Positions 1 to 64,000 of a stretch of 64,000 bases of DNA are shown here, piece by piece. The DNA is taken from contig NZ_BJLY01000004.1 in assembly GCF_006538885.1 (NCBI RefSeq), positions 248,001-312,000 of the forward strand, read 5' to 3'. Source of the DNA: Gluconobacter roseus NBRC 3990 (GTDB lineage: Bacteria > Pseudomonadota > Alphaproteobacteria > Acetobacterales > Acetobacteraceae). The number at the start of each line of letters is the position of its first letter. Within the stretch, counting starts at the first letter, position 1. The notes beneath the pieces are model-generated. The model was not told the DNA's origin. It saw only the letters and a program-made list of their open reading frames with translations, and ran no database searches. A program made the translations under genes and the position numbers.

Positions 1-2
1 GG

Positions 3-1262
3 CTTGGCACGTATATTCCGGTTCCCGGCGTGGATGCGACCGTGATGGGGCAGCTTCTGGCCCAGCATCAGGGTGGCATCCTGGGAATGTTCGACATGTT
101 CACGGGTGGTGCGCTTGGGCGTATGACCGTGTTCGCGCTGAACATCATGCCGTATATCAGTGCCTCGATCATCATCCAGCTTCTTTCCACGGCGCTTCCG
201 TCCATGGAAGCCATGAAGAAGGAAGGTGAGGCGGGTCGTAAGAAGCTCAACCAGTACACTCGCTATCTTACGGTCTTCATTGCTCTTTTTCAGGCCTATG
301 GCATCGCTGTCGGGCTTGAGAACATGACGGCGCATGGTGCGAGCGCTGTGGTGGCCCCCGGGATGTTCTTCATTGCGTCCTGCGTCGTGACGCTTGTGGG
401 CGGCACGATGTTCCTGATGTGGCTCGGAGAGCAGATCACGTCCCGTGGTGTGGGAAATGGGATTTCCCTCATCATTTTCGCGGGTATCGTTGCAAACCTG
501 CCGCATGCCATGGCCAGTCTTTTCGAACTCGGACGGACAGGGGCGCTGTCGCCTATTTTCGTTGTGATCTTCCTGGTTCTGGCGATTGCGGTCATTGGCT
601 TCATCGTCTTCATGGAGCAGGCGCAGCGCCGTGTGGTGATCCAGTATCCCAAGCGTCAGGTTGGAAACCGCATTTTTGGCGGTGACTCCACCCATATGCC
701 GCTGAAGGTCAACACGGCTGGTGTCATTCCGCCGATCTTCGCGTCCTCCGTTCTTCTGATCCCGGTGACCATCTCCGGCTTCATGAACGGACATTCGATG
801 CCGGGATGGCTTTCGGTTCTGGGCCAGCAGTTGGGGCAGGGACAGCCGCTGTACATGCTGTTCTATGCCGCAATGATCCTGTTCTTCTCCTATTTCTATG
901 CGGCGATCACGTTCAATCCCGAGGAAACGGCCGAGAACCTGCGCAAGCAGGGGGGCTTCATCCCAGGTATCCGTCCGGGTGCGAGTACGGCCACGTATTT
1001 CGACAAGATCCTGTCCCGCCTGACAGCAATCGGTGCACTGTATCTTGTCGTGGTCTGCCTGCTGCCGCAGATCCTGATCAGCAAATATAACGTGCCGTTC
1101 TATTTTGGTGGTACGAGCCTGATCATTATCGTGTCCGTGACGATTGATACCGTGACGCAGATCCAGTCGCATCTGGTCGCTCACCAGTATTCGGGACTGA
1201 TCCGCAAGCAGCGTAGCCGTGGCTCACGTGGCGGCGTACAGGGAGGCATGAAACGTCGATGA
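3..1262 (+). CDS. secY: Protein translocase subunit SecY (5' end cut off by the window)
   Basis: Central channel subunit of the SecYEG inner-membrane translocon, which moves unfolded proteins across or into the membrane. The reading frame is already open at base 3 and begins inside the conserved N-terminal segment [13 protein letters not shown], so roughly the first 40 residues lie upstream of the window; the GTG at 30 is an internal valine, not the start. Hydrophobic helices alternate along the 419 visible residues, and the C-terminus is a basic, glycine-rich tail ([16 protein letters not shown]), as is usual for alphaproteobacterial SecY. The stop overlaps the adk start (ATGA), so the two are translationally coupled, as at the end of the spc operon in many bacteria. 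Confidence 0.97.
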
Positions 1263-1840
1263 ACATCATTCTTCTTGGGCCTCCTGGGGCCGGTAAGGGA
1301 ACTCAGGCCAAGCGGCTTGAGAGCCTGTATGGCTTCAAGCAGATTTCGACTGGCGACATGCTGCGTGCAGAAGTTGCGGCAGGATCTGATATCGGAAACG
1401 AGGCGAAGGCGATCATGGCGAAGGGGCAGTTTGTCCCCGATCCGATCATTGTCGCCATGATCCAGAGCCGGATTGCACAGCCGGACTGCCAGCGGGGTTT
1501 TATCCTTGATGGTTTTCCGCGGACCGAGAGTCAGGCCGAGGCGCTGGATACCATGCTGTCCGCGCGCGGCTTGACGATCGATGCCGTCATCCTTCTGGAC
1601 GTCAACGAGGATGAACTTGTTGAACGGATCGCCAGCCGTCGCGGCGAAGACGGAACACGTCGTCCGGATGATAACCCCGATGTGGTCCGTGCCCGTCTGG
1701 ATGTCTATCGTAAGCAGACCGCGCCGATCCTTCCCTATTATGAGAAGGCCGGACGTCTGCTGCATGTCGATGGCATGAAAGACGTTGAGAGCGTTGGCAA
1801 AGAGATCGATGCCATCGTTGCGGCAGCGAAGAAACACTGA
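1259..1840 (+). CDS. adk: Adenylate kinase, short-LID form
   Basis: Converts ATP + AMP to 2 ADP in the cytoplasm and so sets the adenylate pool. The P-loop [10 protein letters not shown] is at residues 7-16 and the AMP-site motif FILDGFPRT at 81-89. At 193 residues it is about 20 shorter than the E. coli enzyme: the LID is the short type ([13 protein letters not shown]) without the zinc-finger insertion. The start is the ATG overlapping the secY stop by four bases. It is the last gene before a separate promoter for the alpha operon. Confidence 0.97.
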
Positions 1841-1878
1841 GTATTCTGATAGAATCACGAAAAAGTGATCTCTATCAT

Positions 1879-1906
1879 TTGACTCAGGTAGGGTGGGCAG
1901 TATATT
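1879..1906 (+). promoter_or_regulatory. Sigma-70 type promoter of the alpha (rpsM) operon
   Basis: TTGACT at 1879-1884 and TATATT at 1901-1906 with a 16-base spacer, just after adk and pointing to rpsM. A transcript from here would have an untranslated leader of about 145 bases before the rpsM GTG. The leader contains a hairpin with CCTGCC/GGCAGG arms around 1950. A GANTC site (GACTC, 1881-1885) overlaps the -35 box and another (GAATC) lies at 1852-1856. Not experimentally supported. Confidence 0.6.
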
Positions 1907-2056
1907 GCGCGCCCTCGACACAGGTGCAGTCAGACCGTGTATGCGCCTGCCGGAATCGGCAGGTGACAGGTCCGGCTGCGACATAATCGACCTGGCCACG
2001 GCCGGGCACGTAACAGTCTGGTGCGGTCCCGAACCGCGCCAATGGGAGTAACAGGC

Positions 2057-2434
2057 GTGGCACGTATTGCCGGCGTAAACATTCCGACCAACAAGCGGGT
2101 CGTCATTGCCCTGCGTTATGTCTACGGCATCGGCCCGTCGACGGCGCAGTCCATCTGCAACAAGCTCGAAATTCCCGATGCCAAGCGCGTCAACGAGCTG
2201 TCTGATGATGAAATCGTGAAGATCCGCGAGCTGATCGATTCCGAACTGCGCGTTGAAGGCGACCTCCGTCGCGAAACCGCAATGAACATCAAGCGTCTGA
2301 TGGACCTCGGTTGCTACCGTGGCCTTCGTCACCGTCGTGGCCTGCCGGTCCGCGGTCAGCGCACGCACACGAACGCCCGTACCCGCAAGGGCAAGGCCGT
2401 GGCGATTGCCGGCAAGAAGAAGGTCACGCGCTAA
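2057..2434 (+). CDS. rpsM: 30S ribosomal protein S13
   Basis: Head protein of the small subunit that contacts the P-site tRNA and bridges to the 50S subunit. I place the start at the GTG at 2057, giving the standard N-terminus [15 protein letters not shown] and 125 residues. A GGGAG ribosome binding site lies at 2044-2048. The in-frame ATG at 2042 and the longer 2021 frame would add residues not found in the family. The conserved [19 protein letters not shown] tail is intact. First gene of rpsM-rpsK-rpoA-rplQ; there is no rpsD between rpsK and rpoA, as usual in alphaproteobacteria. Confidence 0.97.
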
Positions 2435-2491
2435 TCCGCGCCTGACATCTTCATCGACGTTTTTCGTTAAACTTTTAGGACGACCTCTCTC

Positions 2492-2884
2492 ATGGCCAAG
2501 GCCGCTGCTCCGCGTATCCGTAAAAAGGAACGCAAGAATATCATCTCCGGTGTTGCTCACGTGCTGTCCACGTTCAACAACACCATGATCACCATTTCTG
2601 ACGCACAGGGCAACGCGATTGCCTGGTCGTCGTCGGGTGCGCAGGGGTTCAAAGGCTCCCGTAAGTCCACGCCGTATGCTGCTCAGGTCGCTGCAGAAGA
2701 TGCCGGCCGCAAGGCACGCGAGCATGGCATGGAAACGCTTGAGATCGAGGTCTCCGGTCCGGGTTCGGGGCGTGAAAGCGCTCTTCGTGCCCTTCAGGCC
2801 GTAGGGTTCAACATTACGTCCATCCGCGACATGACGCCCGTGCCGCACAATGGCTGCCGTCCCCGGAAGCGTCGTCGCGTCTGA
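2492..2884 (+). CDS. rpsK: 30S ribosomal protein S11
   Basis: Platform protein of the 30S subunit, near the 3' end of 16S rRNA. It is full length at 130 residues, with the family features [21 protein letters not shown] in the first half and the C-terminal [12 protein letters not shown]. It follows rpsM by 57 bases and precedes rpoA by 132 bases. It is part of the alpha operon, and no internal terminator is visible. Confidence 0.97.
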
Positions 2885-3016
2885 GTGATGCTTTGCTGCG
2901 TATCGTGCGCGATACGCAGCATCTGTAAGTGATTGCATCTTTTGCCGCACCTCTGGTGCGGGCCCAGGTGCCGCCAATTTCCCTTGGCGTGCTTCGTTGT
3001 TTGAAAGGCCACGACC

Positions 3017-4036
3017 TTGGTTCTCCAGAAAAACTGGCAGTCCCTCATCAAGCCGGAGAAGCTTGAAGTCGAGCCCGGACCGGTTGCCTCGCGCATCGCC
3101 ACTGTCGTGGCCGAGCCTCTGGAACGCGGCTTCGGCATGACGCTCGGTAACGCACTGCGTCGTATTCTCCTGTCGTCGCTGCAGGGCGCTGCCGTGACCG
3201 CCATCCAGATCGATGGCGTGCTGCATGAGTTCTCCGCTGTGCCGGGTGTTCGCGAAGACGTCACGGACATCGTCCTGGACGTCAAGCAGCTCGCCCTGCG
3301 TATGCATGGTGAAGGCCCCAAGCGCATGATCCTGACGGCCACGGGCCCGGGTGAAGTGACGGCTGGCCAGATCCAGGCGGGTCATGACATCGAGATCATG
3401 AACCCCGATCTCGTGATCTGCACGCTCGATGACGGTGTGAAGCTCGGCATGGAATTCACCGTCAATATGGGCAAGGGCTATGTTGCAGCAGCAGCAAACC
3501 GTCCGGAAGATGCCCCGATTGGCCTGATTCCCATCGACGCGATCTACTCGCCGGTGCGCCGTGTGTCCTACAAGATCGAGCAGACGCGTGTCGGTCAGGT
3601 TACTGACTATGACAAGCTGCTTCTGACGGTCGAGACCAACGGTGCGGTGACGCCCGAAGACAGCCTGGCTCTTGCAGCCCGGATTCTTCAGGATCAGCTG
3701 CAGTTGTTCATCAACTTCGATGAGCCGCGTCCGGTCCAGCATGAAGAGCCGCAGGATGACCTGCCGTTCAACCGCAATCTTCTCCGCAAGGTTGACGAGC
3801 TCGAGCTGTCGGTGCGTAGCGCCAACTGCCTCAAGAACGACAACATTGTCTATATCGGCGATCTGGTGCAGAAGTCCGAACAGGAAATGCTCCGTACGCC
3901 CAATTTCGGGCGCAAGTCGCTCAACGAGATCAAGGAAGTTCTCACCGGTATGGGGCTGTCGCTCGGCATGAGCGTCCCGGCCTGGCCGCCCGAGAACATC
4001 GAGGATCTGGCCAAGCGTCTCGACGAGACGTTCTGA
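3017..4036 (+). CDS. rpoA: DNA-directed RNA polymerase subunit alpha
   Basis: The alpha subunit dimerises to nucleate RNA polymerase assembly, and its C-terminal domain contacts UP elements and activators. The start codon is TTG at 3017, preceded by GAAAGG at 3003-3008 with 8-base spacing; the N-terminus [19 protein letters not shown] is typical of alphaproteobacterial RpoA. The N-terminal dimerisation domain covers about residues 20-235. The C-terminal domain covers about 255-330 with the helix-hairpin-helix [20 protein letters not shown]. Length 339 is normal. The rare TTG start may limit translation relative to the adjoining ribosomal protein genes (inference). Confidence 0.98.
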
Positions 4037-4063
4037 GAACTTTCAAGGTAAGGAAAACTAGCA

Positions 4064-4486
4064 ATGCGTCATGGTGTGAGCGGGCGTAAGCTCAACGTCA
4101 CCTCTTCTCACCGCGCTGCCATGTTCCGCAACATGGCCGTGGCTCTCATCAAGCACGAGCAGATCACGACGACGCTGCCGAAGGCGAAAGAACTTCGCCC
4201 GGTCGTCGAAAAGCTGATCACGCTCGGCAAGCGCGGCGACCTGCACGCCCGTCGTCAGGCTTTCGCACAGCTGCGTGACGATGCCGTCGTGACGAAGCTG
4301 TTCTCGGCTGTTGCCGAGCTCTACAAGGGACGTGCCGGTGGCTACTCCCGCGTCCTGAAGGCTGGCGTCCGTTATGGCGACAATGCCGATATGGCCGTGA
4401 TCGAGCTGGTCGATCGTGATGTCTCTGCCAAAGGCCAGGACAGCGGACCGAAGCAGAACGTTGCAGAAGAGCAGGAAGCCGCCTGA
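4064..4486 (+). CDS. rplQ: 50S ribosomal protein L17
   Basis: Large-subunit protein near the peptide exit tunnel. The N-terminal [20 protein letters not shown] is the family signature. The core is about 115 residues; the C-terminus here is extended by an acidic, alanine- and glutamine-rich tail ([18 protein letters not shown]), giving 140 residues, a common variation. It is the last gene of the alpha operon and is followed by a strong intrinsic terminator. Confidence 0.97.
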
Positions 4487-4514
4487 GGCTCCTGTTTTTC
4501 AGGAATTCGGAAGA

Positions 4515-4544
4515 GGCCGGGGCAGGAATGCTCCGGCCTTTTTT
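4515..4544 (+). terminator. Intrinsic terminator of the alpha operon
   Basis: Arms GGCCGG (4515-4520) and CCGGCC (4533-4538), extended inward by GCA/TGC-type pairs, followed by six T's at 4539-4544. It sits 28 bases after the rplQ stop. Confidence 0.85.
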
Positions 4545-4637
4545 GATTCGTGGTTTCTTTGCCACGATGTTGTGTGGTATGCACTCATCACTCTTTGCAG
4601 AATCTTTCCTGTCTCCATCCGGAGACAGCCTGAATGT

Positions 4638-4693
4638 CCGCTCCTTCTTCAGGAGCGGTTCGTACCCTTTTGGAGAACGTTCCTTCGTTCTCC
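4638..4693 (+). other. Two tandem hairpins in the 340-base gap before the MFS gene
   Basis: The gap 4487-4826 holds no convincing gene. After the rplQ terminator it contains two perfect 8-base-pair hairpins 13 bases apart: CCGCTCCT/AGGAGCGG (4638-4658, 5-base loop) and GGAGAACG/CGTTCTCC (4672-4693, 6-base loop). Neither has a following T run, so they do not look like simple terminators. Both lie 130-190 bases upstream of the transporter start, where a leader RNA or regulatory region would be. Function unknown. Confidence 0.45.
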
Positions 4694-4826
4694 GCGTTGG
4701 GTCTGCACAATTCTGAGAAACAGGTCCGAGCACTCTCGTAGGGCCTGCCACGACGCATCGAATATGTATCCCGGCAATGAGGCCTGGATGGGTTCGTGAT
4801 GCGTCCAGCGTTTGGAGAGCGTTATA

Positions 4827-6137
4827 ATGTCCGAATCTTCCCCCCCCAAGCACGGGCTTGCGGAAACCCTTGGGATACCCAGAGCCCTGTTCTGGGCATT
4901 TGTGGGGCAGCTCCTGTTCATGGTCGGCGATGGTGTGGAGGCGGGGTATCTCGATACCTACATGCTCCATCACGGCCACACGCAGGGTTTCGTGAACGAA
5001 ATGTTCACGTTCTACGGTATCACCGTGATGATCGCCGCCTGGTTCTCCGGGCCGCTGTCGGATCTCATGGGGCCGAAGAAAGTCATGTGGCTTGGTCTCA
5101 TCCTGTGGTCCATTCTTGAAGTGGGCTTCCTGTCCCTGGGTCTTGGACCCAACAGCGGACCGATGATCCTGCTTTTCTATACGCTTCGCGGCTTTGCTTA
5201 TCCGCTCTTCGCGTATGGTTTCCTTGTCTGGATCGCCGCCGCCACGCCGACCGCCATGCTGGGCTCGGCTGCTGGCTGGTTCTGGTTCTCCTTCTCCGCA
5301 GGTCTGCCGACGCTTGGCTCGCAGTTCGCACGGTTTGCCATTCCGCAGATCGGCGAACTCCGCACCTTCTGGTGCTCGCTCGGACTGGTGATCATCGGTG
5401 GCCTTGTGGCCCTGCTGTTCACGCATGAACCGACCGGCAAGAAGCGTCTGCTTCCCGAGCATGTGCCCACCAAGGACATTTTCTTCGGGTCCATGAGCAT
5501 CATGTGGCGTGAGCCCAAGACGCTGATTGCCGGCATCGTCCGTGTGATCGACACGTCTTCGGAATATGCGTTCCTGGCGATCATGCCGGCCTTCTTCGTC
5601 GACCATCTCGGGTTTTCCCTTGGCCAGTGGCTGAACCTGCTGTCGCTCATCTTCCTGAGCAACATCCTGTTCAACCTCGTCTCTGGTATGGTGGCCGACA
5701 GCCTTGGGCACCGGTTTGTTGTCGCCGTGTTCGGTGGCATCGGCGGCTTTATTGCCATTCCGCTGTTCTATTATGTGCCGCTGTGGTTCCCCGGAAACTT
5801 CTGGGCTGTGGCCGCCGCAGGCATCTTCTATGGCGCGACCGTGGCAGCGTTCGTCCCGCTGTCTGGCCTGATGCCGCAGATCTGCCCGCGTGAAAAAGCT
5901 GCTGCCCTGTCCATTCTGGGTCTGGGTGCTGGTGCATCCACCTGGGTTGGTCCGGCGGTTGTGGCCGGCTGTGAAGCCGTCTTCGGTCCGGGCATGCAGT
6001 ATGTGATCTGGACCTTTGCTGTGATCTATCTGGCTTCTGCCGGCATGACGATGGCTCTGACCATTTCGCCGGAAGCACGTCGCTACAGCGAAGAAGCTGC
6101 AGCACGGGGCGAAAGCGGTCCTGTAGTCGGTCACTGA
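4827..6137 (+). CDS. MFS transporter, probable polyol/sugar permease
   Basis: Twelve-helix major facilitator protein of 436 residues in the inner membrane. The motif-A region of the loop between helices 2 and 3 reads GPLSDLMGPKK (about residues 80-90), and a second copy (GMVADSLGHR) lies in the C-terminal half. The sequence resembles the RbtT/DalT/CsbX group of pentitol and polyol transporters, which would suit an acetic acid bacterium, but the substrate cannot be read from sequence. The start is the ATG at 4827 behind GGAGAG; the in-frame TTG at 4812 lies on that ribosome binding site and is rejected. The gene stands alone between terminator structures. Confidence 0.8.
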   Translation: MSESSPPKHGLAETLGIPRALFWAFVGQLLFMVGDGVEAGYLDTYMLHHGHTQGFVNEMFTFYGITVMIAAWFSGPLSDLMGPKKVMWLGLILWSILEVGFLSLGLGPNSGPMILLFYTLRGFAYPLFAYGFLVWIAAATPTAMLGSAAGWFWFSFSAGLPTLGSQFARFAIPQIGELRTFWCSLGLVIIGGLVALLFTHEPTGKKRLLPEHVPTKDIFFGSMSIMWREPKTLIAGIVRVIDTSSEYAFLAIMPAFFVDHLGFSLGQWLNLLSLIFLSNILFNLVSGMVADSLGHRFVVAVFGGIGGFIAIPLFYYVPLWFPGNFWAVAAAGIFYGATVAAFVPLSGLMPQICPREKAAALSILGLGAGASTWVGPAVVAGCEAVFGPGMQYVIWTFAVIYLASAGMTMALTISPEARRYSEEAAARGESGPVVGH

Positions 6138-6172
6138 TCCAGAGCATCACATCATCGCTCTGAGGATGTAAA

Positions 6173-6208
6173 AGGAAGGGGCAGTCCGGCATCGGGCTGC
6201 CCCTTCCT
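6173..6208 (+). terminator. Hairpin after the MFS gene
   Basis: Perfect 12-base-pair inverted repeat, AGGAAGGGGCAG (6173-6184) and CTGCCCCTTCCT (6197-6208), 35 bases after the MFS stop. The 3' flank is GCGTTTGGG, with no real T run, so termination efficiency is uncertain; it may equally be a 3'-end stabilising stem. Confidence 0.5.
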
Positions 6209-6242
6209 GCGTTTGGGACCTGTCATATCAAGGAGAAGACCT

Positions 6243-6467
6243 ATGGACGCCGATCTGGAGCGTTATCTCGAAGCCGGTGTAGGCCGGGTGCAGGACGAGC
6301 CTGCCTGCTGTTTTTCGAAATGTGGGTTTGGAAAAAAGATTTCTGGTGCGGCAAGAGAAACGGAAGCACTTGTTAGCGATCTGATGGTGGATCAGCCGCT
6401 CCTGTGGCTTCTGGTTTCGTTTTTCCTTGGTCTCTTGCTGGGAAAGCGACTTTTTCGAGGAAATTAA
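6243..6467 (+). CDS. Small membrane-anchored protein, DUF883/ElaB-like tail
   Basis: A 74-residue protein starting at ATG 6243 behind a strong AAGGAG (about 6229). The N-terminal two thirds is polar with three cysteines (CC and C around residues 21-26). The C-terminus is a single helix (LLWLLVSFFLGLLLGKRLF) ending in a glycine-rich, basic stop like that of the ElaB/YqjD/DUF883 family of inner-membrane-anchored proteins. No catalytic motif is visible. It shares this tail type with the protein at 16446. Exact role unknown. Confidence 0.65.
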   Translation: MDADLERYLEAGVGRVQDEPACCFSKCGFGKKISGAARETEALVSDLMVDQPLLWLLVSFFLGLLLGKRLFRGN

Positions 6468-6528
6468 ACTTCTGCAGGTTGCTCACGTTACGACATGACC
6501 ACGAACTCTTGGGCGAGGAGCCTGCGTC

Positions 6529-6699
6529 ATGCTGCACTATGCGATTGTTTTCTTTATCATTTCCATCATTGCCGGTGTTTTCGGCTTCTCTGGTATTTCA
6601 GCCGCGACCGCAGGCATCGCCAAGCTGTTCTTCATCGTCTTCCTCGTGCTGGCCGTGCTTGCCATTCTCGCAGGCGTAGCTGGGCTTCACGCTCTCTGA
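6529..6699 (+). CDS. DUF1328 (YtjA/UPF0391) small membrane protein
   Basis: A 56-residue protein with two membrane helices: [20 protein letters not shown], then [20 protein letters not shown] and AVLAILAG. This is the characteristic pattern of the DUF1328 family (E. coli YtjA). Its function is not known; in several proteobacteria such genes sit near stress genes. The start is ATG 6529, with GAGGAG at 6515-6520 as ribosome binding site. It follows the 74-residue protein by 61 bases and may share its transcript. It ends at a bidirectional terminator facing the efflux operon. Confidence 0.85.
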
Positions 6700-6722
6700 G
6701 GGCATGACGCAGGGCTGATGTG

Positions 6723-6756
6723 AAAAGGGCGGGTGCCAATGGCCCCGCCCTTTTTT
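6723..6756. terminator. Bidirectional intrinsic terminator between DUF1328 gene and efflux operon
   Basis: AAAAGGGCGGG (6723-6733) pairs with CCCGCCCTTTT (6744-6754), followed by T's to 6756. Because the stem is flanked by A's on the left and T's on the right, it can end both the plus-strand small genes and the minus-strand efflux operon, whose last stop codon is at 6762. Confidence 0.85.
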
Positions 6757-6761
6757 GTTGT

Positions 6762-8306
6762 TCAGTTCCCGTTCTTGTCCCTCTGGATGAAAGAGGGCAG
6801 GAAGGGGTTGTCCGTCTGAAGCGAGCCCTTGCTGGGAAGCTGCTGGGTGGTCCATCCGCCGCCCAGATCCGTGATGAGCTTGACCTCGGCCAGGAACTGC
6901 TGCTGGCGTACGCTGAGCTGCGTTTCCTGATACTGCAGGGCGTTCTGTTCGGCAGTGATGACCGTCGTGTAGATCTGGGTGCCGGCAAGATACTCGTTCA
7001 TCGAGACCTGAACTGCTTCCTCTGCGGATTTCACGGCCGCGTTCTGCAGGGCCAGCTGCTGATCGAGATAATGCAGGCCCGACATCTGGTCTTCGGTATC
7101 CTGAAGCGCAGCCAGAACGGTCTGGCGGTAGGTGGCAACGGCATTATCGTAGTCTGCTTCGGCGCTGCGGACGGCTGCGGAACGTGATCCGCCCTCGAAG
7201 ATTGTTTCCGTTGCCGCGGCACCAAGGCTCCAGGTCCGCGTTGCTGTCTGGATCAGCTGCTGAAGCGGATTGCCGCTGTAGCCGTAGGACGCGGAAAGCG
7301 TGACCTGCGGGAAGAAAGCGCCAATCTCGTACCCGATTTCTGCATTGTAGGATTCCATGTTGCGCTCGGCCTGCGCCACGTCCGGCCGGCGTTCCAGCAG
7401 CATGGAGGGAACGGCAGCAGGTGCAGCAGGAATTGTCGCGGGAAGGGGCGACGGCGCCAGCGTCAGTTCGGCAGGGGCCCGTCCCGTCAGAACTGCAATG
7501 GCATGTTCATACTCTGCGCGCGCGATATGGGCATTGGCCAGATTCGCCTGAGTGGATTGTAACAGGTAACGCGCCTGCAGAACGCTGGTCGGATCGGCCA
7601 CGCCAGCTTCAAGCTGGTTCTGAAGAATTTCGAGGTTATGGTGGTACAGATCCACATTGCGGGCATAGAGCGCAATCAGACTGTCCTGATAGCGCAGCTC
7701 AAAATAGTCCTGGGCCAGCTGAAGCTGATAGGACAGGCGCATATTCGCAACCAGCGCTGCGTCGGCCTGCGTCGCCGCGACCTGTTCCTGCACCTGACGG
7801 CGGATCATGCCCCAGACATCCACGGTCCAGCTTGCCGATGGTCCGGTGGTCCATGTGTTGGACGTGTAAGACTGGCTGGACGTGTAGGTGAAGCCGCCAC
7901 TCGTATTCTGGGCGCTACTGCCCTGCGCATAACGGTTGAAGCTGAACTTGCCGCTCAGGGTCGGGAAGAGCTGGGCGCGGATCGAGTCAATTGTCGCGGC
8001 AGCCTTGCGATACTGCGCCTCGTATTCCTTCAGGCTCTGGTTGGACTTGGCGACACGTTCTTCAAGATCGTTCAGAACGGGGTCGTTGAAGACCGTCCAC
8101 CAGTCGCCTTTTGGCATTTTTGCAAGATCCGGGGCGGCCATCTGCCAGCCCGGCGGTGGCGGGGCTTCCTTGAATTTCGCAGAGATGATGGCCTTCGGGC
8201 GATGATAATTCGGCCCGACCATGCCGCCGATGCAGCCGCTCAGGAAAGGCAGGGTTGCTGCCCCCAGCAGGGCATTGCGCAGGGTAGACTTACGGAGGGC
8301 GGTCAT
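6762..8306 (-). CDS. RND efflux outer membrane factor lipoprotein (OprM/NodT family)
   Basis: Trimeric outer-membrane channel that joins the periplasmic adaptor and RND pump to form an exit duct. The N-terminus is a lipoprotein signal with lipobox LSGC (cysteine 25), followed by VGPNYHRP, the hallmark of the NodT/OprM group. Two outer membrane efflux (TolC-like) repeats follow, including YELRYQDSLIALYARNVDLY in the first and the junction PLPATIPAAPAAVPSMLLERRPDV before the second. The length of 514 is slightly above average. The ATG start at 8306 overlaps the stop of the upstream pump gene, so it is coupled to mdtC. Confidence 0.93.
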   Translation of the reverse strand: MTALRKSTLRNALLGAATLPFLSGCIGGMVGPNYHRPKAIISAKFKEAPPPPGWQMAAPDLAKMPKGDWWTVFNDPVLNDLEERVAKSNQSLKEYEAQYRKAAATIDSIRAQLFPTLSGKFSFNRYAQGSSAQNTSGGFTYTSSQSYTSNTWTTGPSASWTVDVWGMIRRQVQEQVAATQADAALVANMRLSYQLQLAQDYFELRYQDSLIALYARNVDLYHHNLEILQNQLEAGVADPTSVLQARYLLQSTQANLANAHIARAEYEHAIAVLTGRAPAELTLAPSPLPATIPAAPAAVPSMLLERRPDVAQAERNMESYNAEIGYEIGAFFPQVTLSASYGYSGNPLQQLIQTATRTWSLGAAATETIFEGGSRSAAVRSAEADYDNAVATYRQTVLAALQDTEDQMSGLHYLDQQLALQNAAVKSAEEAVQVSMNEYLAGTQIYTTVITAEQNALQYQETQLSVRQQQFLAEVKLITDLGGGWTTQQLPSKGSLQTDNPFLPSFIQRDKNGN

Positions 8307-11300
8307 CAGGACTGTGTTTCCCGGGATGAAAGATGAAAGAAGGAGGCGAGATGGGCCCGCAGACGGCCCATGGCGCGCCCGAACCGGTCGAGATACAGGA
8401 AAATGACGGGGGTGCTGTAGAGCGTCAGAAGCTGGCTGACCACGAGACCGCCAAGAATGGCGATGCCCAGCGGACGCCGGAGCTCACAGCCGTAACCGTT
8501 GCCGATGATTAGTGGTACGGCGCCGAAAGCCGCGGCCAGCGATGTCATCAGAATTGGACGGAAACGCAGATGGCTGGCCTGACGGATGGCATCCATGGCG
8601 GACATCCCCTCGCGCTGTGCCACCAGGGCGAAGTCGATCAGCATGATGGCGTTTTTCTTGACGATGCCAATGAGCAGAATGACGCCAATCATCGCCATCA
8701 GCGAGAATTCTTCCCCGCAGATCTGAAGCGCAAGAATAGCACCCACGCCTGCGGAAGGCAGGGTCGAGAGGATCGTCAGGGGATGGATCAGGCTCTCATA
8801 CAGAATGCCGAGAACAATATAGACCGCGGCCAGAGCGGCGAGGATCAGCAGGATCTCGCTGCTGGCCGATTGCTGGAAGGCGGCCGCATTGCCGGCAAAT
8901 CCGCCATGAATGTCCGAGGGTACATGAAGCTTGACCATGGCTGACTGAACGGCATCGACGGCCGGCCCAAGCGAGACGCCCGGCGCCAGATTGAAGGAAA
9001 TGGTCGTAGCGACGAACTGTCCCTGATGGCTGACCGTCAGCGCCGTATTCGTGTTGCGCTGTCGTGAGACAACGGAGAGTGGAACCATCGTGGCAGCGCT
9101 CGTCGCGACAGCCGAACCACTCGAAGCCGACTTGCCGCCCGCGAGCGCGTTTGCGACCGAGTTCTGGTAGGAGATTTCGCTCTGGGACAGGGTGGTCGCC
9201 GTCGTCGCGGCTTTGACGCGGATGTTGTTGGAGGCTGTTCCGCCTGCCGCTGTCCCGCCCGAGATGCTGACCCACATCTGCTCCAGCATCGACGGGTCCT
9301 GCCAGTAGCGCGGAGCGGCTTCCATGACGACGCGGTACTGGTTGAGATTGCCGTAGATGATGGATGCGGCGCGCTGGCCGAAGGCATCATAGAGCGTGTT
9401 GGAAATCAGCTGCGGCGTGACGGAATAGCGCGCTTCCGTATCGCGATTGATGGCGATGTTGATGCCCTGTCCGCCCTGTTCCACGTTCGAGGTCACGTCC
9501 ATGAGCTGCGGCAGTTTCGAGAGCGCGGCCACGATCTTGGGCGTCCATTCGAACAGATCTTCGGCAGATGCGCCTTCCAGCGAATACTGGTAGGCGCCAT
9601 CGCCGGAGCGCGCGCCCGTCCGCACGCTGCCCGGTGCCATCAGGCGCAACTGGGCGCCGGGGGTATGGGAGAACTTGCGGGTCAGGCGCTGGATGGTCGT
9701 GGCGAGATCGTCTGTCCGTTCGGATTTGGGTTTGAGGGCCACGAAGACATTGGCAGAGTTTGCCGAACGTCCGCCCACCCCACCCATGACGCCGACGACA
9801 TCGCGGTCGGATGCGATCACCTTCATGGCCTTGACCACGATTTTCTGCAGCGCCTGAAAGGAGATCGACTGGTCGGCAACTATGCGGCCCATGATCTGTC
9901 CGGTGTCCTCGGACGGGAAAAACCCCTTGGGCATTTTCACGAACAGTACGCCCGCGAGCACCAGCGTGGCAGGCAGGGACAGTGCGATCAGGAACTGATG
10001 ACCCAGCGCCCAGTCCAGCGATCTGCCATAGCCTGCCGTGGTGGCGTTGATCATGCGCTCGCAGAACCGGCCGATTTTTTTCCAGAAGCCGGGCCCGTTA
10101 TCGTCCGAATGGGTCAGGAGCTGGGCGCTGATCATGGGCGTCAGCGTCAGGGACAGGACCAGGGAGATGCAGAGCGTGATGACCATGGTCATCGCGAACT
10201 CGTGGAACAGACGACCGGCGATCCCACCCATGAGCATGATTGGCGCGAAAACGACGATCAGCGAGACGGTGATTGAGATGACGGTAAAGGCCACCTCGGT
10301 CGTGCCCTTGATGGCGGCTTCCTGCCGCCCGTAGCCTATCTCCATATAGCGGGCGATGTTTTCCAGCACCACGATGGCATCATCGACCACGAAGCCTGTC
10401 GAAATCGTCAGGGCCATCAGCGACATATTGTCGAGCTGGTACCCCATCAGCGACATGACGCCGAACGTGCCGATGATCGAGACCGGCACCACGATTGCGG
10501 GCACCATGATCGCCGACAGGCTGCGCAGGAACAGCAGAACCACCGCCACCACGAGGACGACCGCGATGATGAGCGTCTGTTTCGTATCGTCCAGCGAGGC
10601 GCGGATCGTCTTGGAACGGTCGATCAGGATCGAGATATTCGTGTTGCCGGGCAGGGCGGACTGCAGCACGGGCAGGCGGGTGCGGATCCCGTCGATCGTC
10701 TTGATGACATTGGCGCCACCCTGCGTGAACACGGTGCAGATGATGGCGGCCTGGCCATTCAGATAGCCGGCCTGCCGCAGATCCTCGACGCCATCATTGA
10801 CCTCCGCAACATCCGTAAGACGGACGGGCTGGCTGTCGCGATAGGCGATGATCAGGTCGCGGTATTCCTCCGCTTTCGTAGCCTGATCATTGGTGGACAG
10901 CATCATGCGCGCGCCGTTGGCATCCACAAAGCCCTTGGGCGTATGCGCATTGGCGGACGCCAGGGCAGCGCGGAGATCCTCAAACCCGATCCCGTAGCGG
11001 AACAGCCGCAGCGGATTGATCTCGACCCGCACAGCTGGCAGCGAGGCGCCACGGATGTCCACGTCACCCACGCCCTCGATCTGGCTGAGCTGCGGGATGA
11101 GGATGTTGCTGGCGAAATCGTAGAGTTCCTGCGGCGTCCGGGTGCTGGATGTCAGCGTCAGCGCAAGAACGGGCGGGCCGTTCGAGTTCGCCTTCATATA
11201 GGTCGGGTTGCTGCGCAGGGTCGTGGGCAGATCCTGCCGCGCGCCCTGCAGCGCTGCCTCCACGTCACGCGCCGCGCCGTTGATGTCCCGCGATAGATCG

Positions 11301-11584
11301 AACTGCAGCGTGATACGCGTCTGGTTGACCGTGGATTCCGACGTCATCTCGGTCACGCCGGAAATCGCGCCCAGATGCCGCTCCAGCGGGCCGGCGATCG
11401 TACTCGCGATTTCGGACGGAGAGCCGCCGGGCTGGTTTGCGGTCACCATGATGACCGGGAAATCCACGTTCGGCAGATCGGCGACCGGAAGGGCAAAATA
11501 CCCCATGATGCCGCCGATCACGAGCGCCACGGCCATCAGCGTCGTGCCAACGGGCCTCAGAACGAAGAGGCGGACCAGATTCAC
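8306..11584 (-). CDS. mdtC: RND multidrug efflux permease, MdtC-like
   Basis: Inner-membrane proton-driven pump subunit. The N-terminus (LFVLRPVGTTLMAVALVIGG) and the segment SRDINGAARDVEAALQGARQ align with E. coli MdtC better than with MdtB. The conserved helix-4 motif GFVVDDAIVVLENIARY, with the paired proton-relay aspartates, is present. At 1092 residues it is about 65 longer than E. coli MdtC. Part of the excess is a serine/threonine/alanine-rich stretch at about residues 775-840 (between SGGTAAGGTASNN and SSGSAVATSAATM) in the second periplasmic part. Its start overlaps mdtB by four bases. Substrates unknown. Confidence 0.9.
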   Translation of the reverse strand: MNLVRLFVLRPVGTTLMAVALVIGGIMGYFALPVADLPNVDFPVIMVTANQPGGSPSEIASTIAGPLERHLGAISGVTEMTSESTVNQTRITLQFDLSRDINGAARDVEAALQGARQDLPTTLRSNPTYMKANSNGPPVLALTLTSSTRTPQELYDFASNILIPQLSQIEGVGDVDIRGASLPAVRVEINPLRLFRYGIGFEDLRAALASANAHTPKGFVDANGARMMLSTNDQATKAEEYRDLIIAYRDSQPVRLTDVAEVNDGVEDLRQAGYLNGQAAIICTVFTQGGANVIKTIDGIRTRLPVLQSALPGNTNISILIDRSKTIRASLDDTKQTLIIAVVLVVAVVLLFLRSLSAIMVPAIVVPVSIIGTFGVMSLMGYQLDNMSLMALTISTGFVVDDAIVVLENIARYMEIGYGRQEAAIKGTTEVAFTVISITVSLIVVFAPIMLMGGIAGRLFHEFAMTMVITLCISLVLSLTLTPMISAQLLTHSDDNGPGFWKKIGRFCERMINATTAGYGRSLDWALGHQFLIALSLPATLVLAGVLFVKMPKGFFPSEDTGQIMGRIVADQSISFQALQKIVVKAMKVIASDRDVVGVMGGVGGRSANSANVFVALKPKSERTDDLATTIQRLTRKFSHTPGAQLRLMAPGSVRTGARSGDGAYQYSLEGASAEDLFEWTPKIVAALSKLPQLMDVTSNVEQGGQGINIAINRDTEARYSVTPQLISNTLYDAFGQRAASIIYGNLNQYRVVMEAAPRYWQDPSMLEQMWVSISGGTAAGGTASNNIRVKAATTATTLSQSEISYQNSVANALAGGKSASSGSAVATSAATMVPLSVVSRQRNTNTALTVSHQGQFVATTISFNLAPGVSLGPAVDAVQSAMVKLHVPSDIHGGFAGNAAAFQQSASSEILLILAALAAVYIVLGILYESLIHPLTILSTLPSAGVGAILALQICGEEFSLMAMIGVILLIGIVKKNAIMLIDFALVAQREGMSAMDAIRQASHLRFRPILMTSLAAAFGAVPLIIGNGYGCELRRPLGIAILGGLVVSQLLTLYSTPVIFLYLDRFGRAMGRLRAHLASFFHLSSRETQS

Positions 11585-14500
11585 GGAGCGCCTGTCTGGG
11601 GGTTGGAGGGCTGGTTCGGTGACGGCGGACTGCTGCGGCGATGACGTTTGATGAAGGCACGGCTCCGGGTACCAAGCTCATCCATGAACAGATAGATGAC
11701 CGGCGTGGTGAACAGGGTCAGCAACTGCGACATCATCAGACCGAAGACGATGGCCACACCCAGCGGACGGCGCAGTTCGGAGCCAACGCCCGTGCCAAGC
11801 AGCAGGGGCAGGGCGCCGAACAGGGCCGCCAGAGTGGTCATCAGGATCGGACGGAAACGGAGCATGGCCGCGCGCTTGATGGATTCAAGGGGCGTATGGC
11901 CTTCCAGACGTTCGGCTTCGAGCGCGAAGTCGATCATCATGATGGCGTTTTTCTTCACGATGCCGATCAGCAACACGATGCCGATGATGCCCATGATGTC
12001 GAGATCCATCCCGAACAGATAGAGCCCGATCAGCGCACCGATGGCGGCCGAAGGCAGGGTGGAGAGGATCGTGATCGGATGGACGTAGCTCTCATAGAGA
12101 ATGCCCAGCACGATATAGACCGCAATCACGGCCGCCATGACCAGCCAGACCTCGTTGGACAGCGACGAGCGGAAGGCCGCAGCCGTGCCCTGGAAGGCGG
12201 TCTGGAACTCGGGCGGCAGGCCGATCTGCTTTTCCACGCGCTCGATAGCGTTGGTCGCGGTCCCCAGCGAATAGCCATTGGCCACGTTGAACGAGACGGT
12301 CGTGGCCGGGAACTGTCCGTAATGGCTGATCAGCAGCGGGGAGAGCGCGTGCGTGATCGTCGTCACCTGTGACAGCGGCACGAGGCCGGAGGTCGGCTGG
12401 CGCGTCGGACCCGACGTGCTGCCACCGGCTTCAGACGAGATGCCCGGCAGGTAAAGCTGGCTCAGGGACGTTAGATCGGTCTGGAGCTTCGGATCGGCTT
12501 CCAGAATGACACGGTACTGGTTGGATTGCGTGTAGATCGTGGTGATCTGGCGCTGGCCGTAGCTGTCATACAGAAGATTGTCGATCGTCTGCGGCGTGAT
12601 GGAGTACCGCGCGCCGGTCGGGCGGTCGAGCGAGAGCTGGGCAACCAGTCCCTCGGCCTGAAGATCGGACGTCACATCCGTCAGGGACGGCTCCTTGCGC
12701 AGCGCATCCACGAATTTCGGCACCCAGGTCTTGAAGGTGTCGTAATCCGGGTTTTCCAGCATGAACTGGTACTGCGTGGCGGAGATCGAGGAATCCAGCG
12801 ACAGATCCTGGATCGGCTGGACATAGAGTTCGGCGCCGATCACCTGCTGCCCGACGGAAGAAAGGCGGCGCAGGATCGTCTGAAGGTCGCTCGTCCGCTG
12901 TTCACGCGGCTTGAGGTTAATCAGGAAGCGGCCGACATTCAGCGTCATGTTCTGGCCGTCGATGCCGACGAAGGACGAGATGCTGGCGACGTCCGGGTCC
13001 CTGAGGATCACGTCTCCAAGGGCTGCCTGACGCTCCTTCATGCCTTCAAACGAAATGGCCTGCGACATCACGGAGATGCCCTGGATGACGCCGGTGTCCT
13101 GTGTCGGGAAGAAGCCCTTGGGAATGGTCCAGGCCAGCACACCGGTGAGTACGATCGTCCCCAGCGTGACGAGCAGGGTCGTGACACGGAAGCGCAGCAC
13201 CACGTCGAGCCAACGGCCATAGCCTGCGATCAGCGCATTGATGCCGCGTTCGGTGCTGTTGGACAGGCGGCTCCAGAGCGTGTTCTTCGTGGACGGCGCA
13301 TGCGTATCGGACAGCAGACGCGCGCACATCATCGGCACCAGCGTCAGGGCGACGACGGCGGAAATGATGATGGTGATGGAGAGCGTCATTGCGAATTCAT
13401 GGAAGAGACGTCCAACGACATCCTTCATGAACAGCAGCGGGATCAGCACGGCGATCAGCGAGACCGTCAGCGAGATGATGGTGAAACCGATTTCGCCCGC
13501 GCCCTTGAGTGCTGCGGTATAGCGATCCTCGCCAGCCTCGACGTAACGGGCGATGTTCTCGATCACCACGATGGCATCATCGACGACGAAGCCGGTCGCG
13601 ATGGTCAGGGACATCAGCGAGAGATTGTCGAGCGAGAAGCCCAGCAAATACATCGCCGCCAGCGTGCCAATCAGCGACAGCGGAACGGAGAGGCTGGGAA
13701 TGATCGTCGCCGGAACATTCCGCAGGAACACGAAGATCACGCCCACGACCAGCAGCATGGCCAGCGCGAGTTCGTATTCCACGTCATTGACCGAGGCGCG
13801 GATGGTCGTGGTCCGGTCAGTCAGAGGCGTGACGTCAATGCCGGGCGGCAGGTCGAGCTTGAGCTGCGGCAGGACGCGCAGCACGTTGTCTACGACACCG
13901 ATGACATTTGCGCCGGGCTGGCGCTGCACGTTCAGGATCAGCGCCGGCGTGCGGTTGGCCCAGGCGGCGAGCTGTGCGTTTTCCGCACCTTCGACGACGG
14001 TTGCGATGTCGCGCACGCGGATCGGACCGTTGTTCTGATACGCGATCACCTGGTTCATGAGCTGTTCGACAGACTGGATCTGGCCGTCGATGCGCAGGGA
14101 GGTGGAGCGTTTGGGACCGTCGAACGTACCGGTCGGCGAATTGACGTTCACCGTGCTGATGATGGTGCGCAGCGTATCAATCGCGATACCGTACGAGGTC
14201 AGCTTCGGGATATTGACCTGGATCCGGTACGCCTTGCGGTTGCCGCCCGACAGGGTGACGAGGCCGACGCCGGAAATCTGGCTGATCTTCTGCTCAAGGC
14301 GCGTGTTGACGTAGTCCTCGACTTCTGGAAGCGGCAGCGTCTTGGACGTGATGCCAAGCGTCAGAACAGGCGTGTCAGCCGGATTGACCTTCGCATAGAT
14401 CGGGGGCGCGGGCAGATCGCTGGGGAGCAGGGAGGTGGCGTTGTTGATCGCCGCCTGGACTTCCTGCTCGGCCACGTCCATCGACATGTCGAGCCCGAAG

Positions 14501-14781
14501 CGCAGGGTCACGACCGAGGCACCGCCCGAAGACTGGGACGTCATCTGGTCCAGCCCGGCCATCTGGCCAAGCTGGGTTTCCAGAGGCGCTGTGACGGACG
14601 TGCTCATCACGTCCGGGCCGGCGCCTGGATAGAAGGTCGAGACCGTGATCGTCGGATATTCGACCTGCGGCAGGGCTGACACGGCCAGGAAGTGATAACC
14701 GAGCAGGCCGCTCAGCAGGATGGCGAACATCAGAAGGCTGGTGGCAACCGGGCGCTCGATGAACAGGCGGGACGGATTCAC
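11581..14781 (-). CDS. mdtB: RND multidrug efflux permease, MdtB-like
   Basis: Second pump subunit; in E. coli MdtB and MdtC form a B2C heterotrimer. The N-terminus PSRLFIERPVATSLLMFAIL and the segment MTSQSSGGASVVTLRFGLDM identify it with MdtB rather than MdtC. The proton-relay motif GFVVDDAIVVIENIARYVE is intact, so both subunits could translocate protons. Length 1066. The C-terminal tail (RRSSPPSPNQPSNPQTGAP) is low complexity. It is 39 bases downstream of mdtA and overlaps mdtC by ATGA. Confidence 0.92.
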   Translation of the reverse strand: MNPSRLFIERPVATSLLMFAILLSGLLGYHFLAVSALPQVEYPTITVSTFYPGAGPDVMSTSVTAPLETQLGQMAGLDQMTSQSSGGASVVTLRFGLDMSMDVAEQEVQAAINNATSLLPSDLPAPPIYAKVNPADTPVLTLGITSKTLPLPEVEDYVNTRLEQKISQISGVGLVTLSGGNRKAYRIQVNIPKLTSYGIAIDTLRTIISTVNVNSPTGTFDGPKRSTSLRIDGQIQSVEQLMNQVIAYQNNGPIRVRDIATVVEGAENAQLAAWANRTPALILNVQRQPGANVIGVVDNVLRVLPQLKLDLPPGIDVTPLTDRTTTIRASVNDVEYELALAMLLVVGVIFVFLRNVPATIIPSLSVPLSLIGTLAAMYLLGFSLDNLSLMSLTIATGFVVDDAIVVIENIARYVEAGEDRYTAALKGAGEIGFTIISLTVSLIAVLIPLLFMKDVVGRLFHEFAMTLSITIIISAVVALTLVPMMCARLLSDTHAPSTKNTLWSRLSNSTERGINALIAGYGRWLDVVLRFRVTTLLVTLGTIVLTGVLAWTIPKGFFPTQDTGVIQGISVMSQAISFEGMKERQAALGDVILRDPDVASISSFVGIDGQNMTLNVGRFLINLKPREQRTSDLQTILRRLSSVGQQVIGAELYVQPIQDLSLDSSISATQYQFMLENPDYDTFKTWVPKFVDALRKEPSLTDVTSDLQAEGLVAQLSLDRPTGARYSITPQTIDNLLYDSYGQRQITTIYTQSNQYRVILEADPKLQTDLTSLSQLYLPGISSEAGGSTSGPTRQPTSGLVPLSQVTTITHALSPLLISHYGQFPATTVSFNVANGYSLGTATNAIERVEKQIGLPPEFQTAFQGTAAAFRSSLSNEVWLVMAAVIAVYIVLGILYESYVHPITILSTLPSAAIGALIGLYLFGMDLDIMGIIGIVLLIGIVKKNAIMMIDFALEAERLEGHTPLESIKRAAMLRFRPILMTTLAALFGALPLLLGTGVGSELRRPLGVAIVFGLMMSQLLTLFTTPVIYLFMDELGTRSRAFIKRHRRSSPPSPNQPSNPQTGAP

Positions 14782-14820
14782 GGTCTTGCTGTTCCCTAAT
14801 CTTGCTGTTCTGGTCGGCGA

Positions 14821-16164
14821 TCAGTGATTGCCGGTATCGGCGGGCGAGGACGGGTCGTTCTGCTGCTGCGATGCGTCGGAGCTCTGCTGTCCGTTGCGGT
14901 GACGGCGGTGCTGGCCAGCCGTCTGCTGCTCGGCTTCCGTATTCTGCTTCGCTGTCGAAGACGTATCGGGGATTGAAACCTTCTGACCCGGACGCAGATG
15001 GCTGACGCCGTCGGTGACGACGCGGTCGCCTTCGCTCAGACCCTTCTGGATCACGGCATTCGTGCTATCGGTCGTGCCCACGGTGACGGGTACGGTTTCC
15101 ACGGTCATGTCGGACTTGACGCGATAGACAAAGCGCCCGTCCGGACCGGTCTGCAGGGCGTTGCCGGGAATGAGCAGCGCGTTGTGCAGCGTTGTGACCA
15201 GAAGATGCGGATTGACGAACTGGTTCGGGAAGAGGTGCTCGTCCTCATTCGCGAAAATGCCACGCATCCGGACCGTTCCGGTTGAAGTATCAATCTGGCT
15301 GTCCAGCGCCTTGACGGTGCCAGTAGCGAGTTTCTGGGTATTGTCGCTGTTCCAGGCCTCCACCGTCAGTTCGCCGGCTTCACGCAGATGGGTTGCGACT
15401 TCGCCAAGCTGGTTCTGCGGGACCGTGAAGATCACGGAAATCGGCTGCATCTGCGTCAGGACCGTCAGACCGCCGGACTGGCCAGCGGTGACATAGTTGC
15501 CAACGTCGAGCGCACGGATACCGACACGGCCTTCGACCGGAGCGATGATGTGGCAGTACATCACGTTCAGTTCGGCATTGCGGACATTGGCGCGGTCGAA
15601 CTCGACCTGGCCTTCAAGCTGCTGCACCGTGAATTCCTGGTCACGCGCGGTCATGGCCGAGGTCGAGTTCTGCTTGATCAGGCGCTGGTAACGGGCATTG
15701 TCCACGCGGGCCTTTTCAAGCTGCGCGATATCGGCGGCGAGCGTGCCGCGATACTGGGCGAGCGTGGCCTCATAGGGGCGCGGATCGATCAGCTCGAGCT
15801 CGTCTCCCTTATGAACGTGCTGGCCTTCCTGATAATAGACAGCGGCGATATGGCCGTTGACGCGCGGCGTGATCGTTACGTTGGTGACAGGAACGACCGT
15901 ACCGATTTCCTGAAAAATGACGGGCATGTCGCCGGTATGGGCTGTGGCGACGGCGACGGGCTGGACGCTGCCATCGGCTGCTGCACCATGACCGTGCTTG
16001 TGTGTTGTCCCGTGGGGGCGGAAGATCGCGAACAGGATCAGAAGAGCGACCAGAAGAACAACGGCCCACAGGATCCAGCGACGGCGGGACCGTACGCGGG
16101 GCGGGGCGGACTGGGTGGTGCTGTTCGTAAGGCGGTCGCTGGAGCCGGCCGTCTGCTGATCCAT
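14821..16164 (-). CDS. mdtA: Periplasmic adaptor (membrane fusion protein) of the RND system, MdtA-like
   Basis: HlyD-family adaptor linking the pumps to the outer membrane channel. A single N-terminal membrane helix (WILWAVVLLVALLILFAIF, about residues 31-49) is followed by a histidine-rich linker (HGTTHKHGHG), then barrel-sandwich and hairpin segments (LELIDPRPYEATLAQYRG) and a beta-barrel. The last 50 residues are glutamine/serine-rich and probably disordered. First gene of mdtA-mdtB-mdtC-outer membrane factor, matching the E. coli mdtABC order. No two-component system or TetR/MarR gene adjoins it, so its regulator must be encoded elsewhere. Confidence 0.92.
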   Translation of the reverse strand: MDQQTAGSSDRLTNSTTQSAPPRVRSRRRWILWAVVLLVALLILFAIFRPHGTTHKHGHGAAADGSVQPVAVATAHTGDMPVIFQEIGTVVPVTNVTITPRVNGHIAAVYYQEGQHVHKGDELELIDPRPYEATLAQYRGTLAADIAQLEKARVDNARYQRLIKQNSTSAMTARDQEFTVQQLEGQVEFDRANVRNAELNVMYCHIIAPVEGRVGIRALDVGNYVTAGQSGGLTVLTQMQPISVIFTVPQNQLGEVATHLREAGELTVEAWNSDNTQKLATGTVKALDSQIDTSTGTVRMRGIFANEDEHLFPNQFVNPHLLVTTLHNALLIPGNALQTGPDGRFVYRVKSDMTVETVPVTVGTTDSTNAVIQKGLSEGDRVVTDGVSHLRPGQKVSIPDTSSTAKQNTEAEQQTAGQHRRHRNGQQSSDASQQQNDPSSPADTGNH

Positions 16165-16285
16165 AGTCGTTCTGTCTTTCCCGTATACCAGAGCGCGGAG
16201 CTCTCAGGCGGCAATGCTGTATGTTTCCACACTTATAAGGCAGGAGATCCGGTGCTGCCATGACGGGACCTTAAATCCTGTTCAG

Positions 16286-16306
16286 TTTTGATGGTGAAAA
16301 TCAAAA
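16286..16306. promoter_or_regulatory. Inverted repeat in the mdtA/csbD-like divergent region
   Basis: TTTTGAT (16286-16292), 7-base spacer, ATCAAAA (16300-16306): a perfect 7-base inverted repeat in the 281-base region between the divergent mdtA and the gene at 16446. Half-sites and spacing fit a dimeric repressor or activator site. Which gene it would serve is unknown. Confidence 0.4.
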
Positions 16307-16379
16307 TGAGCACAAATGATACACTATGTTACCGATTTGCGGGGCTTGTCTCTTTTCCGCTCAAGGATCATATCGGACA

Positions 16380-16405
16380 GGAACCGGATGCTCCCGTTGC
16401 GCGTT
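16380..16405 (+). promoter_or_regulatory. Sigma-EcfG-like (general stress) promoter
   Basis: GGAAC at 16380-16384 and CGTT at 16402-16405 with a 17-base spacer, matching the alphaproteobacterial general-stress sigma factor consensus (GGAAC, 16-17 bases, CGTT). It points to the CsbD-like gene starting 41 bases downstream. CsbD-type genes are common members of that regulon, which supports the reading. Untested. Confidence 0.55.
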
Positions 16406-16445
16406 GGAATGCGGACACAGGTTTATCCGGACAAAGGAGAACAAA

Positions 16446-16736
16446 ATGGCTGATACAACTGAAACGAAGGCTGAAGGCCTCCTGGATGACGTCAAGGGCA
16501 AGGTCAAGGACGGCGTTGGCGGTCTGACCGGCGATGCCAAAATGCAGGCCGAAGGCAAGTTCGACCAGCTTTCCGGCATGGCACAGCAGGATTTTGCCGA
16601 TCTGTGCGACGAAGGCGAGACCAAGCTCGAAGCCGCTACGGCATTCGTTCAGGACCGTCCGCTGATTTCGCTGGTGATCGCCACGGTTGTGGGCATGATT
16701 GTCGGTGGACTGATGTTCGGCCGCAAAAGCTCCTGA
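16446..16736 (+). CDS. CsbD-like domain joined to a C-terminal membrane anchor
   Basis: A 96-residue protein starting at ATG 16446 with AAAGGAG just upstream. The first half is a CsbD-type repeat region (GLLDDVKGKVKDGVGGLTGD and MQAEGKFDQLSG). The C-terminus is a membrane helix with a glycine pattern and basic end (DRPLISLVIATVVGMIVGGL then MFGRKSS), the tail type of ElaB/DUF883 proteins. CsbD proteins are small, hydrophilic, stress-induced proteins of unknown mechanism; this version would be held at the inner membrane. The longer upstream frame lacks a start signal and was rejected. A sigma-EcfG-like promoter lies immediately upstream. Confidence 0.8.
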   Translation: MADTTETKAEGLLDDVKGKVKDGVGGLTGDAKMQAEGKFDQLSGMAQQDFADLCDEGETKLEAATAFVQDRPLISLVIATVVGMIVGGLMFGRKSS

Positions 16737-16779
16737 AGGAGCCACAGGCCTTTCGACCATTGCAGGGTCTTTGTGCTAG

Positions 16780-16812
16780 AAGCCTTCCGGAGCAATCCGG
16801 GAGGCTTTTTTT
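16780..16812 (+). terminator. Intrinsic terminator overlapping the next gene's ribosome binding site
   Basis: AAGCCTTCCGGA (16780-16791), GCAA loop, TCCGGGAGGCTT (16796-16807, one G-T pair), then seven T's (16806-16812). The only Shine-Dalgarno-like sequence for the following ATG at 16815, GGGAGG at 16799-16804, is inside the 3' arm of this stem. The hairpin could therefore both end the CsbD-like transcript and hide the ribosome binding site of the GYF_2 gene. Confidence 0.8.
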
Positions 16813-16814
16813 GC

Positions 16815-17453
16815 ATGGAATGGTTTTACGAGAATAACGGGCAGCAGGTTGGTCCCGTTTCCCGTGAAGAAATCCTGCGTCTGATCATGCAGCAGCGCAT
16901 CAAGCCCGAAACGCTGGTCTGGACGTCGGAGTTCGGCGAGGCCTGGCGTCCGGCCAGTGCTGCCGGGCTCGTTTCTCCGCTGACGGGCCTGCTGCGCCTG
17001 TCCACGGGCATCTCGGAACACTGGGCCTGGGTCCTGCTTGTCGGGCCGTGGCTGATCCAGCGTCTGGCGCTGCTGATCCTAGACTGGCGTCAGGTTCCTG
17101 ACAGCGAGCGAATGGGGACATTCTCCATTATCGGGATCATGTCGCTGGTGCTGTTTTTCACGGCCTTCACGCTCGACCGCAACTCCATCCGCGAAAACGG
17201 CCAGACGCCACCGGGCTTCTGGTGGTGGCTGTTCCTGCCGGGATATTTCTGGAGACGGCGTCAGATCGTCGGGCGGGGGCTATCGCTGCTGCTGGTCAGT
17301 CTGGTGCTGCTGGCAGCCAATGTGACCGAGAAGATCTACCAGTTGCCGCAGATGGAAGCTGAACTCCAGCACCGTCAGGAGCAGACGCACCAGTCCGTGC
17401 CGTCGCAGCCGCCAGCCTCATCCGGACAGGACGACCAGCAGGAAGAACTCTGA
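16815..17453 (+). CDS. GYF_2 (DUF4339) domain membrane protein
   Basis: A 212-residue protein of unknown function. The N-terminal 45 residues form a GYF_2 domain (EWFYENNGQQVGPVSREEI and LVWTSEFGEAW), a small module thought to bind peptides. Three or four hydrophobic segments follow: around HWAWVLLVGPWLIQRLALLIL, FSIIGIMSLVLFFTAFTL, GFWWWLFLPGYF and LSLLLVSLVLLAANV. The C-terminal tail is glutamine/serine-rich. I take ATG 16815 as start because the GYF_2 domain begins there. The GTG at 16773 would put the terminator stem inside the coding region. Confidence 0.75.
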   Translation: MEWFYENNGQQVGPVSREEILRLIMQQRIKPETLVWTSEFGEAWRPASAAGLVSPLTGLLRLSTGISEHWAWVLLVGPWLIQRLALLILDWRQVPDSERMGTFSIIGIMSLVLFFTAFTLDRNSIRENGQTPPGFWWWLFLPGYFWRRRQIVGRGLSLLLVSLVLLAANVTEKIYQLPQMEAELQHRQEQTHQSVPSQPPASSGQDDQQEEL

Positions 17454-17466
17454 GCCCGACTGACAA

Positions 17467-17556
17467 GAGTCTTTCGAACCACACTTGACATACTAAACTG
17501 AAGAACAATGCATTTTTAGGCTTCCCTTTCGAGTCGCCATGATTCAAAACCGATTC
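17467..17556 (+). promoter_or_regulatory. GANTC cluster in the rnhB-ccrM upstream region
   Basis: Four GANTC methylation sites occur in 90 bases: GAGTC 17467-17471, GAGTC 17531-17535, GATTC 17541-17545 and GATTC 17552-17556. About one per 256 bases is expected by chance. A TTGACA lies at 17485-17490, but the candidate -10 (ATGCAT at 17508) is poor. GANTC is the target of CcrM, encoded in the operon that follows, so methylation-dependent autoregulation is possible. Confidence 0.5.
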
Positions 17557-17600
17557 GGTCACCTGATTTCGCGGTGATCTGTCGGGGAGAATGTTCAGAA

Positions 17601-18224
17601 ATGCCGGATTACGCCCTGGAAGCTGCCCATGGGGGGCTGGTCGTCGGGATCGACGAAGTCGGGCGTGGTCCTCTGGCAGGGCCGGTTGTGGCGTCTGCCG
17701 TCGCATTTATGGCCCCTCCGTCAGATCACCTGTGTTCCCTGCTGGATGATTCCAAGAAACTGACGGCCCGTCGCCGGATGCTGGCTTATGACGCCCTGAT
17801 GGCGGATGAGCAGGCACTGATTGGCATCGGTGCTGCGTCTGTCGCGGAAATCGAGCAGATCAATATTGCCCAGGCCTGTTATCTGGCCATGCGGCGCGCG
17901 CTGTCCCGGCTCGGCCGGACACCTGATCTGGCGCTTGTGGACGGCAAACATGCCCCGAAGCTGCCATGCCCCATCAAAATGGTGATCGGTGGAGACGGGA
18001 TCAGCCTGTCCATTGCCGCAGCCTCCATCATCGCAAAAGTGACGCGGGACCGCCTGATGGCGCGTCTGGCCGTGCGGCATGATGCCTATGGGTGGGAGCG
18101 CAACGCCGGTTACGGCACGGCGGCGCATCTGCTGGGACTGAAGCTCCGGGGGGTGACACCCCATCACAGGCGCGGGTTCGCGCCTATACGAAACATGATT
18201 GAAGCAGAGGCACACGCAGTATGA
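17601..18224 (+). CDS. rnhB: Ribonuclease HII
   Basis: Cleaves RNA of RNA-DNA hybrids and starts removal of single ribonucleotides from DNA. The signature [16 protein letters not shown] lies at about residues 16-31; the acidic active-site set is visible as D18, E19, D114 (LVDGK) and D132 (GGDG), followed by [14 protein letters not shown]. Length 207. I use ATG 17601; the in-frame GTG at 17574 adds nine residues without a ribosome binding site. It overlaps the downstream methyltransferase start by ATGA, an arrangement conserved in many alphaproteobacteria. Confidence 0.95.
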
Positions 18225-19306
18225 GCGGTGAATTTCCCGTCGACCAGATCCTGCGTGGAGAGTGCATCGAAACGATGAAGACGCTTCCCGATGGGAGCGT
18301 GGACTGCATTTTCGCCGATCCTCCATACAACCTTCAGCTGCGCGGTGAGCTGCGTCGTCCGGACGAAACCGTCGTGGATGGTGTGGACGATGATTGGGAC
18401 AAGTTCGCGGATTACGCGACCTACGATAATTTTACGCGCGAATGGCTGCGCGAAGCGCGCCGCATCCTGCACAAGGACGGCACGATCTGGGTCATCGGAT
18501 CGTACCACAACGTTTTTCGGCTGGGTGCGATCATGCAGGATCTGGGTTTCTGGATCCTAAACGACATCGTCTGGCGCAAGTCCAACCCGATGCCGAATTT
18601 CCGCGGACGTCGCTTTACCAACGCGCATGAAACACTGATCTGGGCAGCGCGCGGTCCGCAGAGCAAGTACCGGTTCAACTATCAGGCCATGAAGGCTCTG
18701 AACGACGATCTTCAGATGCGTTCGGACTGGTATCTGCCGCTCTGCACGGGCAATGAGCGCCTGAAGAACGAACATGGTCTGAAACTGCATCCGACGCAGA
18801 AGCCGGAAAGCCTGCTGCATCGCGTGCTGGTGGCCTCGACCAATGCCAATGACGTCGTGCTGGACCCGTTCTGTGGAAGCGGTACGACCCCGGCGATGGC
18901 CAAGCGTCTGGGCCGGCATTACATCGCGATCGAACGGCATCCGGATTACGTCAAGGCAGCACGGGAGCGCGTGGCACGCGAGGAGCGACTGTCGTCCGAG
19001 CATCTCGCGACGACGCCTGCCAAGCGCGAAATGCCGCGTATTCCGTTCGGAAGCTTCGTCGAGACGGGAGCATTACCGGCCGGGACGCTGCTGTACGACC
19101 GGCAGAAGCGTCTCAAGGCGACGGTTACGCCTGATGGCACGCTCGTATCGGGCAACCAGCGCGGCTCCATTCACAAGCTGGGCGCAATGCTGACCAATGC
19201 ACCGTCCTGCAATGGCTGGACGTTCTGGTATTTCGAGCGGGACGGTCAGTTCGTTCAGATTGACGTGCTGCGTCAGGAAAGTCAGGCGCTGCGTAACGTC
19301 GGCTGA
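18221..19306 (+). CDS. ccrM: CcrM-type adenine DNA methyltransferase (GANTC)
   Basis: Beta-class N6-adenine methyltransferase: the catalytic motif DPPY is at residues 33-36 and the S-adenosylmethionine motif FCGSGT at 217-222, i.e. catalytic motif first. After about residue 275 comes the RAMA domain typical of CcrM ([20 protein letters not shown]). Length 361 matches Caulobacter CcrM closely. It is a solitary methyltransferase with no restriction enzyme beside it, known in alphaproteobacteria to methylate GANTC and link transcription to the cell cycle. Specificity is inferred from family. It overlaps rnhB by four bases, and a strong terminator follows. Confidence 0.95.
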
Positions 19307-19327
19307 GGCCAGGACAGAGCGGATATA

Positions 19328-19358
19328 AAAAAGCCGGAGACTGCTCTCCGGCTTTTTT
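19328..19358. terminator. Bidirectional intrinsic terminator after ccrM
   Basis: A's followed by GCCGGAGA (19333-19340), CTGC loop, TCTCCGGC (19345-19352) and six T's (19353-19358), with six A's on the 5' side. It lies between ccrM and the convergent ankyrin gene ending at 19379, and can serve both strands. Confidence 0.9.
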
Positions 19359-19378
19359 CGTGTCTGGGTCAGAAAAAT

Positions 19379-19996
19379 CTAGTGTCCCGCGAAGCCGAGG
19401 AAGCCGACCGAGGGATCTGCCTTGCCACCACTTGTATCGAAATGAGGTGTAGCTGCGACGAGGGAGCGCTTCGGCGTGACGGTTTTGCCGCCGATCGTCA
19501 GATGGCCGTTGCCATTTTTCATTTCGACGCCCTGATCGGAGACGCTGTTCTCGATCCTGCCGTCCGGGTTGTAGGTCCGCATCGACAGCAGCAGGAACAT
19601 GATATCCTTGCGGTTCAGGTCGATGGCCATGTCCAGCGGCGTCTGATCCAGCACGTTGTGACCGCCCATGTCGGCACCGCGATTGAGTGCTTCCTTGGCG
19701 GCGTTGAGTGAGCCGCGGTTGATCGCATCGAAAAGCGCGGTCGTCGGGTTCACGTCAGCACGGGCATGACCGGCATCCTCATCCGCAGATTCTGCTCCGG
19801 GCAGGGCAGAAGGCGGCGCGGCGCGCTGGGCAGCCTTGCGGGCCTCGGCCTTCTTCTGGGCGGCTTCGGCTTCCTGTTCAGCCTCGGCGTCGTCGGCATC
19901 CTGAGCCTGGGCGTGATGCCAGGGTACGAGAATCGTCGGCGTCATTGCCAGAGCGGCAATGAGCAGCAGGCGGGGCAGGGTGGGGAGCAGTCGCAT
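19379..19996 (-). CDS. Secreted ankyrin-repeat protein
   Basis: A 205-residue protein with a cleavable signal peptide (MRLLPTLPRLLLIAALAM to an AQA-QD site near residue 32). Next comes an alanine/glutamate-rich coiled stretch (AEAEQEAEAAQKKAEARKAA) and one or two ankyrin repeats (TTALFDAINRGSLNAAKEAL, GADMGGHNVLDQTPLDMAID). I place the start at 19996 because the signal peptide begins there. It lies 77 bases after the VWA gene on the same strand and may be read through from the MoxR operon. Function unknown; probably periplasmic. Confidence 0.75.
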   Translation of the reverse strand: MRLLPTLPRLLLIAALAMTPTILVPWHHAQAQDADDAEAEQEAEAAQKKAEARKAAQRAAPPSALPGAESADEDAGHARADVNPTTALFDAINRGSLNAAKEALNRGADMGGHNVLDQTPLDMAIDLNRKDIMFLLLSMRTYNPDGRIENSVSDQGVEMKNGNGHLTIGGKTVTPKRSLVAATPHFDTSGGKADPSVGFLGFAGH

Positions 19997-20073
19997 GGTG
20001 CCAATATACTGTGATCGATCGTCCTGTGCGAGTCTGCAGATGCCTCTCAGGCATGCCGGATTGTGACATTTTT

Positions 20074-22113
20074 TCAATGACCTTCTCGCCACCATCCGAT
20101 CGCAAGGAAAATCAGGGCTGCGAGCAGCGCCGCCCAGGCCGGAACAAGGTCTTTCGTGCGCGTCTCGCCTGCGACGGCGGCGGTCGTGACGGGCAGGCCC
20201 ATCCAGTCCGATCCGCTCATGGCGTTACCGGCCGGGACCTGCCGTAGATGGGGCGTCTGATCCGCAATCCATGAGACGGTTCCGCCGGAAGCTTTGGCAC
20301 TGGCGCCCATGACGGTCGCGGTGGCGCGCAGATCCTGACGTTCGATCGGGTCATGGGAAACCGGGCTAGCAAAAGCAACGAGGCCGTCTTGTCGGACACT
20401 CCAGATTCCCGGCAGGGTCGCGGGCAGGCTGGCGTGCCAGACGCCTTTGGTCTGGGTTAGCGTGATAGGCTGGCGCTTTCCGTCGGGTGCGGTCACGAAG
20501 GCTTCCGGCGACACCGTCTGCCCGGCCGCATGACGCTCCACGGTGAGCTGTCCGTTCTCGATCCGGGCAGTGAGGCGGTTTTCCTCAAGGTCCGGCTCTT
20601 TCATCAGCCAGTGCGACAGGCGTCGCAGAAGTTCGGCCTGCGGTCCGCCGCCACCCTCACCGCGCGACCAGAGCCAGAGCTGATCCGACATCAACATGGC
20701 CACGCGCCCGCGATCCACCCGGTCCAGCAGAAGAAGCGGTGCGCCATCAGGACCGTGCATCAGGTCTTCGCCGTGGGACTGGTCAGGGCGAAGTGCGCGG
20801 TACCAAGGGCCCCAGTCTTCCGTCAGACCAGCGGTAACCGGATGCGTCCTGCCCAGATCGGTCAGGGCGGGGCGGAAGGCGCGGGTGACGATTCCGTCCG
20901 TGCCAACATGCGCGGGCAGCACCTGTGCGAGACTTGTGTCCTGAAGCGTGCCGTCCTGTGTAAACTCGGGTCCGGCCGTCACAAGGAGGCCGCCACCATT
21001 GCGCACGTAATCCGCGATATTGGTCAGGTATTCGTCGGGCAGGATGTTGCTGTTGCGGAACCCGTCCAGAATAATGAGGTCGAAGCTGCGGATCTTTTCC
21101 TGAAACAGCTCGCGGATAGGGAACGGAATCAGCGCCAGATCCGACAGCGGCGTGCCATCATCGGTATTGGGGGAGCGCAGGATGGTGAAGTGCACGAGAT
21201 CGACGGACGGATCGGCTTTCAGCAGCCGACGCCAGACGCGCTCTCCCTGATTGGGCACGCCTGAGACCAGCAGCACACGCAGCCGGTCCCGGACGCCACG
21301 GATGCGCACGACTTCACTGTTGTTCTCGGTAGACGCTTCCCCGGCCAGAGGGGACACGGACAGCCCAACCAGCGTCTCGCCGGGATGCTGGACAGGGAGC
21401 ATGATGTCCTGCGGCGTACCGGTCTGGATGGGGCGTGTCTGCGGTGGGGCTTCGCCGGAGCGGATGGTGAGGATGGCGTCCGAAGCGCTCGGAGCGCCCA
21501 GATCGTCCACCTGAACGCGGATCGTGGCGTTCTGCCCGACGATCGCATAAGGCGGTGTGCTCAGGATGCGCAGGCGCCGGTCCTGTTCCTCGCCATGCGC
21601 CGTCAGCAGAAGATGCAGCGGAAGCGTCTGGCCGTTTGACCCATGGAAGCGGGGCGGCAGATGGGGCGGAACGTCATGATCCATACCATCCGTCACGACG
21701 ATGGCGCCCGCGAAACGGCCCTGCGGCAGATCGGCGTGGTCCAGCGCCTCGAACAGGCGCGTTCCGTGACCGGTCCCGCCCGGCACATCGACGCGATGCA
21801 GGGTCAGGCCCGGAAGATGGGCCGCGTCCTGCATGATCTGTTCGGCGGCATGGTCAGCGATGGCAGTCCGGTGGCCAACCTGCATGGAGGCCGAGCGGTC
21901 CACGACCAGAAGAGCATCCTGCGGCACAGGACGCAGCACCGGATGCAGCGAACGCGGTCCGGACAGCCAGCCCAGCAGGGCCAGCACAGCCAGCGTCCGC
22001 CAGAGCATGCCGCGCGCGCCACGGATAGCACCGTAGACTGCGCCCACAACGGTCAGGATTGTCAGTGTCGTCAGAAGCCAGACCGGCAGCATGGGAGAAA
22101 GATCGAACATCAT
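20074..22113 (-). CDS. Membrane protein with VWA and glutamine-amidotransferase-like domains
   Basis: A 679-residue protein with N-terminal membrane helices (about residues 10-50) and one C-terminal helix (AWAALLAALIFLAIGWW). Between them, on the periplasmic side by prediction, is a VWA-type segment with an intact metal-site motif DRSAS (D72, S74, S76) and a TDG near residue 142. A class-I amidotransferase-like fold follows (FDLIILDGFRNSNILPDEYL, GGGLLVTAGPEF), without an obvious catalytic cysteine. Family function is unknown; such proteins accompany MoxR ATPases. The start overlaps the DUF4159 gene by four bases, and it is the fourth gene of the MoxR operon. Confidence 0.8.
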   Translation of the reverse strand: MMFDLSPMLPVWLLTTLTILTVVGAVYGAIRGARGMLWRTLAVLALLGWLSGPRSLHPVLRPVPQDALLVVDRSASMQVGHRTAIADHAAEQIMQDAAHLPGLTLHRVDVPGGTGHGTRLFEALDHADLPQGRFAGAIVVTDGMDHDVPPHLPPRFHGSNGQTLPLHLLLTAHGEEQDRRLRILSTPPYAIVGQNATIRVQVDDLGAPSASDAILTIRSGEAPPQTRPIQTGTPQDIMLPVQHPGETLVGLSVSPLAGEASTENNSEVVRIRGVRDRLRVLLVSGVPNQGERVWRRLLKADPSVDLVHFTILRSPNTDDGTPLSDLALIPFPIRELFQEKIRSFDLIILDGFRNSNILPDEYLTNIADYVRNGGGLLVTAGPEFTQDGTLQDTSLAQVLPAHVGTDGIVTRAFRPALTDLGRTHPVTAGLTEDWGPWYRALRPDQSHGEDLMHGPDGAPLLLLDRVDRGRVAMLMSDQLWLWSRGEGGGGPQAELLRRLSHWLMKEPDLEENRLTARIENGQLTVERHAAGQTVSPEAFVTAPDGKRQPITLTQTKGVWHASLPATLPGIWSVRQDGLVAFASPVSHDPIERQDLRATATVMGASAKASGGTVSWIADQTPHLRQVPAGNAMSGSDWMGLPVTTAAVAGETRTKDLVPAWAALLAALIFLAIGWWREGH

Positions 22114-24845
22114 GGTGCGTCCTCCTCGTCAACGCTGTCCGGGCTGGTTGCGGCGGCTCCATTGTCGGGTGTGCCGAGGCGGCGGAGCATTTCCGGGTAC
22201 TGGGCCTGATCGTTCTTGTAGTTTCCGGTCAGGGCGTACAGCACCATGTTCATGCCGAAACGATAGGCCTGCGTGCGCTGGTCCTCGCCACCTGGGATAA
22301 CGGCGAAGGGATGGTTGCCCGAACCATCCACGGCCCAGGCATGCGCCCAGTCGCCATTGCCGATGATGACCGGGCTGACATCATCATTCGCCTCATCGCC
22401 ATTACGCGCGACATAGACCGGCTGTCCGGCAACGCGGCCGGGAAAGCCGCTGTGCAGCAGATAGAAGGTGTGGGCCAGAACATGCTTTTCCGTCAGCTTG
22501 GCGAGGGGCGGCACGACGAGGCCGTCGGTGACGCGCTGCAACGCGGCCCGGGCGGCGGAACTGGTTCCGGAATCCGTATCGGTTCCTGCGCCCTGTTCAT
22601 CGATCAGCAGGATGCCACCATGATCCATGAACGCATTGAGGGCTTTCGTGCGCTCGGGGTCGGGCTGGGCGTCGGGTGTGACCGGCCAGTACAGGAGCGG
22701 ATAGAACGCCAGATCGTCCTTGCCCGGAACGACGCCATCCGGATGGCCGAGCGTTGCGGAACTGCGTGCAGTCGTGAAGTCGGAGAGGCCCTGAAGCCCC
22801 TCGCGGGAGACAGTGTCGATATCGTCATGGCCGGTGATGACATAGGCCAGCCGTGTATCGAGCGCGGCCTGTGGCACTGTGGTCGGCAGGGGCGGCATCT
22901 GCGTCGGGCTCTGGGCATGGGCCACGGGCAGGATCAGCAGACAGGCCACGCCCAGAGCCCCCAGCAGACCACGCCGACGCAGGGACAGGATCAGGTCCAG
23001 AAGCAGAAGCAGCAGACCCGCTGTCATCAGCGCAGGGCCAAGCGGACGGTCCGCATGGGCGCCATCCGGTAAAATCCGGGTCCCAAGCAGGGCTTCTTCC
23101 TTCATTGCGGGCGCGGAGTCGGAAAGGTTCAGGGCATGCGTTCCATGGGCCGGACCATAAAGTCCGGCGGGATGAGTGACGGAGACAGGCGTATGCGCCA
23201 GATCCGAGACGCGGATGGAGCGCGCGGCTTGGGGCGGCATGATGAGCCCGCCGTCACTTCCGACAATCCGCCACGGTGCAAGCTCCGAAGGTCCACCGCC
23301 CGCGACACCGGCCGAACGCTCGATCAGGCGCTCCAGCATGTCGGGGAACAGCCCGGACAACGGCACATTGGACCAGTCCGGCGAGGCCGTGACATGGAAC
23401 AGGACGATCTCGCCATTCCCTTCTGCCCGTGCGGTCACGAGAGGTGTTCCGTCACTCAGAGCCGCCCAGACATGATCCGTGAGGCCCGTTTCAGGCTTGG
23501 CCAGAACCTGCCGGGAGACGGTGACATCGGGCGGGATCGTCAGGTCGGAAAACGGCGAGGTCTCGGGGAAGGGCGCCAGCGTCTGCGGCTTGCCCCAGGA
23601 CATGGGACCGCCGAGCTGACGCATGCCGCTCATGAGATGGACGGGCAGAAGCGCGTCTGACGTGGCGTCGGACGCAGCGCCCTGATCGGCGGCGAGGCCG
23701 GGACCGGCAAAGCGGACGAGCATGCCGCCATGACGAACCCAGTTCAGGACACGGCTGCGCGTCTGATCGCCGGAAAGTGCGCCATCAGTCGCAATCAGGA
23801 CAGACAGGGGCGCACTCAGCATGGCCGTCGCATCCCCACTATGCAGATCCGAAATTGGCTGCAAGGCGCGGTTCAGGAAGAACGCCGAACCGACGAGCGG
23901 TGTGGCATCGCCGGGCGTCTGGAGGATGCCGACGGGGCGGCGATGATCGGCCTGTCCCATCAGATGCACGGCAGCCGGACCGGTCGCACCTTCCAGCGTC
24001 AGATGATCAAGCTGGTTCCGCAGGAGGGGCGGGAGCGAAATGGTCTGATCCTGTCCGGTTCTGACGGGATAAGCGGCGAGCGTTCCACCATTGGCATTGG
24101 CGGCATGGAGCGTCACGGTCCGCGTGGGGCAGGACAGCGTGTCCACTCTGGCATGAAGGGCACCGTCCTGACCGGTGGATGCCGCAAGGCGCAGAATGTC
24201 GCAGCCATTCCAGCGCATGTCCTGCACCGAACGGGCCTTTGCGAGCGCGTCATGCAGGGCAGTGTCTCCGTTTGCTGCCAGTCCGTCCGAAAGGACCATC
24301 ACGCGCTGGCCGGACAGGTCCCGGTGCTGGAGCAGGGACGCCAGGGCCTGACGGTCCGTCGGCCAGGGCTGAGGCCGTAGGCGGGAGAGATGTTCGGACA
24401 GGGCGTGCGCATCATGCGTCGTGAACGCTTCGGGCATCGCACCATCGGGAGCGCGCACTGCATGCAGAAGCGTCACGTCCTGACCATTGCGGATCGCAGT
24501 TTCGCCAAGGGCCAGAGCCGCGGAAACCCGTTCGTTCCAGTGCGGAATGGCCGCCCAGCCATCATCGAGCACGAGCGTGAGCGGTCCGTTGCCGGTTTCT
24601 GCCTGATGCGGTGTCAGGACAGGCCGGGCCAGTCCAAAAATAACGAGAGCCACGGCGGCCATGCGCAGAAGCAGGAGCCAGAGCGGAGAGCGGGCCGCAT
24701 CCTCACGCCGCGCTGTCAGCCGGTTCAGGATGAGCAGGGACGGAAAGCGCTGATCCTGCGGGGCGGGCGGCGTGGCGCGGACCAGCCACCACAAGGCGGG
24801 CAGCGTGAGGAGGCCGAGCAGCAGGAACGGGGCGAGAAGGATCAT
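22110..24845 (-). CDS. BatA-like N-terminus with DUF4159, membrane protein
   Basis: A 911-residue protein. The N-terminus (LLAPFLLLGLLTLPALWWLV, residues 2-22, and a second helix at about 54-75) matches the BatA/aerotolerance membrane module. The following VWA-like region has lost the metal-site motif: LVLDDGWAAI (about 91-100) replaces DxSxS. After about residue 615 there is another helix pair (LMTAGLLLLLLDLILSL and LLGALGVACLLILPVAHA), then a C-terminal DUF4159 domain (LAYVITGHDD, FMDHGGILLIDEQG) up to about 890. Function unknown. Overlaps both neighbours by four bases. Confidence 0.82.
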   Translation of the reverse strand: MILLAPFLLLGLLTLPALWWLVRATPPAPQDQRFPSLLILNRLTARREDAARSPLWLLLLRMAAVALVIFGLARPVLTPHQAETGNGPLTLVLDDGWAAIPHWNERVSAALALGETAIRNGQDVTLLHAVRAPDGAMPEAFTTHDAHALSEHLSRLRPQPWPTDRQALASLLQHRDLSGQRVMVLSDGLAANGDTALHDALAKARSVQDMRWNGCDILRLAASTGQDGALHARVDTLSCPTRTVTLHAANANGGTLAAYPVRTGQDQTISLPPLLRNQLDHLTLEGATGPAAVHLMGQADHRRPVGILQTPGDATPLVGSAFFLNRALQPISDLHSGDATAMLSAPLSVLIATDGALSGDQTRSRVLNWVRHGGMLVRFAGPGLAADQGAASDATSDALLPVHLMSGMRQLGGPMSWGKPQTLAPFPETSPFSDLTIPPDVTVSRQVLAKPETGLTDHVWAALSDGTPLVTARAEGNGEIVLFHVTASPDWSNVPLSGLFPDMLERLIERSAGVAGGGPSELAPWRIVGSDGGLIMPPQAARSIRVSDLAHTPVSVTHPAGLYGPAHGTHALNLSDSAPAMKEEALLGTRILPDGAHADRPLGPALMTAGLLLLLLDLILSLRRRGLLGALGVACLLILPVAHAQSPTQMPPLPTTVPQAALDTRLAYVITGHDDIDTVSREGLQGLSDFTTARSSATLGHPDGVVPGKDDLAFYPLLYWPVTPDAQPDPERTKALNAFMDHGGILLIDEQGAGTDTDSGTSSAARAALQRVTDGLVVPPLAKLTEKHVLAHTFYLLHSGFPGRVAGQPVYVARNGDEANDDVSPVIIGNGDWAHAWAVDGSGNHPFAVIPGGEDQRTQAYRFGMNMVLYALTGNYKNDQAQYPEMLRRLGTPDNGAAATSPDSVDEEDAP

Positions 24846-25768
24846 CGGCCGCCTCCCAATGCCATGTGAAGCGCCAGCAAGGCCGGAAGCGGGCTCTGCG
24901 ACGTGTCATGCAGAATGCACTCGGCATGGAGCGAGGCCGCACTCTGCTTCAGCGCTGCCAGATGGGCATTCATGGCCTGTTCGTAGGCAGGGCCAAGACT
25001 TTCCATGGCCGGAAGCGTCAGAACGCCGCCTTCAAGGCCTTCGAACCGGATTCGTCCGGAGCGTTTCAATTCCCGTTCCGCAGGATCGAGAACGCAGAGG
25101 AGATGGGTACGCACGGGGCGGCTGGCGCAGGTCTTGAGAAATGTGTCGATCCGGTCTTCGTCCCACAGGAAATCGCTGATCACGACCAGATCGGACCGGG
25201 TGGAAACAAGCGCCATGCGGGGAAACTCTGGTTCGTCCGCATCGGGACGCAGAAGGGAAGCGGCTAGCCGCGGCAGGACCTGCCGACCAGCGAGCGCACG
25301 TCCCGCCTCGATCCCGGTCAGCAACCCGGCGCGCTCGCCGCCCCGCAGGGATGCGGAAGCCAGCGCCAGCGTGCAGAGCTGGGCCCGCTCGGCCTTGGTG
25401 GGCAGGGCATCGGACGAGCGCCACTGCATGGAGGGCGACGGGTCACACCACAGCATCAGCGACTGGGCGTTTTCCCGCTCGCGCTCGCGGACCCAGAATG
25501 TGTCTTCGACCGGAGAGCGGGCAGACTGCCGCCAGTCGATGGACGTCGCGGGCTCGCCGGCGTGATAAGGACGGAACTGCCAGAAATCCTCACCCGCGCC
25601 CGAACGCCTGCGGCCGTGAACGCCGCTTTGCAGGCTCGCGGCAATCTTTTCGGCTTCAAGAACAAGTGCGGGCAGGGCCAGACTTTCCGCCTGCACGGTC
25701 GGAGCACTGGAAGCGGCGCCCCGGTTGCGGCGGAAGAGACTGCGCAGGGTATCGGACGGACTTTTCAC
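24842..25768 (-). CDS. DUF58 domain protein (MoxR partner)
   Basis: A 308-residue protein with the DUF58 signature FRPYHAGEPATSIDWRQSAR at about residues 65-84. A VWA-like metal-site motif DPSPS follows (D109, S111, S113). DUF58 proteins are almost always encoded next to MoxR AAA+ ATPases and are thought to be their partners in maturing or remodelling target complexes. No membrane helices are seen, so it is probably cytoplasmic, unlike the two large downstream proteins. It starts 5 bases after the moxR stop. Confidence 0.88.
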   Translation of the reverse strand: MKSPSDTLRSLFRRNRGAASSAPTVQAESLALPALVLEAEKIAASLQSGVHGRRRSGAGEDFWQFRPYHAGEPATSIDWRQSARSPVEDTFWVRERERENAQSLMLWCDPSPSMQWRSSDALPTKAERAQLCTLALASASLRGGERAGLLTGIEAGRALAGRQVLPRLAASLLRPDADEPEFPRMALVSTRSDLVVISDFLWDEDRIDTFLKTCASRPVRTHLLCVLDPAERELKRSGRIRFEGLEGGVLTLPAMESLGPAYEQAMNAHLAALKQSAASLHAECILHDTSQSPLPALLALHMALGGGR

Positions 25769-25773
25769 GGCGA

Positions 25774-26802
25774 TCAGAGGAGGGCCTGTGCCTGCTTGCG
25801 GATCAGGGCTTCACGATCTGTCCCTGAGGCGCGGGCACCAAAGCCCAACCCGATACGATGGGACAGAACCGGGCTTGCAAGGGCCACGACGTCATCCAGG
25901 CTCGGCGCCAGACGGCCGTCGAGCAGAGCGCGGGCGCGGGTTGCAATCATCAGGGCCTGTGCCGCACGGGGGCCGGGACCGTAGGACACTGCTTCCCGCA
26001 CGTCCTGCGGAGAGGACGGATCTTCCGGACGCAGGGAGCGGGTCAGGGTCAGGATTGCGTCAACGACCTGATCGCCAACCGGTAGGCGGCGAACGAGGTT
26101 CTGGGCCGCGAGAAGACTTTCGGCATTCATTAGTGCCGTGGCGGTCGGTGTCGTGGCGCCTGTGGTCTGCAGCAGCATCTGACGTTCCGCATCCCGTCCC
26201 GGAAATCCGAGGCTGATCTGAAGCATGAAACGGTCAAGCTGGGCTTCAGGGAGCGGATAGGTGCCTTCCTGCTCGATCGGGTTTTGGGTGGCGAGAATGT
26301 GGAACGGGCGCGGAAGAGCATAGTCCTTGCCACCCTGCGTGACACGGCGCTCCGCCATGGCCTGCAACAGTGCGGACTGGGTACGCGGGCTGGCACGGTT
26401 GATTTCATCGGCCAGAACGAGCTGACCGAAAATCGGGCCAGGCAGGAAGCGGAAGGCGCGTCGCCCGTCTGCATCCTGATCGAGGATTTCCGCGCCCGTG
26501 ATGTCCGACGGCATCAGGTCAGGCGTGAACTGGATGCGCGTGGCGTCCAGACCCAGCACGCGCGACGCCGTATTGACCAGAAGCGTCTTGCCCAGACCGG
26601 GCGCGCCCATCAGAAGCGCGTGACCACCGGACAGGATCGTGACAAGCACCTGTTCAATGACGCTGTCCTGGCCGAGAACAATCCCGCCGATGGCCTGACG
26701 CACATGACGAAGAACCGGGGCCAGACGGTCGGCTTCAGCCACGTCCGCCTCGCCCTGCAGGGTGCCGGCGAAAACGCCGGAAGAATATTGCTGCTCGCTC
26801 AT
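25774..26802 (-). CDS. MoxR family AAA+ ATPase
   Basis: Chaperone-like ATPase of 342 residues. Walker A GAPGLGKT is at 67-74 and Walker B LVLADEINR at 128-136, with the MoxR-typical insert FTPDLMPSDITGAEIL (92-107) and the sensor region ATQNPIEQEGTYPLPEAQLD. MoxR ATPases are known to help assemble metal- or cofactor-containing complexes and to act in stress tolerance. First gene of a four-gene operon with DUF58, BatA/DUF4159 and VWA membrane proteins; the client is unknown. Divergent from the DUF1285 gene, with 74 bases between them. Confidence 0.93.
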   Translation of the reverse strand: MSEQQYSSGVFAGTLQGEADVAEADRLAPVLRHVRQAIGGIVLGQDSVIEQVLVTILSGGHALLMGAPGLGKTLLVNTASRVLGLDATRIQFTPDLMPSDITGAEILDQDADGRRAFRFLPGPIFGQLVLADEINRASPRTQSALLQAMAERRVTQGGKDYALPRPFHILATQNPIEQEGTYPLPEAQLDRFMLQISLGFPGRDAERQMLLQTTGATTPTATALMNAESLLAAQNLVRRLPVGDQVVDAILTLTRSLRPEDPSSPQDVREAVSYGPGPRAAQALMIATRARALLDGRLAPSLDDVVALASPVLSHRIGLGFGARASGTDREALIRKQAQALL

Positions 26803-26876
26803 GCTGCCAGTCTGACAGGTGTGGGGGTTTCATCAAGGCTCGATTGCACCCAAGTTGGTGTGAGAAGAGAGTTTTT

Positions 26877-27494
26877 ATGCAGTTGGAGGGAAAATTGAGC
26901 GATCATGAGTTCCGGCAGGCGGCCCGTCCTGACGTCTCCCTGTCTCCAGATCCCCTGATGCCCCCGTCTTCCTTTCCCGGAACACCCGGTACAGGCCCGC
27001 GGCTGCTGCCTTTTCTCATTCAGCGCGATGGTACATGGCTCTACCGGGGCTCTGCGATCAAACGCAAAGCCATGCTGTGCATGTTTTCTTCGATGCTGAC
27101 CCGTGATCCCGAAGGGACGTACTGGCTGAAAACGCCGATGGAGCAGGGCATCATCCAGGTCGAGGATGCGCCGTTTGTGGCGGTCGAGCTGGATTTCCGC
27201 GGAACCTGTGGCCGTCAGCAGAACCTGTGCTTCCGTACGAATATGGATGAACTGATCTGCGTCGGGCCCGAGCATCCGCTGTCCTGTGACTGGGATCGTC
27301 CGTCCGATGACTGTGCCAGCGTACCTTACGTCCATGTCCGTGACGGCGAGGGGGCCTTTCCCATCCTCGCGCGGGTCACGCGTGCGGTCCATTACGAACT
27401 CGCCGCCCTTGCCGTTCCCGGACATGTGAAAGGGCAGCCCTGTCTGGGCGTCTGGAGTCAGGACTGCTTTTTCCCGCTCTCGCGCCCTGCATGA
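26877..27494 (+). CDS. DUF1285 domain protein
   Basis: A 205-residue protein of the DUF1285 family, function unknown. The family pattern is clear: the segment FLIQRDGTWLYRGSAIKRKA followed by LKTPMEQGIIQVEDAPFVAV. I choose ATG 26877 (MQLEGKLSDHE) with AGAAGAG upstream; the longer frame begins at a TTG at 26844. Its stop overlaps the start of the CCA-adding enzyme gene by four bases, so the two are coupled, an arrangement I recall from other alphaproteobacteria. Confidence 0.85.
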   Translation: MQLEGKLSDHEFRQAARPDVSLSPDPLMPPSSFPGTPGTGPRLLPFLIQRDGTWLYRGSAIKRKAMLCMFSSMLTRDPEGTYWLKTPMEQGIIQVEDAPFVAVELDFRGTCGRQQNLCFRTNMDELICVGPEHPLSCDWDRPSDDCASVPYVHVRDGEGAFPILARVTRAVHYELAALAVPGHVKGQPCLGVWSQDCFFPLSRPA

Positions 27495-28681
27495 TGCAGA
27501 ATGCAGGCCTGTTGGAGCGCCTCCCGGACCGGTCCGGTCTGGAGCGGATCTGGAATATTCTGCCTGCTGCCCGGCTTGTCGGCGGTTCGGTTCGTGATCT
27601 TCTTGCGGATGTCACCGTCCACGATCTGGACCTTGCGACTCCGGAGCCACCCGAAGATGTGCTGCGCCATCTTGAGGATGCCGGGATCCGCGTCATTCCG
27701 ACCGGACTGTCCCACGGGACGGTTACGGCAGTGCTGGACGGCGTGCCTTACGAAATCACGACCCTGCGCCGCGATGAAGAAACCGACGGACGCCATGCGG
27801 TCGTCGCCTGGACGCGAGACTGGGCGGAAGATGCGGCCCGACGGGATTTCACGATCAATGCCATGTCGCTGGACCGGCATGACGGACTCCACGACTATTT
27901 TGGCGGCCGGGAAGATCTGGCGAACCGGCATGTCCGGTTCGTCGGAGAAGCGTCCCGCCGGATCGAAGAAGATGCGCTGAGAGCGCTGCGTTTTTTCCGG
28001 TTCGATGCGCGATATGGGAACGGTGCTCCGGACAAAGCGGCGTGCGAAGCCGTCTCGAAACAGCTTGAATTGATCCGCACACTCTCGGCCGAACGGATCG
28101 CATCCGAACTCCTGCGGATTCTGGCAGGTCCCCGTCTCATGGAGACGATCACGGCAATGTCGCGTGTTGGCCTGCTTCAGACCGTTCTGCCGTCTCCGGA
28201 CACCGCTTCTCTGTTGCGTCTGCTAAACTGTGATGCGCCATGCAATCCGTTGCTGCGCCTGTTTGCGCTCTGCCGCGAAAGAAGCAGCGAACTGGCCGGA
28301 CGTCTGAAGCTCTCCAATGCGGACGGTGCAAAGATTGAAGCTTGGGCCTCCGACAGTCCGGCGCTGCATCCGGACGCATCAGATGATGATCTGCGGCGCC
28401 TGCGTGTGCTGCAGCCTCTGGATTGCCTCATGGAACGGAGCTGGCTTGAACAGGCCCGGCGTGTCGGCGCGGCTGACCCTGACTGGGACAGGTTCCGGGA
28501 GAGCCTTCAGGCCATGCCGCAACCGGAGTTTCCCCTGTCAGGCAAGGATGCCATTGCCCAGGGTGTTCAGCCGGGACCGGGAATGGGGGCATGGCTGAAG
28601 ACCGGGCGGAACTGGTGGATGGCGAAGGGATGCCTGCCAGACCGGGCCGCCTGTCTGGCCTATTTGGCCGCACACAGGTGA
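27491..28681 (+). CDS. cca: CCA tRNA nucleotidyltransferase (class II)
   Basis: Adds or repairs the 3' CCA of tRNAs. The nucleotidyltransferase head shows GGSVRD (about residues 31-36), DLDLAT with the catalytic aspartate pair, and RRDFTINAM (about 117-125). RNA-binding helices include the LRALRFFRFDARYG segment. The 396 residues include no HD domain. A poly(A) polymerase identity is possible in this superfamily, but the alphaproteobacterial protein with DUF1285 upstream is normally the CCA enzyme. Its start overlaps the DUF1285 stop. Confidence 0.9.
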   Translation: MMQNAGLLERLPDRSGLERIWNILPAARLVGGSVRDLLADVTVHDLDLATPEPPEDVLRHLEDAGIRVIPTGLSHGTVTAVLDGVPYEITTLRRDEETDGRHAVVAWTRDWAEDAARRDFTINAMSLDRHDGLHDYFGGREDLANRHVRFVGEASRRIEEDALRALRFFRFDARYGNGAPDKAACEAVSKQLELIRTLSAERIASELLRILAGPRLMETITAMSRVGLLQTVLPSPDTASLLRLLNCDAPCNPLLRLFALCRERSSELAGRLKLSNADGAKIEAWASDSPALHPDASDDDLRRLRVLQPLDCLMERSWLEQARRVGAADPDWDRFRESLQAMPQPEFPLSGKDAIAQGVQPGPGMGAWLKTGRNWWMAKGCLPDRAACLAYLAAHR

Positions 28682-28726
28682 GGCTGCGGTTTCGTCCTTT
28701 TCGCAAGGCCTGCTAAACCCCCGGAT

Positions 28727-30481
28727 ATGACGAAAACGACAGCTCTTGATACGGACAGCCGCGTCCTGATGAAACGCATCTGGCGCGAGGAAATGCGCCA
28801 GCATGTCGGACGGATCATATCCGTGGTTATCCTGACGGTTCTGATGGCCGGGCTGACCGCGCTTTACCCTGCGGTCATCAAACGCGCCGTGGACATGTTT
28901 GCCGCGCATGATTCCCGGATTCTGTATCAGGTGCCGGCGCTGGTCGTGATTGTCACAGGGCTTAAAGCCGCCTCGCAGTACGGACAGACGATTGCCGTGC
29001 AAGGGCTGGTTCTTGCCGTGATCCGTGGCCTGCAGTCCCGCATGTTTGCGCATTCGCTGCAGGCCGACGTCTCGACCATCGAGAAGGAAGCCCCGGCCAA
29101 ATGGGCGGCGCGCTTCACAACGGATGCCATTTCGATCCGTGAAGCCATGATCCGGGTGGTCAATGCGCTCGGGGATGCGGTGACGGTGGTGGGACTGGTC
29201 ATTTCCATGATCGTAACCGACTGGGAACTGAGTCTGATTGCGCTCGTGCTTTATCCGGTTGCGGCAGTCCCTATCCAGAAGCTGGGCAAGAAAGTACGCC
29301 GGGCGTCGGGCGGCATGCAGGAACAGATCGGTGAGACATCCGCCCTGCTGAACGAGAGCTTTGCCCTGGCCCGTCAGGTCCGTATCTATCGTATGGAAGA
29401 CCGGGAAAGCACGCGGGTCGATCAGTCTCTGGATCTGCTGCATTCGGCATTCCTGCGGATTGCAAAAGGCCGTGCGCGCGTCGATCCGGTTCTTGAAGTT
29501 CTGGGCGGAGCAGCTGTGGCGGCCGTGCTGGGTTTTGCGGGCTGGCGGGCGGCGCAAGGTGGCGCGACGCTCGGAGATTTCACCGCCTTCATTGCAGCTC
29601 TTCTGACGGCATCGCGGCCAATCCGGGCGCTTGGCTCGCTCAATACGGCTCTTCAGGAGGGGCTGGCTGGCCTGTCGCGCGTCTTTGCCGTGATCGACGA
29701 ACCTCCGGCAGTGATGGAACGGTCCGGCGCGATATCGCTACCATCCGGAAAAGGCCATCTGGCCTTCCAGCAGGTCAGCTACCGTTATGACGACGGACGG
29801 GTTGGTCTGAAAAACCTGACATTCGAGGTCCAGCCAGGAAAAACAGTGGCGCTTGTCGGCCCCAGCGGCGCAGGCAAGTCCACAGCGCTTTCCCTGATCC
29901 CGCGCCTGCATGATGTGATCGAAGGCAGCATCTGTCTGGAAGGTGTGGATCTGCGGGATCTGACACTGTCATCCCTGCGCGACGCCATTGCGTATGTCAG
30001 TCAGGATACGACCTTGTTTGACATGTCCCTGATCGAGAATATCTGGATCGGGCGGCCGTCTGCATCGCGGATTGAAGTCGAGAAGGCCTGCGCCATGGCC
30101 GCAGTCGATTTCCTCGATAATCTCCCGGCAGGTCTGGAAACACGGGTAGGGCCGGGCGGTCGTCGTCTCTCGGGCGGACAGCGCCAGCGCGTGGCACTTG
30201 CGCGTGCCCTGCTGCGCAATCCGCGAATTCTGCTTCTGGATGAGGCAACCAGTGCGCTGGATTCTGAAAGCGAGGCCCGTGTGCAGAAGGCACTGGCCAA
30301 TCTGCGCTCAGGCCGGACAACCGTGATCGTGGCACACCGGCTTTCAACCGTGCAGGCAGCCGATCTTATCGTTGTGATGGATCATGGTGCCGTCGCCGAG
30401 GCAGGCACTCATGCGGAACTTCTCAGAAAGAACGGTCTTTATGCGCGGCTGGTGCGGACCCAGTCTTTGGCAGCGGCCTGA
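28727..30481 (+). CDS. ABC exporter, fused permease and ATPase (MsbA-like)
   Basis: A 584-residue half-transporter that would work as a homodimer in the inner membrane. Six membrane helices occupy about residues 25-320, with the permease-ATPase coupling region typical of lipid/drug exporters. In the ATPase domain, Walker A is GPSGAGKST, the signature is LSGGQRQRVALARALL and Walker B is ILLLDEATSALD. Similarity is to the MsbA/lipid exporter group; the substrate is not determinable. It follows cca by 45 bases. The last 43 bases overlap the 3' end of rppH on the opposite strand. Confidence 0.9.
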   Translation: MTKTTALDTDSRVLMKRIWREEMRQHVGRIISVVILTVLMAGLTALYPAVIKRAVDMFAAHDSRILYQVPALVVIVTGLKAASQYGQTIAVQGLVLAVIRGLQSRMFAHSLQADVSTIEKEAPAKWAARFTTDAISIREAMIRVVNALGDAVTVVGLVISMIVTDWELSLIALVLYPVAAVPIQKLGKKVRRASGGMQEQIGETSALLNESFALARQVRIYRMEDRESTRVDQSLDLLHSAFLRIAKGRARVDPVLEVLGGAAVAAVLGFAGWRAAQGGATLGDFTAFIAALLTASRPIRALGSLNTALQEGLAGLSRVFAVIDEPPAVMERSGAISLPSGKGHLAFQQVSYRYDDGRVGLKNLTFEVQPGKTVALVGPSGAGKSTALSLIPRLHDVIEGSICLEGVDLRDLTLSSLRDAIAYVSQDTTLFDMSLIENIWIGRPSASRIEVEKACAMAAVDFLDNLPAGLETRVGPGGRRLSGGQRQRVALARALLRNPRILLLDEATSALDSESEARVQKALANLRSGRTTVIVAHRLSTVQAADLIVVMDHGAVAEAGTHAELLRKNGLYARLVRTQSLAAA

Positions 30482-30951
30482 AACAGGGTCGTCAGTTCCG
30501 GAATCAGCGCTGCATAAAGATCTTTCTTGAAGCCCAGATTGCGCTCCAGCAGCACTGTCGGCTCAACCCATTCCCAGGTGTCGAATTCCGCCGGATCATG
30601 AAGGTCCAGACGGATATCGGAATCCTGACCTTCATAGCCCATCACGAACCATTTCTGTGTCTGCCCCCGAAAGCGGCCACCAAGAGCTTTTCCCATCAGA
30701 GCCTGCGGCAGATCATAGGAAAGCCAGTCTTCGCGCTCTGCCAGAATACAGGCGTTCCGCGTTCCGATTTCCTCTTCCATTTCCCGCAGTGCAGCGACTT
30801 CTGGTGTCTCACCGTCATCAATACCGCCCTGCGGACACTGCCATACATCACCCGGAAGATCCGTCCGGCGGGCGATGAACAGTTTGCCATCGTGGTTAAA
30901 GAGGGCAATGCCCACATTCGGGCGATAGGGCAGGGTCTGGGGATCGATCAC
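30439..30951 (-). CDS. rppH: RNA pyrophosphohydrolase
   Basis: Nudix hydrolase that removes pyrophosphate from 5'-triphosphate mRNA ends, which triggers decay. The Nudix box GGIDDGETPEVAALREMEEE starts near residue 42. The N-terminus LPYRPNVGIALFNHDGKLFI and the segment WQCPQGGID are typical of RppH/NudH. Length 170 is normal. It starts inside the stop of the polysaccharide deacetylase gene (ATGA overlap). Its 3' end overlaps the ABC exporter gene by 43 bases in a convergent arrangement with no terminator between. Confidence 0.94.
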   Translation of the reverse strand: MIDPQTLPYRPNVGIALFNHDGKLFIARRTDLPGDVWQCPQGGIDDGETPEVAALREMEEEIGTRNACILAEREDWLSYDLPQALMGKALGGRFRGQTQKWFVMGYEGQDSDIRLDLHDPAEFDTWEWVEPTVLLERNLGFKKDLYAALIPELTTLFQAAAKDWVRTSRA

Positions 30952-32117
30952 AGAGGGGCTCCCTGGCTGGAGGATGAAAGATTGGCCGCCTGATCATTGC
31001 TGATGCCGCTATCCGCAAAGGCCGAAGGAGGCACCAGCACAAAACGGGCTGCCGCAGGTCCCTTGAGCCAGTTCGCCAGCCGGTCAATCATGACCGGCGT
31101 GACCGGTCCGACCATCAGCAGGATTTTTGCGGGTTTTCCATCCTGAGGCAGCAGGGCCGCGAGCCTGTTATCCAGAGTGGTGGCGTCCGTATCCCCATCA
31201 ATCCAGGCCGTTGCCGTCATGCCGCGCGTCCGGCGTCCATCCTGTGCTGAACCGGCCAGATACAGCAGGCCCTTACTGCTGATGATATTGGCGATCGGTG
31301 AAAAATCCGGAGAGGTCGCATAGCCACCGCCGGGCTGATCATCCCCGTTTTCGGACGCATCTGTCAGGCCTTCCGCACCCGCCGCGCGGGACAGGCACCA
31401 TTCCAGTTCGCGCTGGTCGTCAGCAGCCGAGTTTCCATATCCAAGGGCATGCGGACCTTCATCGACCCGCTCAGGATGCGCACTCTGCATCGGCAGGGTG
31501 ACATAGACTTCCCGATGGCTGGCATGTGCCCGCGCAATCACGTCACTGATATTGCTAACATACGGCGACACGCCCACAGCGACAGGCGCGGGAATACGCG
31601 ACAGCACGTCATAGGTCAGAGCGTCAGAATATCCGAACCCCTGCAACACGATCGCGACAGCGGTTTTATCCACTGGAAGCGCAACCGGAGCCGGGCTGAC
31701 AACTGCCGGTAAATTGGGTGCGGTAGGTGACGTAACCGGCGGAAGGGACTGCTGTGCAACAGCGTTTGGATCTGCCTTGGGCACCGCCGCATCAGTCGTG
31801 GCCGGAGGTGCCGCGGTAGAAGATCCCGCCGAATGCGGGGCCTCCTGTACCGGCTGAGCCTCAACCGTTTTTACAGCCGGAGCGGTATCATTCGGAACCG
31901 GTGTAGAAGCAATTGACGACTCAGTGTGAGCGGGAACGGCAGGCCTAACTGGTGGCGTTGCTTTCGCGATGACCGCAGGTTTGCGCTGATGCAGCAGAAA
32001 TGCCGTTGCGCCTGCCCCTCCCGCAAGGAGGACAGCCCAGAACGCGATCAGAAGGCGTCCGATAACAGGAAGTCGTTGCCAGAGCCCTGGTCGGCTGGAG
32101 GCGGGACGGTTCTGCAC
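30948..32117 (-). CDS. Divergent polysaccharide deacetylase family protein (YibQ-like)
   Basis: A 389-residue protein with an N-terminal membrane helix (VIGRLLIAFWAVLLAGGAGATAFLL), a long proline/alanine/threonine-rich linker to about residue 150, and a NodB-like deacetylase fold beginning VAIVLQGFGYS. The usual VxDDxG-type first motif is degenerate here (LQGFG), so catalysis is doubtful. Periplasmic location is predicted. In alphaproteobacteria this family lies beside ctpA and envC, and a role in cell wall maturation is commonly assumed. It follows ctpA by 25 bases and overlaps rppH. Confidence 0.85.
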   Translation of the reverse strand: MQNRPASSRPGLWQRLPVIGRLLIAFWAVLLAGGAGATAFLLHQRKPAVIAKATPPVRPAVPAHTESSIASTPVPNDTAPAVKTVEAQPVQEAPHSAGSSTAAPPATTDAAVPKADPNAVAQQSLPPVTSPTAPNLPAVVSPAPVALPVDKTAVAIVLQGFGYSDALTYDVLSRIPAPVAVGVSPYVSNISDVIARAHASHREVYVTLPMQSAHPERVDEGPHALGYGNSAADDQRELEWCLSRAAGAEGLTDASENGDDQPGGGYATSPDFSPIANIISSKGLLYLAGSAQDGRRTRGMTATAWIDGDTDATTLDNRLAALLPQDGKPAKILLMVGPVTPVMIDRLANWLKGPAAARFVLVPPSAFADSGISNDQAANLSSSSQGAPL

Positions 32118-32142
32118 GATCCGGGATGTCCTTTTTTAGTTT

Positions 32143-33603
32143 TTAGTGACGCGCTTCAGGCGGCTTAGGGGAAGTGGCAGGTGTGGACGCCTTGACCTCG
32201 GTCGCAGGCGCAGTCGCCGGAGCCGGGTTTGAAAGCCCAGCCATGGCATTGATCACCTTGATCGCCTGCTGAAGCTGGAAATCGGTTGCAGGCTTCGTGG
32301 CATCGAATGCGGGCCAGCTGGCATCCGGCATCTTCGGAATGGATTTCGCGATCGGCGGAATATCAGTACGCGGGGTTTCGTTCGTCCGGTTGCCGCCGAT
32401 ATTCGTCAGGATGTGGGACAGGTCGGCCTCACGATAACCATAGGCATCGTCATCCTTGGTCTCGGCCACGGGAATATCGGGCGTAATGCCAAGGCCCTGA
32501 ATGGAGCGGCCGGACGGCGTGTAATAGCGCGCTGTCGTCAGACGCACTGCACCCTGATCGCCGATGGGGATGAGAGTCTGGACCGAGCCTTTGCCGAAGG
32601 TCTTCTCACCAAGAATGATGGCGCGATGATGATCCTTCAGGGCGCCCGCCACGATTTCACTGGCCGAGGCCGAGCCGCCATTCGTCAGGACAACGATCGG
32701 CAGGCCATTGGTGATGTCCGTGCCCTTGGCATCCCAACGCTGGTTGTTTTCAGCGTGACGGCCACGGATCGAGACGATTTCACCGTCCTTGATGAAGTCG
32801 TCCGAAACGGCAATGGCCTGATCGAGCTTGCCGCCCGGATTGGAGCGCAGGTCAAGGATGATGCCGGTCAGTTTCCCGCTCGGCGCCTTGGTGGCCTGTG
32901 CTTTCAGCTTGTCAAAGGCGGCATGCATGGCACTTTCGAGATCATCATCGAACTCGGTCAGGCGGATGTAGCCGGTGCTGCCATACAGCGCAGACTTCAC
33001 AATCTGGACGTGCACGATCTCACGCGTCATGTCGAAGGTGAGCGTCTTGCCTGTCTTGGGACGGACGATCGTCAGGCTGATTTTCGTGCCCGGATCACCA
33101 CGCATTTTACGAACAGCCTGATCGAGCGTCAGGTCATCAATGCTCTTGTGGTCCACCATCGTGATGAAATCGCCGGGCTGGATGCCCGCGCGCGCGGCCG
33201 GGGTGCCGTCGATCGGGGAGACCACACGAACATGTCCGGACTCACCCTGAACCTGAAGACCCAAACCACCGAACTTGCCCGAAATCTCGGTCTGCATGTC
33301 GTGGAACTGGGCTGCGGTCATGTAGGACGAATGGGGGTCGAGATTGCCGACCATCCCATCAAGCGCGTTATTGATCAGGTCCTTGTCGGAGACGGGGTGG
33401 ACATATTCCGCCTTCACCACATCCATGACCGTTCCCAGCAGTGTCAGCAGACGGACGGTTTCCGCGCTGTTGTCATGGGAAATTTCACGGGCGAGGGCTG
33501 CGCCCGGAAAGTCGCCGGAGCTAGCAAGACGCAGGGCGCCCGGTCCGACGGCCAGTCCGGCCAGAAAGGCGGTGCCCAGCAACAGGCCACTGCGAAACTT
33601 CAT
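32143..33603 (-). CDS. ctpA: S41 family C-terminal processing protease
   Basis: Periplasmic serine protease that trims protein C-termini. A signal or anchor segment (LLLGTAFLAGLAVGPGALRL) starts the 486-residue protein. A PDZ domain covers about residues 105-185 (GLGLQVQGESG, ARAGIQPGDFI), and the S41 domain follows. By comparison with E. coli Prc, the catalytic residues are Ser313 (GGSASASE), Lys338 (FGKG) and Gln342. The C-terminal 90 residues are alanine/proline-rich. It lies in the gpmI-envC-ctpA-deacetylase-rppH order found across alphaproteobacteria; EnvC-type proteins and Ctp proteases both act on the septal wall system. Confidence 0.95.
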   Translation of the reverse strand: MKFRSGLLLGTAFLAGLAVGPGALRLASSGDFPGAALAREISHDNSAETVRLLTLLGTVMDVVKAEYVHPVSDKDLINNALDGMVGNLDPHSSYMTAAQFHDMQTEISGKFGGLGLQVQGESGHVRVVSPIDGTPAARAGIQPGDFITMVDHKSIDDLTLDQAVRKMRGDPGTKISLTIVRPKTGKTLTFDMTREIVHVQIVKSALYGSTGYIRLTEFDDDLESAMHAAFDKLKAQATKAPSGKLTGIILDLRSNPGGKLDQAIAVSDDFIKDGEIVSIRGRHAENNQRWDAKGTDITNGLPIVVLTNGGSASASEIVAGALKDHHRAIILGEKTFGKGSVQTLIPIGDQGAVRLTTARYYTPSGRSIQGLGITPDIPVAETKDDDAYGYREADLSHILTNIGGNRTNETPRTDIPPIAKSIPKMPDASWPAFDATKPATDFQLQQAIKVINAMAGLSNPAPATAPATEVKASTPATSPKPPEARH

Positions 33604-33733
33604 GTGATCTCCATCCTCGGGAACGAAGGAATGTCCTGACCCGTCATTACCTGCTAAGGCAGGCTTAGCCGGTTCAGGTTGCCAAATTACTAAGAAATGA
33701 TCCTACAAGGTCAGACGCGCTCGGCAAACCGGA

Positions 33734-35035
33734 TCATAGGAACGGAGCAGGACTGACGACCTGCGTGCCATGCCGGAGCTGGACAAAAAGCATCCCATCG
33801 GCCGCAGGCATCTGGCCGAGTGTGGCAGCTTTCCTGATGCTTTGGCCATCCGAAACATTCAGCTGTCCCAGTCCGGAAAGGACGAAGCGGTAATTCCGTC
33901 CGCAGTCCAGGATCAGCATCTGCCCAAAGGAGCGGAAGGGGCCGGCAAATTCGACTCGGCCCGTGCAGGGGGCCTGTACGGACGCGGAGGAGAGGGCGGC
34001 ATAGGTGATGCCGGTTGCGGGGCCGGCTTCCGTCGTCTGGCCCCAGCGGATGGCAACATGACCTGAAACGGGTGCATGGCCGCTGCCACTGGAAACGCCC
34101 TGTCCGGCCGAAGACAGGGCCTGAGCCTGCGACCGCGCATGGCGCGCGCGTTCGAGCTGGTGCTGCCGGGCCAGAGCAGCAGCTTCCTTTTCCAGTTCGG
34201 CGCGCGCCTGGGCTTCCTGACGGACAAGCGTGTCGATTTCGGCGGACAGATCCGCTGCGGCCTGCATGGCGTCGGCAACGGCCTTGCGGGCTTTCAGGGC
34301 GCCCTGATCCGCGACGGCTTCCTGTCGTGCTGCAACTTTGGTGCGGGCTGCGGCTGCATTGCGCTCGCGGGTCTGTTGCGCAAGCAGGTCTGCAAGTTCC
34401 TTCTGCCGGTTATCCAGATCGATACCGATGGCATGGAGTTCGTCTTCGCGGGACTGCAATGCCTGTGCCCGCTGCTGGGTCAGGCGCGAGAAGCCACCAA
34501 GCACGGAGAGTGCCATTACGCTTTCGGACGCTGTTTCAGGCGAGGCCAGCAGTGCTGCATCCGGTGCGATGGACAGGCGGGCTGCGACGGGAAGCAGGGG
34601 CTGAAGCGCATCGTTCTGGTGGCGAATATCCGCTTCAACAGCCGTCCGCTTGTCTATCAGCTCCGCAATACTTGCCTTGAGTGCAAGGATGCGGCTCTGG
34701 GTCGTGTCCACGGCAGACTGTGCCGTATGGGTCTGGGCCGTGAAGGCGAGAGTGCGTGCATTGTCCTGACGGGCCTTTGCTTCGGCCTGTGCCGAGGCAA
34801 GCTGTTTTGCCTTCAGGGCCGCAGCTTCATCCGCCTGCCGTTTTTCCAGAGCTTTGCGCGCGGCCTGGGCGCGGGCGAGGGCTCTCTGTCCCTCGCTGGG
34901 CGCGGCGACCGCCGGTTTTTCTGTATGGCGGATGTGATGATGAGACGCGTGATGGGCTGCCGCCCAGCCGGGCGACAGGACCAGAACGAGCGGCAGAAAC
35001 GATCGTGGATCAGGCGCTTTCAAGCAGGGAAACAC
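33734..35035 (-). CDS. EnvC-like murein hydrolase activator (M23/LytM, degenerate)
   Basis: A 433-residue periplasmic protein with a signal peptide (FLPLVLVLSPGWAAA), a histidine-rich start to the mature protein (HHASHHHIRH), long coiled coils at about residues 45-300, and a C-terminal LytM-like domain (GRVEFAGPFRSFGQMLILDC, VQLRHGTQVVSPAPFL). The zinc-binding histidine pattern of active M23 peptidases is absent, as in EnvC, which activates amidases rather than cutting wall itself. Its first 26 bases overlap the end of gpmI. A 130-base gap before ctpA contains a GCTAAG-N5-CTTAGC inverted repeat (33653-33669). Confidence 0.88.
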   Translation of the reverse strand: MFPCLKAPDPRSFLPLVLVLSPGWAAAHHASHHHIRHTEKPAVAAPSEGQRALARAQAARKALEKRQADEAAALKAKQLASAQAEAKARQDNARTLAFTAQTHTAQSAVDTTQSRILALKASIAELIDKRTAVEADIRHQNDALQPLLPVAARLSIAPDAALLASPETASESVMALSVLGGFSRLTQQRAQALQSREDELHAIGIDLDNRQKELADLLAQQTRERNAAAARTKVAARQEAVADQGALKARKAVADAMQAAADLSAEIDTLVRQEAQARAELEKEAAALARQHQLERARHARSQAQALSSAGQGVSSGSGHAPVSGHVAIRWGQTTEAGPATGITYAALSSASVQAPCTGRVEFAGPFRSFGQMLILDCGRNYRFVLSGLGQLNVSDGQSIRKAATLGQMPAADGMLFVQLRHGTQVVSPAPFL

Positions 35036-36542
35036 CCGTCATGGCTTCAGGCTGTTTCACGCCCATCAGGGCCAGCATGGTGGGGGCCAGATCAGCCAGA
35101 CGGCCGTCATGGATTGTCCGGCCGTCCGCATGTGCCAGAATGACAGGCACGACGTTCAGCGTGTGAGACGTGTGCGCACCGCCCGTCACGGGATCGCGCA
35201 TGGTCTCGCAGTTACCGTGATCTGCCGTGACAAGCAGGCTGCCGCCCGCCTCGACGATGGCGTCATTGATGCGGCCCAGCCCCTGATCGACGGTCTCGCA
35301 GGCCTTGATGGCGGCGGGCAGGGAGCCGGTATGGCCGACCATGTCCGGATTGGCGAAGTTCAGCACGATCATGTCGAACTTGCCGCTTTCGATGGCGGCA
35401 ACGGCCCTATCCGTCAGTTCAGGGGCGGACATTTCGGGCTGAAGATCGTAGGTCGCAACCTTGGGGGATGGGACCAGAATGCGCTCTTCGCCTTCGAACT
35501 GCACTTCGCGGCCACCATTCAGGAAGTAGGTGACGTGCGGGTATTTTTCCGTCTCCGCCATGCGAAGCTGTGTCTTGCCGGCTTTGGAGACCACATCACC
35601 CAGCAGATCATCAAGCGAGACCTTGGCGAACAGGACGCTCATATGCGGGGCCAGATGGTCGGAATAGCGCGACATGCCGCAGACGGATGCGAACTTCACC
35701 TTCCGGCCGCTGTCGTAATCCGCAAAATCGGGCAGGACGAGGACGTCCAGAAGCTGGCGGATGCGGTCTGCGCGGAAATTGCAGGCCAGAATGCCGTCGC
35801 CATCCTTCATGCCAGCATAGTCGCCCAGAACGGTGGGGAGAACAAATTCATCCCCCTTGTCACTGTCGTAACTGGCCTTGAGGGCGGAAAGCGCGTCCGG
35901 AGCGTGAGGGCCTTTCGCATCACGGATGGCATCGACCGCAAGAGCGACGCGTTCCCAGCGACGATCACGGTCCATCGCATAATAGCGGCCGCTCAGGGTT
36001 GCGATTTTGACGCTGTCAGGCAGGTCCTTGAGGAATTTGCCGATGAATTCCTCGCCCGAACGCGGCGCAGTATCGCGGCCATCACTGAAAATATGCACGG
36101 CAACCGGAATGCCGGCTTCGCTGACGATCTTCGCGAGCGCGACGACATGGTCCTGATGGGCATGGACGCCGCCGGGCGAGATCAGGCCCATGAGATGGCA
36201 GGTACCGCCCGAAGCCTTCAGGGATGCAATAAAGTCCAGAAGGACCGGGTTTTTAGCCAGCGAGCCGTCACGGGCGCTGCGGGAAATGCGTGGCAGTTCC
36301 TGCATGACGACACGACCGGCGCCGATATTCAGATGGCCGACTTCGGAATTGCCCATCTGGCCGTCGGGCAGACCAACGTCTTCACCTGACGTTTTCAGGA
36401 AGGCATGGGGGCTGGTGGTCCAGAGGTGGTCGAACGTCGGGATATTGGCGAGACGGACCGCATTGTCGGATTCATCCTCACGCCAGCCAAAGCCGTCGAG
36501 AATGACGAGCATGACGGGGCGGGGGATCGGGGATGTGGACAT
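35010..36542 (-). CDS. gpmI: 2,3-bisphosphoglycerate-independent phosphoglycerate mutase
   Basis: Interconverts 3- and 2-phosphoglycerate in lower glycolysis and gluconeogenesis, using two manganese ions and a phosphoserine intermediate. The metal-binding LVILDGFGW (D16) and the nucleophile Ser66 in MGNSEVGH are in place; the second metal cluster includes NFANPDMVGHTG and TADHGNCE near the C-terminus. Length 510 is normal. First gene of the minus-strand envelope cluster, overlapping the envC-like gene by 26 bases. Confidence 0.97.
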   Translation of the reverse strand: MSTSPIPRPVMLVILDGFGWREDESDNAVRLANIPTFDHLWTTSPHAFLKTSGEDVGLPDGQMGNSEVGHLNIGAGRVVMQELPRISRSARDGSLAKNPVLLDFIASLKASGGTCHLMGLISPGGVHAHQDHVVALAKIVSEAGIPVAVHIFSDGRDTAPRSGEEFIGKFLKDLPDSVKIATLSGRYYAMDRDRRWERVALAVDAIRDAKGPHAPDALSALKASYDSDKGDEFVLPTVLGDYAGMKDGDGILACNFRADRIRQLLDVLVLPDFADYDSGRKVKFASVCGMSRYSDHLAPHMSVLFAKVSLDDLLGDVVSKAGKTQLRMAETEKYPHVTYFLNGGREVQFEGEERILVPSPKVATYDLQPEMSAPELTDRAVAAIESGKFDMIVLNFANPDMVGHTGSLPAAIKACETVDQGLGRINDAIVEAGGSLLVTADHGNCETMRDPVTGGAHTSHTLNVVPVILAHADGRTIHDGRLADLAPTMLALMGVKQPEAMTGVSLLESA

Positions 36543-36613
36543 GGGCTGTCTCCTGCCGGGAAGGAGGGATGGGACTGTTTCCCCATCATGCCATCATTCC
36601 ATACAAATGCGAA

Positions 36614-36634
36614 CGCCCGCCATGAAGGCGGGCG
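36614..36634 (-). terminator. GC-rich hairpin after csbD
   Basis: CGCCCGCC (36614-36621), ATGAA loop, GGCGGGCG (36627-36634): a perfect 8-base-pair stem 25 bases past the csbD stop on the minus strand. The following bases on that strand (TTCGCATTTG) are only weakly T-rich. It separates csbD from gpmI. Confidence 0.6.
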
Positions 36635-36659
36635 CTGCATCGTGATCAGTGCGTCAGCG

Positions 36660-36851
36660 TCAGAGCTTGTCGACGCCGCTCTTGACCGCATCCTTGGCAT
36701 CGCCGGTGGTCTGCTGGACCTTGCCCTTGATGTTCTGGGCCACGCCCTCACCTTCAAGTTTCTTGTCGTTCGTCATGTGACCGACTTCTTCCTTGACCTT
36801 GCCGGTAGCCTGGTTGGCAACGCCTTTGATTTTGTCTTCCATGGAGCTCAT
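36660..36851 (-). CDS. CsbD family stress protein
   Basis: A 63-residue hydrophilic protein, almost entirely the CsbD pattern: KIKGVANQATGKVKEEVGHM then LEGEGVAQNIKGKVQQTTGD. CsbD proteins are induced by general stress in many bacteria but have no known biochemical activity. It differs from the protein at 16446 in lacking a membrane anchor. A near-consensus sigma-EcfG promoter lies upstream. Divergent from msrB. Confidence 0.88.
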   Translation of the reverse strand: MSSMEDKIKGVANQATGKVKEEVGHMTNDKKLEGEGVAQNIKGKVQQTTGDAKDAVKSGVDKL

Positions 36852-36886
36852 GATCGCATCCTTTCGTCTTCAGGTGTGTTGACGAT

Positions 36887-36911
36887 AACGGTCGGCGATG
36901 CGGCAGGTTGC
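36887..36911 (-). promoter_or_regulatory. Possible sigma-EcfG promoter of csbD
   Basis: On the minus strand GCAAC (36911-36907), 16-base spacer, CGTT (36890-36887). This differs by one base from the GGAAC/CGTT general-stress consensus and sits 35 bases upstream of the csbD ATG. Support comes mainly from the similar, perfect motif before the other CsbD-type gene at 16446. Confidence 0.35.
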
Positions 36912-37027
36912 GTCCTGACAGTTTAAGATGCGTGACAAAATACGGCGGCGCTTACATACATCCCCACAGAAGCCCTTTTACAGAAGTCCTGCCTGAAGAC
37001 GTCCTCAAGATTTTCCGGAGAACCAGC

Positions 37028-37444
37028 ATGACCCAGAGTTGCGGCCCGAACGGGCAGACCGGTGGCGGTTGCGGTGTTGGCCTGACACCGGAGCAGCGGC
37101 GTATCCTCCATGAACACGGAACGGAACGCCCCGGCTCCAGTCCTCTCAATGACGAGAAGCGTGCGGGGATCTATGCCTGCGCGGCCTGCGGGCGGGAGCT
37201 GTTTTCTTCGGACACGAAATATGACAGCGGAAGCGGCTGGCCGTCTTTCTTTCAGGCGCTGCCCGATGGTGTCAAAACGACACAGGACAGCCGCTATGGC
37301 ATGGTCCGCACCGAGGTCCACTGTGCGAATTGCAAGGGGCATCTGGGGCATGTCTTCCCTGATGGGCCGCCGCCCACGGGACTTCGTTACTGCATGAACG
37401 GTCTGGCGCTCGATTTCCGCCCGGCCGAAGGAGAAAAAGCATGA
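37028..37444 (+). CDS. msrB: Peptide-methionine (R)-S-oxide reductase
   Basis: Repairs oxidised methionine (R isomer). Two zinc-binding CxxC pairs (CAACGRELF and [10 protein letters not shown]) and the substrate region [13 protein letters not shown] are present. The catalytic cysteine lies in [12 protein letters not shown]. The usual RYCINS is changed here to YCMNG, a tolerable substitution. The 138 residues include an N-terminal [12 protein letters not shown] stretch. ATG 37028 has CGGAGAA upstream and is preferred over the longer frame from 36908. It overlaps upp by four bases. Confidence 0.93.
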
Positions 37445-38079
37445 GTCAGGCGCTGCCGCCTATCGTTCTCGACCACCCGCTGGTGCGCCACAAGCTGACC
37501 CGTCTGCGTGACCGCAATACCTCCACGGCCGGGTTCCGCCGCCTGACGCGCGAACTCAGCCTGCTGCTGGCCTATGAAGCCACACGCAATCTGTCACTGG
37601 TGCCGCGTCATATCGAGGCCCCGAGCGGCCCGATGGAAGGTGAGGAACTGGACGGCAAGAAGCTCTGCTTTGTCTCCATCCTGCGCGCTGGCAACGGTCT
37701 GCTGGATGGCATGCTGGATCTGGTGCCGTCTGCACGTGTCGGGCATATCGGTCTGCGCCGCGATCACGAGACGCTGGAAGTCAGCGAATACTACTTCAAC
37801 ATGCCAAGTGACGTTCCGGGCCGGACCTGCATCGTGCTCGATCCGATGCTGGCAACGGGACATTCCGCTGCTGCGGCCATCACCCGCGTAAAGGCGGCTG
37901 GCGCCAAGGATCCGGTTTTTGCCTGCCTGCTGGCCGTGCCGGAAGGGATTGCCCATGTGCAGGGACTGCATCCCGATGTGCAGATCGTGACCTGCTCCAT
38001 CGACAGCCATCTGGACGAACACGGCTATATCGTTCCCGGCCTCGGCGATGCGGGCGACCGTCTGTTCGGTACGCGCTGA
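37441..38079 (+). CDS. upp: Uracil phosphoribosyltransferase
   Basis: Salvages uracil with PRPP to give UMP. The segment [20 protein letters not shown] (about residues 79-98) and the PRPP-binding loop [17 protein letters not shown] (about 131-147) are typical; the C-terminus ends with [12 protein letters not shown] as expected. Length 212 is normal. Coupled to msrB by an ATGA overlap. A GCACAC/GTGTGC hairpin at 38087-38104 follows the stop without a T run. Confidence 0.96.
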
Positions 38080-38160
38080 GGCTGCGGCACACGCTCTTGT
38101 GTGCTGAAAGTTACGGTATTTTGTGGCGGGTATGGAGGCTCATCCTGAGGAGAGCGTTCC

Positions 38161-38448
38161 ATGCCTGCCTATGCCGTATTCATTCGTGAAAAACTGACCG
38201 ACCCGGCCGAATTCCAGAAATATTCGGAAGTGGTCGGTGAGACCTTCAAGGGCTTTCCGGCCAAGATCCTTGCGGCTTATGGCAAGCAGGAAAAACTTGA
38301 AGGCACCGAGCCCAATGGTGTCGTGATTATCGAGTTTCCGGACGCGGCGTCGGCTCGGGCCTGGTATGAAAGCCCGGCTTATCAGAAAGCTGCCGCGCAT
38401 CGCTGGAAAGCCGGGCCCTATAACGTTGTTATCGTGGACGGTCTCTGA
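38161..38448 (+). CDS. DUF1330 family protein
   Basis: A 95-residue protein of the DUF1330 family, a ferredoxin-like small fold of unknown function. Family pattern: MPAYAVFIREKLTDPAEFQK, GVVIIEFPDAASARAWYESP and a C-terminal YNVVIVDG. ATG 38161 has AGGAGAG upstream. Its stop is only three bases from the end of the convergent ilvA, with no terminator between. Confidence 0.9.
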   Translation: MPAYAVFIREKLTDPAEFQKYSEVVGETFKGFPAKILAAYGKQEKLEGTEPNGVVIIEFPDAASARAWYESPAYQKAAAHRWKAGPYNVVIVDGL

Positions 38449-38451
38449 AAA

Positions 38452-39678
38452 TCAGTCGCGCCGGACGATGTAATGCCGCGCCAGATCGGTCTCGATCTGG
38501 TGGGCATGTTCAGTGTCGCGGGCTTCCACCATCACCAGAAGTTCGGCTGTCTGAACGGACGGGGACGCGAACAGGCGGTGATGGGAGACCTCGATGATGT
38601 TTCCGCCGTAATTGCCGATGCGGGCCGAGATATCCGCCAGCATGCCCGGACGATCGGGGATCTGGAAGATTAGCCGCAGGATTCGCCCGTCCCGCAGCAG
38701 GGAGCGCAGGATCGTGTTGGCAAGGATGCGTGCGTTGATGTTGCCGCCAGACAGGGGTAAGGCAACGCGCCGTCCCTTGAACAGCTCAGGATAGGCCAGA
38801 ACGGCGGCAAGGCCCGTGGCGCCTGCGCCTTCACAGACCTGCTTGGCCTTTTCTGCCAGCGTCGTGATGGCGCTTTCGACCTGAAGCTCGCTGACAACAA
38901 GGATCTTCGAGATCCTGTTACGAAAGGCGTTCAGGCAGTGATCGCCAAGCCTTGTGACGGCAATACCTTCCGCGATGGTCGATCCGCCCTGCGTCGGGCC
39001 GTCTTCCTGCGGATAATTTGACAGGGACGCATAGGCCTCGACCTGCACGCCAATGACCTCGACATCCGGGCGAAGCGCGGCCATGACGGTCGCAAACCCG
39101 CCGATCAGTCCGCCGCCGCCTACGGGGACAACGACCGTGTCAATATCCGGGGCATCCTGCAGAAGCTCCAGCGCCGCAGTCCCCTGACCGGCGATGACGG
39201 CAGGGTCGTTGAACGGATGGACGAGAACGCGACCGTCCTGTTTTTGAAGCTCAGCGGCCGTTTCGCTGGCCTGCGCGAAATCGTCACCCGCGAGCACGAC
39301 ATTTGCTCCCCAGGCCTGCGTCGCCGCGACCTTGGTGGCCGGCGTAAAGCGCGGCATGACGATAGTCGCATCAATACCGAGAAGACTGGCCTGACGGGCC
39401 ACACCCTGTGCGTGATTGCCTGCCGAGACGGTAATAACGCCACGCGCCCGTTCTTCCGGCGTCAGGAGGGCCATTTTGTTGGCCGCTCCGCGCTCCTTGA
39501 AGGAGCCGATCGCCTGAAGGTTTTCGAGCTTGAGCGTAATCTCCGCGCCTGTCAGCCGGGAAAGGGCCGGGCAGGCGATGGTTGGCGTGCGGACGACCGT
39601 GGACGCGATGCGCTCATGGGCGCTCTCGATATCCGCGATGGTCATGACAGGGGTGGTGGACGTCAGGACGTCAGACAT
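38452..39678 (-). CDS. ilvA: Threonine ammonia-lyase with C-terminal ACT domain
   Basis: PLP enzyme that deaminates threonine to 2-oxobutanoate, the first step towards isoleucine. The PLP lysine lies in GSFKERGAANKM (near residue 61), and the glycine-rich phosphate loop is VPVGGGGLIGG. A single ACT-type domain closes the protein (about residues 330-408, from LRLIFQIPDRPGMLADISAR). The 408-residue one-ACT form differs from the 514-residue two-ACT IlvA of E. coli, so feedback behaviour may differ. The start overlaps the greA stop (TGATG), so it is coupled to greA. Confidence 0.93.
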   Translation of the reverse strand: MSDVLTSTTPVMTIADIESAHERIASTVVRTPTIACPALSRLTGAEITLKLENLQAIGSFKERGAANKMALLTPEERARGVITVSAGNHAQGVARQASLLGIDATIVMPRFTPATKVAATQAWGANVVLAGDDFAQASETAAELQKQDGRVLVHPFNDPAVIAGQGTAALELLQDAPDIDTVVVPVGGGGLIGGFATVMAALRPDVEVIGVQVEAYASLSNYPQEDGPTQGGSTIAEGIAVTRLGDHCLNAFRNRISKILVVSELQVESAITTLAEKAKQVCEGAGATGLAAVLAYPELFKGRRVALPLSGGNINARILANTILRSLLRDGRILRLIFQIPDRPGMLADISARIGNYGGNIIEVSHHRLFASPSVQTAELLVMVEARDTEHAHQIETDLARHYIVRRD

Positions 39679-40151
39679 CAGCGATATGCGACCTTGAGGA
39701 TTTCGTAGGTCCGGTCGCCGCCGGGAGCGGGGACGGAGACAGTATCCCCGACATCCTTGCCGATCAGCGCCTTGGCCAGCGGGGACGAGATCGAGATCAG
39801 GCCCTGCTTGATATCAGCCTCATGGACACCCACGATCTGGTACAGGGATTCCTTGTCGGTTTCTTCGTCAACGAGTTCGATATGCGCGCCAAAACGGACG
39901 CGCGTCCCGGTCAGCGTCGAAGGATCGATCACCTCGGCATTGGAGATGATGCCCTCCAGCTCCAGAACGCGGCCTTCGATGAAGGACTGGCGGTCACGGG
40001 CGGCGTGGTACTCGGCGTTTTCGGACAGGTCACCGTGCTCGCGGGCTTCGGCGATGGCACGGATGACAGCAGGGCGGTCGACGCTCTTGAGGGTCCGCAG
40101 TTCGTCTTCGAGACGCTGTAGTCCCTTTGCGGTCATGGGGATCTTCTGCAC
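39678..40151 (-). CDS. greA: Transcription elongation factor GreA
   Basis: Rescues backtracked RNA polymerase by stimulating transcript cleavage. The N-terminal coiled coil carries the acidic tip in GDLSENAEYHAARDRQSF, and the C-terminal domain has SPLAKALIGKDVGDTVSVPA. Length 157. It lies after carB on the same strand, but a plus-strand XRE gene and a terminator intervene, so it probably has its own promoter in 40152-40354. Coupled to ilvA downstream. Confidence 0.96.
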   Translation of the reverse strand: MQKIPMTAKGLQRLEDELRTLKSVDRPAVIRAIAEAREHGDLSENAEYHAARDRQSFIEGRVLELEGIISNAEVIDPSTLTGTRVRFGAHIELVDEETDKESLYQIVGVHEADIKQGLISISSPLAKALIGKDVGDTVSVPAPGGDRTYEILKVAYR

Positions 40152-40354
40152 TCTGAAATCCTCGGAAAAGCGTGACTGAAACTGTGATGAAGCCAGACAA
40201 TCTAGGGTTTGCGGGGGTTTTTTGCAAGATGGGGCGGTTTTTATTATTGATATTCGATAATCATCCTGTCTTGGATAACCGGTATGAATTTATCGAAAAA
40301 CAATAATCTACTCTCGCTTTTTCCAGCTCAATCAGCTTGCCACGGAGAGGTGTA

Positions 40355-40561
40355 GTGCCCGTTCGTGTCAGGCTGGATGATGTTCTCAGGAACCGGAACA
40401 TGTCCCTGACGGAACTGTCGGAAAATGTCGGTCTGACAATGGCCAATCTGTCCATTCTCAAGACGGGTAAGGCCCGGGCGATCCGCTTTTCCACGCTTGA
40501 GGCGATCTGCCGCGTGCTGGACTGTCAGCCTGGAGACATTCTTGATCTGGCCCAGGACTGA
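40355..40561 (+). CDS. Small XRE-family helix-turn-helix protein
   Basis: A 68-residue protein that is nearly all Cro/CI-type HTH: VRLDDVLRNRNMSLTELSEN, VGLTMANLSILKTGK, then FSTLEAICRVLDCQPGDIL. It is a likely DNA-binding regulator with no effector domain. The start is GTG 40355 with GGAGAGG at 40344-40350. It is oriented against the surrounding carB and greA genes and divergent from greA. The target is unknown; greA or its own promoter is plausible. Confidence 0.82.
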   Translation: MPVRVRLDDVLRNRNMSLTELSENVGLTMANLSILKTGKARAIRFSTLEAICRVLDCQPGDILDLAQD

Positions 40562-40562
40562 A

Positions 40563-40595
40563 AAACCCCGGCGGAGAGGATCTCCACCGGGGTTT
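40563..40595. terminator. Bidirectional intrinsic terminator between the XRE gene and carB
   Basis: AAACCCCGG (40563-40571) pairs with CCGGGGTTT (40587-40595), with an inner GGAG/CTCC pairing. Flanking A's and T's allow function on both strands, ending carAB on the minus strand and the XRE gene on the plus strand. Confidence 0.8.
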
Positions 40596-40623
40596 CTGCT
40601 GCTTCAGGCCGGGGACTGAAGGG

Positions 40624-43878
<3,255 letters not shown>

Positions 43879-43881
43879 GGC

Positions 43882-45258
43882 TCAGGCTCCTGCTTTAGCG
43901 CGACGGTCCATGACCGCGACGAAACGCTCGAAAAGATAGAAACTGTCGGACGGGCCGGGGCTCGCCTCGGGGTGGTACTGGACGGAGAAGGCGTCCTTCG
44001 TGGTCGAGGCGATGCCTTCGTTGGAGCCGTCGAACAGGCTCACATGCGTCACCTTTACGTCGGCGGGCAGGGACTCCTCGTCCACGGCGAAACCGTGGTT
44101 CTGGCTGGTGATTTCCACGCGGCCGGTTTCGACGTCCTTGACCGGCTGGTTGGCGCCGCGATGGCCGCGCTCCAGCTTGTAGGTCTTGCCGCCGAGCGCC
44201 TGTGCGAGAAGCTGGTGGCCGAGGCAGATACCGAAGACGGGAACATTTGCGTCCAGCACCTTGCGGATGGCGGGGACGGCATAGGTGCCGGTCGCGGCCG
44301 GATCGCCGGGTCCGTTGGAGAGGAACACGCCTTCGGGCTTGAGCTCCAGGATCTCTTCGGCGGTGGCCGTGGCGGGCAGGACGGTGACGTCACAGCCAGC
44401 GGTCACGAGGCAGCGCAGAATGTTGTCCTTCGCACCATAATCCATGGCGACCACGCGGCGGCGGTTTTCGCGCACGGGCTTTGTGGAGTGCCACACGCCT
44501 TCGGTCCAGACGCGCTTGGGCCGGGTCACTTCCTTGGCGAGGTCCATACCTTCGAGGCCGGGCCACTGGCGGGCACGGTTCAGCAGGCTGTCCGTGTCGA
44601 TACGGCCGTTTTCCGGGAAGGCGAGGATGGCGGTCTGCGGGCCATTGTCGCGCAGGGTGCGGGTGATGGCGCGGGTGTCGATGCCGCTGATGCCCGCACG
44701 GCCATGATCGCGGAGCCATGCGGCGAAGGGCTCGTGGGAGCGCCAGCTTGCCGGGGCGGTGATGTCTTCCTTCACGACGGCGCCGAGGGCGGCCATTTTC
44801 AGGGCCTCGTTGTCATCGGCGTTCGTGCCGACATTGCCGATATGCGGGAAAGTGAAGGTCACGATCTGGCCGGCGAAGGACGGGTCGGTCAGGGTTTCCT
44901 GATAGCCGGTCATGCCGGTGGAGAAGCAGAGTTCACCGACGGCGCCTTCCGTATGGGCGCCGAAGCCACGGCCCCACAGGACCGTCCCATCGGCAAGGAC
45001 AAGGGCGGCGTTGGCGCCGGGAGGGCAGGGATTGGACACGTCCGTCTCTCTTTCTTGTTCTTGCTGGGTTTCAGTCGTGGTGAGATCTGCTGTCAGATCC
45101 TGCAGGGCGATTCCCGGCACGCGCAGCAGGGCTGGCCAGTGCTTGGTCGGGACCATGCGGGACTGGCGCCACTTGCGGACGGCTTCCAGTCCGACGCCGG
45201 CAAGAGCGGCGATTTCGTCCGCGCCTCCGGCTTTTTCGATGATTCTGTCGATGTCCAT
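43882..45258 (-). CDS. carA: Carbamoyl-phosphate synthase small subunit with N-terminal helix-turn-helix domain
   Basis: Glutaminase subunit that feeds ammonia to CarB. The normal CarA begins around SNPCPPGANAALVLADG and ends with a class-I glutamine amidotransferase domain with catalytic cysteine in FGICLGHQ and a HPEASPGPSD histidine region. Ahead of it, in the same open frame, are about 73 residues with a phage-repressor-like HTH (IIEKAGGADEIAALAGVG, LEAVRKWRQSR, VPTKHWPALLRVPGI). ATG 45258 includes this domain (458 residues). A GTG at 45039, with AGAGAG upstream, would give a conventional CarA of about 385. I recall an NCBI 'carph-isopro' domain of this kind, unverified. Confidence 0.93.
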   Translation of the reverse strand: MDIDRIIEKAGGADEIAALAGVGLEAVRKWRQSRMVPTKHWPALLRVPGIALQDLTADLTTTETQQEQERETDVSNPCPPGANAALVLADGTVLWGRGFGAHTEGAVGELCFSTGMTGYQETLTDPSFAGQIVTFTFPHIGNVGTNADDNEALKMAALGAVVKEDITAPASWRSHEPFAAWLRDHGRAGISGIDTRAITRTLRDNGPQTAILAFPENGRIDTDSLLNRARQWPGLEGMDLAKEVTRPKRVWTEGVWHSTKPVRENRRRVVAMDYGAKDNILRCLVTAGCDVTVLPATATAEEILELKPEGVFLSNGPGDPAATGTYAVPAIRKVLDANVPVFGICLGHQLLAQALGGKTYKLERGHRGANQPVKDVETGRVEITSQNHGFAVDEESLPADVKVTHVSLFDGSNEGIASTTKDAFSVQYHPEASPGPSDSFYLFERFVAVMDRRAKAGA

Positions 45259-45321
45259 GGTCGCCCCGTTGCTGGCTGCCGGATGTACTTCTGGGGCCTC
45301 TGAATAAGGGATCGGAAACGG

Positions 45322-45384
45322 AATGGGAAGTTTTTTCCCATTGCCTGTTCTGCGTTTCGGGTTGGGGTGGGAAATTTTTTCCGA
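45322..45384. promoter_or_regulatory. Two related inverted repeats upstream of carA
   Basis: AATGGGAA-N5-TTCCCATT (45322-45342) is a perfect inverted repeat with a GTTTT spacer. A second, imperfect copy TGGGAA-N5-TTCCGA (45368-45384) has the spacer ATTTT. Their centres are 44 bases apart, about four helical turns. They lie 64 and 110 bases upstream of the carA ATG, in the 262-base region shared with the divergent GatB/YqeY gene. They look like paired operator sites; a stem-loop in the leader RNA is the alternative. Confidence 0.5.
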
Positions 45385-45520
45385 ATGGCTTGTTTTGCGG
45401 CCACACGGGGAGGGCGGATTGTTGCAAACCGGCTTTTGTGCGATTTTGCCGCCATTCAAGGAATGAGGGACGGCTCGCCAAGGGAGTTTCCTGTGGGCTG
45501 TCCGATGAAGGAGAACGGCG

Positions 45521-45976
45521 ATGTCGCTTCGCAAGCAGATCATGGACGACCTCAAGACAGCCATGAAGGCCGGTCAGTCCGAGACGGTGGCCCAGATCCG
45601 CGGGATCACGGCCAAGATCAAGGATCTGGATGTTGCCGCCCGCGCCAAGAGCGCCGAGGTGACGGATACGGACATCATTTCCGCCCTGCGTTCCATGATC
45701 AAGTCCCGTACGGAATCCGCCACGATGTATCGTGAGGGTGGCCGTCCGGAGTTAGCGGAAAAGGAAGAGGGCGAAATCGCGACGATCAAGTCCTACCTGC
45801 CGCCGGAGCTGGATGAAGCCACGCTGAAAGCCGGGATCGAAGACGCCGTGAAGAAGACGGAAGCGGCCGGCATGAAGGACATGGGTAAGGTCATGGCCGC
45901 GCTGAAGGAGCGTTTTGGCGCGGATCTGGACCCGGCGAAGGCCAGTGCGCTGGTGAAGGCGCATCTTTCGGCCTGA
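45521..45976 (+). CDS. GatB/YqeY domain protein
   Basis: A 151-residue protein of the YqeY family, which resembles the tail domain of GatB (tRNA-dependent amidotransferase) and is proposed to bind tRNA; no activity is established. Pattern: LRKQIMDDLKTAMKAGQSET at the start, EIATIKSYLPPELDEATLKA in the middle and KVMAALKERFGADLDPAKAS at the end. ATG 45521 follows AGGAGAA. In many alphaproteobacteria this gene lies between carA and dnaG; here dnaG is 10.7 kb away. Confidence 0.92.
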   Translation: MSLRKQIMDDLKTAMKAGQSETVAQIRGITAKIKDLDVAARAKSAEVTDTDIISALRSMIKSRTESATMYREGGRPELAEKEEGEIATIKSYLPPELDEATLKAGIEDAVKKTEAAGMKDMGKVMAALKERFGADLDPAKASALVKAHLSA

Positions 45977-46007
45977 TCCGTCGATCAGTCGTATCGTATG
46001 ACGGAAA

Positions 46008-46034
46008 GCCGCTCCTTCGGGGGCGGCTTTTTTT
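46008..46034. terminator. Intrinsic terminator after GatB/YqeY
   Basis: GCCGCTCC (46008-46015), TTC loop, GGGGGCGGC (46019-46027, one T-G pair), then seven T's (46028-46034). It lies between the YqeY stop and the convergent AraC gene ending at 46039; three A's on the 5' side give it weak reverse potential. Confidence 0.85.
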
Positions 46035-46038
46035 GTTT

Positions 46039-46836
46039 TCAGGGTGTCCGGCAGAGCCTGGCGTAATCGCTGGGGCGATAGCCCGTGTTTTTGCGGAAGG
46101 CCGTGGCGAAGGCGCCGAGGCTTTCATAGCCGACGTCCAGTGCCACGCTGGCCATGCTCTCACCGCGTGCCAGTTTTTCCTGTGCGTTCAGGATGCGCAG
46201 GCGCTGCCGCCAGACTGAGAACGGCAGTCCTGTTTCAAGTGTAAAATGGCGGACGAAGGAGCGCAGCGACATGGCGGCTAGTCTGGCCCAGTCTTTCTGG
46301 TTGCGGGGGTCTGCCGGGTTGTCGCTCAGGGTGTTGGCGACGCGGCAGAGCTGTTCGCTTTTCGGGAAAGGCAGGGATACGGCGGCGCGGGGGGCGGCTA
46401 GGAATTCGTGCCAGAAGCATTCCGCGAGGCGGCTGATCTGGGCGTCCCATCGTGTTTCGTCGGCGTCATGGGAAAGGCGGTCCGCCAGGGCGGTGAGGAG
46501 ACGTGTGCCGCCTGCGAGAAAGGGTTCGTCCGGTAGGCCGGAGCATTTTGCTGCGCTGACATACAGGCTCCAACCTGCGACGGCGCCGTGGGAGCGGGCT
46601 TCGTGCGGAATGTGGGGCGGGAGCCAGAGGCACTGGCCGGGGCCAATCAGCCAGTAGGCGTGCTCGGTGCGGATGGCCATGACGCCGCTCTCAATACCGA
46701 AGATCTGGCCGCGTGCATGGGCGTGGCGTTCGGCGATCCGGCGCGTGTCCTGCTTCATGTGTCCGCCAAGGAGCCACGGCGTTCCGGCGTCTGTACGGTC
46801 TGCGGCGGCGGGGGTCATGAAGGAGTTGGCGCACAT
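46039..46836 (-). CDS. AraC family transcriptional regulator
   Basis: A 265-residue regulator. The N-terminal half is a cupin-like sensor (ERHAHARGQIFGIESGVMAI, WLPPHIPHEARSHG). The C-terminal AraC DNA-binding domain has two HTHs, with WARLAAMSLRSFVRHF and the signature VALDVGYESLGAFATAFRKN. The start is uncertain: ATG 46836 has no clear ribosome binding site, and codons 7 and 27 are alternatives. The open frame upstream to 47703 is antisense to the dehydrogenase gene and was rejected. Divergent from that dehydrogenase, which it may regulate. Confidence 0.85.
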   Translation of the reverse strand: MCANSFMTPAAADRTDAGTPWLLGGHMKQDTRRIAERHAHARGQIFGIESGVMAIRTEHAYWLIGPGQCLWLPPHIPHEARSHGAVAGWSLYVSAAKCSGLPDEPFLAGGTRLLTALADRLSHDADETRWDAQISRLAECFWHEFLAAPRAAVSLPFPKSEQLCRVANTLSDNPADPRNQKDWARLAAMSLRSFVRHFTLETGLPFSVWRQRLRILNAQEKLARGESMASVALDVGYESLGAFATAFRKNTGYRPSDYARLCRTP

Positions 46837-46947
46837 GAGTCGAATTATGACCTGAGAGCGTGAGAACGCCAAAATGATTTTCGCTAGAACCGTGGTGTCC
46901 GGGCGGGTTTGAAACCTGCACGGAGTGTGCAGCGGGAGATCAGGATC

Positions 46948-47829
46948 ATGAAAGTCGGCTTTGTGGGCCTCGGGGCCATGGGACATGCGATGGCGGAGCG
47001 CCTTCTCAAGGGAGGGCATGAGCTTGTCGTGACCAACAGGACGCGCGCGAAGGCGGATGATCTGGTGGCGCAGGGTGCTGTTTTTGCCGAAACGCCTGCG
47101 GATGTGGCGCGGCAGGTGGAGGTCGTGTTCTCCATGCTGTTCGATGATGCGAGCACGGAAGAAGCTGTTTTCGGAGAGCATGGGATAGCCACGGCTCTGG
47201 CGCCGGGCGCCATTCATGCGTGCAGCAGTACGCTGTCCCTGGAGCAGGCGCGCCGTCTGCGGGACGGGCATGCGGAGCATGGGCAGGTCTATGTCAGCGC
47301 CAATGTGCTGGGGCGGCCGCCGGCGGCGAAGGCGGGTGAGCTGTTCGTCGTGACGGCGGGAGCGGATGAGGCGCTGAAGCGTCTGCGGCCTCTGCTGGAG
47401 TGTTTTGGCTCGAAGATTTTCGAAGTGGGGCAGGATCCGGTTCAGGCCAATCTGGCCAAGCTGTCTCTGAATTTCATGATCTATTCGACGATCGAGCAGA
47501 TGGCGGAAGTCTTTGCGCTGAATGAAAAGGCTGGGACGGACCCGCATAAGATTTTCGAGATCATGACGGGCAGTTTCTACAACGCGCCGGTTCACAAGAA
47601 TTACGGAAAGCTGATGGTCGATCACAAATACGACCATCCGGGTGCGCCGGTGACGCTGGGGCTCAAGGACATGGAGATGTTTCTTAAGGCCGGGGGAGAG
47701 CATGCTGTTCCGCTGCCTTATGCCTCGGTGGTGCGGGACCGGTTGCTGAGCGCGATCAGTACCGGGGATGCCGAGCGGGATTTCGTCGTGCTGCTGGAGC
47801 GGGCGCGGCAGGATAGCGGGCTGAAATAA
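46948..47829 (+). CDS. NAD(P)-dependent oxidoreductase, 3-hydroxyisobutyrate dehydrogenase family
   Basis: A 293-residue beta-hydroxyacid dehydrogenase. The Rossmann motif KVGFVGLGAMGHAMAERLL starts the protein. The substrate-loop region SSTLSLEQARRL replaces the canonical DxST (here CSST) and lacks the usual aspartate. The catalytic lysine is probably in NLAKLSLNFMIY. The C-terminal helical domain is complete. The substrate is unknown; succinic semialdehyde or glyoxylate reductases and imine reductases share this fold. ATG 46948 follows GGAGATCAGG. Coupled to the SnoaL-like gene (stop and start share one base). Confidence 0.85.
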   Translation: MKVGFVGLGAMGHAMAERLLKGGHELVVTNRTRAKADDLVAQGAVFAETPADVARQVEVVFSMLFDDASTEEAVFGEHGIATALAPGAIHACSSTLSLEQARRLRDGHAEHGQVYVSANVLGRPPAAKAGELFVVTAGADEALKRLRPLLECFGSKIFEVGQDPVQANLAKLSLNFMIYSTIEQMAEVFALNEKAGTDPHKIFEIMTGSFYNAPVHKNYGKLMVDHKYDHPGAPVTLGLKDMEMFLKAGGEHAVPLPYASVVRDRLLSAISTGDAERDFVVLLERARQDSGLK

Positions 47830-48242
47830 TGTCAGGACATATTGAGGTGCCCAACCGTGCTCCGGAAAGGATTATCCGGGACATGTTCGCCATGTTTACG
47901 GATTTCGGGTCCGATCTGGATGCGCTGACGGCATCCATGACGCCTGATTATCGCCAGCTTGTGGATGGGCGGGAGATGAGTTTGGCGGATTTTCGCGCTC
48001 ATGCGCTGGCCCTGCGGGAGGGGCTGTCGTCTCTGGAAATCGAGATCCTGCATCTGGTCTGTGAGAGGGACCGGGCGGCGACGGTTCATCTGGCTTCGGC
48101 GACCCGTCCTTCGGGCGCGCGGAGCGTGATCCGGGTGGTGGCGTTCTATCAGTTCCGTGACGGGCGGCTCTGTCTGGTGGATGAACTGACGCGTGTTCAG
48201 CAAGGCCATGAGGGCGATGGTGCGTTAGGAAGGCTGCAATAG
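47829..48242 (+). CDS. SnoaL-like (NTF2 fold) protein
   Basis: A 137-residue protein with an NTF2-like pattern: an N-terminal helix pair (ERIIRDMFAMFTDFGSDLDA), MTPDYRQLVDGREMSLADFR, and C-terminal beta strands (VIRVVAFYQFRDGRLCLVDE). Such proteins can be small-molecule isomerases, hydrolases or binding proteins; no specific activity can be assigned. It starts at the last base of the dehydrogenase stop (TAATG), so it is probably coexpressed with it. Confidence 0.75.
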   Translation: MSGHIEVPNRAPERIIRDMFAMFTDFGSDLDALTASMTPDYRQLVDGREMSLADFRAHALALREGLSSLEIEILHLVCERDRAATVHLASATRPSGARSVIRVVAFYQFRDGRLCLVDELTRVQQGHEGDGALGRLQ

Positions 48243-48312
48243 CGTGGGGCGGGTTTGACAGCGCGGCGGCGAGGCCCTCACTCTGAAATCCTGTTTTGTG
48301 GGTGAGGCCAGA

Positions 48313-49266
48313 ATGTCGGCAGGTGGTTCAACAAAGGTCGTTTTCATTGCGCTGGGGGTCAATCTTGCGATTGCCTGCGTGAAAGGGGCGGCCGCGCTGC
48401 TGACCGGGTCGGCGGCCATGCTGGCGGAGACCGTCCATTCTTTTGTGGACTGCGGCAATCAGCTTCTCCTGCTGGTGGGCATGAAACGGGCTGAGGCGCC
48501 GGCGACGCGGGATCATCCGCTTGGCCATCACCGGGAGCTCTATTTCTGGACGCTGGTCGTGGCGGGCGCGCTGTTCGTTGGTGGTGGCGTTGCGTCCCTG
48601 CATGAGGGCTGGGAGAAGGTCTGGCATCCGGCGGCGATGGAGCCGATCCATGTGCTGGGGCATGTCTTTCCCGGCTGGTGGCTGAATGTCGCCATTCTTG
48701 TGATTTCGGGCAGCATGGAGGGCTATGGTTTTCTGGCGGCCATGAAGTCCCTGCCTGCGGGCAAGGGATCGCTGTGGACCCTGATCCGCCGCAGTACCGA
48801 TCCGGGGCTGTTTGTCGTGCTGTTCGAGGACGGAGCGGCGCTGGTCAGCCTGATGATCGCGCTGGCCTTTACCGTGCTGTCCGTCGTGACAGGGTGGCAT
48901 GTGCTCGATGGTGTGGCGTCGCTGCTGATCGGGGTGGTTCTGGTCATTGTCGCGGTGCTGCTGACGAACGAGACGCGCTCGCTGCTGGTCGGGGAGAGCA
49001 GCCCGGAAATTGATGCGTTCGTGCGGGAGCAGGCGGCGAAGCTGCCAGGTGTGGTCGGCGTCAACGAGGTCGTAACCGAGACGCGGGGGCCGGGGAGCGT
49101 GATTGTCCTGTTGTCGCTGGACTGGGAAGATACACTGACCGCCGGGCAGGTGGAGCGGGGTGTGTCTGCGCTGGAGCGGAAGGTCCGGGAGCGGTTTCCG
49201 GCTGTGCTGCGGATGTATGTGGAGGCGCAGGACAAGCGGGACAGTGCCCCGGATATTGCCGTGTAA
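48313..49266 (+). CDS. Cation diffusion facilitator family efflux protein
   Basis: A 317-residue inner-membrane divalent-cation/proton antiporter by family. Helix 2 carries the HSFVDCGNQ metal-site motif. The loop with DHPLGHHRELYFW is typical of the CDF group with an extended loop after helix 2. The helix-5 region shows EDGAALVSLMIA. The C-terminal cytoplasmic domain (GVVGVNEVVTETRGPGSVIV) follows. I chose ATG 48313 behind TGAGG; a GTG at 48298 is possible. The metal is unknown. A weak GC hairpin follows. Confidence 0.87.
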   Translation: MSAGGSTKVVFIALGVNLAIACVKGAAALLTGSAAMLAETVHSFVDCGNQLLLLVGMKRAEAPATRDHPLGHHRELYFWTLVVAGALFVGGGVASLHEGWEKVWHPAAMEPIHVLGHVFPGWWLNVAILVISGSMEGYGFLAAMKSLPAGKGSLWTLIRRSTDPGLFVVLFEDGAALVSLMIALAFTVLSVVTGWHVLDGVASLLIGVVLVIVAVLLTNETRSLLVGESSPEIDAFVREQAAKLPGVVGVNEVVTETRGPGSVIVLLSLDWEDTLTAGQVERGVSALERKVRERFPAVLRMYVEAQDKRDSAPDIAV

Positions 49267-49284
49267 CACCTCTGAATGCAGATC

Positions 49285-49304
49285 GGGCCCCCTTTCGGGA
49301 GCCC
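49285..49304. terminator. Hairpin between CDF gene and small secreted protein gene
   Basis: GGGCCCCC (49285-49292), short loop, GGGAGCCC (49297-49304) with one mismatch, between convergent genes. No T run on either side; weak evidence for termination. Confidence 0.4.
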
Positions 49305-49336
49305 GGCACTGTCAGTCGTAACGGACTGGCAGGATA

Positions 49337-49717
49337 TTACTGCTGCGGCTGTGTGGCCGGAGTTCCCGGAGCCGGAGTGGCAGTGCCCGGCTGCGTCGTG
49401 CCGTTCATCTGGCCGGGAGAGGTGGAGTGCTCGACATCGTAGGCGGTGGCCTTCTCGATGTAGGTGCCCTTCGCGCCCGGATGTTCCTTGTCGTACAGGG
49501 CGGCCTTTGCGCGGGCTTCCTTGCGGTAGCGGTGACGCACATACATGCCGGTCGCACAGCCGCCCATGGCGCCGAGGACACCGTGATGGTTGGCGACATG
49601 GCCGCCGACGGCGCCGGCAGCGCCGTATTTGAGGCAGCCGCCCGGTTCTGCTTCTGCCGTGGTGATCGATGTCGCCAGCAGACCGGCTGCGGCGGCAAGC
49701 ATCAGGTACTTTTTCAT
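49337..49717 (-). CDS. Small secreted protein of unknown function
   Basis: A 126-residue protein starting at ATG 49717 behind AGGAAG. A signal peptide (MKKYLMLAAAAGLLATSITT, cut after AEA) leads to a glycine-rich segment (KYGAAGAVGGHVANHHGVLG then AMGGCATGMYV) resembling glycine-zipper proteins. A basic/acidic patch (RHRYRKEARAKAALYDKEHP) and a proline/threonine/glutamine-rich tail follow. It has two cysteines in the mature part. No family recognised. Likely periplasmic or outer-membrane associated. Confidence 0.7.
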   Translation of the reverse strand: MKKYLMLAAAAGLLATSITTAEAEPGGCLKYGAAGAVGGHVANHHGVLGAMGGCATGMYVRHRYRKEARAKAALYDKEHPGAKGTYIEKATAYDVEHSTSPGQMNGTTQPGTATPAPGTPATQPQQ

Positions 49718-49794
49718 GAACGCTTCCTGTTTTCCAAAGCTGCCGGAGCACCCGGTAGCAGAGAGACGGAGCCGAGCATGCCCCAATCCTGCGT

Positions 49795-51174
49795 TCAGAA
49801 CAATCGGGACGGGCAGCGCACGACATTTTCGGCCGGGGCGCTGAAGGTCCAGATGGTGCCGTCCGGTTCGTGGGAGCAGGAGACGCTCGCGCCGGGGATG
49901 GAGCGGGGATTGTGTTCGATGACGATCGATCCGAAGCCGCGGCGTTCCGGTTGGGTGACGGTGGGGCCGCCGCTTTCCTTCCAACACATCCGGAAAACGG
50001 GGCCGTCTTCTTCGGCCTCCAGATCCCAGCTGACGGTCACGGTTCCGGTGTCGTTCGACAGGGCGCCATATTTGATGGCGTTGGTGGTCAGTTCGTAGAT
50101 CGCCAGACCGATGCGGTCGGCGGTGTCGGGGACGAACTGAAGGTCCGGATCGCCCTCGATCCGCAGGCGGGTGGCGGGGAAGTCTCCGGCGACAACGGTC
50201 TGGGACGTGACAACATCGCGGACCGTGGCGCCCGTCCATTCGCCGTGGATCAGGAGGTCCTGGCTTCTGGCAATGGACGTGATGCGCTGTTCCAGAACCT
50301 TGACGAAGGGAGCTGTGGCGTCGGGAACGGTGCGCCGGATCAGGGCTTGGAAGATGGCGAGCATGTTCTTCGAGCGATGGTTCAGCTCGTTGAGCAGCAG
50401 GGCGATCCGCTGTTCGTGCTCGCGCTGGACCGTCACGTCGCGCGAAACACAGAGAATGGCCTCGACGCCCTGATCGGGGTTCAGGAGCGGAGTCAGCATG
50501 TTGTCCCAGTGCCGGACGGGCTGACCGGGAAGCTGGCTGGCGCCCACGAAGCGGACGTTCTGTCCTTCGGCGGCGTCCCGGAGAGCGGCATTGCCGGGAG
50601 CCTGGGCTTCTGGTGGGAGCAGGTCGAGCCAGCGCATGCCGAAGCCTGAGGTGCTGTCGACGCCAAGGGCGTCACAGCCGGCCGCGTTCATGTGGACCAG
50701 TGTGCCGTCCGTTGCGATTTCCTTGATGCAGTCCACGCTGACATTGAGCATGCGATCACGGATGTCCGCTTTCTGAAGCAGGGCCTTTTCGCGGCGTTTC
50801 TGCTCGTGGATGTCAGTCAGGATCAGGAGACGGGAGGGAATGTCGCATCCGGGTGCTGCGCGATGGATGATGCGCAGGAGGAACCAGCGGTATTGCCCGT
50901 CGGGGTAGCGGATGCGGAATGTTGCGCTGCGGGTCGTGTCGGGCGCCGTGCTTTCGCGAAGGGCGCGGGTGACGTCGGCCTGATCGGGCGGGAGGACGAT
51001 TGGGATCCATTTCGAAAAATCATTTGGGATGCCCAGAGCGGAGGCGTGGTGTTTCCAGGCCGTGTTAAAGTGGTGGGAGCCTGCGCCATTGGCGGGCTCC
51101 ACGCAGATCGGATCTGGAAGCAGGTCAAAGGCGAGATAGGAAGCGTCTCGTGGCAGGGTCTGTGTCTGTCCCAT
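49795..51174 (-). CDS. PAS-domain sensor histidine kinase of the HWE/HisKA_2 type
   Basis: A 459-residue cytoplasmic-type sensor kinase with no membrane helices. It has two PAS-like domains: about residues 15-130, ending in a PAC-like RLLILTDIHEQKRREKALLQ, and about 140-260. The phospho-acceptor helix is LLLNELNHRSKNMLAIFQAL. The ATPase core has IYELTTNAIKYGALSNDTG and WKESGGPTV. HWE kinases normally have a histidine where this one has tyrosine in the N-box (IYELTTN), but the WxE is kept. No response regulator is adjacent. ATG 51174 is chosen over a TTG at 51192. Confidence 0.88.
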   Translation of the reverse strand: MGQTQTLPRDASYLAFDLLPDPICVEPANGAGSHHFNTAWKHHASALGIPNDFSKWIPIVLPPDQADVTRALRESTAPDTTRSATFRIRYPDGQYRWFLLRIIHRAAPGCDIPSRLLILTDIHEQKRREKALLQKADIRDRMLNVSVDCIKEIATDGTLVHMNAAGCDALGVDSTSGFGMRWLDLLPPEAQAPGNAALRDAAEGQNVRFVGASQLPGQPVRHWDNMLTPLLNPDQGVEAILCVSRDVTVQREHEQRIALLLNELNHRSKNMLAIFQALIRRTVPDATAPFVKVLEQRITSIARSQDLLIHGEWTGATVRDVVTSQTVVAGDFPATRLRIEGDPDLQFVPDTADRIGLAIYELTTNAIKYGALSNDTGTVTVSWDLEAEEDGPVFRMCWKESGGPTVTQPERRGFGSIVIEHNPRSIPGASVSCSHEPDGTIWTFSAPAENVVRCPSRLF

Positions 51175-51298
51175 ATCTCTTTCTGACGGCAAAACGCAGT
51201 ATTGCGATGGTTTCTGTATCCATGCGCGATGTATGCGGTCGCGCTGTGCAGCATGTATCCCGAAAGTTTACTTCTCCGAAACCTGTTTCTGGCGCAGG

Positions 51299-52282
51299 TC
51301 AAGGCAGCAGGACTGCGGCACCGTCGAAACGACCGTGGCGCAGATCATCGAGGGCCTGATTGGCGTCCTTGAGAGCATAGGGCGTGTTGGTCACCTTGAT
51401 GCCGACTTCCGGGGCGATTTTCAGGAACTCCAGACCGTCCTGACGGGTCAGGTTGGCGACGGAGACGATTTCGCGCTCTTCCCACAACGTATCGTAGGAA
51501 AAGGCCGGAATTTCGCTCATATGGATGCCGCCGCACACGACCTTGCCGCCCTTGCGGATGGCTTTGAGACCTGCGGGGAGCAGGGCGCCGACGGGGGCGA
51601 ACAGAATGACGGCGTCGAGCGGTTCAGGCGGGAGTTCGTCCGAGCCTCCAGCCCAGACAGCGCCGAGGGAGCGGGCGAAATCCTGTTTCTGCGTGTCACC
51701 GGGGGATGTGAAAGCGTAGACCTCGCGGCCCTGCCAGCGCAGGACCTGCGTGATGATATGAGCTGCCGCGCCGAAGCCGTAGAGGCCGATCTTCTTGCCG
51801 TCCCCGGCCTTGTTCAGGCAGCGCCAGCCGATCAGCCCGGCGCAGAGCAGGGGGGCCAGATCCTTGTCCTCGCCCTTGTCACCCATCGGGAAGGCGTAGC
51901 GGGCATCAGCGACCGTCATGGTCGCGTAGCCGCCATTGCGGGTGAAGCCTGTGAAGAGGGGATGGTCGCAGAGATTTTCCATCCCGTGTGTGCAGTAATA
52001 GCAGTGCCCGCAGGTATGCCCGAGCCAGGGCACGCCGACCCTTTCGCCAAGCGACAGGCCCATGACATTGCTGCCAAGCTTGTCGATCCGGCCGACGATT
52101 TCGTGGCCGGGGATGATGGGGAGGGTGGTATGGGGGAGTTCGCCATCCACGACATGCAGGTCTGTCCGGCACACGCCGCAGGCGCCGATCCGGATGCGGA
52201 TTTCATCCGGGCCGGGTTCAGGGTCCGGGAGTTCGACCCATTCCAGAGGCGTATGATGGGCTTTGAGCTGCATGGCGAACAT
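51299..52282 (-). CDS. Zinc-dependent alcohol dehydrogenase (MDR family)
   Basis: A 327-residue cytoplasmic NAD(P)-dependent alcohol dehydrogenase. The catalytic zinc region is CGVCRTDLHVVDGELPH (Cys35, His43 area) with the GHEIVG motif. Structural zinc cysteines appear in CGHCYYCTHGMENLC. The nucleotide-binding loop is IGLYGFGAAAH, which departs from GxGxxG (GFGAAA). Start ATG 52282 has AAGGAG upstream. It is 23 bases downstream of adhP and last in the apparent pnt-adh operon. It is quite different in sequence from its neighbour, so this is not a recent duplication. Confidence 0.88.
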   Translation of the reverse strand: MFAMQLKAHHTPLEWVELPDPEPGPDEIRIRIGACGVCRTDLHVVDGELPHTTLPIIPGHEIVGRIDKLGSNVMGLSLGERVGVPWLGHTCGHCYYCTHGMENLCDHPLFTGFTRNGGYATMTVADARYAFPMGDKGEDKDLAPLLCAGLIGWRCLNKAGDGKKIGLYGFGAAAHIITQVLRWQGREVYAFTSPGDTQKQDFARSLGAVWAGGSDELPPEPLDAVILFAPVGALLPAGLKAIRKGGKVVCGGIHMSEIPAFSYDTLWEEREIVSVANLTRQDGLEFLKIAPEVGIKVTNTPYALKDANQALDDLRHGRFDGAAVLLP

Positions 52283-52305
52283 GGCGTGTTCTCCTTGGGC
52301 TGTTT

Positions 52306-53337
52306 TCAGGACCGGAAGTCGAGCACTGTCCGGCCTTCGAGGCGACCATTCTGCAGATCGTCGAAGATCGTGTTGATGTTTTCGAGCTTGCCGGAGGTGA
52401 CGACGGATTTGACCTTGCCACGGGCGAAGAAATCCATGGCTTCGATCATGTCCAGCCGTGTGCCGACGATGGAGCCGCGGATGGTGGTGCCGTTCATGAC
52501 CATGTCGAAGATCGAGACCGGGAAATCGCCGGGCGGCAGGCCGTTCAGGACGATGGTGCCGCCGCGCCGGGCATAACCCATGGCCTGCGAAAAGGCCGTC
52601 CGTCCGACAGCGGTGACGAGGGCGCCATGTGCACCGCCGATCTGCTGCTGGATGAACCTGGCCGGGTCCGTGTCCTTGGCGTTGACCGTCAGGGATGCGC
52701 CGAGCTTTTTGGCTGTGGCGAGTTTTTCGTCGTCGATGTCCACGGCGACGACATTCATACCCATGGCGACGGCATACTGCACGGCCATCTGGCCGAGGCC
52801 GCCGACGCCCGAGACTGCGACCCACTGGCCGGGGCGGGCCTCGGTCATTTTCAGGCCCTTATAGACCGTCAGGCCCGCGCACAGGACCGGAGAGGCCTGA
52901 AGCGGGTCGATGGTCGCGGGCAGGTGCGCGACGTAGTTAGGGTCTGCCACGACATATTCGGCGAAGCAGCCATTGACGGTGTAGCCGGTGTCTTCCTGCT
53001 TTTCGCAGAGCGTTTCCCAGCCGCCCAGACAGTGTTCGCAGTGACCGCAGGCGGAATAGAGCCAGGGCACGCCCACGACATCGCTGGTCTTGACAAAATC
53101 GCCGACCTGACTGCCGACGGCGACGATATGGCCGACGCCTTCATGGCCGGGAATGAACGGCGGGTTGGGCTTGGTCGGCCAGTCCCCGCGCGCGGCATGC
53201 AGGTCGGTGTGGCAGACGCCGCAGGTATCGACCTTCACGAGGATCTGGTTGGGCTTGATGTCCGGGATGGGCAGCCGCTCAATGGAGAGCGGCTTGCCGA
53301 ATTCACGGACGACGGCGGCGAGCATTGTCTCAGCCAT
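52306..53337 (-). CDS. adhP: Zinc-dependent alcohol dehydrogenase, AdhP type
   Basis: A 343-residue ethanol/propanol-preferring NAD-dependent dehydrogenase by similarity. The catalytic zinc site is TCGVCHTDLHAARGDWP with GHEGVGHIVAVG. Structural zinc cysteines are in CGHCEHCLGGWETLC. The Rossmann motif VSGVGGLGQMAVQYA and the adenosine-ribose aspartate in VVAVDIDDEKL favour NAD. It follows pntB by 24 bases, so the dehydrogenase and transhydrogenase are probably made together. Substrate preference is inferred. Confidence 0.93.
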   Translation of the reverse strand: MAETMLAAVVREFGKPLSIERLPIPDIKPNQILVKVDTCGVCHTDLHAARGDWPTKPNPPFIPGHEGVGHIVAVGSQVGDFVKTSDVVGVPWLYSACGHCEHCLGGWETLCEKQEDTGYTVNGCFAEYVVADPNYVAHLPATIDPLQASPVLCAGLTVYKGLKMTEARPGQWVAVSGVGGLGQMAVQYAVAMGMNVVAVDIDDEKLATAKKLGASLTVNAKDTDPARFIQQQIGGAHGALVTAVGRTAFSQAMGYARRGGTIVLNGLPPGDFPVSIFDMVMNGTTIRGSIVGTRLDMIEAMDFFARGKVKSVVTSGKLENINTIFDDLQNGRLEGRTVLDFRS

Positions 53338-53361
53338 GGGAAAGGCTCCTTCTGGCGGAAG

Positions 53362-54783
53362 TTACGAGGCGGAGAGACCTTTGACGGCCTCCACCATCTT
53401 GGACAGCACGGCCTGCGCATCGCCGAAGACCATGGCGCAGTTGTCCTGGAAGAAGAGCGGGTTCTGGACTGCCGAATAGCCCATGCCCATGCCGCGCTTG
53501 ATGACGAAGACCTGACGGGCCTTGTCGGCATTCAGGATTGGCATGCCGTAGATCGGGGAGGATTTGTCCGTCCGGGCGGAGGGGTTCACCACGTCATTCG
53601 CGCCGATGACGAGGGCGACGTCGGTATCGGCGAAGCTGTCGTTGATGTCGTCCATGTCGTAGATCATGTCATACGGCACACCGGCTTCGGCGAGCAGCAC
53701 GTTCATATGGCCCGGCATGCGTCCGGCGACAGGGTGGATTGCGAATTTCACGTCCACGCCTGCGGCCTGAAGCAGTTTGACGAACTCGTAGAGCTTGCCC
53801 TGGGCCTGTGCGACGGCGAGGCCGTAGCCCGGCACGATGATGACCGTGGAGGCATAGCGCATCGTGGTGGCGGCATCGCCAGCGGCGACGGATTTCGCTT
53901 CTTTCTGCGGGCCTGTGGCAGCGGCGGCGGTGGCTTCACCGAAATTGCTGAACAGGACGTTGGTGATGGAGCGGTTCATGCCCTTGGCCATCATGACCGT
54001 CAGCAGCGTACCGGCTGAGCCCACGACCATGCCCGCGATCATCAGGGCCGGATCGGCCATAACATAGCCTTCAAGCCCGACAGCAAGGCCCGTGAAGGCG
54101 TTGTACAGCGAGATCACGACCGGCATGTCCGCACCACCGATGGGAACGGTCATGCAGATGCCGCAGAGCAGGGCGCCGATGAAGAACAGCAGGGCAAGCA
54201 GTCCGCCGCCGGGCTGATGGTACAGGGCGACGGCCATGACGCCGAGCAGGACCGTCAGCATGAAGACGGCGGCGTTGACGATGCGCTGTCCGCCGAAGCG
54301 GATCGGTTTGTTCATGCGGCCGTCGAGCTTGGCCCAGGCGATCAGCGAGCCGGAGAGCGACATGCTGCCAATCAGGCCGCCGGCGACGGTGACGAGAAGC
54401 TGGCCGATGCCGGTGTCTTTCGGGCCGGTGAGGGCAATGACGGACACGGCCGCGGCAGCACCGCCGCCCATGCCGTTGAAGAGGGCGACCATCTGCGGCA
54501 TCGCAGTCATGGCGACGCTGCGGCCTTTCCAGCCGGCCCAGCCGCCACCGATCAGCAGGGCGAGCACGGCGAGGATGACGTTCACGACGATATGGGGCTG
54601 AGCCGCGTCGGAAACGCTGAAGATCTGCAGGAAGCTGGCCGCGACGACGAACAGCATACCCCAGCCTGCGGTCACGATGCCGGAGACGGCCGTGACGGGG
54701 GAAGACATGCGTTTGAGGCCATAGACCAGCAGACCGGAGGCAACCAGGCCGCTGAGGGCCACGATATAGGCAAGGAGGATCAT
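53362..54783 (-). CDS. pntB: NAD(P) transhydrogenase subunit beta
   Basis: Inner-membrane part and NADP-binding domain III of the proton-translocating transhydrogenase. About nine membrane helices occupy residues 1-260. Domain III in the C-terminal third shows VIIVPGYGLAVAQAQ, AGRMPGHMNVLLAEAGVPYD and VIGANDVVNPSA, all family signatures. Length 473 is normal. The enzyme couples NADH to NADPH exchange to the proton gradient. Overlaps pntA2 by ATGA. Confidence 0.97.
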   Translation of the reverse strand: MILLAYIVALSGLVASGLLVYGLKRMSSPVTAVSGIVTAGWGMLFVVAASFLQIFSVSDAAQPHIVVNVILAVLALLIGGGWAGWKGRSVAMTAMPQMVALFNGMGGGAAAAVSVIALTGPKDTGIGQLLVTVAGGLIGSMSLSGSLIAWAKLDGRMNKPIRFGGQRIVNAAVFMLTVLLGVMAVALYHQPGGGLLALLFFIGALLCGICMTVPIGGADMPVVISLYNAFTGLAVGLEGYVMADPALMIAGMVVGSAGTLLTVMMAKGMNRSITNVLFSNFGEATAAAATGPQKEAKSVAAGDAATTMRYASTVIIVPGYGLAVAQAQGKLYEFVKLLQAAGVDVKFAIHPVAGRMPGHMNVLLAEAGVPYDMIYDMDDINDSFADTDVALVIGANDVVNPSARTDKSSPIYGMPILNADKARQVFVIKRGMGMGYSAVQNPLFFQDNCAMVFGDAQAVLSKMVEAVKGLSAS

Positions 54784-55109
54784 GACTTGGCTCCCTGTGT
54801 CGGAGCCGGTGTCGCGGATTTGGTGCTGGGCTTGAACATGGCCAGCATCCGGTCGGTCACGACATAGCCGCCGACCACGTTGCCGGCGCCGAGCATGACG
54901 CCCAGAAAGCCGACGACCTGTTCCAGAACGGAAGAGGCGTTGAACAGCGCGCCAAGGGCGCCGACGACCACGATGCCGTGCACGAAGTTCGAGCCGGACA
55001 TGAGCGGTGTGTGCAGGATGGAGGGGACGCGGCTGATGACCTCATAGCCCGTAAAAGCCGCGAGCATGAAGATATACAGGGCGATGACGAACGTCATGGC
55101 GGTGATCAT
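54780..55109 (-). CDS. pntA2: NAD(P) transhydrogenase subunit alpha, membrane part
   Basis: A 109-residue protein with three membrane helices, equivalent to the C-terminal membrane segment of E. coli PntA: FVIALYIFMLAAFTGYEVIS, FVHGIVVVGALGALF and VVGFLGVMLGAGNVVGGYVV. The separation of the alpha subunit into two genes is the arrangement known from Rhodospirillum and other alphaproteobacteria. It overlaps both pntA1 and pntB by four bases, giving tight translational coupling. Confidence 0.95.
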   Translation of the reverse strand: MITAMTFVIALYIFMLAAFTGYEVISRVPSILHTPLMSGSNFVHGIVVVGALGALFNASSVLEQVVGFLGVMLGAGNVVGGYVVTDRMLAMFKPSTKSATPAPTQGAKS

Positions 55110-56317
55110 TTTGCGGTCTCCTTGCCTGCGTCGTTTGCGGCGGGAGTGGCGGCGGGTGCGGTCGCAGGTGCGGGCGGGGCTGGCGAATTCGGGTCCACTG
55201 CTTTGCGGATGCCGTCATTCGTGATGGTGCCGTCATGTGTCAGCGCGGTGCCGGAGATGACTTCGTCGGTGAAGTCAGGCGCCAGACCCTTGTCCTTGGT
55301 GATGATCTGCTGGAGCAGATGCATGATATTCTTGGAGTAGAGTTCGCTGGCCTGTTCGGCGAGCATGGACGGGACGTTGACAGGGCCGACGATGGTCGTG
55401 GGGCCGACCTGAACGGTCTGTCCGGCCTGCGTACCTTCGCAGTTGCCGCCGCCTTCCGCGCCGAGATCGATGATGACCGCGCCGGGCTTCATGGCCTTGA
55501 TCTGTTCGGCGTCGATCAGGCGGGGCGCGCGCTTGCCGGGAACGGCGGCCGTTGTGACGATCAGGTCGGAGCGGGCGATATGGTCACTCAGCGCCTTGCG
55601 GACTTTCTGTTTTTCGTCATCCGTCAGTTCGCGGGCATAGCCGCCCTGACCGGTGGCATCGACGCCGGTATCGACGAATTTTGCGCCCAGCGACTGCGCC
55701 TCTTCCTTGGTCTCGGGACGGACGTCATAGCCTTCGGTGATGGCACCAAGGCGCTTGGCGGTGGCCAGGGACTGAAGGCCAGCCACGCCGAGACCCATGA
55801 CCAGAACCTGTGCGGCGCGCAGGGAGCCTACCGCCGTGGTCATCATGGGCAGGATCTTGGGCATGTGCACCGCGCCCATCAGAACGGCGTAATAGCCGGC
55901 CAGCGTGGCCTGACTGGACAGGGCGTCCATGGCCTGTGCACGGGAAATGCGGGGCGCCAGTTCCATGGCGAAGCAGGTGATCTTCCCGTCCCGCAGGGCC
56001 TTCACCAGATCCGGATTGTTGCGGCCATAGATGAAGGCAATGAGGATGGCGCCGGGCTTCATGGCCTTCACCGTTTCCAGCGTCGGGGGCTGGACGGCGA
56101 GGACGATGTCGGCATCCGCCGCCAGCGCGTTGCGGTCCGGCGAGAAGGTGACGTTCTTGTAGGTGCTGTCGGGATAAGACGATGCGACGCCTGCGCCCGT
56201 TTCCATGGCGAAGGTGATCCCCAGCGGGGCCAGTTTCTCGGCGACCTGAGGAATGAGGGCGACGCGGCGTTCTCCGCCTTCGTCGCGTTCTTTCAGGACT
56301 GAAATCTTGACAGTCAT
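55106..56317 (-). CDS. pntA1: NAD(P) transhydrogenase subunit alpha, NAD-binding part
   Basis: Cytoplasmic NAD(H)-binding domain I of the transhydrogenase, related to alanine dehydrogenase. The N-terminal segment is KISVLKERDEGGERRVALIP. Further on are RISRAQAMDALSSQATLAGY and the nucleotide-binding VLVMGLGVAGLQSLATAKRL (about residues 170-189). Length 403, with an alanine/proline-rich C-terminal extension. I use ATG 56317 (MTVKIS) with AGGA upstream. First gene of pntA1-pntA2-pntB-adhP-adh. The promoter region carries two palindromes. Confidence 0.95.
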   Translation of the reverse strand: MTVKISVLKERDEGGERRVALIPQVAEKLAPLGITFAMETGAGVASSYPDSTYKNVTFSPDRNALAADADIVLAVQPPTLETVKAMKPGAILIAFIYGRNNPDLVKALRDGKITCFAMELAPRISRAQAMDALSSQATLAGYYAVLMGAVHMPKILPMMTTAVGSLRAAQVLVMGLGVAGLQSLATAKRLGAITEGYDVRPETKEEAQSLGAKFVDTGVDATGQGGYARELTDDEKQKVRKALSDHIARSDLIVTTAAVPGKRAPRLIDAEQIKAMKPGAVIIDLGAEGGGNCEGTQAGQTVQVGPTTIVGPVNVPSMLAEQASELYSKNIMHLLQQIITKDKGLAPDFTDEVISGTALTHDGTITNDGIRKAVDPNSPAPPAPATAPAATPAANDAGKETAK

Positions 56318-56455
56318 TGGCTGCGATCCTGTGTCTGTCGTCGGGCGCGGGCTGTCGCCGAAGGGCAGGCTGAGCAAAGAGAACCCGCGCCCCGTTCAGC
56401 GCCACCATGACGCTTCTTCGGGGTGGAAACCATTGATGGATATCAAAAGGAAGAA

Positions 56456-56484
56456 ATTATATCTCCCCTGAAACTGTTCGAAAT
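56456..56484 (-). promoter_or_regulatory. Candidate promoter of the pnt-adh operon
   Basis: On the minus strand a perfect TATAAT -10 box occupies 56461-56456. A 17-base spacer puts the -35 at 56484-56479 (ATTTCG, poor match), which overlaps the first palindromic operator. The weak -35 suggests a need for an activator or sensitivity to the bound regulator. The gap 56318-56661 otherwise holds no gene. Confidence 0.5.
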
Positions 56485-56531
56485 GACCGATCGGTCATTA
56501 TGATTTTGTGACAGGACTGACCGATCGGTCA
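56482..56531. promoter_or_regulatory. Twin TetR-type operator palindromes
   Basis: AATGACCGATCGGTCATT at 56482-56499 is a perfect 18-base palindrome. Its 14-base core TGACCGATCGGTCA is repeated exactly at 56518-56531, 34 bases on. Such short, perfect, GC-centred palindromes are typical of TetR-family sites. The first overlaps the -35 region of the pnt promoter; the second is 130 bases before the dnaG start. No TetR gene is in the window. Confidence 0.7.
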
Positions 56532-56661
56532 ATTTCTCGGGATTTTCTGGATGGCCTCGTGTCGTTATGGACGCTGGCAAAAAACTTCCTGTAGAGAGGG
56601 GCTTATCTGGTTCCTGCGTGGAAACCAGTTTCCCAACCCGCATGAAAGGCTCTTCCTGCCC

Positions 56662-58497
56662 ATGGCAATTGATGCTGCTTTTCTGGATGAACTGCGCAAC
56701 CGGACTCCGCTTCCGTCGCTGATCGGGCGACGTAACAAGTTGGTGAGGTCCGGGCGGAACTGGAAAACCTGCTGCCCGTTCCATGGCGAGAAGACGCCGT
56801 CCTTTTACATTTATGACGACCATTTCCATTGCTTCGGCTGTGGCGTGCATGGTGATGCGATCTCCTATGTGATGCAGAGCGAAGGGCGGAGTTTCCCCGA
56901 AGCCGTCGAGCAGCTTGCCTCCGAGGCGGGACTCGAGGTTCCGAAAGCGGACCCTCGGACGGAAGCCCGGGCGCGGGAGGCGCAGTCGCTCGGGGATGTG
57001 CTCAATCTCGTGCAAGAGAGCTATCGGCGGCGGCTCTATCGGCCGGAAGGGCGCGAGGGGCTGGCCTATCTCAAAGGGCGCGGGCTGACGGATCAGACGA
57101 TCGAACGGTTCGGCCTAGGCTGGTCCGGTGACGGGCGGCAGTTGCTGGACGAACTGCGGCCGCATGAGGTGACGGTCGAGATGCTGATCCGGGCTGGTGT
57201 CATGCGTGTGGACGAGCAGGGGGCTCCGAAAGGGGAACTGTTCTTCAATCGCGTGACGTTTCCGATCCGGGACCGGCGTGGGCGCATCATGTCGTTTGGC
57301 GCCCGGACGTTAGGGGACGGGCAGCCCAAATATCTGAACGGTCCCGAGACAGCCCTGTTTTCCAAGCGGCGCACGCTGTTCAATCTCGATCTGGCACGCG
57401 AAGCCGTGCATCGCGGGGCGGAACTCGTGGTGGTCGAGGGGTACATGGACGTGATTGCCATGGATCAGGCCGGTTTTGGTGGGGCCGTTGCCCCGTTGGG
57501 AACCGCGATGGGTGAGGAGCAGCTTGAACTGCTGTGGCGGATGTCGCCCTCACCGATCCTGTGTCTGGACGGCGATGCCGCAGGTGCGCGGGCGGCGCTG
57601 CGGGTCTGTGAGGTTTCGCTGCCGCTTCTGTCGCCCGAGCGGACAATCCGGTTCTGCCAGCTGGACCCGAAAGACGATCCGGACAGTCTGATCCGCAGCC
57701 GGGGGCCTCGGGCCATGCAGGAGGCACTGTCCGGCGCGACGTCGATGGCGGAAGAACTGTTCGGGCTGCTGACGGCGGGGCTGGTGGATCCGGGGCCGGA
57801 CCAGCGCGCGGCTCTGCGTGAAAAGCTGGTGGCGCTGTCGCGGCTTATTCCGGACAAGGCACTGGCGTCCGAATATCGCAGTACGCTGCTGGACATGTTC
57901 TTTGCGCGCTTCCGGCGGAAAAAGAATTTTCAGCGCAAGGGAGGCGAAAGCCTGCCGCTTTCCACGCAGGCGCCCGGAGCAATGCGCGATGTGGAGTCGG
58001 GAAATCTGGAGCGGCTGAACATTATGACGGCCATGCTGCTCCATCATCCGGATATCCTTCCGGAAGTGGAACAGGCTTATAGCGGTCTGCCTCTGCCGCC
58101 TGAACTGGACCGGTTGCGCTCAGCGCTGCTGGACTGGTCCTGTCAGGAAGAGGGGCAGGACGGACTGTCCGAAGACGGGTGCATGGCCTGGCTGGAAGAT
58201 CACGGGCTTGCGGATCTGGCGGTTGCGGTGAAAAGCGGGCCGCTGCCCCGGGGCGTGGGAGACGAGAAGGTCCGGGACGAGATCCTGAAGGTGGATGTCA
58301 TTGAAAGCTGGTGGCATTTTTACGGTCTTGTCAATTTCCAGACCTTCGAGCGTGAGGTGACGGCGGACATCCAGAACACCATCATGCAGCTCTATTCGCA
58401 GGATGCGCCGGCTGCGGATGCGGGGCCGACTTTTCCGGAAGGACTGCTGGCTCGGATGCGGGCGCTTGAGGCGCTGCGCCGGGGTGAAGCCGTCTAG
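56662..58497 (+). CDS. dnaG: DNA primase
   Basis: Synthesises RNA primers for replication. The N-terminal zinc-binding domain has CCPFHGEKTPSFYIY with CFGCGVHGDAISYV (about residues 36-70). The TOPRIM core has VVVEGYMDVIAM and CLDGDAAGARAAL, the metal-binding acidic residues. The C-terminal DnaB-interaction domain is less conserved. Length 611. ATG 56662 gives the family start MAIDAAFLDELRNRTPL; the frame open from 56551 would add 37 residues without support. Upstream of rpoD, as in the classical macromolecular-synthesis operon. Confidence 0.96.
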   Translation: MAIDAAFLDELRNRTPLPSLIGRRNKLVRSGRNWKTCCPFHGEKTPSFYIYDDHFHCFGCGVHGDAISYVMQSEGRSFPEAVEQLASEAGLEVPKADPRTEARAREAQSLGDVLNLVQESYRRRLYRPEGREGLAYLKGRGLTDQTIERFGLGWSGDGRQLLDELRPHEVTVEMLIRAGVMRVDEQGAPKGELFFNRVTFPIRDRRGRIMSFGARTLGDGQPKYLNGPETALFSKRRTLFNLDLAREAVHRGAELVVVEGYMDVIAMDQAGFGGAVAPLGTAMGEEQLELLWRMSPSPILCLDGDAAGARAALRVCEVSLPLLSPERTIRFCQLDPKDDPDSLIRSRGPRAMQEALSGATSMAEELFGLLTAGLVDPGPDQRAALREKLVALSRLIPDKALASEYRSTLLDMFFARFRRKKNFQRKGGESLPLSTQAPGAMRDVESGNLERLNIMTAMLLHHPDILPEVEQAYSGLPLPPELDRLRSALLDWSCQEEGQDGLSEDGCMAWLEDHGLADLAVAVKSGPLPRGVGDEKVRDEILKVDVIESWWHFYGLVNFQTFEREVTADIQNTIMQLYSQDAPAADAGPTFPEGLLARMRALEALRRGEAV

Positions 58498-58644
58498 GAA
58501 ACGAGCGGCTGCAAACGGTATCGTAATGTTTTTTATTCCCGAAAGGTTGCATTCTTTGGAGTGCCAATCTTGACTTCGGGCGAAGGATCGACCACCTGCA
58601 CGCTGCCGGATTGCTAACTCGCGGCGGAGTTGACGGAGAGACGA

Positions 58645-60603
58645 ATGGCGACGAAAACAGCCTCTGGAACGGATCGGAACGCGCAGGAACAGGAGGGGGA
58701 TACCACTCTCCTCGATACGCAGTCCGCTGCCGTCAAGCGGCTGATCGCCAAAGGGCGTGAACGCGGGCATATCACCTTTGACGAACTGAATGCTGTCCTG
58801 CCGCAGGACCAGATGTCTTCGGAGCAGATCGAGGACGTCATGGCGGCGCTGTCCGAAATGGGCATTCAGGTCATCGAGAACGAAGAGCAGGATGACGCCG
58901 AGGCTCCTGCTGAAAAGGAAGCCGAGGGCGAGTCCGAAGAGGCTGAAGGTCCGCAGGGCGGTAACGTCGATGCCGAGGCCGCCAGCCGTACGGATGATCC
59001 GGTCCGGATGTATCTGCGCGAGATGGGCTCGGTCGAGCTGCTGTCGCGTGAAGGCGAAATTGCGATCGCCAAGCGGATCGAGGCTGGCCGTGACGAGATG
59101 ATCGGCGGTCTGTGCGAAAGCCCGCTGACGATTCGCGCCATCATCTCCTGGCATGAGCGCCTCAAGGACGGTGAGATGCTCCTGCGTGACATCGTGGATC
59201 TTGAGGCCAGTCAGGGTGGTGGCCCGGACCCAGAGGCGGTCGAGGGCGAGGAAGGCGACGAGGCTTCCGAAGAGGACGACTCTGCCGAGGACGAGAGCGA
59301 AGAGGGCGAAGGCGACCAGCAGGAAGGCAGCGGCCTGTCCCTGTCCGCTCTGGAAGAGAAGCTGAAGCCGGAAATCCTGGCGCGTTTTGAAGCCATCGAG
59401 CCGCTGTATCACAAGCTGCGCAAGCTCCAGATCAAGCGCATCGAAGCCCTGACGGGTGGTGAGGATCACTCGGACAAGTCCGAACAGACCTACGAGAAGC
59501 TCCGCCATGAGCTGGTCAGCCTCGTCGAGCAGGTGCATCTGCACAATAACCGGATCGAAGAGCTGGTTGCGCAGATCAAGATGCAGGTTCAGAAGCTGAA
59601 CAATGTCGAAGGCCGGATGATGCGTCTGGCCGAGAGCTGCAAGATCTCGCGTGATGACTTCCTGATCAAGTATCGCAGCCGCGAACTGGACCCAACCTGG
59701 TTGGACAGCATTTCCGCGCTGCCGGGCAAGGGCTGGAAGAACCTGACGACCAAGCACATGGACCAGCTGCGCAACCTGCGTGGCGAGATTGCGGCCTTGT
59801 CGCATGAGACGGGTCTGCCGGTCGGTGAGTTCCGCCGGGTCTATGCGACCATTTCCCGTGGTGAGCGTGATTCCACGCGCGCCAAGAAGGAAATGATCGA
59901 GGCAAACCTGCGTCTGGTGATCTCGATCGCCAAGAAATATACGAACCGTGGTCTGCAGTTCTTGGATCTGATTCAGGAAGGCAATATCGGTCTGATGAAG
60001 GCCGTGGACAAGTTCGAGTATCGTCGTGGCTACAAGTTCTCGACCTATGCCACCTGGTGGATCCGTCAGGCGATCACGCGTTCCATCGCGGATCAGGCCA
60101 AGACGATCCGTATTCCGGTGCATATGATCGAGACGATCAACAAGCTCGTCCGGACGTCGCGCCAGATGCTGCATGAGATCGGGCGTGAGCCGGCTCCGGA
60201 AGAGCTGGCGGAGAAGCTTGGCATGCCGCTGGAGAAGGTCCGCAAGGTTCTGAAGATCGCCAAGGAGCCGATCTCTCTCGAAACGCCAATCGGTGACGAG
60301 GAAGACAGCCATCTCGGTGACTTCATTGAGGACAAGACGGCCGTCATTCCGCTGGATGCTGCCATCCAGACGAACCTGCGTGAAGCCACGACGCGTGTTC
60401 TGGCATCGCTCACGCCGCGTGAAGAGCGCGTGCTGCGGATGCGCTTTGGTATCGGCATGAACACGGACCACACCCTTGAGGAAGTGGGTCAGCAGTTCAA
60501 CGTGACCCGTGAGCGTATCCGTCAGATCGAGGCGAAGGCCCTGCGCAAGCTCAAGCATCCGAGCCGTTCGCGCAAGCTGCGGTCCTTCCTCGACGACAAC
60601 TGA
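58645..60603 (+). CDS. rpoD: RNA polymerase primary sigma factor
   Basis: Housekeeping sigma-70 of 652 residues. Region 1.1 covers about 25-80, region 1.2 about 117-150 ([20 protein letters not shown]), and region 2 includes [20 protein letters not shown] and [15 protein letters not shown]. Region 4.2 ends with [20 protein letters not shown]. Two acidic low-complexity stretches stand out: about 77-105, and 193-230 inside the non-conserved region. The start ATG 58645 follows GGAGAG. It lies 147 bases after dnaG. Confidence 0.97.
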
Positions 60604-60613
60604 TCGTCAGGCG

Positions 60614-61189
60614 GTGCTGCCCGGCTGGCTCCGACCCAAAGGGGCATCCACCCGTCTTGCGGTGGATGTCACCTTTCTGGAGACGCGTACTGCGTGTCCT
60701 ACGCCCATCTTGCCGGACGGGTTTCCCCTGACCCGTATGACTGGCAGCGATGTCGTGCCACTCTATCGTGCCCTGTATGCAGGGGTAGGGCAGGAGTACT
60801 GCTGGTGGATGCGGCGTTCGATGCCGGATCAGGATCTTGCGGATATCCTGCATGATCCCGCCGTTCATTTCATGGTTCTGCGGGACAGTTCTGGCAGCCC
60901 TGTCGGGTTTTATGAGCTTGATCTGAGGCGGGGCGGGGACGCCAATCTTGCCTATTTCGGTCTGTTGTCGCAGGCGATGGGGCGGGGTCTTGGGCGCATG
61001 CTGCTGGACCATGCGGTGGCGCGGGCGTTTGATGCCGGAAGCTGGCGGTTGCGGGTCAATACCTGCACGCTGGACCATCCCCATGCTCTGCCGAATTACC
61101 AACGGGCAGGTTTTGTGATCCGGAACGTGGTGTCCGAAACCTGGGACGTTCCGGACGAATATGTCCCGGAAAGACTGAGGCGACTCTAA
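60614..61189 (+). CDS. GNAT family N-acetyltransferase
   Basis: A 191-residue acetyltransferase. The fold is visible as FMVLRDSSGSPVGFYELDLR, then NLAYFGLLSQAMGRGLGRML, with the acetyl-CoA loop QAMGRGLG. The last part (LDHPHALPNYQRAGFVIRNV) is the usual GNAT C-terminal strand. The start is uncertain: GTG 60614, ten bases after the rpoD stop, gives a family-like N-terminus (LPGWLRPKG). The frame opens earlier at 60509 inside rpoD, which I reject. Acceptor unknown. Probably cotranscribed with rpoD. Confidence 0.8.
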   Translation: MLPGWLRPKGASTRLAVDVTFLETRTACPTPILPDGFPLTRMTGSDVVPLYRALYAGVGQEYCWWMRRSMPDQDLADILHDPAVHFMVLRDSSGSPVGFYELDLRRGGDANLAYFGLLSQAMGRGLGRMLLDHAVARAFDAGSWRLRVNTCTLDHPHALPNYQRAGFVIRNVVSETWDVPDEYVPERLRRL

Positions 61190-61348
61190 GGCAGGACTTG
61201 CCTTGATGCGCATGGTGTGATTAATGCCGCCTTTCCCTGCCGGGCGATGTGGCATCGCACCGGCTATACCCGTGCCCTGAAACATGGGCCCTGTTTCCGG
61301 CATGGGCCGGAGCCAGTTTCGGGTTGACCTCATCCGAAGGGAGTATTC

Positions 61349-61831
61349 ATGCCATTGTATGAAAGCGTGCTCATTGCACGTAACGATGTGTCGCAGGCTC
61401 AGGTGGAAACCCTGGTCGAGACCATCGAAACCCTGCTCAAGGACAACGGCGGTTCCATCCAGAAGCGCGAGTTCTGGGGCCTGCGTTCGCTCGCATACCG
61501 CATCAAGAAGAACCGCAAGGGCCATTACGTCCTGCTGGGCCTTGACTGCACCCCCGACACGCTGCGCGAGCTGGAGCGTCAGCTGGGCCTGAACGAAGAC
61601 GTGCTGCGCGTTCTGACGCTGCGCGTTGACGAGATCGACGAGAACCCGTCTCCGGTTCTGGCTCGCAAGAGCGACGATCGTGGCGATCGCGGCAACTTCC
61701 GTGGCGGCTCCAAGCCGGCCGGTCGTTTCGAGAGCGGCCGTGGCGGTCCCCGTCGCAGCAGCGAAGACCGTGAAGAATATCGTGCACGTGGCGAGCAGGA
61801 CGATGCTCGTGAGACGGCCGGAGCGGAGTAA
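61349..61831 (+). CDS. rpsF: 30S ribosomal protein S6
   Basis: Platform protein that binds with S18. The core starts [20 protein letters not shown] and includes [13 protein letters not shown]. After about residue 105 there is a long arginine/glycine-rich basic tail ([20 protein letters not shown] and on), giving 160 residues, where the E. coli protein has a glutamate tail. ATG 61349 follows AAGGGAG. First gene of rpsF-rpsR-rplI; the 159 bases before it may hold a leader structure. Confidence 0.97.
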
Positions 61832-61836
61832 GAAAC

Positions 61837-62127
61837 ATGTCCGAGACCAACACTCCCGACGTCAACGAAGTGAACCCCGCTGCCCGTCGTACGGCAGTTG
61901 GCGCACGTCGTCCGTTCTACCGTCGTCGCAAGTCCTGCCCGTTCTCCGGCCCGAATGCGCCGAAGATCGACTACAAGGACGTGCGTCTGCTGAGCCGCTT
62001 CCTTTCGGAGCGTGGCAAGATCGTGCCGAGCCGCATCACGGCCGTTTCGGCCAAGAAGCAGCGTGAGCTGGCACAGGCGATCAAGCGCGCCCGTTTCCTC
62101 GCCCTGCTCCCCTACGTCGTGAACTGA
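61837..62127 (+). CDS. rpsR: 30S ribosomal protein S18
   Basis: Partner of S6 on the 30S platform. The family pattern [20 protein letters not shown], then [19 protein letters not shown] and [20 protein letters not shown], is complete. The N-terminus is extended by about 18 residues ([19 protein letters not shown]). Length 96. It begins five bases after rpsF and ends ten before rplI. Confidence 0.97.
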
Positions 62128-62137
62128 GGAGAGCATC

Positions 62138-62728
62138 ATGTCCCAGACCGCACTGATCCTGCTGCAGCGGGTCGAGCATCTCGGCCAGATGGGCGACCTG
62201 GTGCACGTGAAGCCGGGTTATGCCCGTAACTTCCTGCTGCCCCAGGCCAAGGCCATGCGCGCCACGGCTGCCAACAAGAAGCGTTTCGAGACCGAGCGCG
62301 CACAGCTTGAGGCCCAGAACCTCAAGAAGCGTGAAGAGGCCGAGCGTCTTGCCGAGCGCATGCACGAACTGTCCGTCGTCATCATCCGTCAGGCCGGTGA
62401 CAGCGGAAGCCTGTACGGCTCCGTCAGCACCCGCGACATCGCGGCTGCCGCTACGGAAGCTGGCCTGACGATTTCCCGTCAGCAGGTTGTTCTGGCACAC
62501 CCGATCAAGCAGCTTGGCCTGACGGAAGCACGCATCGTGCTGCATCCGGAAGTGTCCATCCCGCTGACGGTCAACGTTGCCCGTTCCGCTGAAGAAGCAG
62601 AGCGTCAGGCTCGTGGCGAAGCCATCGGCGTGCAGGACGAGGATGAGAACATCCTTGGTGAACTGCAGGCTGAGAACGCCGCCGAAGAGGCTGCTGCCGA
62701 AGCTGCCGAGGCATCGGAAGAAGCGTAA
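62138..62728 (+). CDS. rplI: 50S ribosomal protein L9
   Basis: Elongated L1-stalk-base protein of the large subunit. The N-terminal domain [20 protein letters not shown] and [16 protein letters not shown] are family signatures; a long connecting helix and the C-terminal domain follow ([20 protein letters not shown]). The 196 residues exceed the E. coli length because of an acidic alanine/glutamate-rich tail ([19 protein letters not shown]). Last gene of the operon, followed by a terminator. Confidence 0.97.
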
Positions 62729-62756
62729 GGCTTTTACCGCTGACCTTGTCCAAGCG

Positions 62757-62791
62757 AACCCGGCCGGGAGTATTCCCGAGCCGGGTTTTTT
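62757..62791 (+). terminator. Intrinsic terminator of rpsF-rpsR-rplI
   Basis: AACCCGGC (62757-62764) pairs with GCCGGGTT (62780-62787), with an inner CGGGA/TCCCG pairing, followed by T's to 62791. It lies 28 bases after the rplI stop and before the cfa gene. Confidence 0.88.
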
Positions 62792-62866
62792 GTGCCCGTT
62801 TGACTGGCAAGATACAACTCCAGCGCTGCTCGGGCTTTTTCCCGATATTGGATACAGGAGATCGGA

Positions 62867-64000
62867 ATGAAGCGGATTCTGGATTTTGTCTTGAGGAAAT
62901 TCATTCAGACTGGAAGCCTGAGGGTCACCTTCAGCGATGGCGTTGTCCGTACCTATCGTGGCCGCAAACCGGGACTGGAAGCCGGACTGCATCTGCTGAA
63001 CAAGCAGGCAGAGCGCGCTCTGATCATCAATTCCGGTCTGGCGTTCGGTGAGGAATATATGGCGGGCAGCATCGTGCCCGATGGCTGTACGCTCGAGACG
63101 CTGCTGACGGTTCTGATGGAGAACATCAACGGGCATGGGCATGTCTTCGAAGAAATCGAGGACCGTCTGCGTTATGTGACGCGGGCCTGGAAGACGCTCA
63201 ATTCGCTCAAGAAATCCCGCAGCAATGTCGCGCATCACTATGATCTGAACGGCAAGCTGTACGACCTGTTTCTGGACAAGGACCGGCAGTATTCCTGCGC
63301 CTATTTCGCGCGCGAGGATATGACTCTTGAAGAGGCACAGGTCGCCAAGAAGCGGCATATTGCCTCCAAACTCAATCTGGATCGTCCGGGACTTGAGGTA
63401 CTGGATATCGGCTGTGGCTGGGGCGGTATGGCCCTGACGCTGGCGAAGGATTATGGCGCCAAGGTTCTGGGCATTACGCTGTCACGCGAGCAGCTCGAGG
63501 TGGCGCGTCAGCGGGCGAAGGAAGAAGGGCTGGAGGGGCAGGTGCGGTTCGAGCTGATCGACTACCGCAATCTGCGCCAGCAGTTTGACCGGATCGTTTC
63601 GGTGGGCATGTTCGAACATGTTGGTCCGCCGCAGTTCGAGGCATTTTTCAAACAGCTGAAGGCCTGTCTGAAGCCGGATGGTGTGGCGCTGATCCATTCC
63701 ATCGGGCGTATGGACGGGCCGGGGACGACCAATCCCTGGATCCAGAAATACATTTTTCCGGGTGGCTATTCGCCGGCCCTGAGTGAGACGCTGGCGGCGA
63801 TTGAGCGCTCGGGGCTCTGGATGACGGATTGCGAGGTGCTGCGCCTTCATTACGCGCGCACGCTGGCGGAATGGCGCAAGCGCTTCGATGCCAATCGTGA
63901 CAAGGTTCTGGCGCTGTATGACGAGCGGTTTGTCAGGATGTTCGAGTTCTATCTCGTGGGGGCTGAGCTGGCGTTCCGGGTGCAGGGGCACATGAACTTC
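62867..64000 (+). CDS. cfa: Cyclopropane-fatty-acyl-phospholipid synthase (3' end cut off by the window)
   Basis: Transfers a methylene group from S-adenosylmethionine to double bonds of membrane phospholipids, a change linked to acid and solvent tolerance. From ATG 62867 (CAGGAG upstream), 378 codons are open to the window end with no stop, so about 20-40 residues are missing. The SAM-binding motif VLDIGCGWGGMAL is at residues 178-190, preceded by VAHHYDLNGKLYDLFLD, and GMFEHVGPPQFEAFF follows. Domain order matches the family. Separate from the ribosomal operon because of the terminator before it. Confidence 0.94.
   Translation, partial: MKRILDFVLRKFIQTGSLRVTFSDGVVRTYRGRKPGLEAGLHLLNKQAERALIINSGLAFGEEYMAGSIVPDGCTLETLLTVLMENINGHGHVFEEIEDRLRYVTRAWKTLNSLKKSRSNVAHHYDLNGKLYDLFLDKDRQYSCAYFAREDMTLEEAQVAKKRHIASKLNLDRPGLEVLDIGCGWGGMALTLAKDYGAKVLGITLSREQLEVARQRAKEEGLEGQVRFELIDYRNLRQQFDRIVSVGMFEHVGPPQFEAFFKQLKACLKPDGVALIHSIGRMDGPGTTNPWIQKYIFPGGYSPALSETLAAIERSGLWMTDCEVLRLHYARTLAEWRKRFDANRDKVLALYDERFVRMFEFYLVGAELAFRVQGHMNF

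What the first reader, a model, noticed from the sequence alone, without database searches (positions are those of the whole stretch)
45037..45258. carA encodes an in-frame N-terminal helix-turn-helix domain, with a possible internal start
About 73 residues with a phage-repressor-like HTH precede the normal CarA in one open frame. ATG 45258 would make a fused protein; GTG 45039 (AGAGAG upstream) would make a conventional CarA. Two isoforms would allow a metabolic enzyme subunit to act as a DNA-binding regulator, possibly of its own operon. I recall a similar HTH-like 'carph-isopro' domain in NCBI models, but no demonstrated function.
Basis: partly seen in the sequence, partly recalled or inferred. 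Interest (0 to 1): 0.75.

Follow-up and report, generated by a model that had tools for sequence, protein, structure and literature searches.

The report
Enzyme subunit carrying its own repressor
In acetic acid bacteria, a subunit of the enzyme that makes carbamoyl phosphate, a building block for arginine and pyrimidines, has a phage-repressor-like DNA-binding head, and the DNA in front of its gene carries conserved docking sites that it probably reads, so the enzyme very probably switches off its own gene.

Summary
In detail: about 73 residues precede a complete CarA in one frame, and residues 3-56 match NCBIfam carph-isopro (62.2 bits, cut-off 38). 142 of 150 family genomes carry the domain over cut-off; in 132 of 133 loci read it is in frame with CarA. 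Within the genus, HTH dN/dS is 0.04.

Main new result: a palindromic operator, TGGGAA-N5-TTCCCA, lies upstream of carA in 125 of 126 loci, twice in 100. Its only perfect copy in the 2.88-Mb genome is before carA. In 79 of 125 loci the proximal copy lies within 30 nt of the ATG, framed by -35- and -10-like boxes. Three genomes (two genera) whose CarA lacks the HTH lack the operator.

Linker ATGs often follow a Shine-Dalgarno site (63 of 110; about 9% of control codons), so a second, HTH-less CarA is likely in many lineages.

Best reading: long CarA is a Cro-like autorepressor of carAB. Neither binding nor isoforms are shown.

The domain also heads PyrB, Nnr, HisZ, ArgB, SerA, Ccr and PdhA elsewhere; PyrB and Nnr fusions have their own palindromes.

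The parts
43882..45258 (-). carA, long form: Cro-like HTH + disordered linker + complete CarA (458 aa), ATG 45258
   Evidence: HTH in frame with CarA in 132 of 133 family loci read
45091..45252 (-). carph-isopro / Cro-like HTH domain (residues 3-56); motif EAVRKWRQ in the presumed recognition helix
   Evidence: NF046037 62.2 bits; best solved relatives are Cro proteins 5w8y, 3bd1, 2hin/6on0; model mean pLDDT 80
45010..45090 (-). linker (residues 57-83), variable, predicted disordered (58-75 pLDDT under 50)
45037..45039 (-). candidate internal start GTG of a 385-aa CarA; ATG at the aligned place in 5 of 26 genus genomes
   Evidence: linker-start statistics
45040..45051 (-). AGAGAGACGGAC before the GTG: with the GTG the longest codon-invariant run of the gene (5 codons) in the 21 genus genomes that have GTG; candidate ribosome-binding region
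   Evidence: corrects
43882..45009 (-). CarA body (residues 84-458) with stop
   Evidence: TIGR01368 442 bits, GATase PF00117
45324..45340 (-). operator 1, TGGGAAAAAACTTCCCA; only perfect TGGGAAN5TTCCCA in the genome
45368..45384 (-). operator 2, TCGGAAAAAATTTCCCA, 44 bp upstream of operator 1
45324..45329 (-). TTCCCA, right arm of operator 1, proposed -35 box (inference)
   Evidence: read by eye: TTCCCA, about 17 nt, TATNNN recurs in the genus
45301..45306 (-). TATTCA, proposed -10 box of carA (inference)
   Evidence: read by eye
40624..43878 (-). carB, directly downstream of carA
   Evidence: ORF list; named by sequence and position, no family search run

Best explanation
CarA of Acetobacteraceae is a self-repressing enzyme subunit. 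Translation from ATG 45258 makes a long CarA whose N-terminal Cro-like HTH, on a flexible linker, binds as a dimer to two palindromes (TGGGAA-N5-TTCCCA type) in the carA promoter and blocks RNA polymerase, so carAB output is limited by the amount or state of its own product. Translation from the linker start (GTG 45039 here, ATG with a Shine-Dalgarno in many relatives) makes an HTH-less CarA for catalysis. Shown by sequence: the fused HTH under purifying selection; its Cro-type fold class; the conserved, largely carA-dedicated operator in the promoter region; joint absence of HTH and operator; the recurrent linker ATG with Shine-Dalgarno. Inferred: that the HTH binds these palindromes, that it represses, and that both protein forms are made. 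Speculative: that assembly with CarB, or the UMP/ornithine control of oligomer state known from E. coli, decides whether two HTHs can pair on DNA.
For: HTH over cut-off in 142/150 family genomes and 248/250 of the order sample, all of the same family and partly the same genomes. HTH dN/dS 0.043. Operator score >=9 within 250 bp upstream in 125/126 loci (89 genera), two sites in 100/126, against 0/126 in equal stretches of carA coding sequence. Genome-wide: one perfect site in 2.88 Mb, and of 4 places with at most 1 mismatch 2 are at carA. A strict two-site pattern occurs in 39/100 genomes, once each, 39/39 beside HTH-carA; reversed control 0/100. Of 53 exact sites in 60 genomes 49 are at carA; reversed control 6 sites. 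In 79 loci with the operator within 30 nt of the ATG, T, T, G stand at -6, -5, -4 of the operator (97/94/91%) and T, A at +17, +18 (65/90%), the consensus of a promoter with a 17-bp spacer. Three family CarAs without HTH (G155, G029, G116) have no operator within 500 bp even with a loose pattern. The own genome has one carph-isopro copy over cut-off. Best solved relatives are Cro repressors. The residue after KWR varies with the operator flank: Q mostly with G, S/A with C. Linker start: Shine-Dalgarno match of 4 or more in 63/110 linker ATGs (63 loci, 44 genera), about 9% of 2869 control codons.
Against: No binding, expression or proteomic data. With up to 2 mismatches the operator pattern has 94 places in the own genome, 53 for the reversed control, so weaker sites at other genes cannot be excluded; 19 of 60 genomes have no exact 17-bp site anywhere and the own genome fails the strict two-site pattern. 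The covariation rests on few independent events (sign test not significant); 11 of 116 Q loci have G in half or fewer of the flank positions, L210 in none, and T or H in place of Q does not always change the flank. The three HTH-less genomes are small, and reduced genomes lose regulation generally. Spacing between sites varies (36-82 bp, 70 of 100 at 38-40), so a fixed complex on both sites is unlikely. 37 of 126 loci have no ATG in the linker and 21 no ATG/GTG/TTG; linker GTG/TTG codons carry a Shine-Dalgarno match in only 14% of 42, and the window's own start is of that kind. The position weight matrix was trained on the loci that it scores.
Confidence: 0.82

Rival explanations
1. The palindromes are read by a different, unlinked regulator (an arginine or pyrimidine repressor), and the HTH on CarA does something else, such as protein-protein contact.
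For: E. coli carAB is controlled by several trans-acting regulators (PMC6245113, passages). HTH domains are not always DNA binders (recalled).
Against: A general regulator should have good sites at other genes; the perfect site is unique in the own genome and 49/53 exact sites in 60 genomes lie at carA. Operator and HTH are absent together. An HTH residue and an operator base tend to change together (few events).
Confidence: 0.1
2. The long form is the only product; the linker start is a relic of the ancestral carA start from before the HTH was fused, and no short CarA is made.
For: HTH-less G155 begins CarA at a Met that loci of its genus have in the linker. 21 of 126 loci have no linker start codon at all, and linker GTG/TTG codons are hardly enriched for a Shine-Dalgarno (14% against 9%).
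Against: Shine-Dalgarno matches are far more frequent before linker ATGs than before control codons of the same linkers, in 63 loci of 44 genera; a relic should have decayed. In the 21 genus genomes with GTG the run AGA GAG ACG GAC GTG is the longest codon-invariant run of the gene (5 codons; next 4), although only 56 of 288 comparable CarA codons and 11 of 45 HTH codons are invariant.
Confidence: 0.28
3. The HTH is a vestige of a phage gene fused by accident and has no present function.
For: The domain class is phage-like: Cro proteins and, weakly (E 0.004), proteins of 4 Caulobacter phages, one annotated as transcriptional repressor.
Against: Strong purifying selection (dN/dS 0.043), near-universal retention in the family, and an operator conserved with it.
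Confidence: 0.03

Closest known systems
NCBIfam NF046037, carph-isopro domain
   Same: The domain is a member (62.2 bits, cut-off 38).
   Different: The family line as returned by the tool gives no function. No paper in the searched library uses the name. I did not see operators, promoter layout or internal start described for it.
Phage Cro repressors: Xfaso 1 Cro (3bd1), N15 Cro with operator DNA (6on0)
   Same: Best solved relatives by sequence and fold; short palindromic operators overlapping promoters are typical of this class (recalled).
   Different: Here the Cro-like domain is the head of a housekeeping enzyme subunit and its only clear candidate target is its own operon.
Trigger enzymes at E. 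coli carAB: PepA, and PyrH (PMC6245113, passages)
   Same: An enzyme doubles as a transcriptional regulator of carAB.
   Different: In E. coli unrelated enzymes act on carAB, and PepA contacts and wraps DNA through patches of basic residues; here CarA itself carries an HTH with a sequence-specific candidate operator.
Enzyme-DNA-binding-domain regulators such as PutA, BirA, NadR (recalled) and BzdR (PMC3602430, start of abstract in the search listing)
   Same: A DNA-binding domain joined to an enzyme or enzyme-like domain.
   Different: Different HTH family and enzyme; here there is apparently one target, and in many relatives a second start could release the enzyme without the HTH.

Membership tests
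NCBIfam NF046037 carph-isopro domain | score at or above the curated cut-off of 38 bits over the 54-position model | tested here: met
   62.2 bits, model 1-54
Glutamine-hydrolysing carbamoyl-phosphate synthase small subunit (CarA) | TIGR01368 over cut-off | tested here: met
   442.1 bits, cut-off 307.35
Glutamine-hydrolysing carbamoyl-phosphate synthase small subunit (CarA) | class-I amidotransferase Cys, His and Glu present (triad recalled) | tested here: met
   C345, H429 and E431 invariant in 28 aligned sequences
Pfam YdaS_toxin PF15943 | gathering score of 30 bits | tested here: not met
   26.6 bits; so not filed as YdaS
Cro-like repressor | helical HTH fold closest to Cro proteins | tested here: met
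   Foldseek top hits 3bd1 (TM to target 0.75), 5w8y and 6on0, but with weak E-values (0.02 to 0.3; none at 0.001 or below); profile search E 4e-4 and 8e-4 for the two best chains, both Cro
Autogenous trigger enzyme | conserved palindromic operator at the own promoter | tested here: met
Autogenous trigger enzyme | the enzyme binds its operator and changes its own transcription | not testable with these tools
   needs EMSA, footprinting and reporter assays

The most novel reading that the evidence does not exclude
The carph-isopro domain is a portable single-target autorepressor module. Alphaproteobacteria have repeatedly fused a phage Cro-like head to enzymes (CarA, PyrB, ArgB, HisZ, SerA, Ccr, Nnr, PdhA), each fusion with its own operator in its own promoter, and HTH-CarA pairs an often leaderless repressor start with a Shine-Dalgarno-led enzyme start on one mRNA, so that one gene encodes both an enzyme and its dedicated regulator.
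Probability: 0.5. Interest if true: 0.9.

Novelty: new variant of a known kind. Interest (0 to 1): 0.8.

Why it matters
It gives a function to a widespread domain that I could find only as a model name. It gives a testable answer to how acetic acid bacteria, several of them used in industry (recalled), control the carbamoyl phosphate branch point: by product-as-repressor feedback written into the enzyme. The operators and linker starts make both claims checkable in one laboratory strain, and the other fusions suggest a general, evolvable way to make a metabolic gene self-limiting without a separate regulator.

Tried and rejected
HTH as chance or a leftover: rejected by dN/dS and retention. Palindromes as RNA hairpins or terminators: not favoured, because in 79 of 125 loci the proximal one lies between -35- and -10-like boxes, upstream of the likely transcript start. 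A wider regulon: no good sites found; the two off-carA places with one mismatch in the own genome are one inside a coding ORF (L088) and one just before a dnaG-like ORF (window 56619-56635); the 94 places with up to two mismatches (53 for the control) were not examined one by one. Fixed helical phasing of the two sites: not supported. A shared operator for the membrane coiled-coil fusions: not found in 25 loci (top dyad 5/25, shuffle maxima 3-5). For the HisZ and Ccr fusions the dyad test was not significant (14/200 shuffles each), though blocks look conserved. ArgB (2 loci), SerA (1) and PdhA (1) fusions were not tested for operators. Covariation: suggestive only. A first count of codon invariance (18 of 134 CarA codons, longest run 3) used columns shifted by indels and is withdrawn; with a proper alignment it is 56 of 288 and longest run 4, which weakens that argument, and I raised the relic rival from 0.25 to 0.28 for it.

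Rows dropped: 7 of 133 loci missed my motif filter; one search showed that all 7 carry the HTH and an operator core somewhere in the locus, 6 of them in frame with CarA and L170 frameshifted at the junction. L026 is counted as fused but its CarA frame meets a stop about 40 codons after the start of the CarA motif, and L220 was fetched only in part. Of the named set of 80, 78 passed the CarA motif, L287 has a variant motif and L280 is frameshifted; all 80 have a loose operator core within 200 bp, a pattern for which no control was run. Of the 10 family genomes with no or weak HTH hits searched for CarA, 4 had no carA match and 3 had it cut or partial (G026, G069, G146; G146 could not be judged); only G155, G029 and G116 count as losses. 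Out-of-family CarA: 29 of 30 fetched loci read by eye, none with the HTH; two exact operator cores, both 48 nt before the CarA motif, inside coding. The strict two-site pattern does not match the own genome, because its operator 2 has TCGG instead of TGGG. Paper searches showed nothing on this fusion in their listings; the library holds only openly licensed papers and no InterPro or NCBI record text was searched, so this does not prove absence.

Full report
What is there. On the minus strand, ATG 45258 opens a 458-codon frame ending at 43882, followed at 43878 by carB (carB named from its sequence and position). Residues 84-451 are CarA (TIGR01368, 442 bits) and residues 3-56 match NCBIfam NF046037, carph-isopro (62.2 bits, cut-off 38). 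Pfam YdaS reaches 26.6 bits, under its cut-off of 30. GTG 45039 lies in frame 73 codons later.

How widespread. The domain is over cut-off in 142 of 150 genomes drawn from the family and 248 of 250 of the order sample, all of the same family and partly the same genomes. Of 133 such loci that I fetched and read (89 genera among the 126 that passed my first filter), 132 have the HTH in frame with CarA. The named scan kept 80 of 329 loci; among the titles are Gluconobacter, Neokomagataea, Asaia, Bombella, Saccharibacter, Acetobacter, Komagataeibacter, Gluconacetobacter, Rhodopila and many metagenome bins. 78 of the 80 passed my CarA motif in frame; L287 has CarA with a variant motif and L280 is frameshifted. 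The window's genus is Gluconobacter or close to it, judged from these hits. In 26 genus genomes dN/dS is 0.043 for the HTH, 0.464 for the linker and 0.069 for CarA. The own genome has no other copy over cut-off.

What kind of domain. A profile of 27 HTHs finds the Cro hybrid XPH1 (5w8y, E 4e-4), Xfaso 1 Cro (3bd1, 8e-4) and N15 Cro (2hin/6on0, 0.009) in the PDB. The AlphaFold model (mean pLDDT 80, five helices) has the same top hits in Foldseek, with weak E-values (0.02-0.3, none at 0.001 or below) but a TM-score to the target of 0.75 for 3bd1. In the full-length model (mean pLDDT 78) the linker 58-75 has pLDDT under 50.

The operator. Upstream of HTH-carA I found GGAA-N5-TTCC palindromes. Across 126 loci, 67 have two or more exact cores within 250 bp, 53 have one and 6 none. 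A matrix from 187 such sites scores at least one site in 125 of 126 and two in 100 of 126; equal stretches of carA coding sequence score none (best 0.9). The extended consensus is TGGGAA-N5-TTCCCA. In the own genome there is exactly one perfect copy (45324-45340) and four places with at most one mismatch, two of them at carA; with up to two mismatches there are 94 places, against 53 for the reversed control. Over 60 family genomes, 41 have exact copies, 53 in all, and 49 of these are at carA; the reversed pattern gives 6. A strict two-site pattern occurs in 39 of 100 genomes, once each, always beside HTH-carA, with 0 of 100 for the control; the own genome does not meet it. In most of the 26 genus genomes the two sites are islands of identity in otherwise variable sequence, with the distal one degraded in L242 (read by eye).

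Promoter layout. In 79 of 125 loci the proximal operator ends within 30 nt of the ATG, in 70 of these 12-13 nt before it. There T, T, G stand at -6, -5, -4 of the operator (97, 94, 91%) and T, A at +17, +18 (65, 90%): by consensus the operator fills a 17-bp spacer, and the transcript would start about at the ATG, leaderless. Published G. oxydans promoters have -35 ttGnnn and -10 nAtnnn, the ribosome-binding motif is aGGAg, and 62 of 1344 transcripts (5%) are leaderless (PMC5756330, passages; carA is not named in its main text). In the window's genus the layout differs: the operator's right arm TTCCCA, about 17 nt, then TATNNN (read by eye) suggests that the arm serves as the -35 box. Either way a bound repressor would be expected to block RNA polymerase.

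Link between HTH and operator. First, joint absence: three family genomes whose CarA lacks the HTH (G155; G029 and G116 of another genus) have no operator, even with a loose pattern, in 500 bp. G155 begins CarA at a Met that loci of its genus carry in the linker. Second, covariation: where Q follows KWR the operator flank base is mostly G (mean 89% over 116 loci, 11 of them at half or less); in the 5 loci with S and the 1 with A it is nearly always C, while T (2) and H (2) are mixed. Five further loci with S (L177, dropped earlier; L384-L386 of its genus; L387) all have C at the flank, and two further Q controls have G. On the tree S/A needs three changes; in both pairs on well-supported branches the operator moves the same way and in none the other way, but the number is too small for significance. 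L210 and L221 keep Q with a mostly non-G flank; both also have D instead of E nearby, which may explain them.

Internal start. 89 of 126 linkers (62 genera) hold an ATG, 105 of 126 an ATG, GTG or TTG. A Shine-Dalgarno match of 4 or more lies before 63 of 110 linker ATGs (63 loci, 44 genera), before about 9% of 2869 control codons of the same linkers (p about 1e-34, treating sites as independent), before 24 of 126 long starts, and before only 14% of 42 linker GTG/TTG codons. The window's candidate is a GTG, so its case rests on other grounds: in the 21 genus genomes with GTG the codons AGA GAG ACG GAC GTG form the longest codon-invariant run of the gene (5; next 4), where 56 of 288 comparable CarA codons and 11 of 45 HTH codons are invariant (this replaces a misaligned count). 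The other 5 genus genomes have ATG at that place, 4 of them (L244-L247) with AAAGGAAAT before it. So a short CarA is likely in many, not all, lineages.

Beyond CarA. In a class-wide sample 64 of 337 genomes are over cut-off, a few of them of the window's own family. Outside the family the domain heads other proteins: in most loci read a protein with a hydrophobic stretch and coiled coil that looks like COG4223/Mic60 (by eye and recalled), but also aspartate carbamoyltransferase, NAD(P)HX epimerase/dehydratase, HisZ, acetylglutamate kinase, crotonyl-CoA reductase, phosphoglycerate dehydrogenase and pyruvate dehydrogenase E1 alpha (enzymes confirmed by NCBIfam on one locus each, two for HisZ; the domain itself is below its 38-bit cut-off in the L358 HisZ, ArgB and PdhA examples, 32-35 bits). 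Upstream of HTH-PyrB, TTGCG-N5-CGCAA is present in 3 of 3 loci, and upstream of HTH-Nnr an ACGT-N5-ACGT dyad in 5 of 9 exactly, with related sequences in the rest by eye; neither level was reached in 200 shuffles. HisZ and Ccr were not significant by that test, and the coiled-coil set shows no shared dyad.

Mechanism and limits. The best reading is negative autoregulation of carAB by long CarA. How the signal enters is open: E. coli CPSase is a heterodimer with UMP and a tetramer with ornithine (PMC6245113, passages), which could bring two HTHs together, but that is speculation. No experiment was done. Novelty rests on the searches named in Tried and rejected.

Noticed in passing
L382, L381, L383, L077, L373-L380, L369-L372, L358, L359, L361, L081, L329, L337, L338, L360: The same HTH domain is N-terminal on PyrB, Nnr, HisZ, ArgB, Ccr, SerA and PdhA in other alphaproteobacterial families; palindromes lie upstream of HTH-PyrB (3/3 loci) and HTH-Nnr (5/9 exact).
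   Followed up: partly
L057-L076, L078-L080, L082, L085, L086: The commonest class-wide partner looks like a membrane protein with a coiled coil (COG4223/Mic60-like, name recalled, judged by eye); no shared operator found in the 25 tested.
   Followed up: partly
L363 (G116), L362 (G149), L364-L367, L350-L352: Stand-alone small proteins with the domain (64-133 aa), among them one in G116, a genome whose CarA lacks the HTH.
   Followed up: no
window 56619-56635: One-mismatch operator-like palindrome just before a dnaG-like ORF; probably chance.
   Followed up: partly
window 40337-40561: Small plus-strand ORF with an XRE-like HTH (by eye) beside the end of carB.
   Followed up: no
L170, L280 and L026: Frameshift at the HTH-linker/CarA junction (L170, L280) or a stop soon after the CarA motif (L026); assembly error or real disruption unknown.
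   Followed up: no
window 45521-45976: Divergent ORF (GatB/YqeY-like, recalled) shares the intergenic region with the carA operators and might be affected by them.
   Followed up: no
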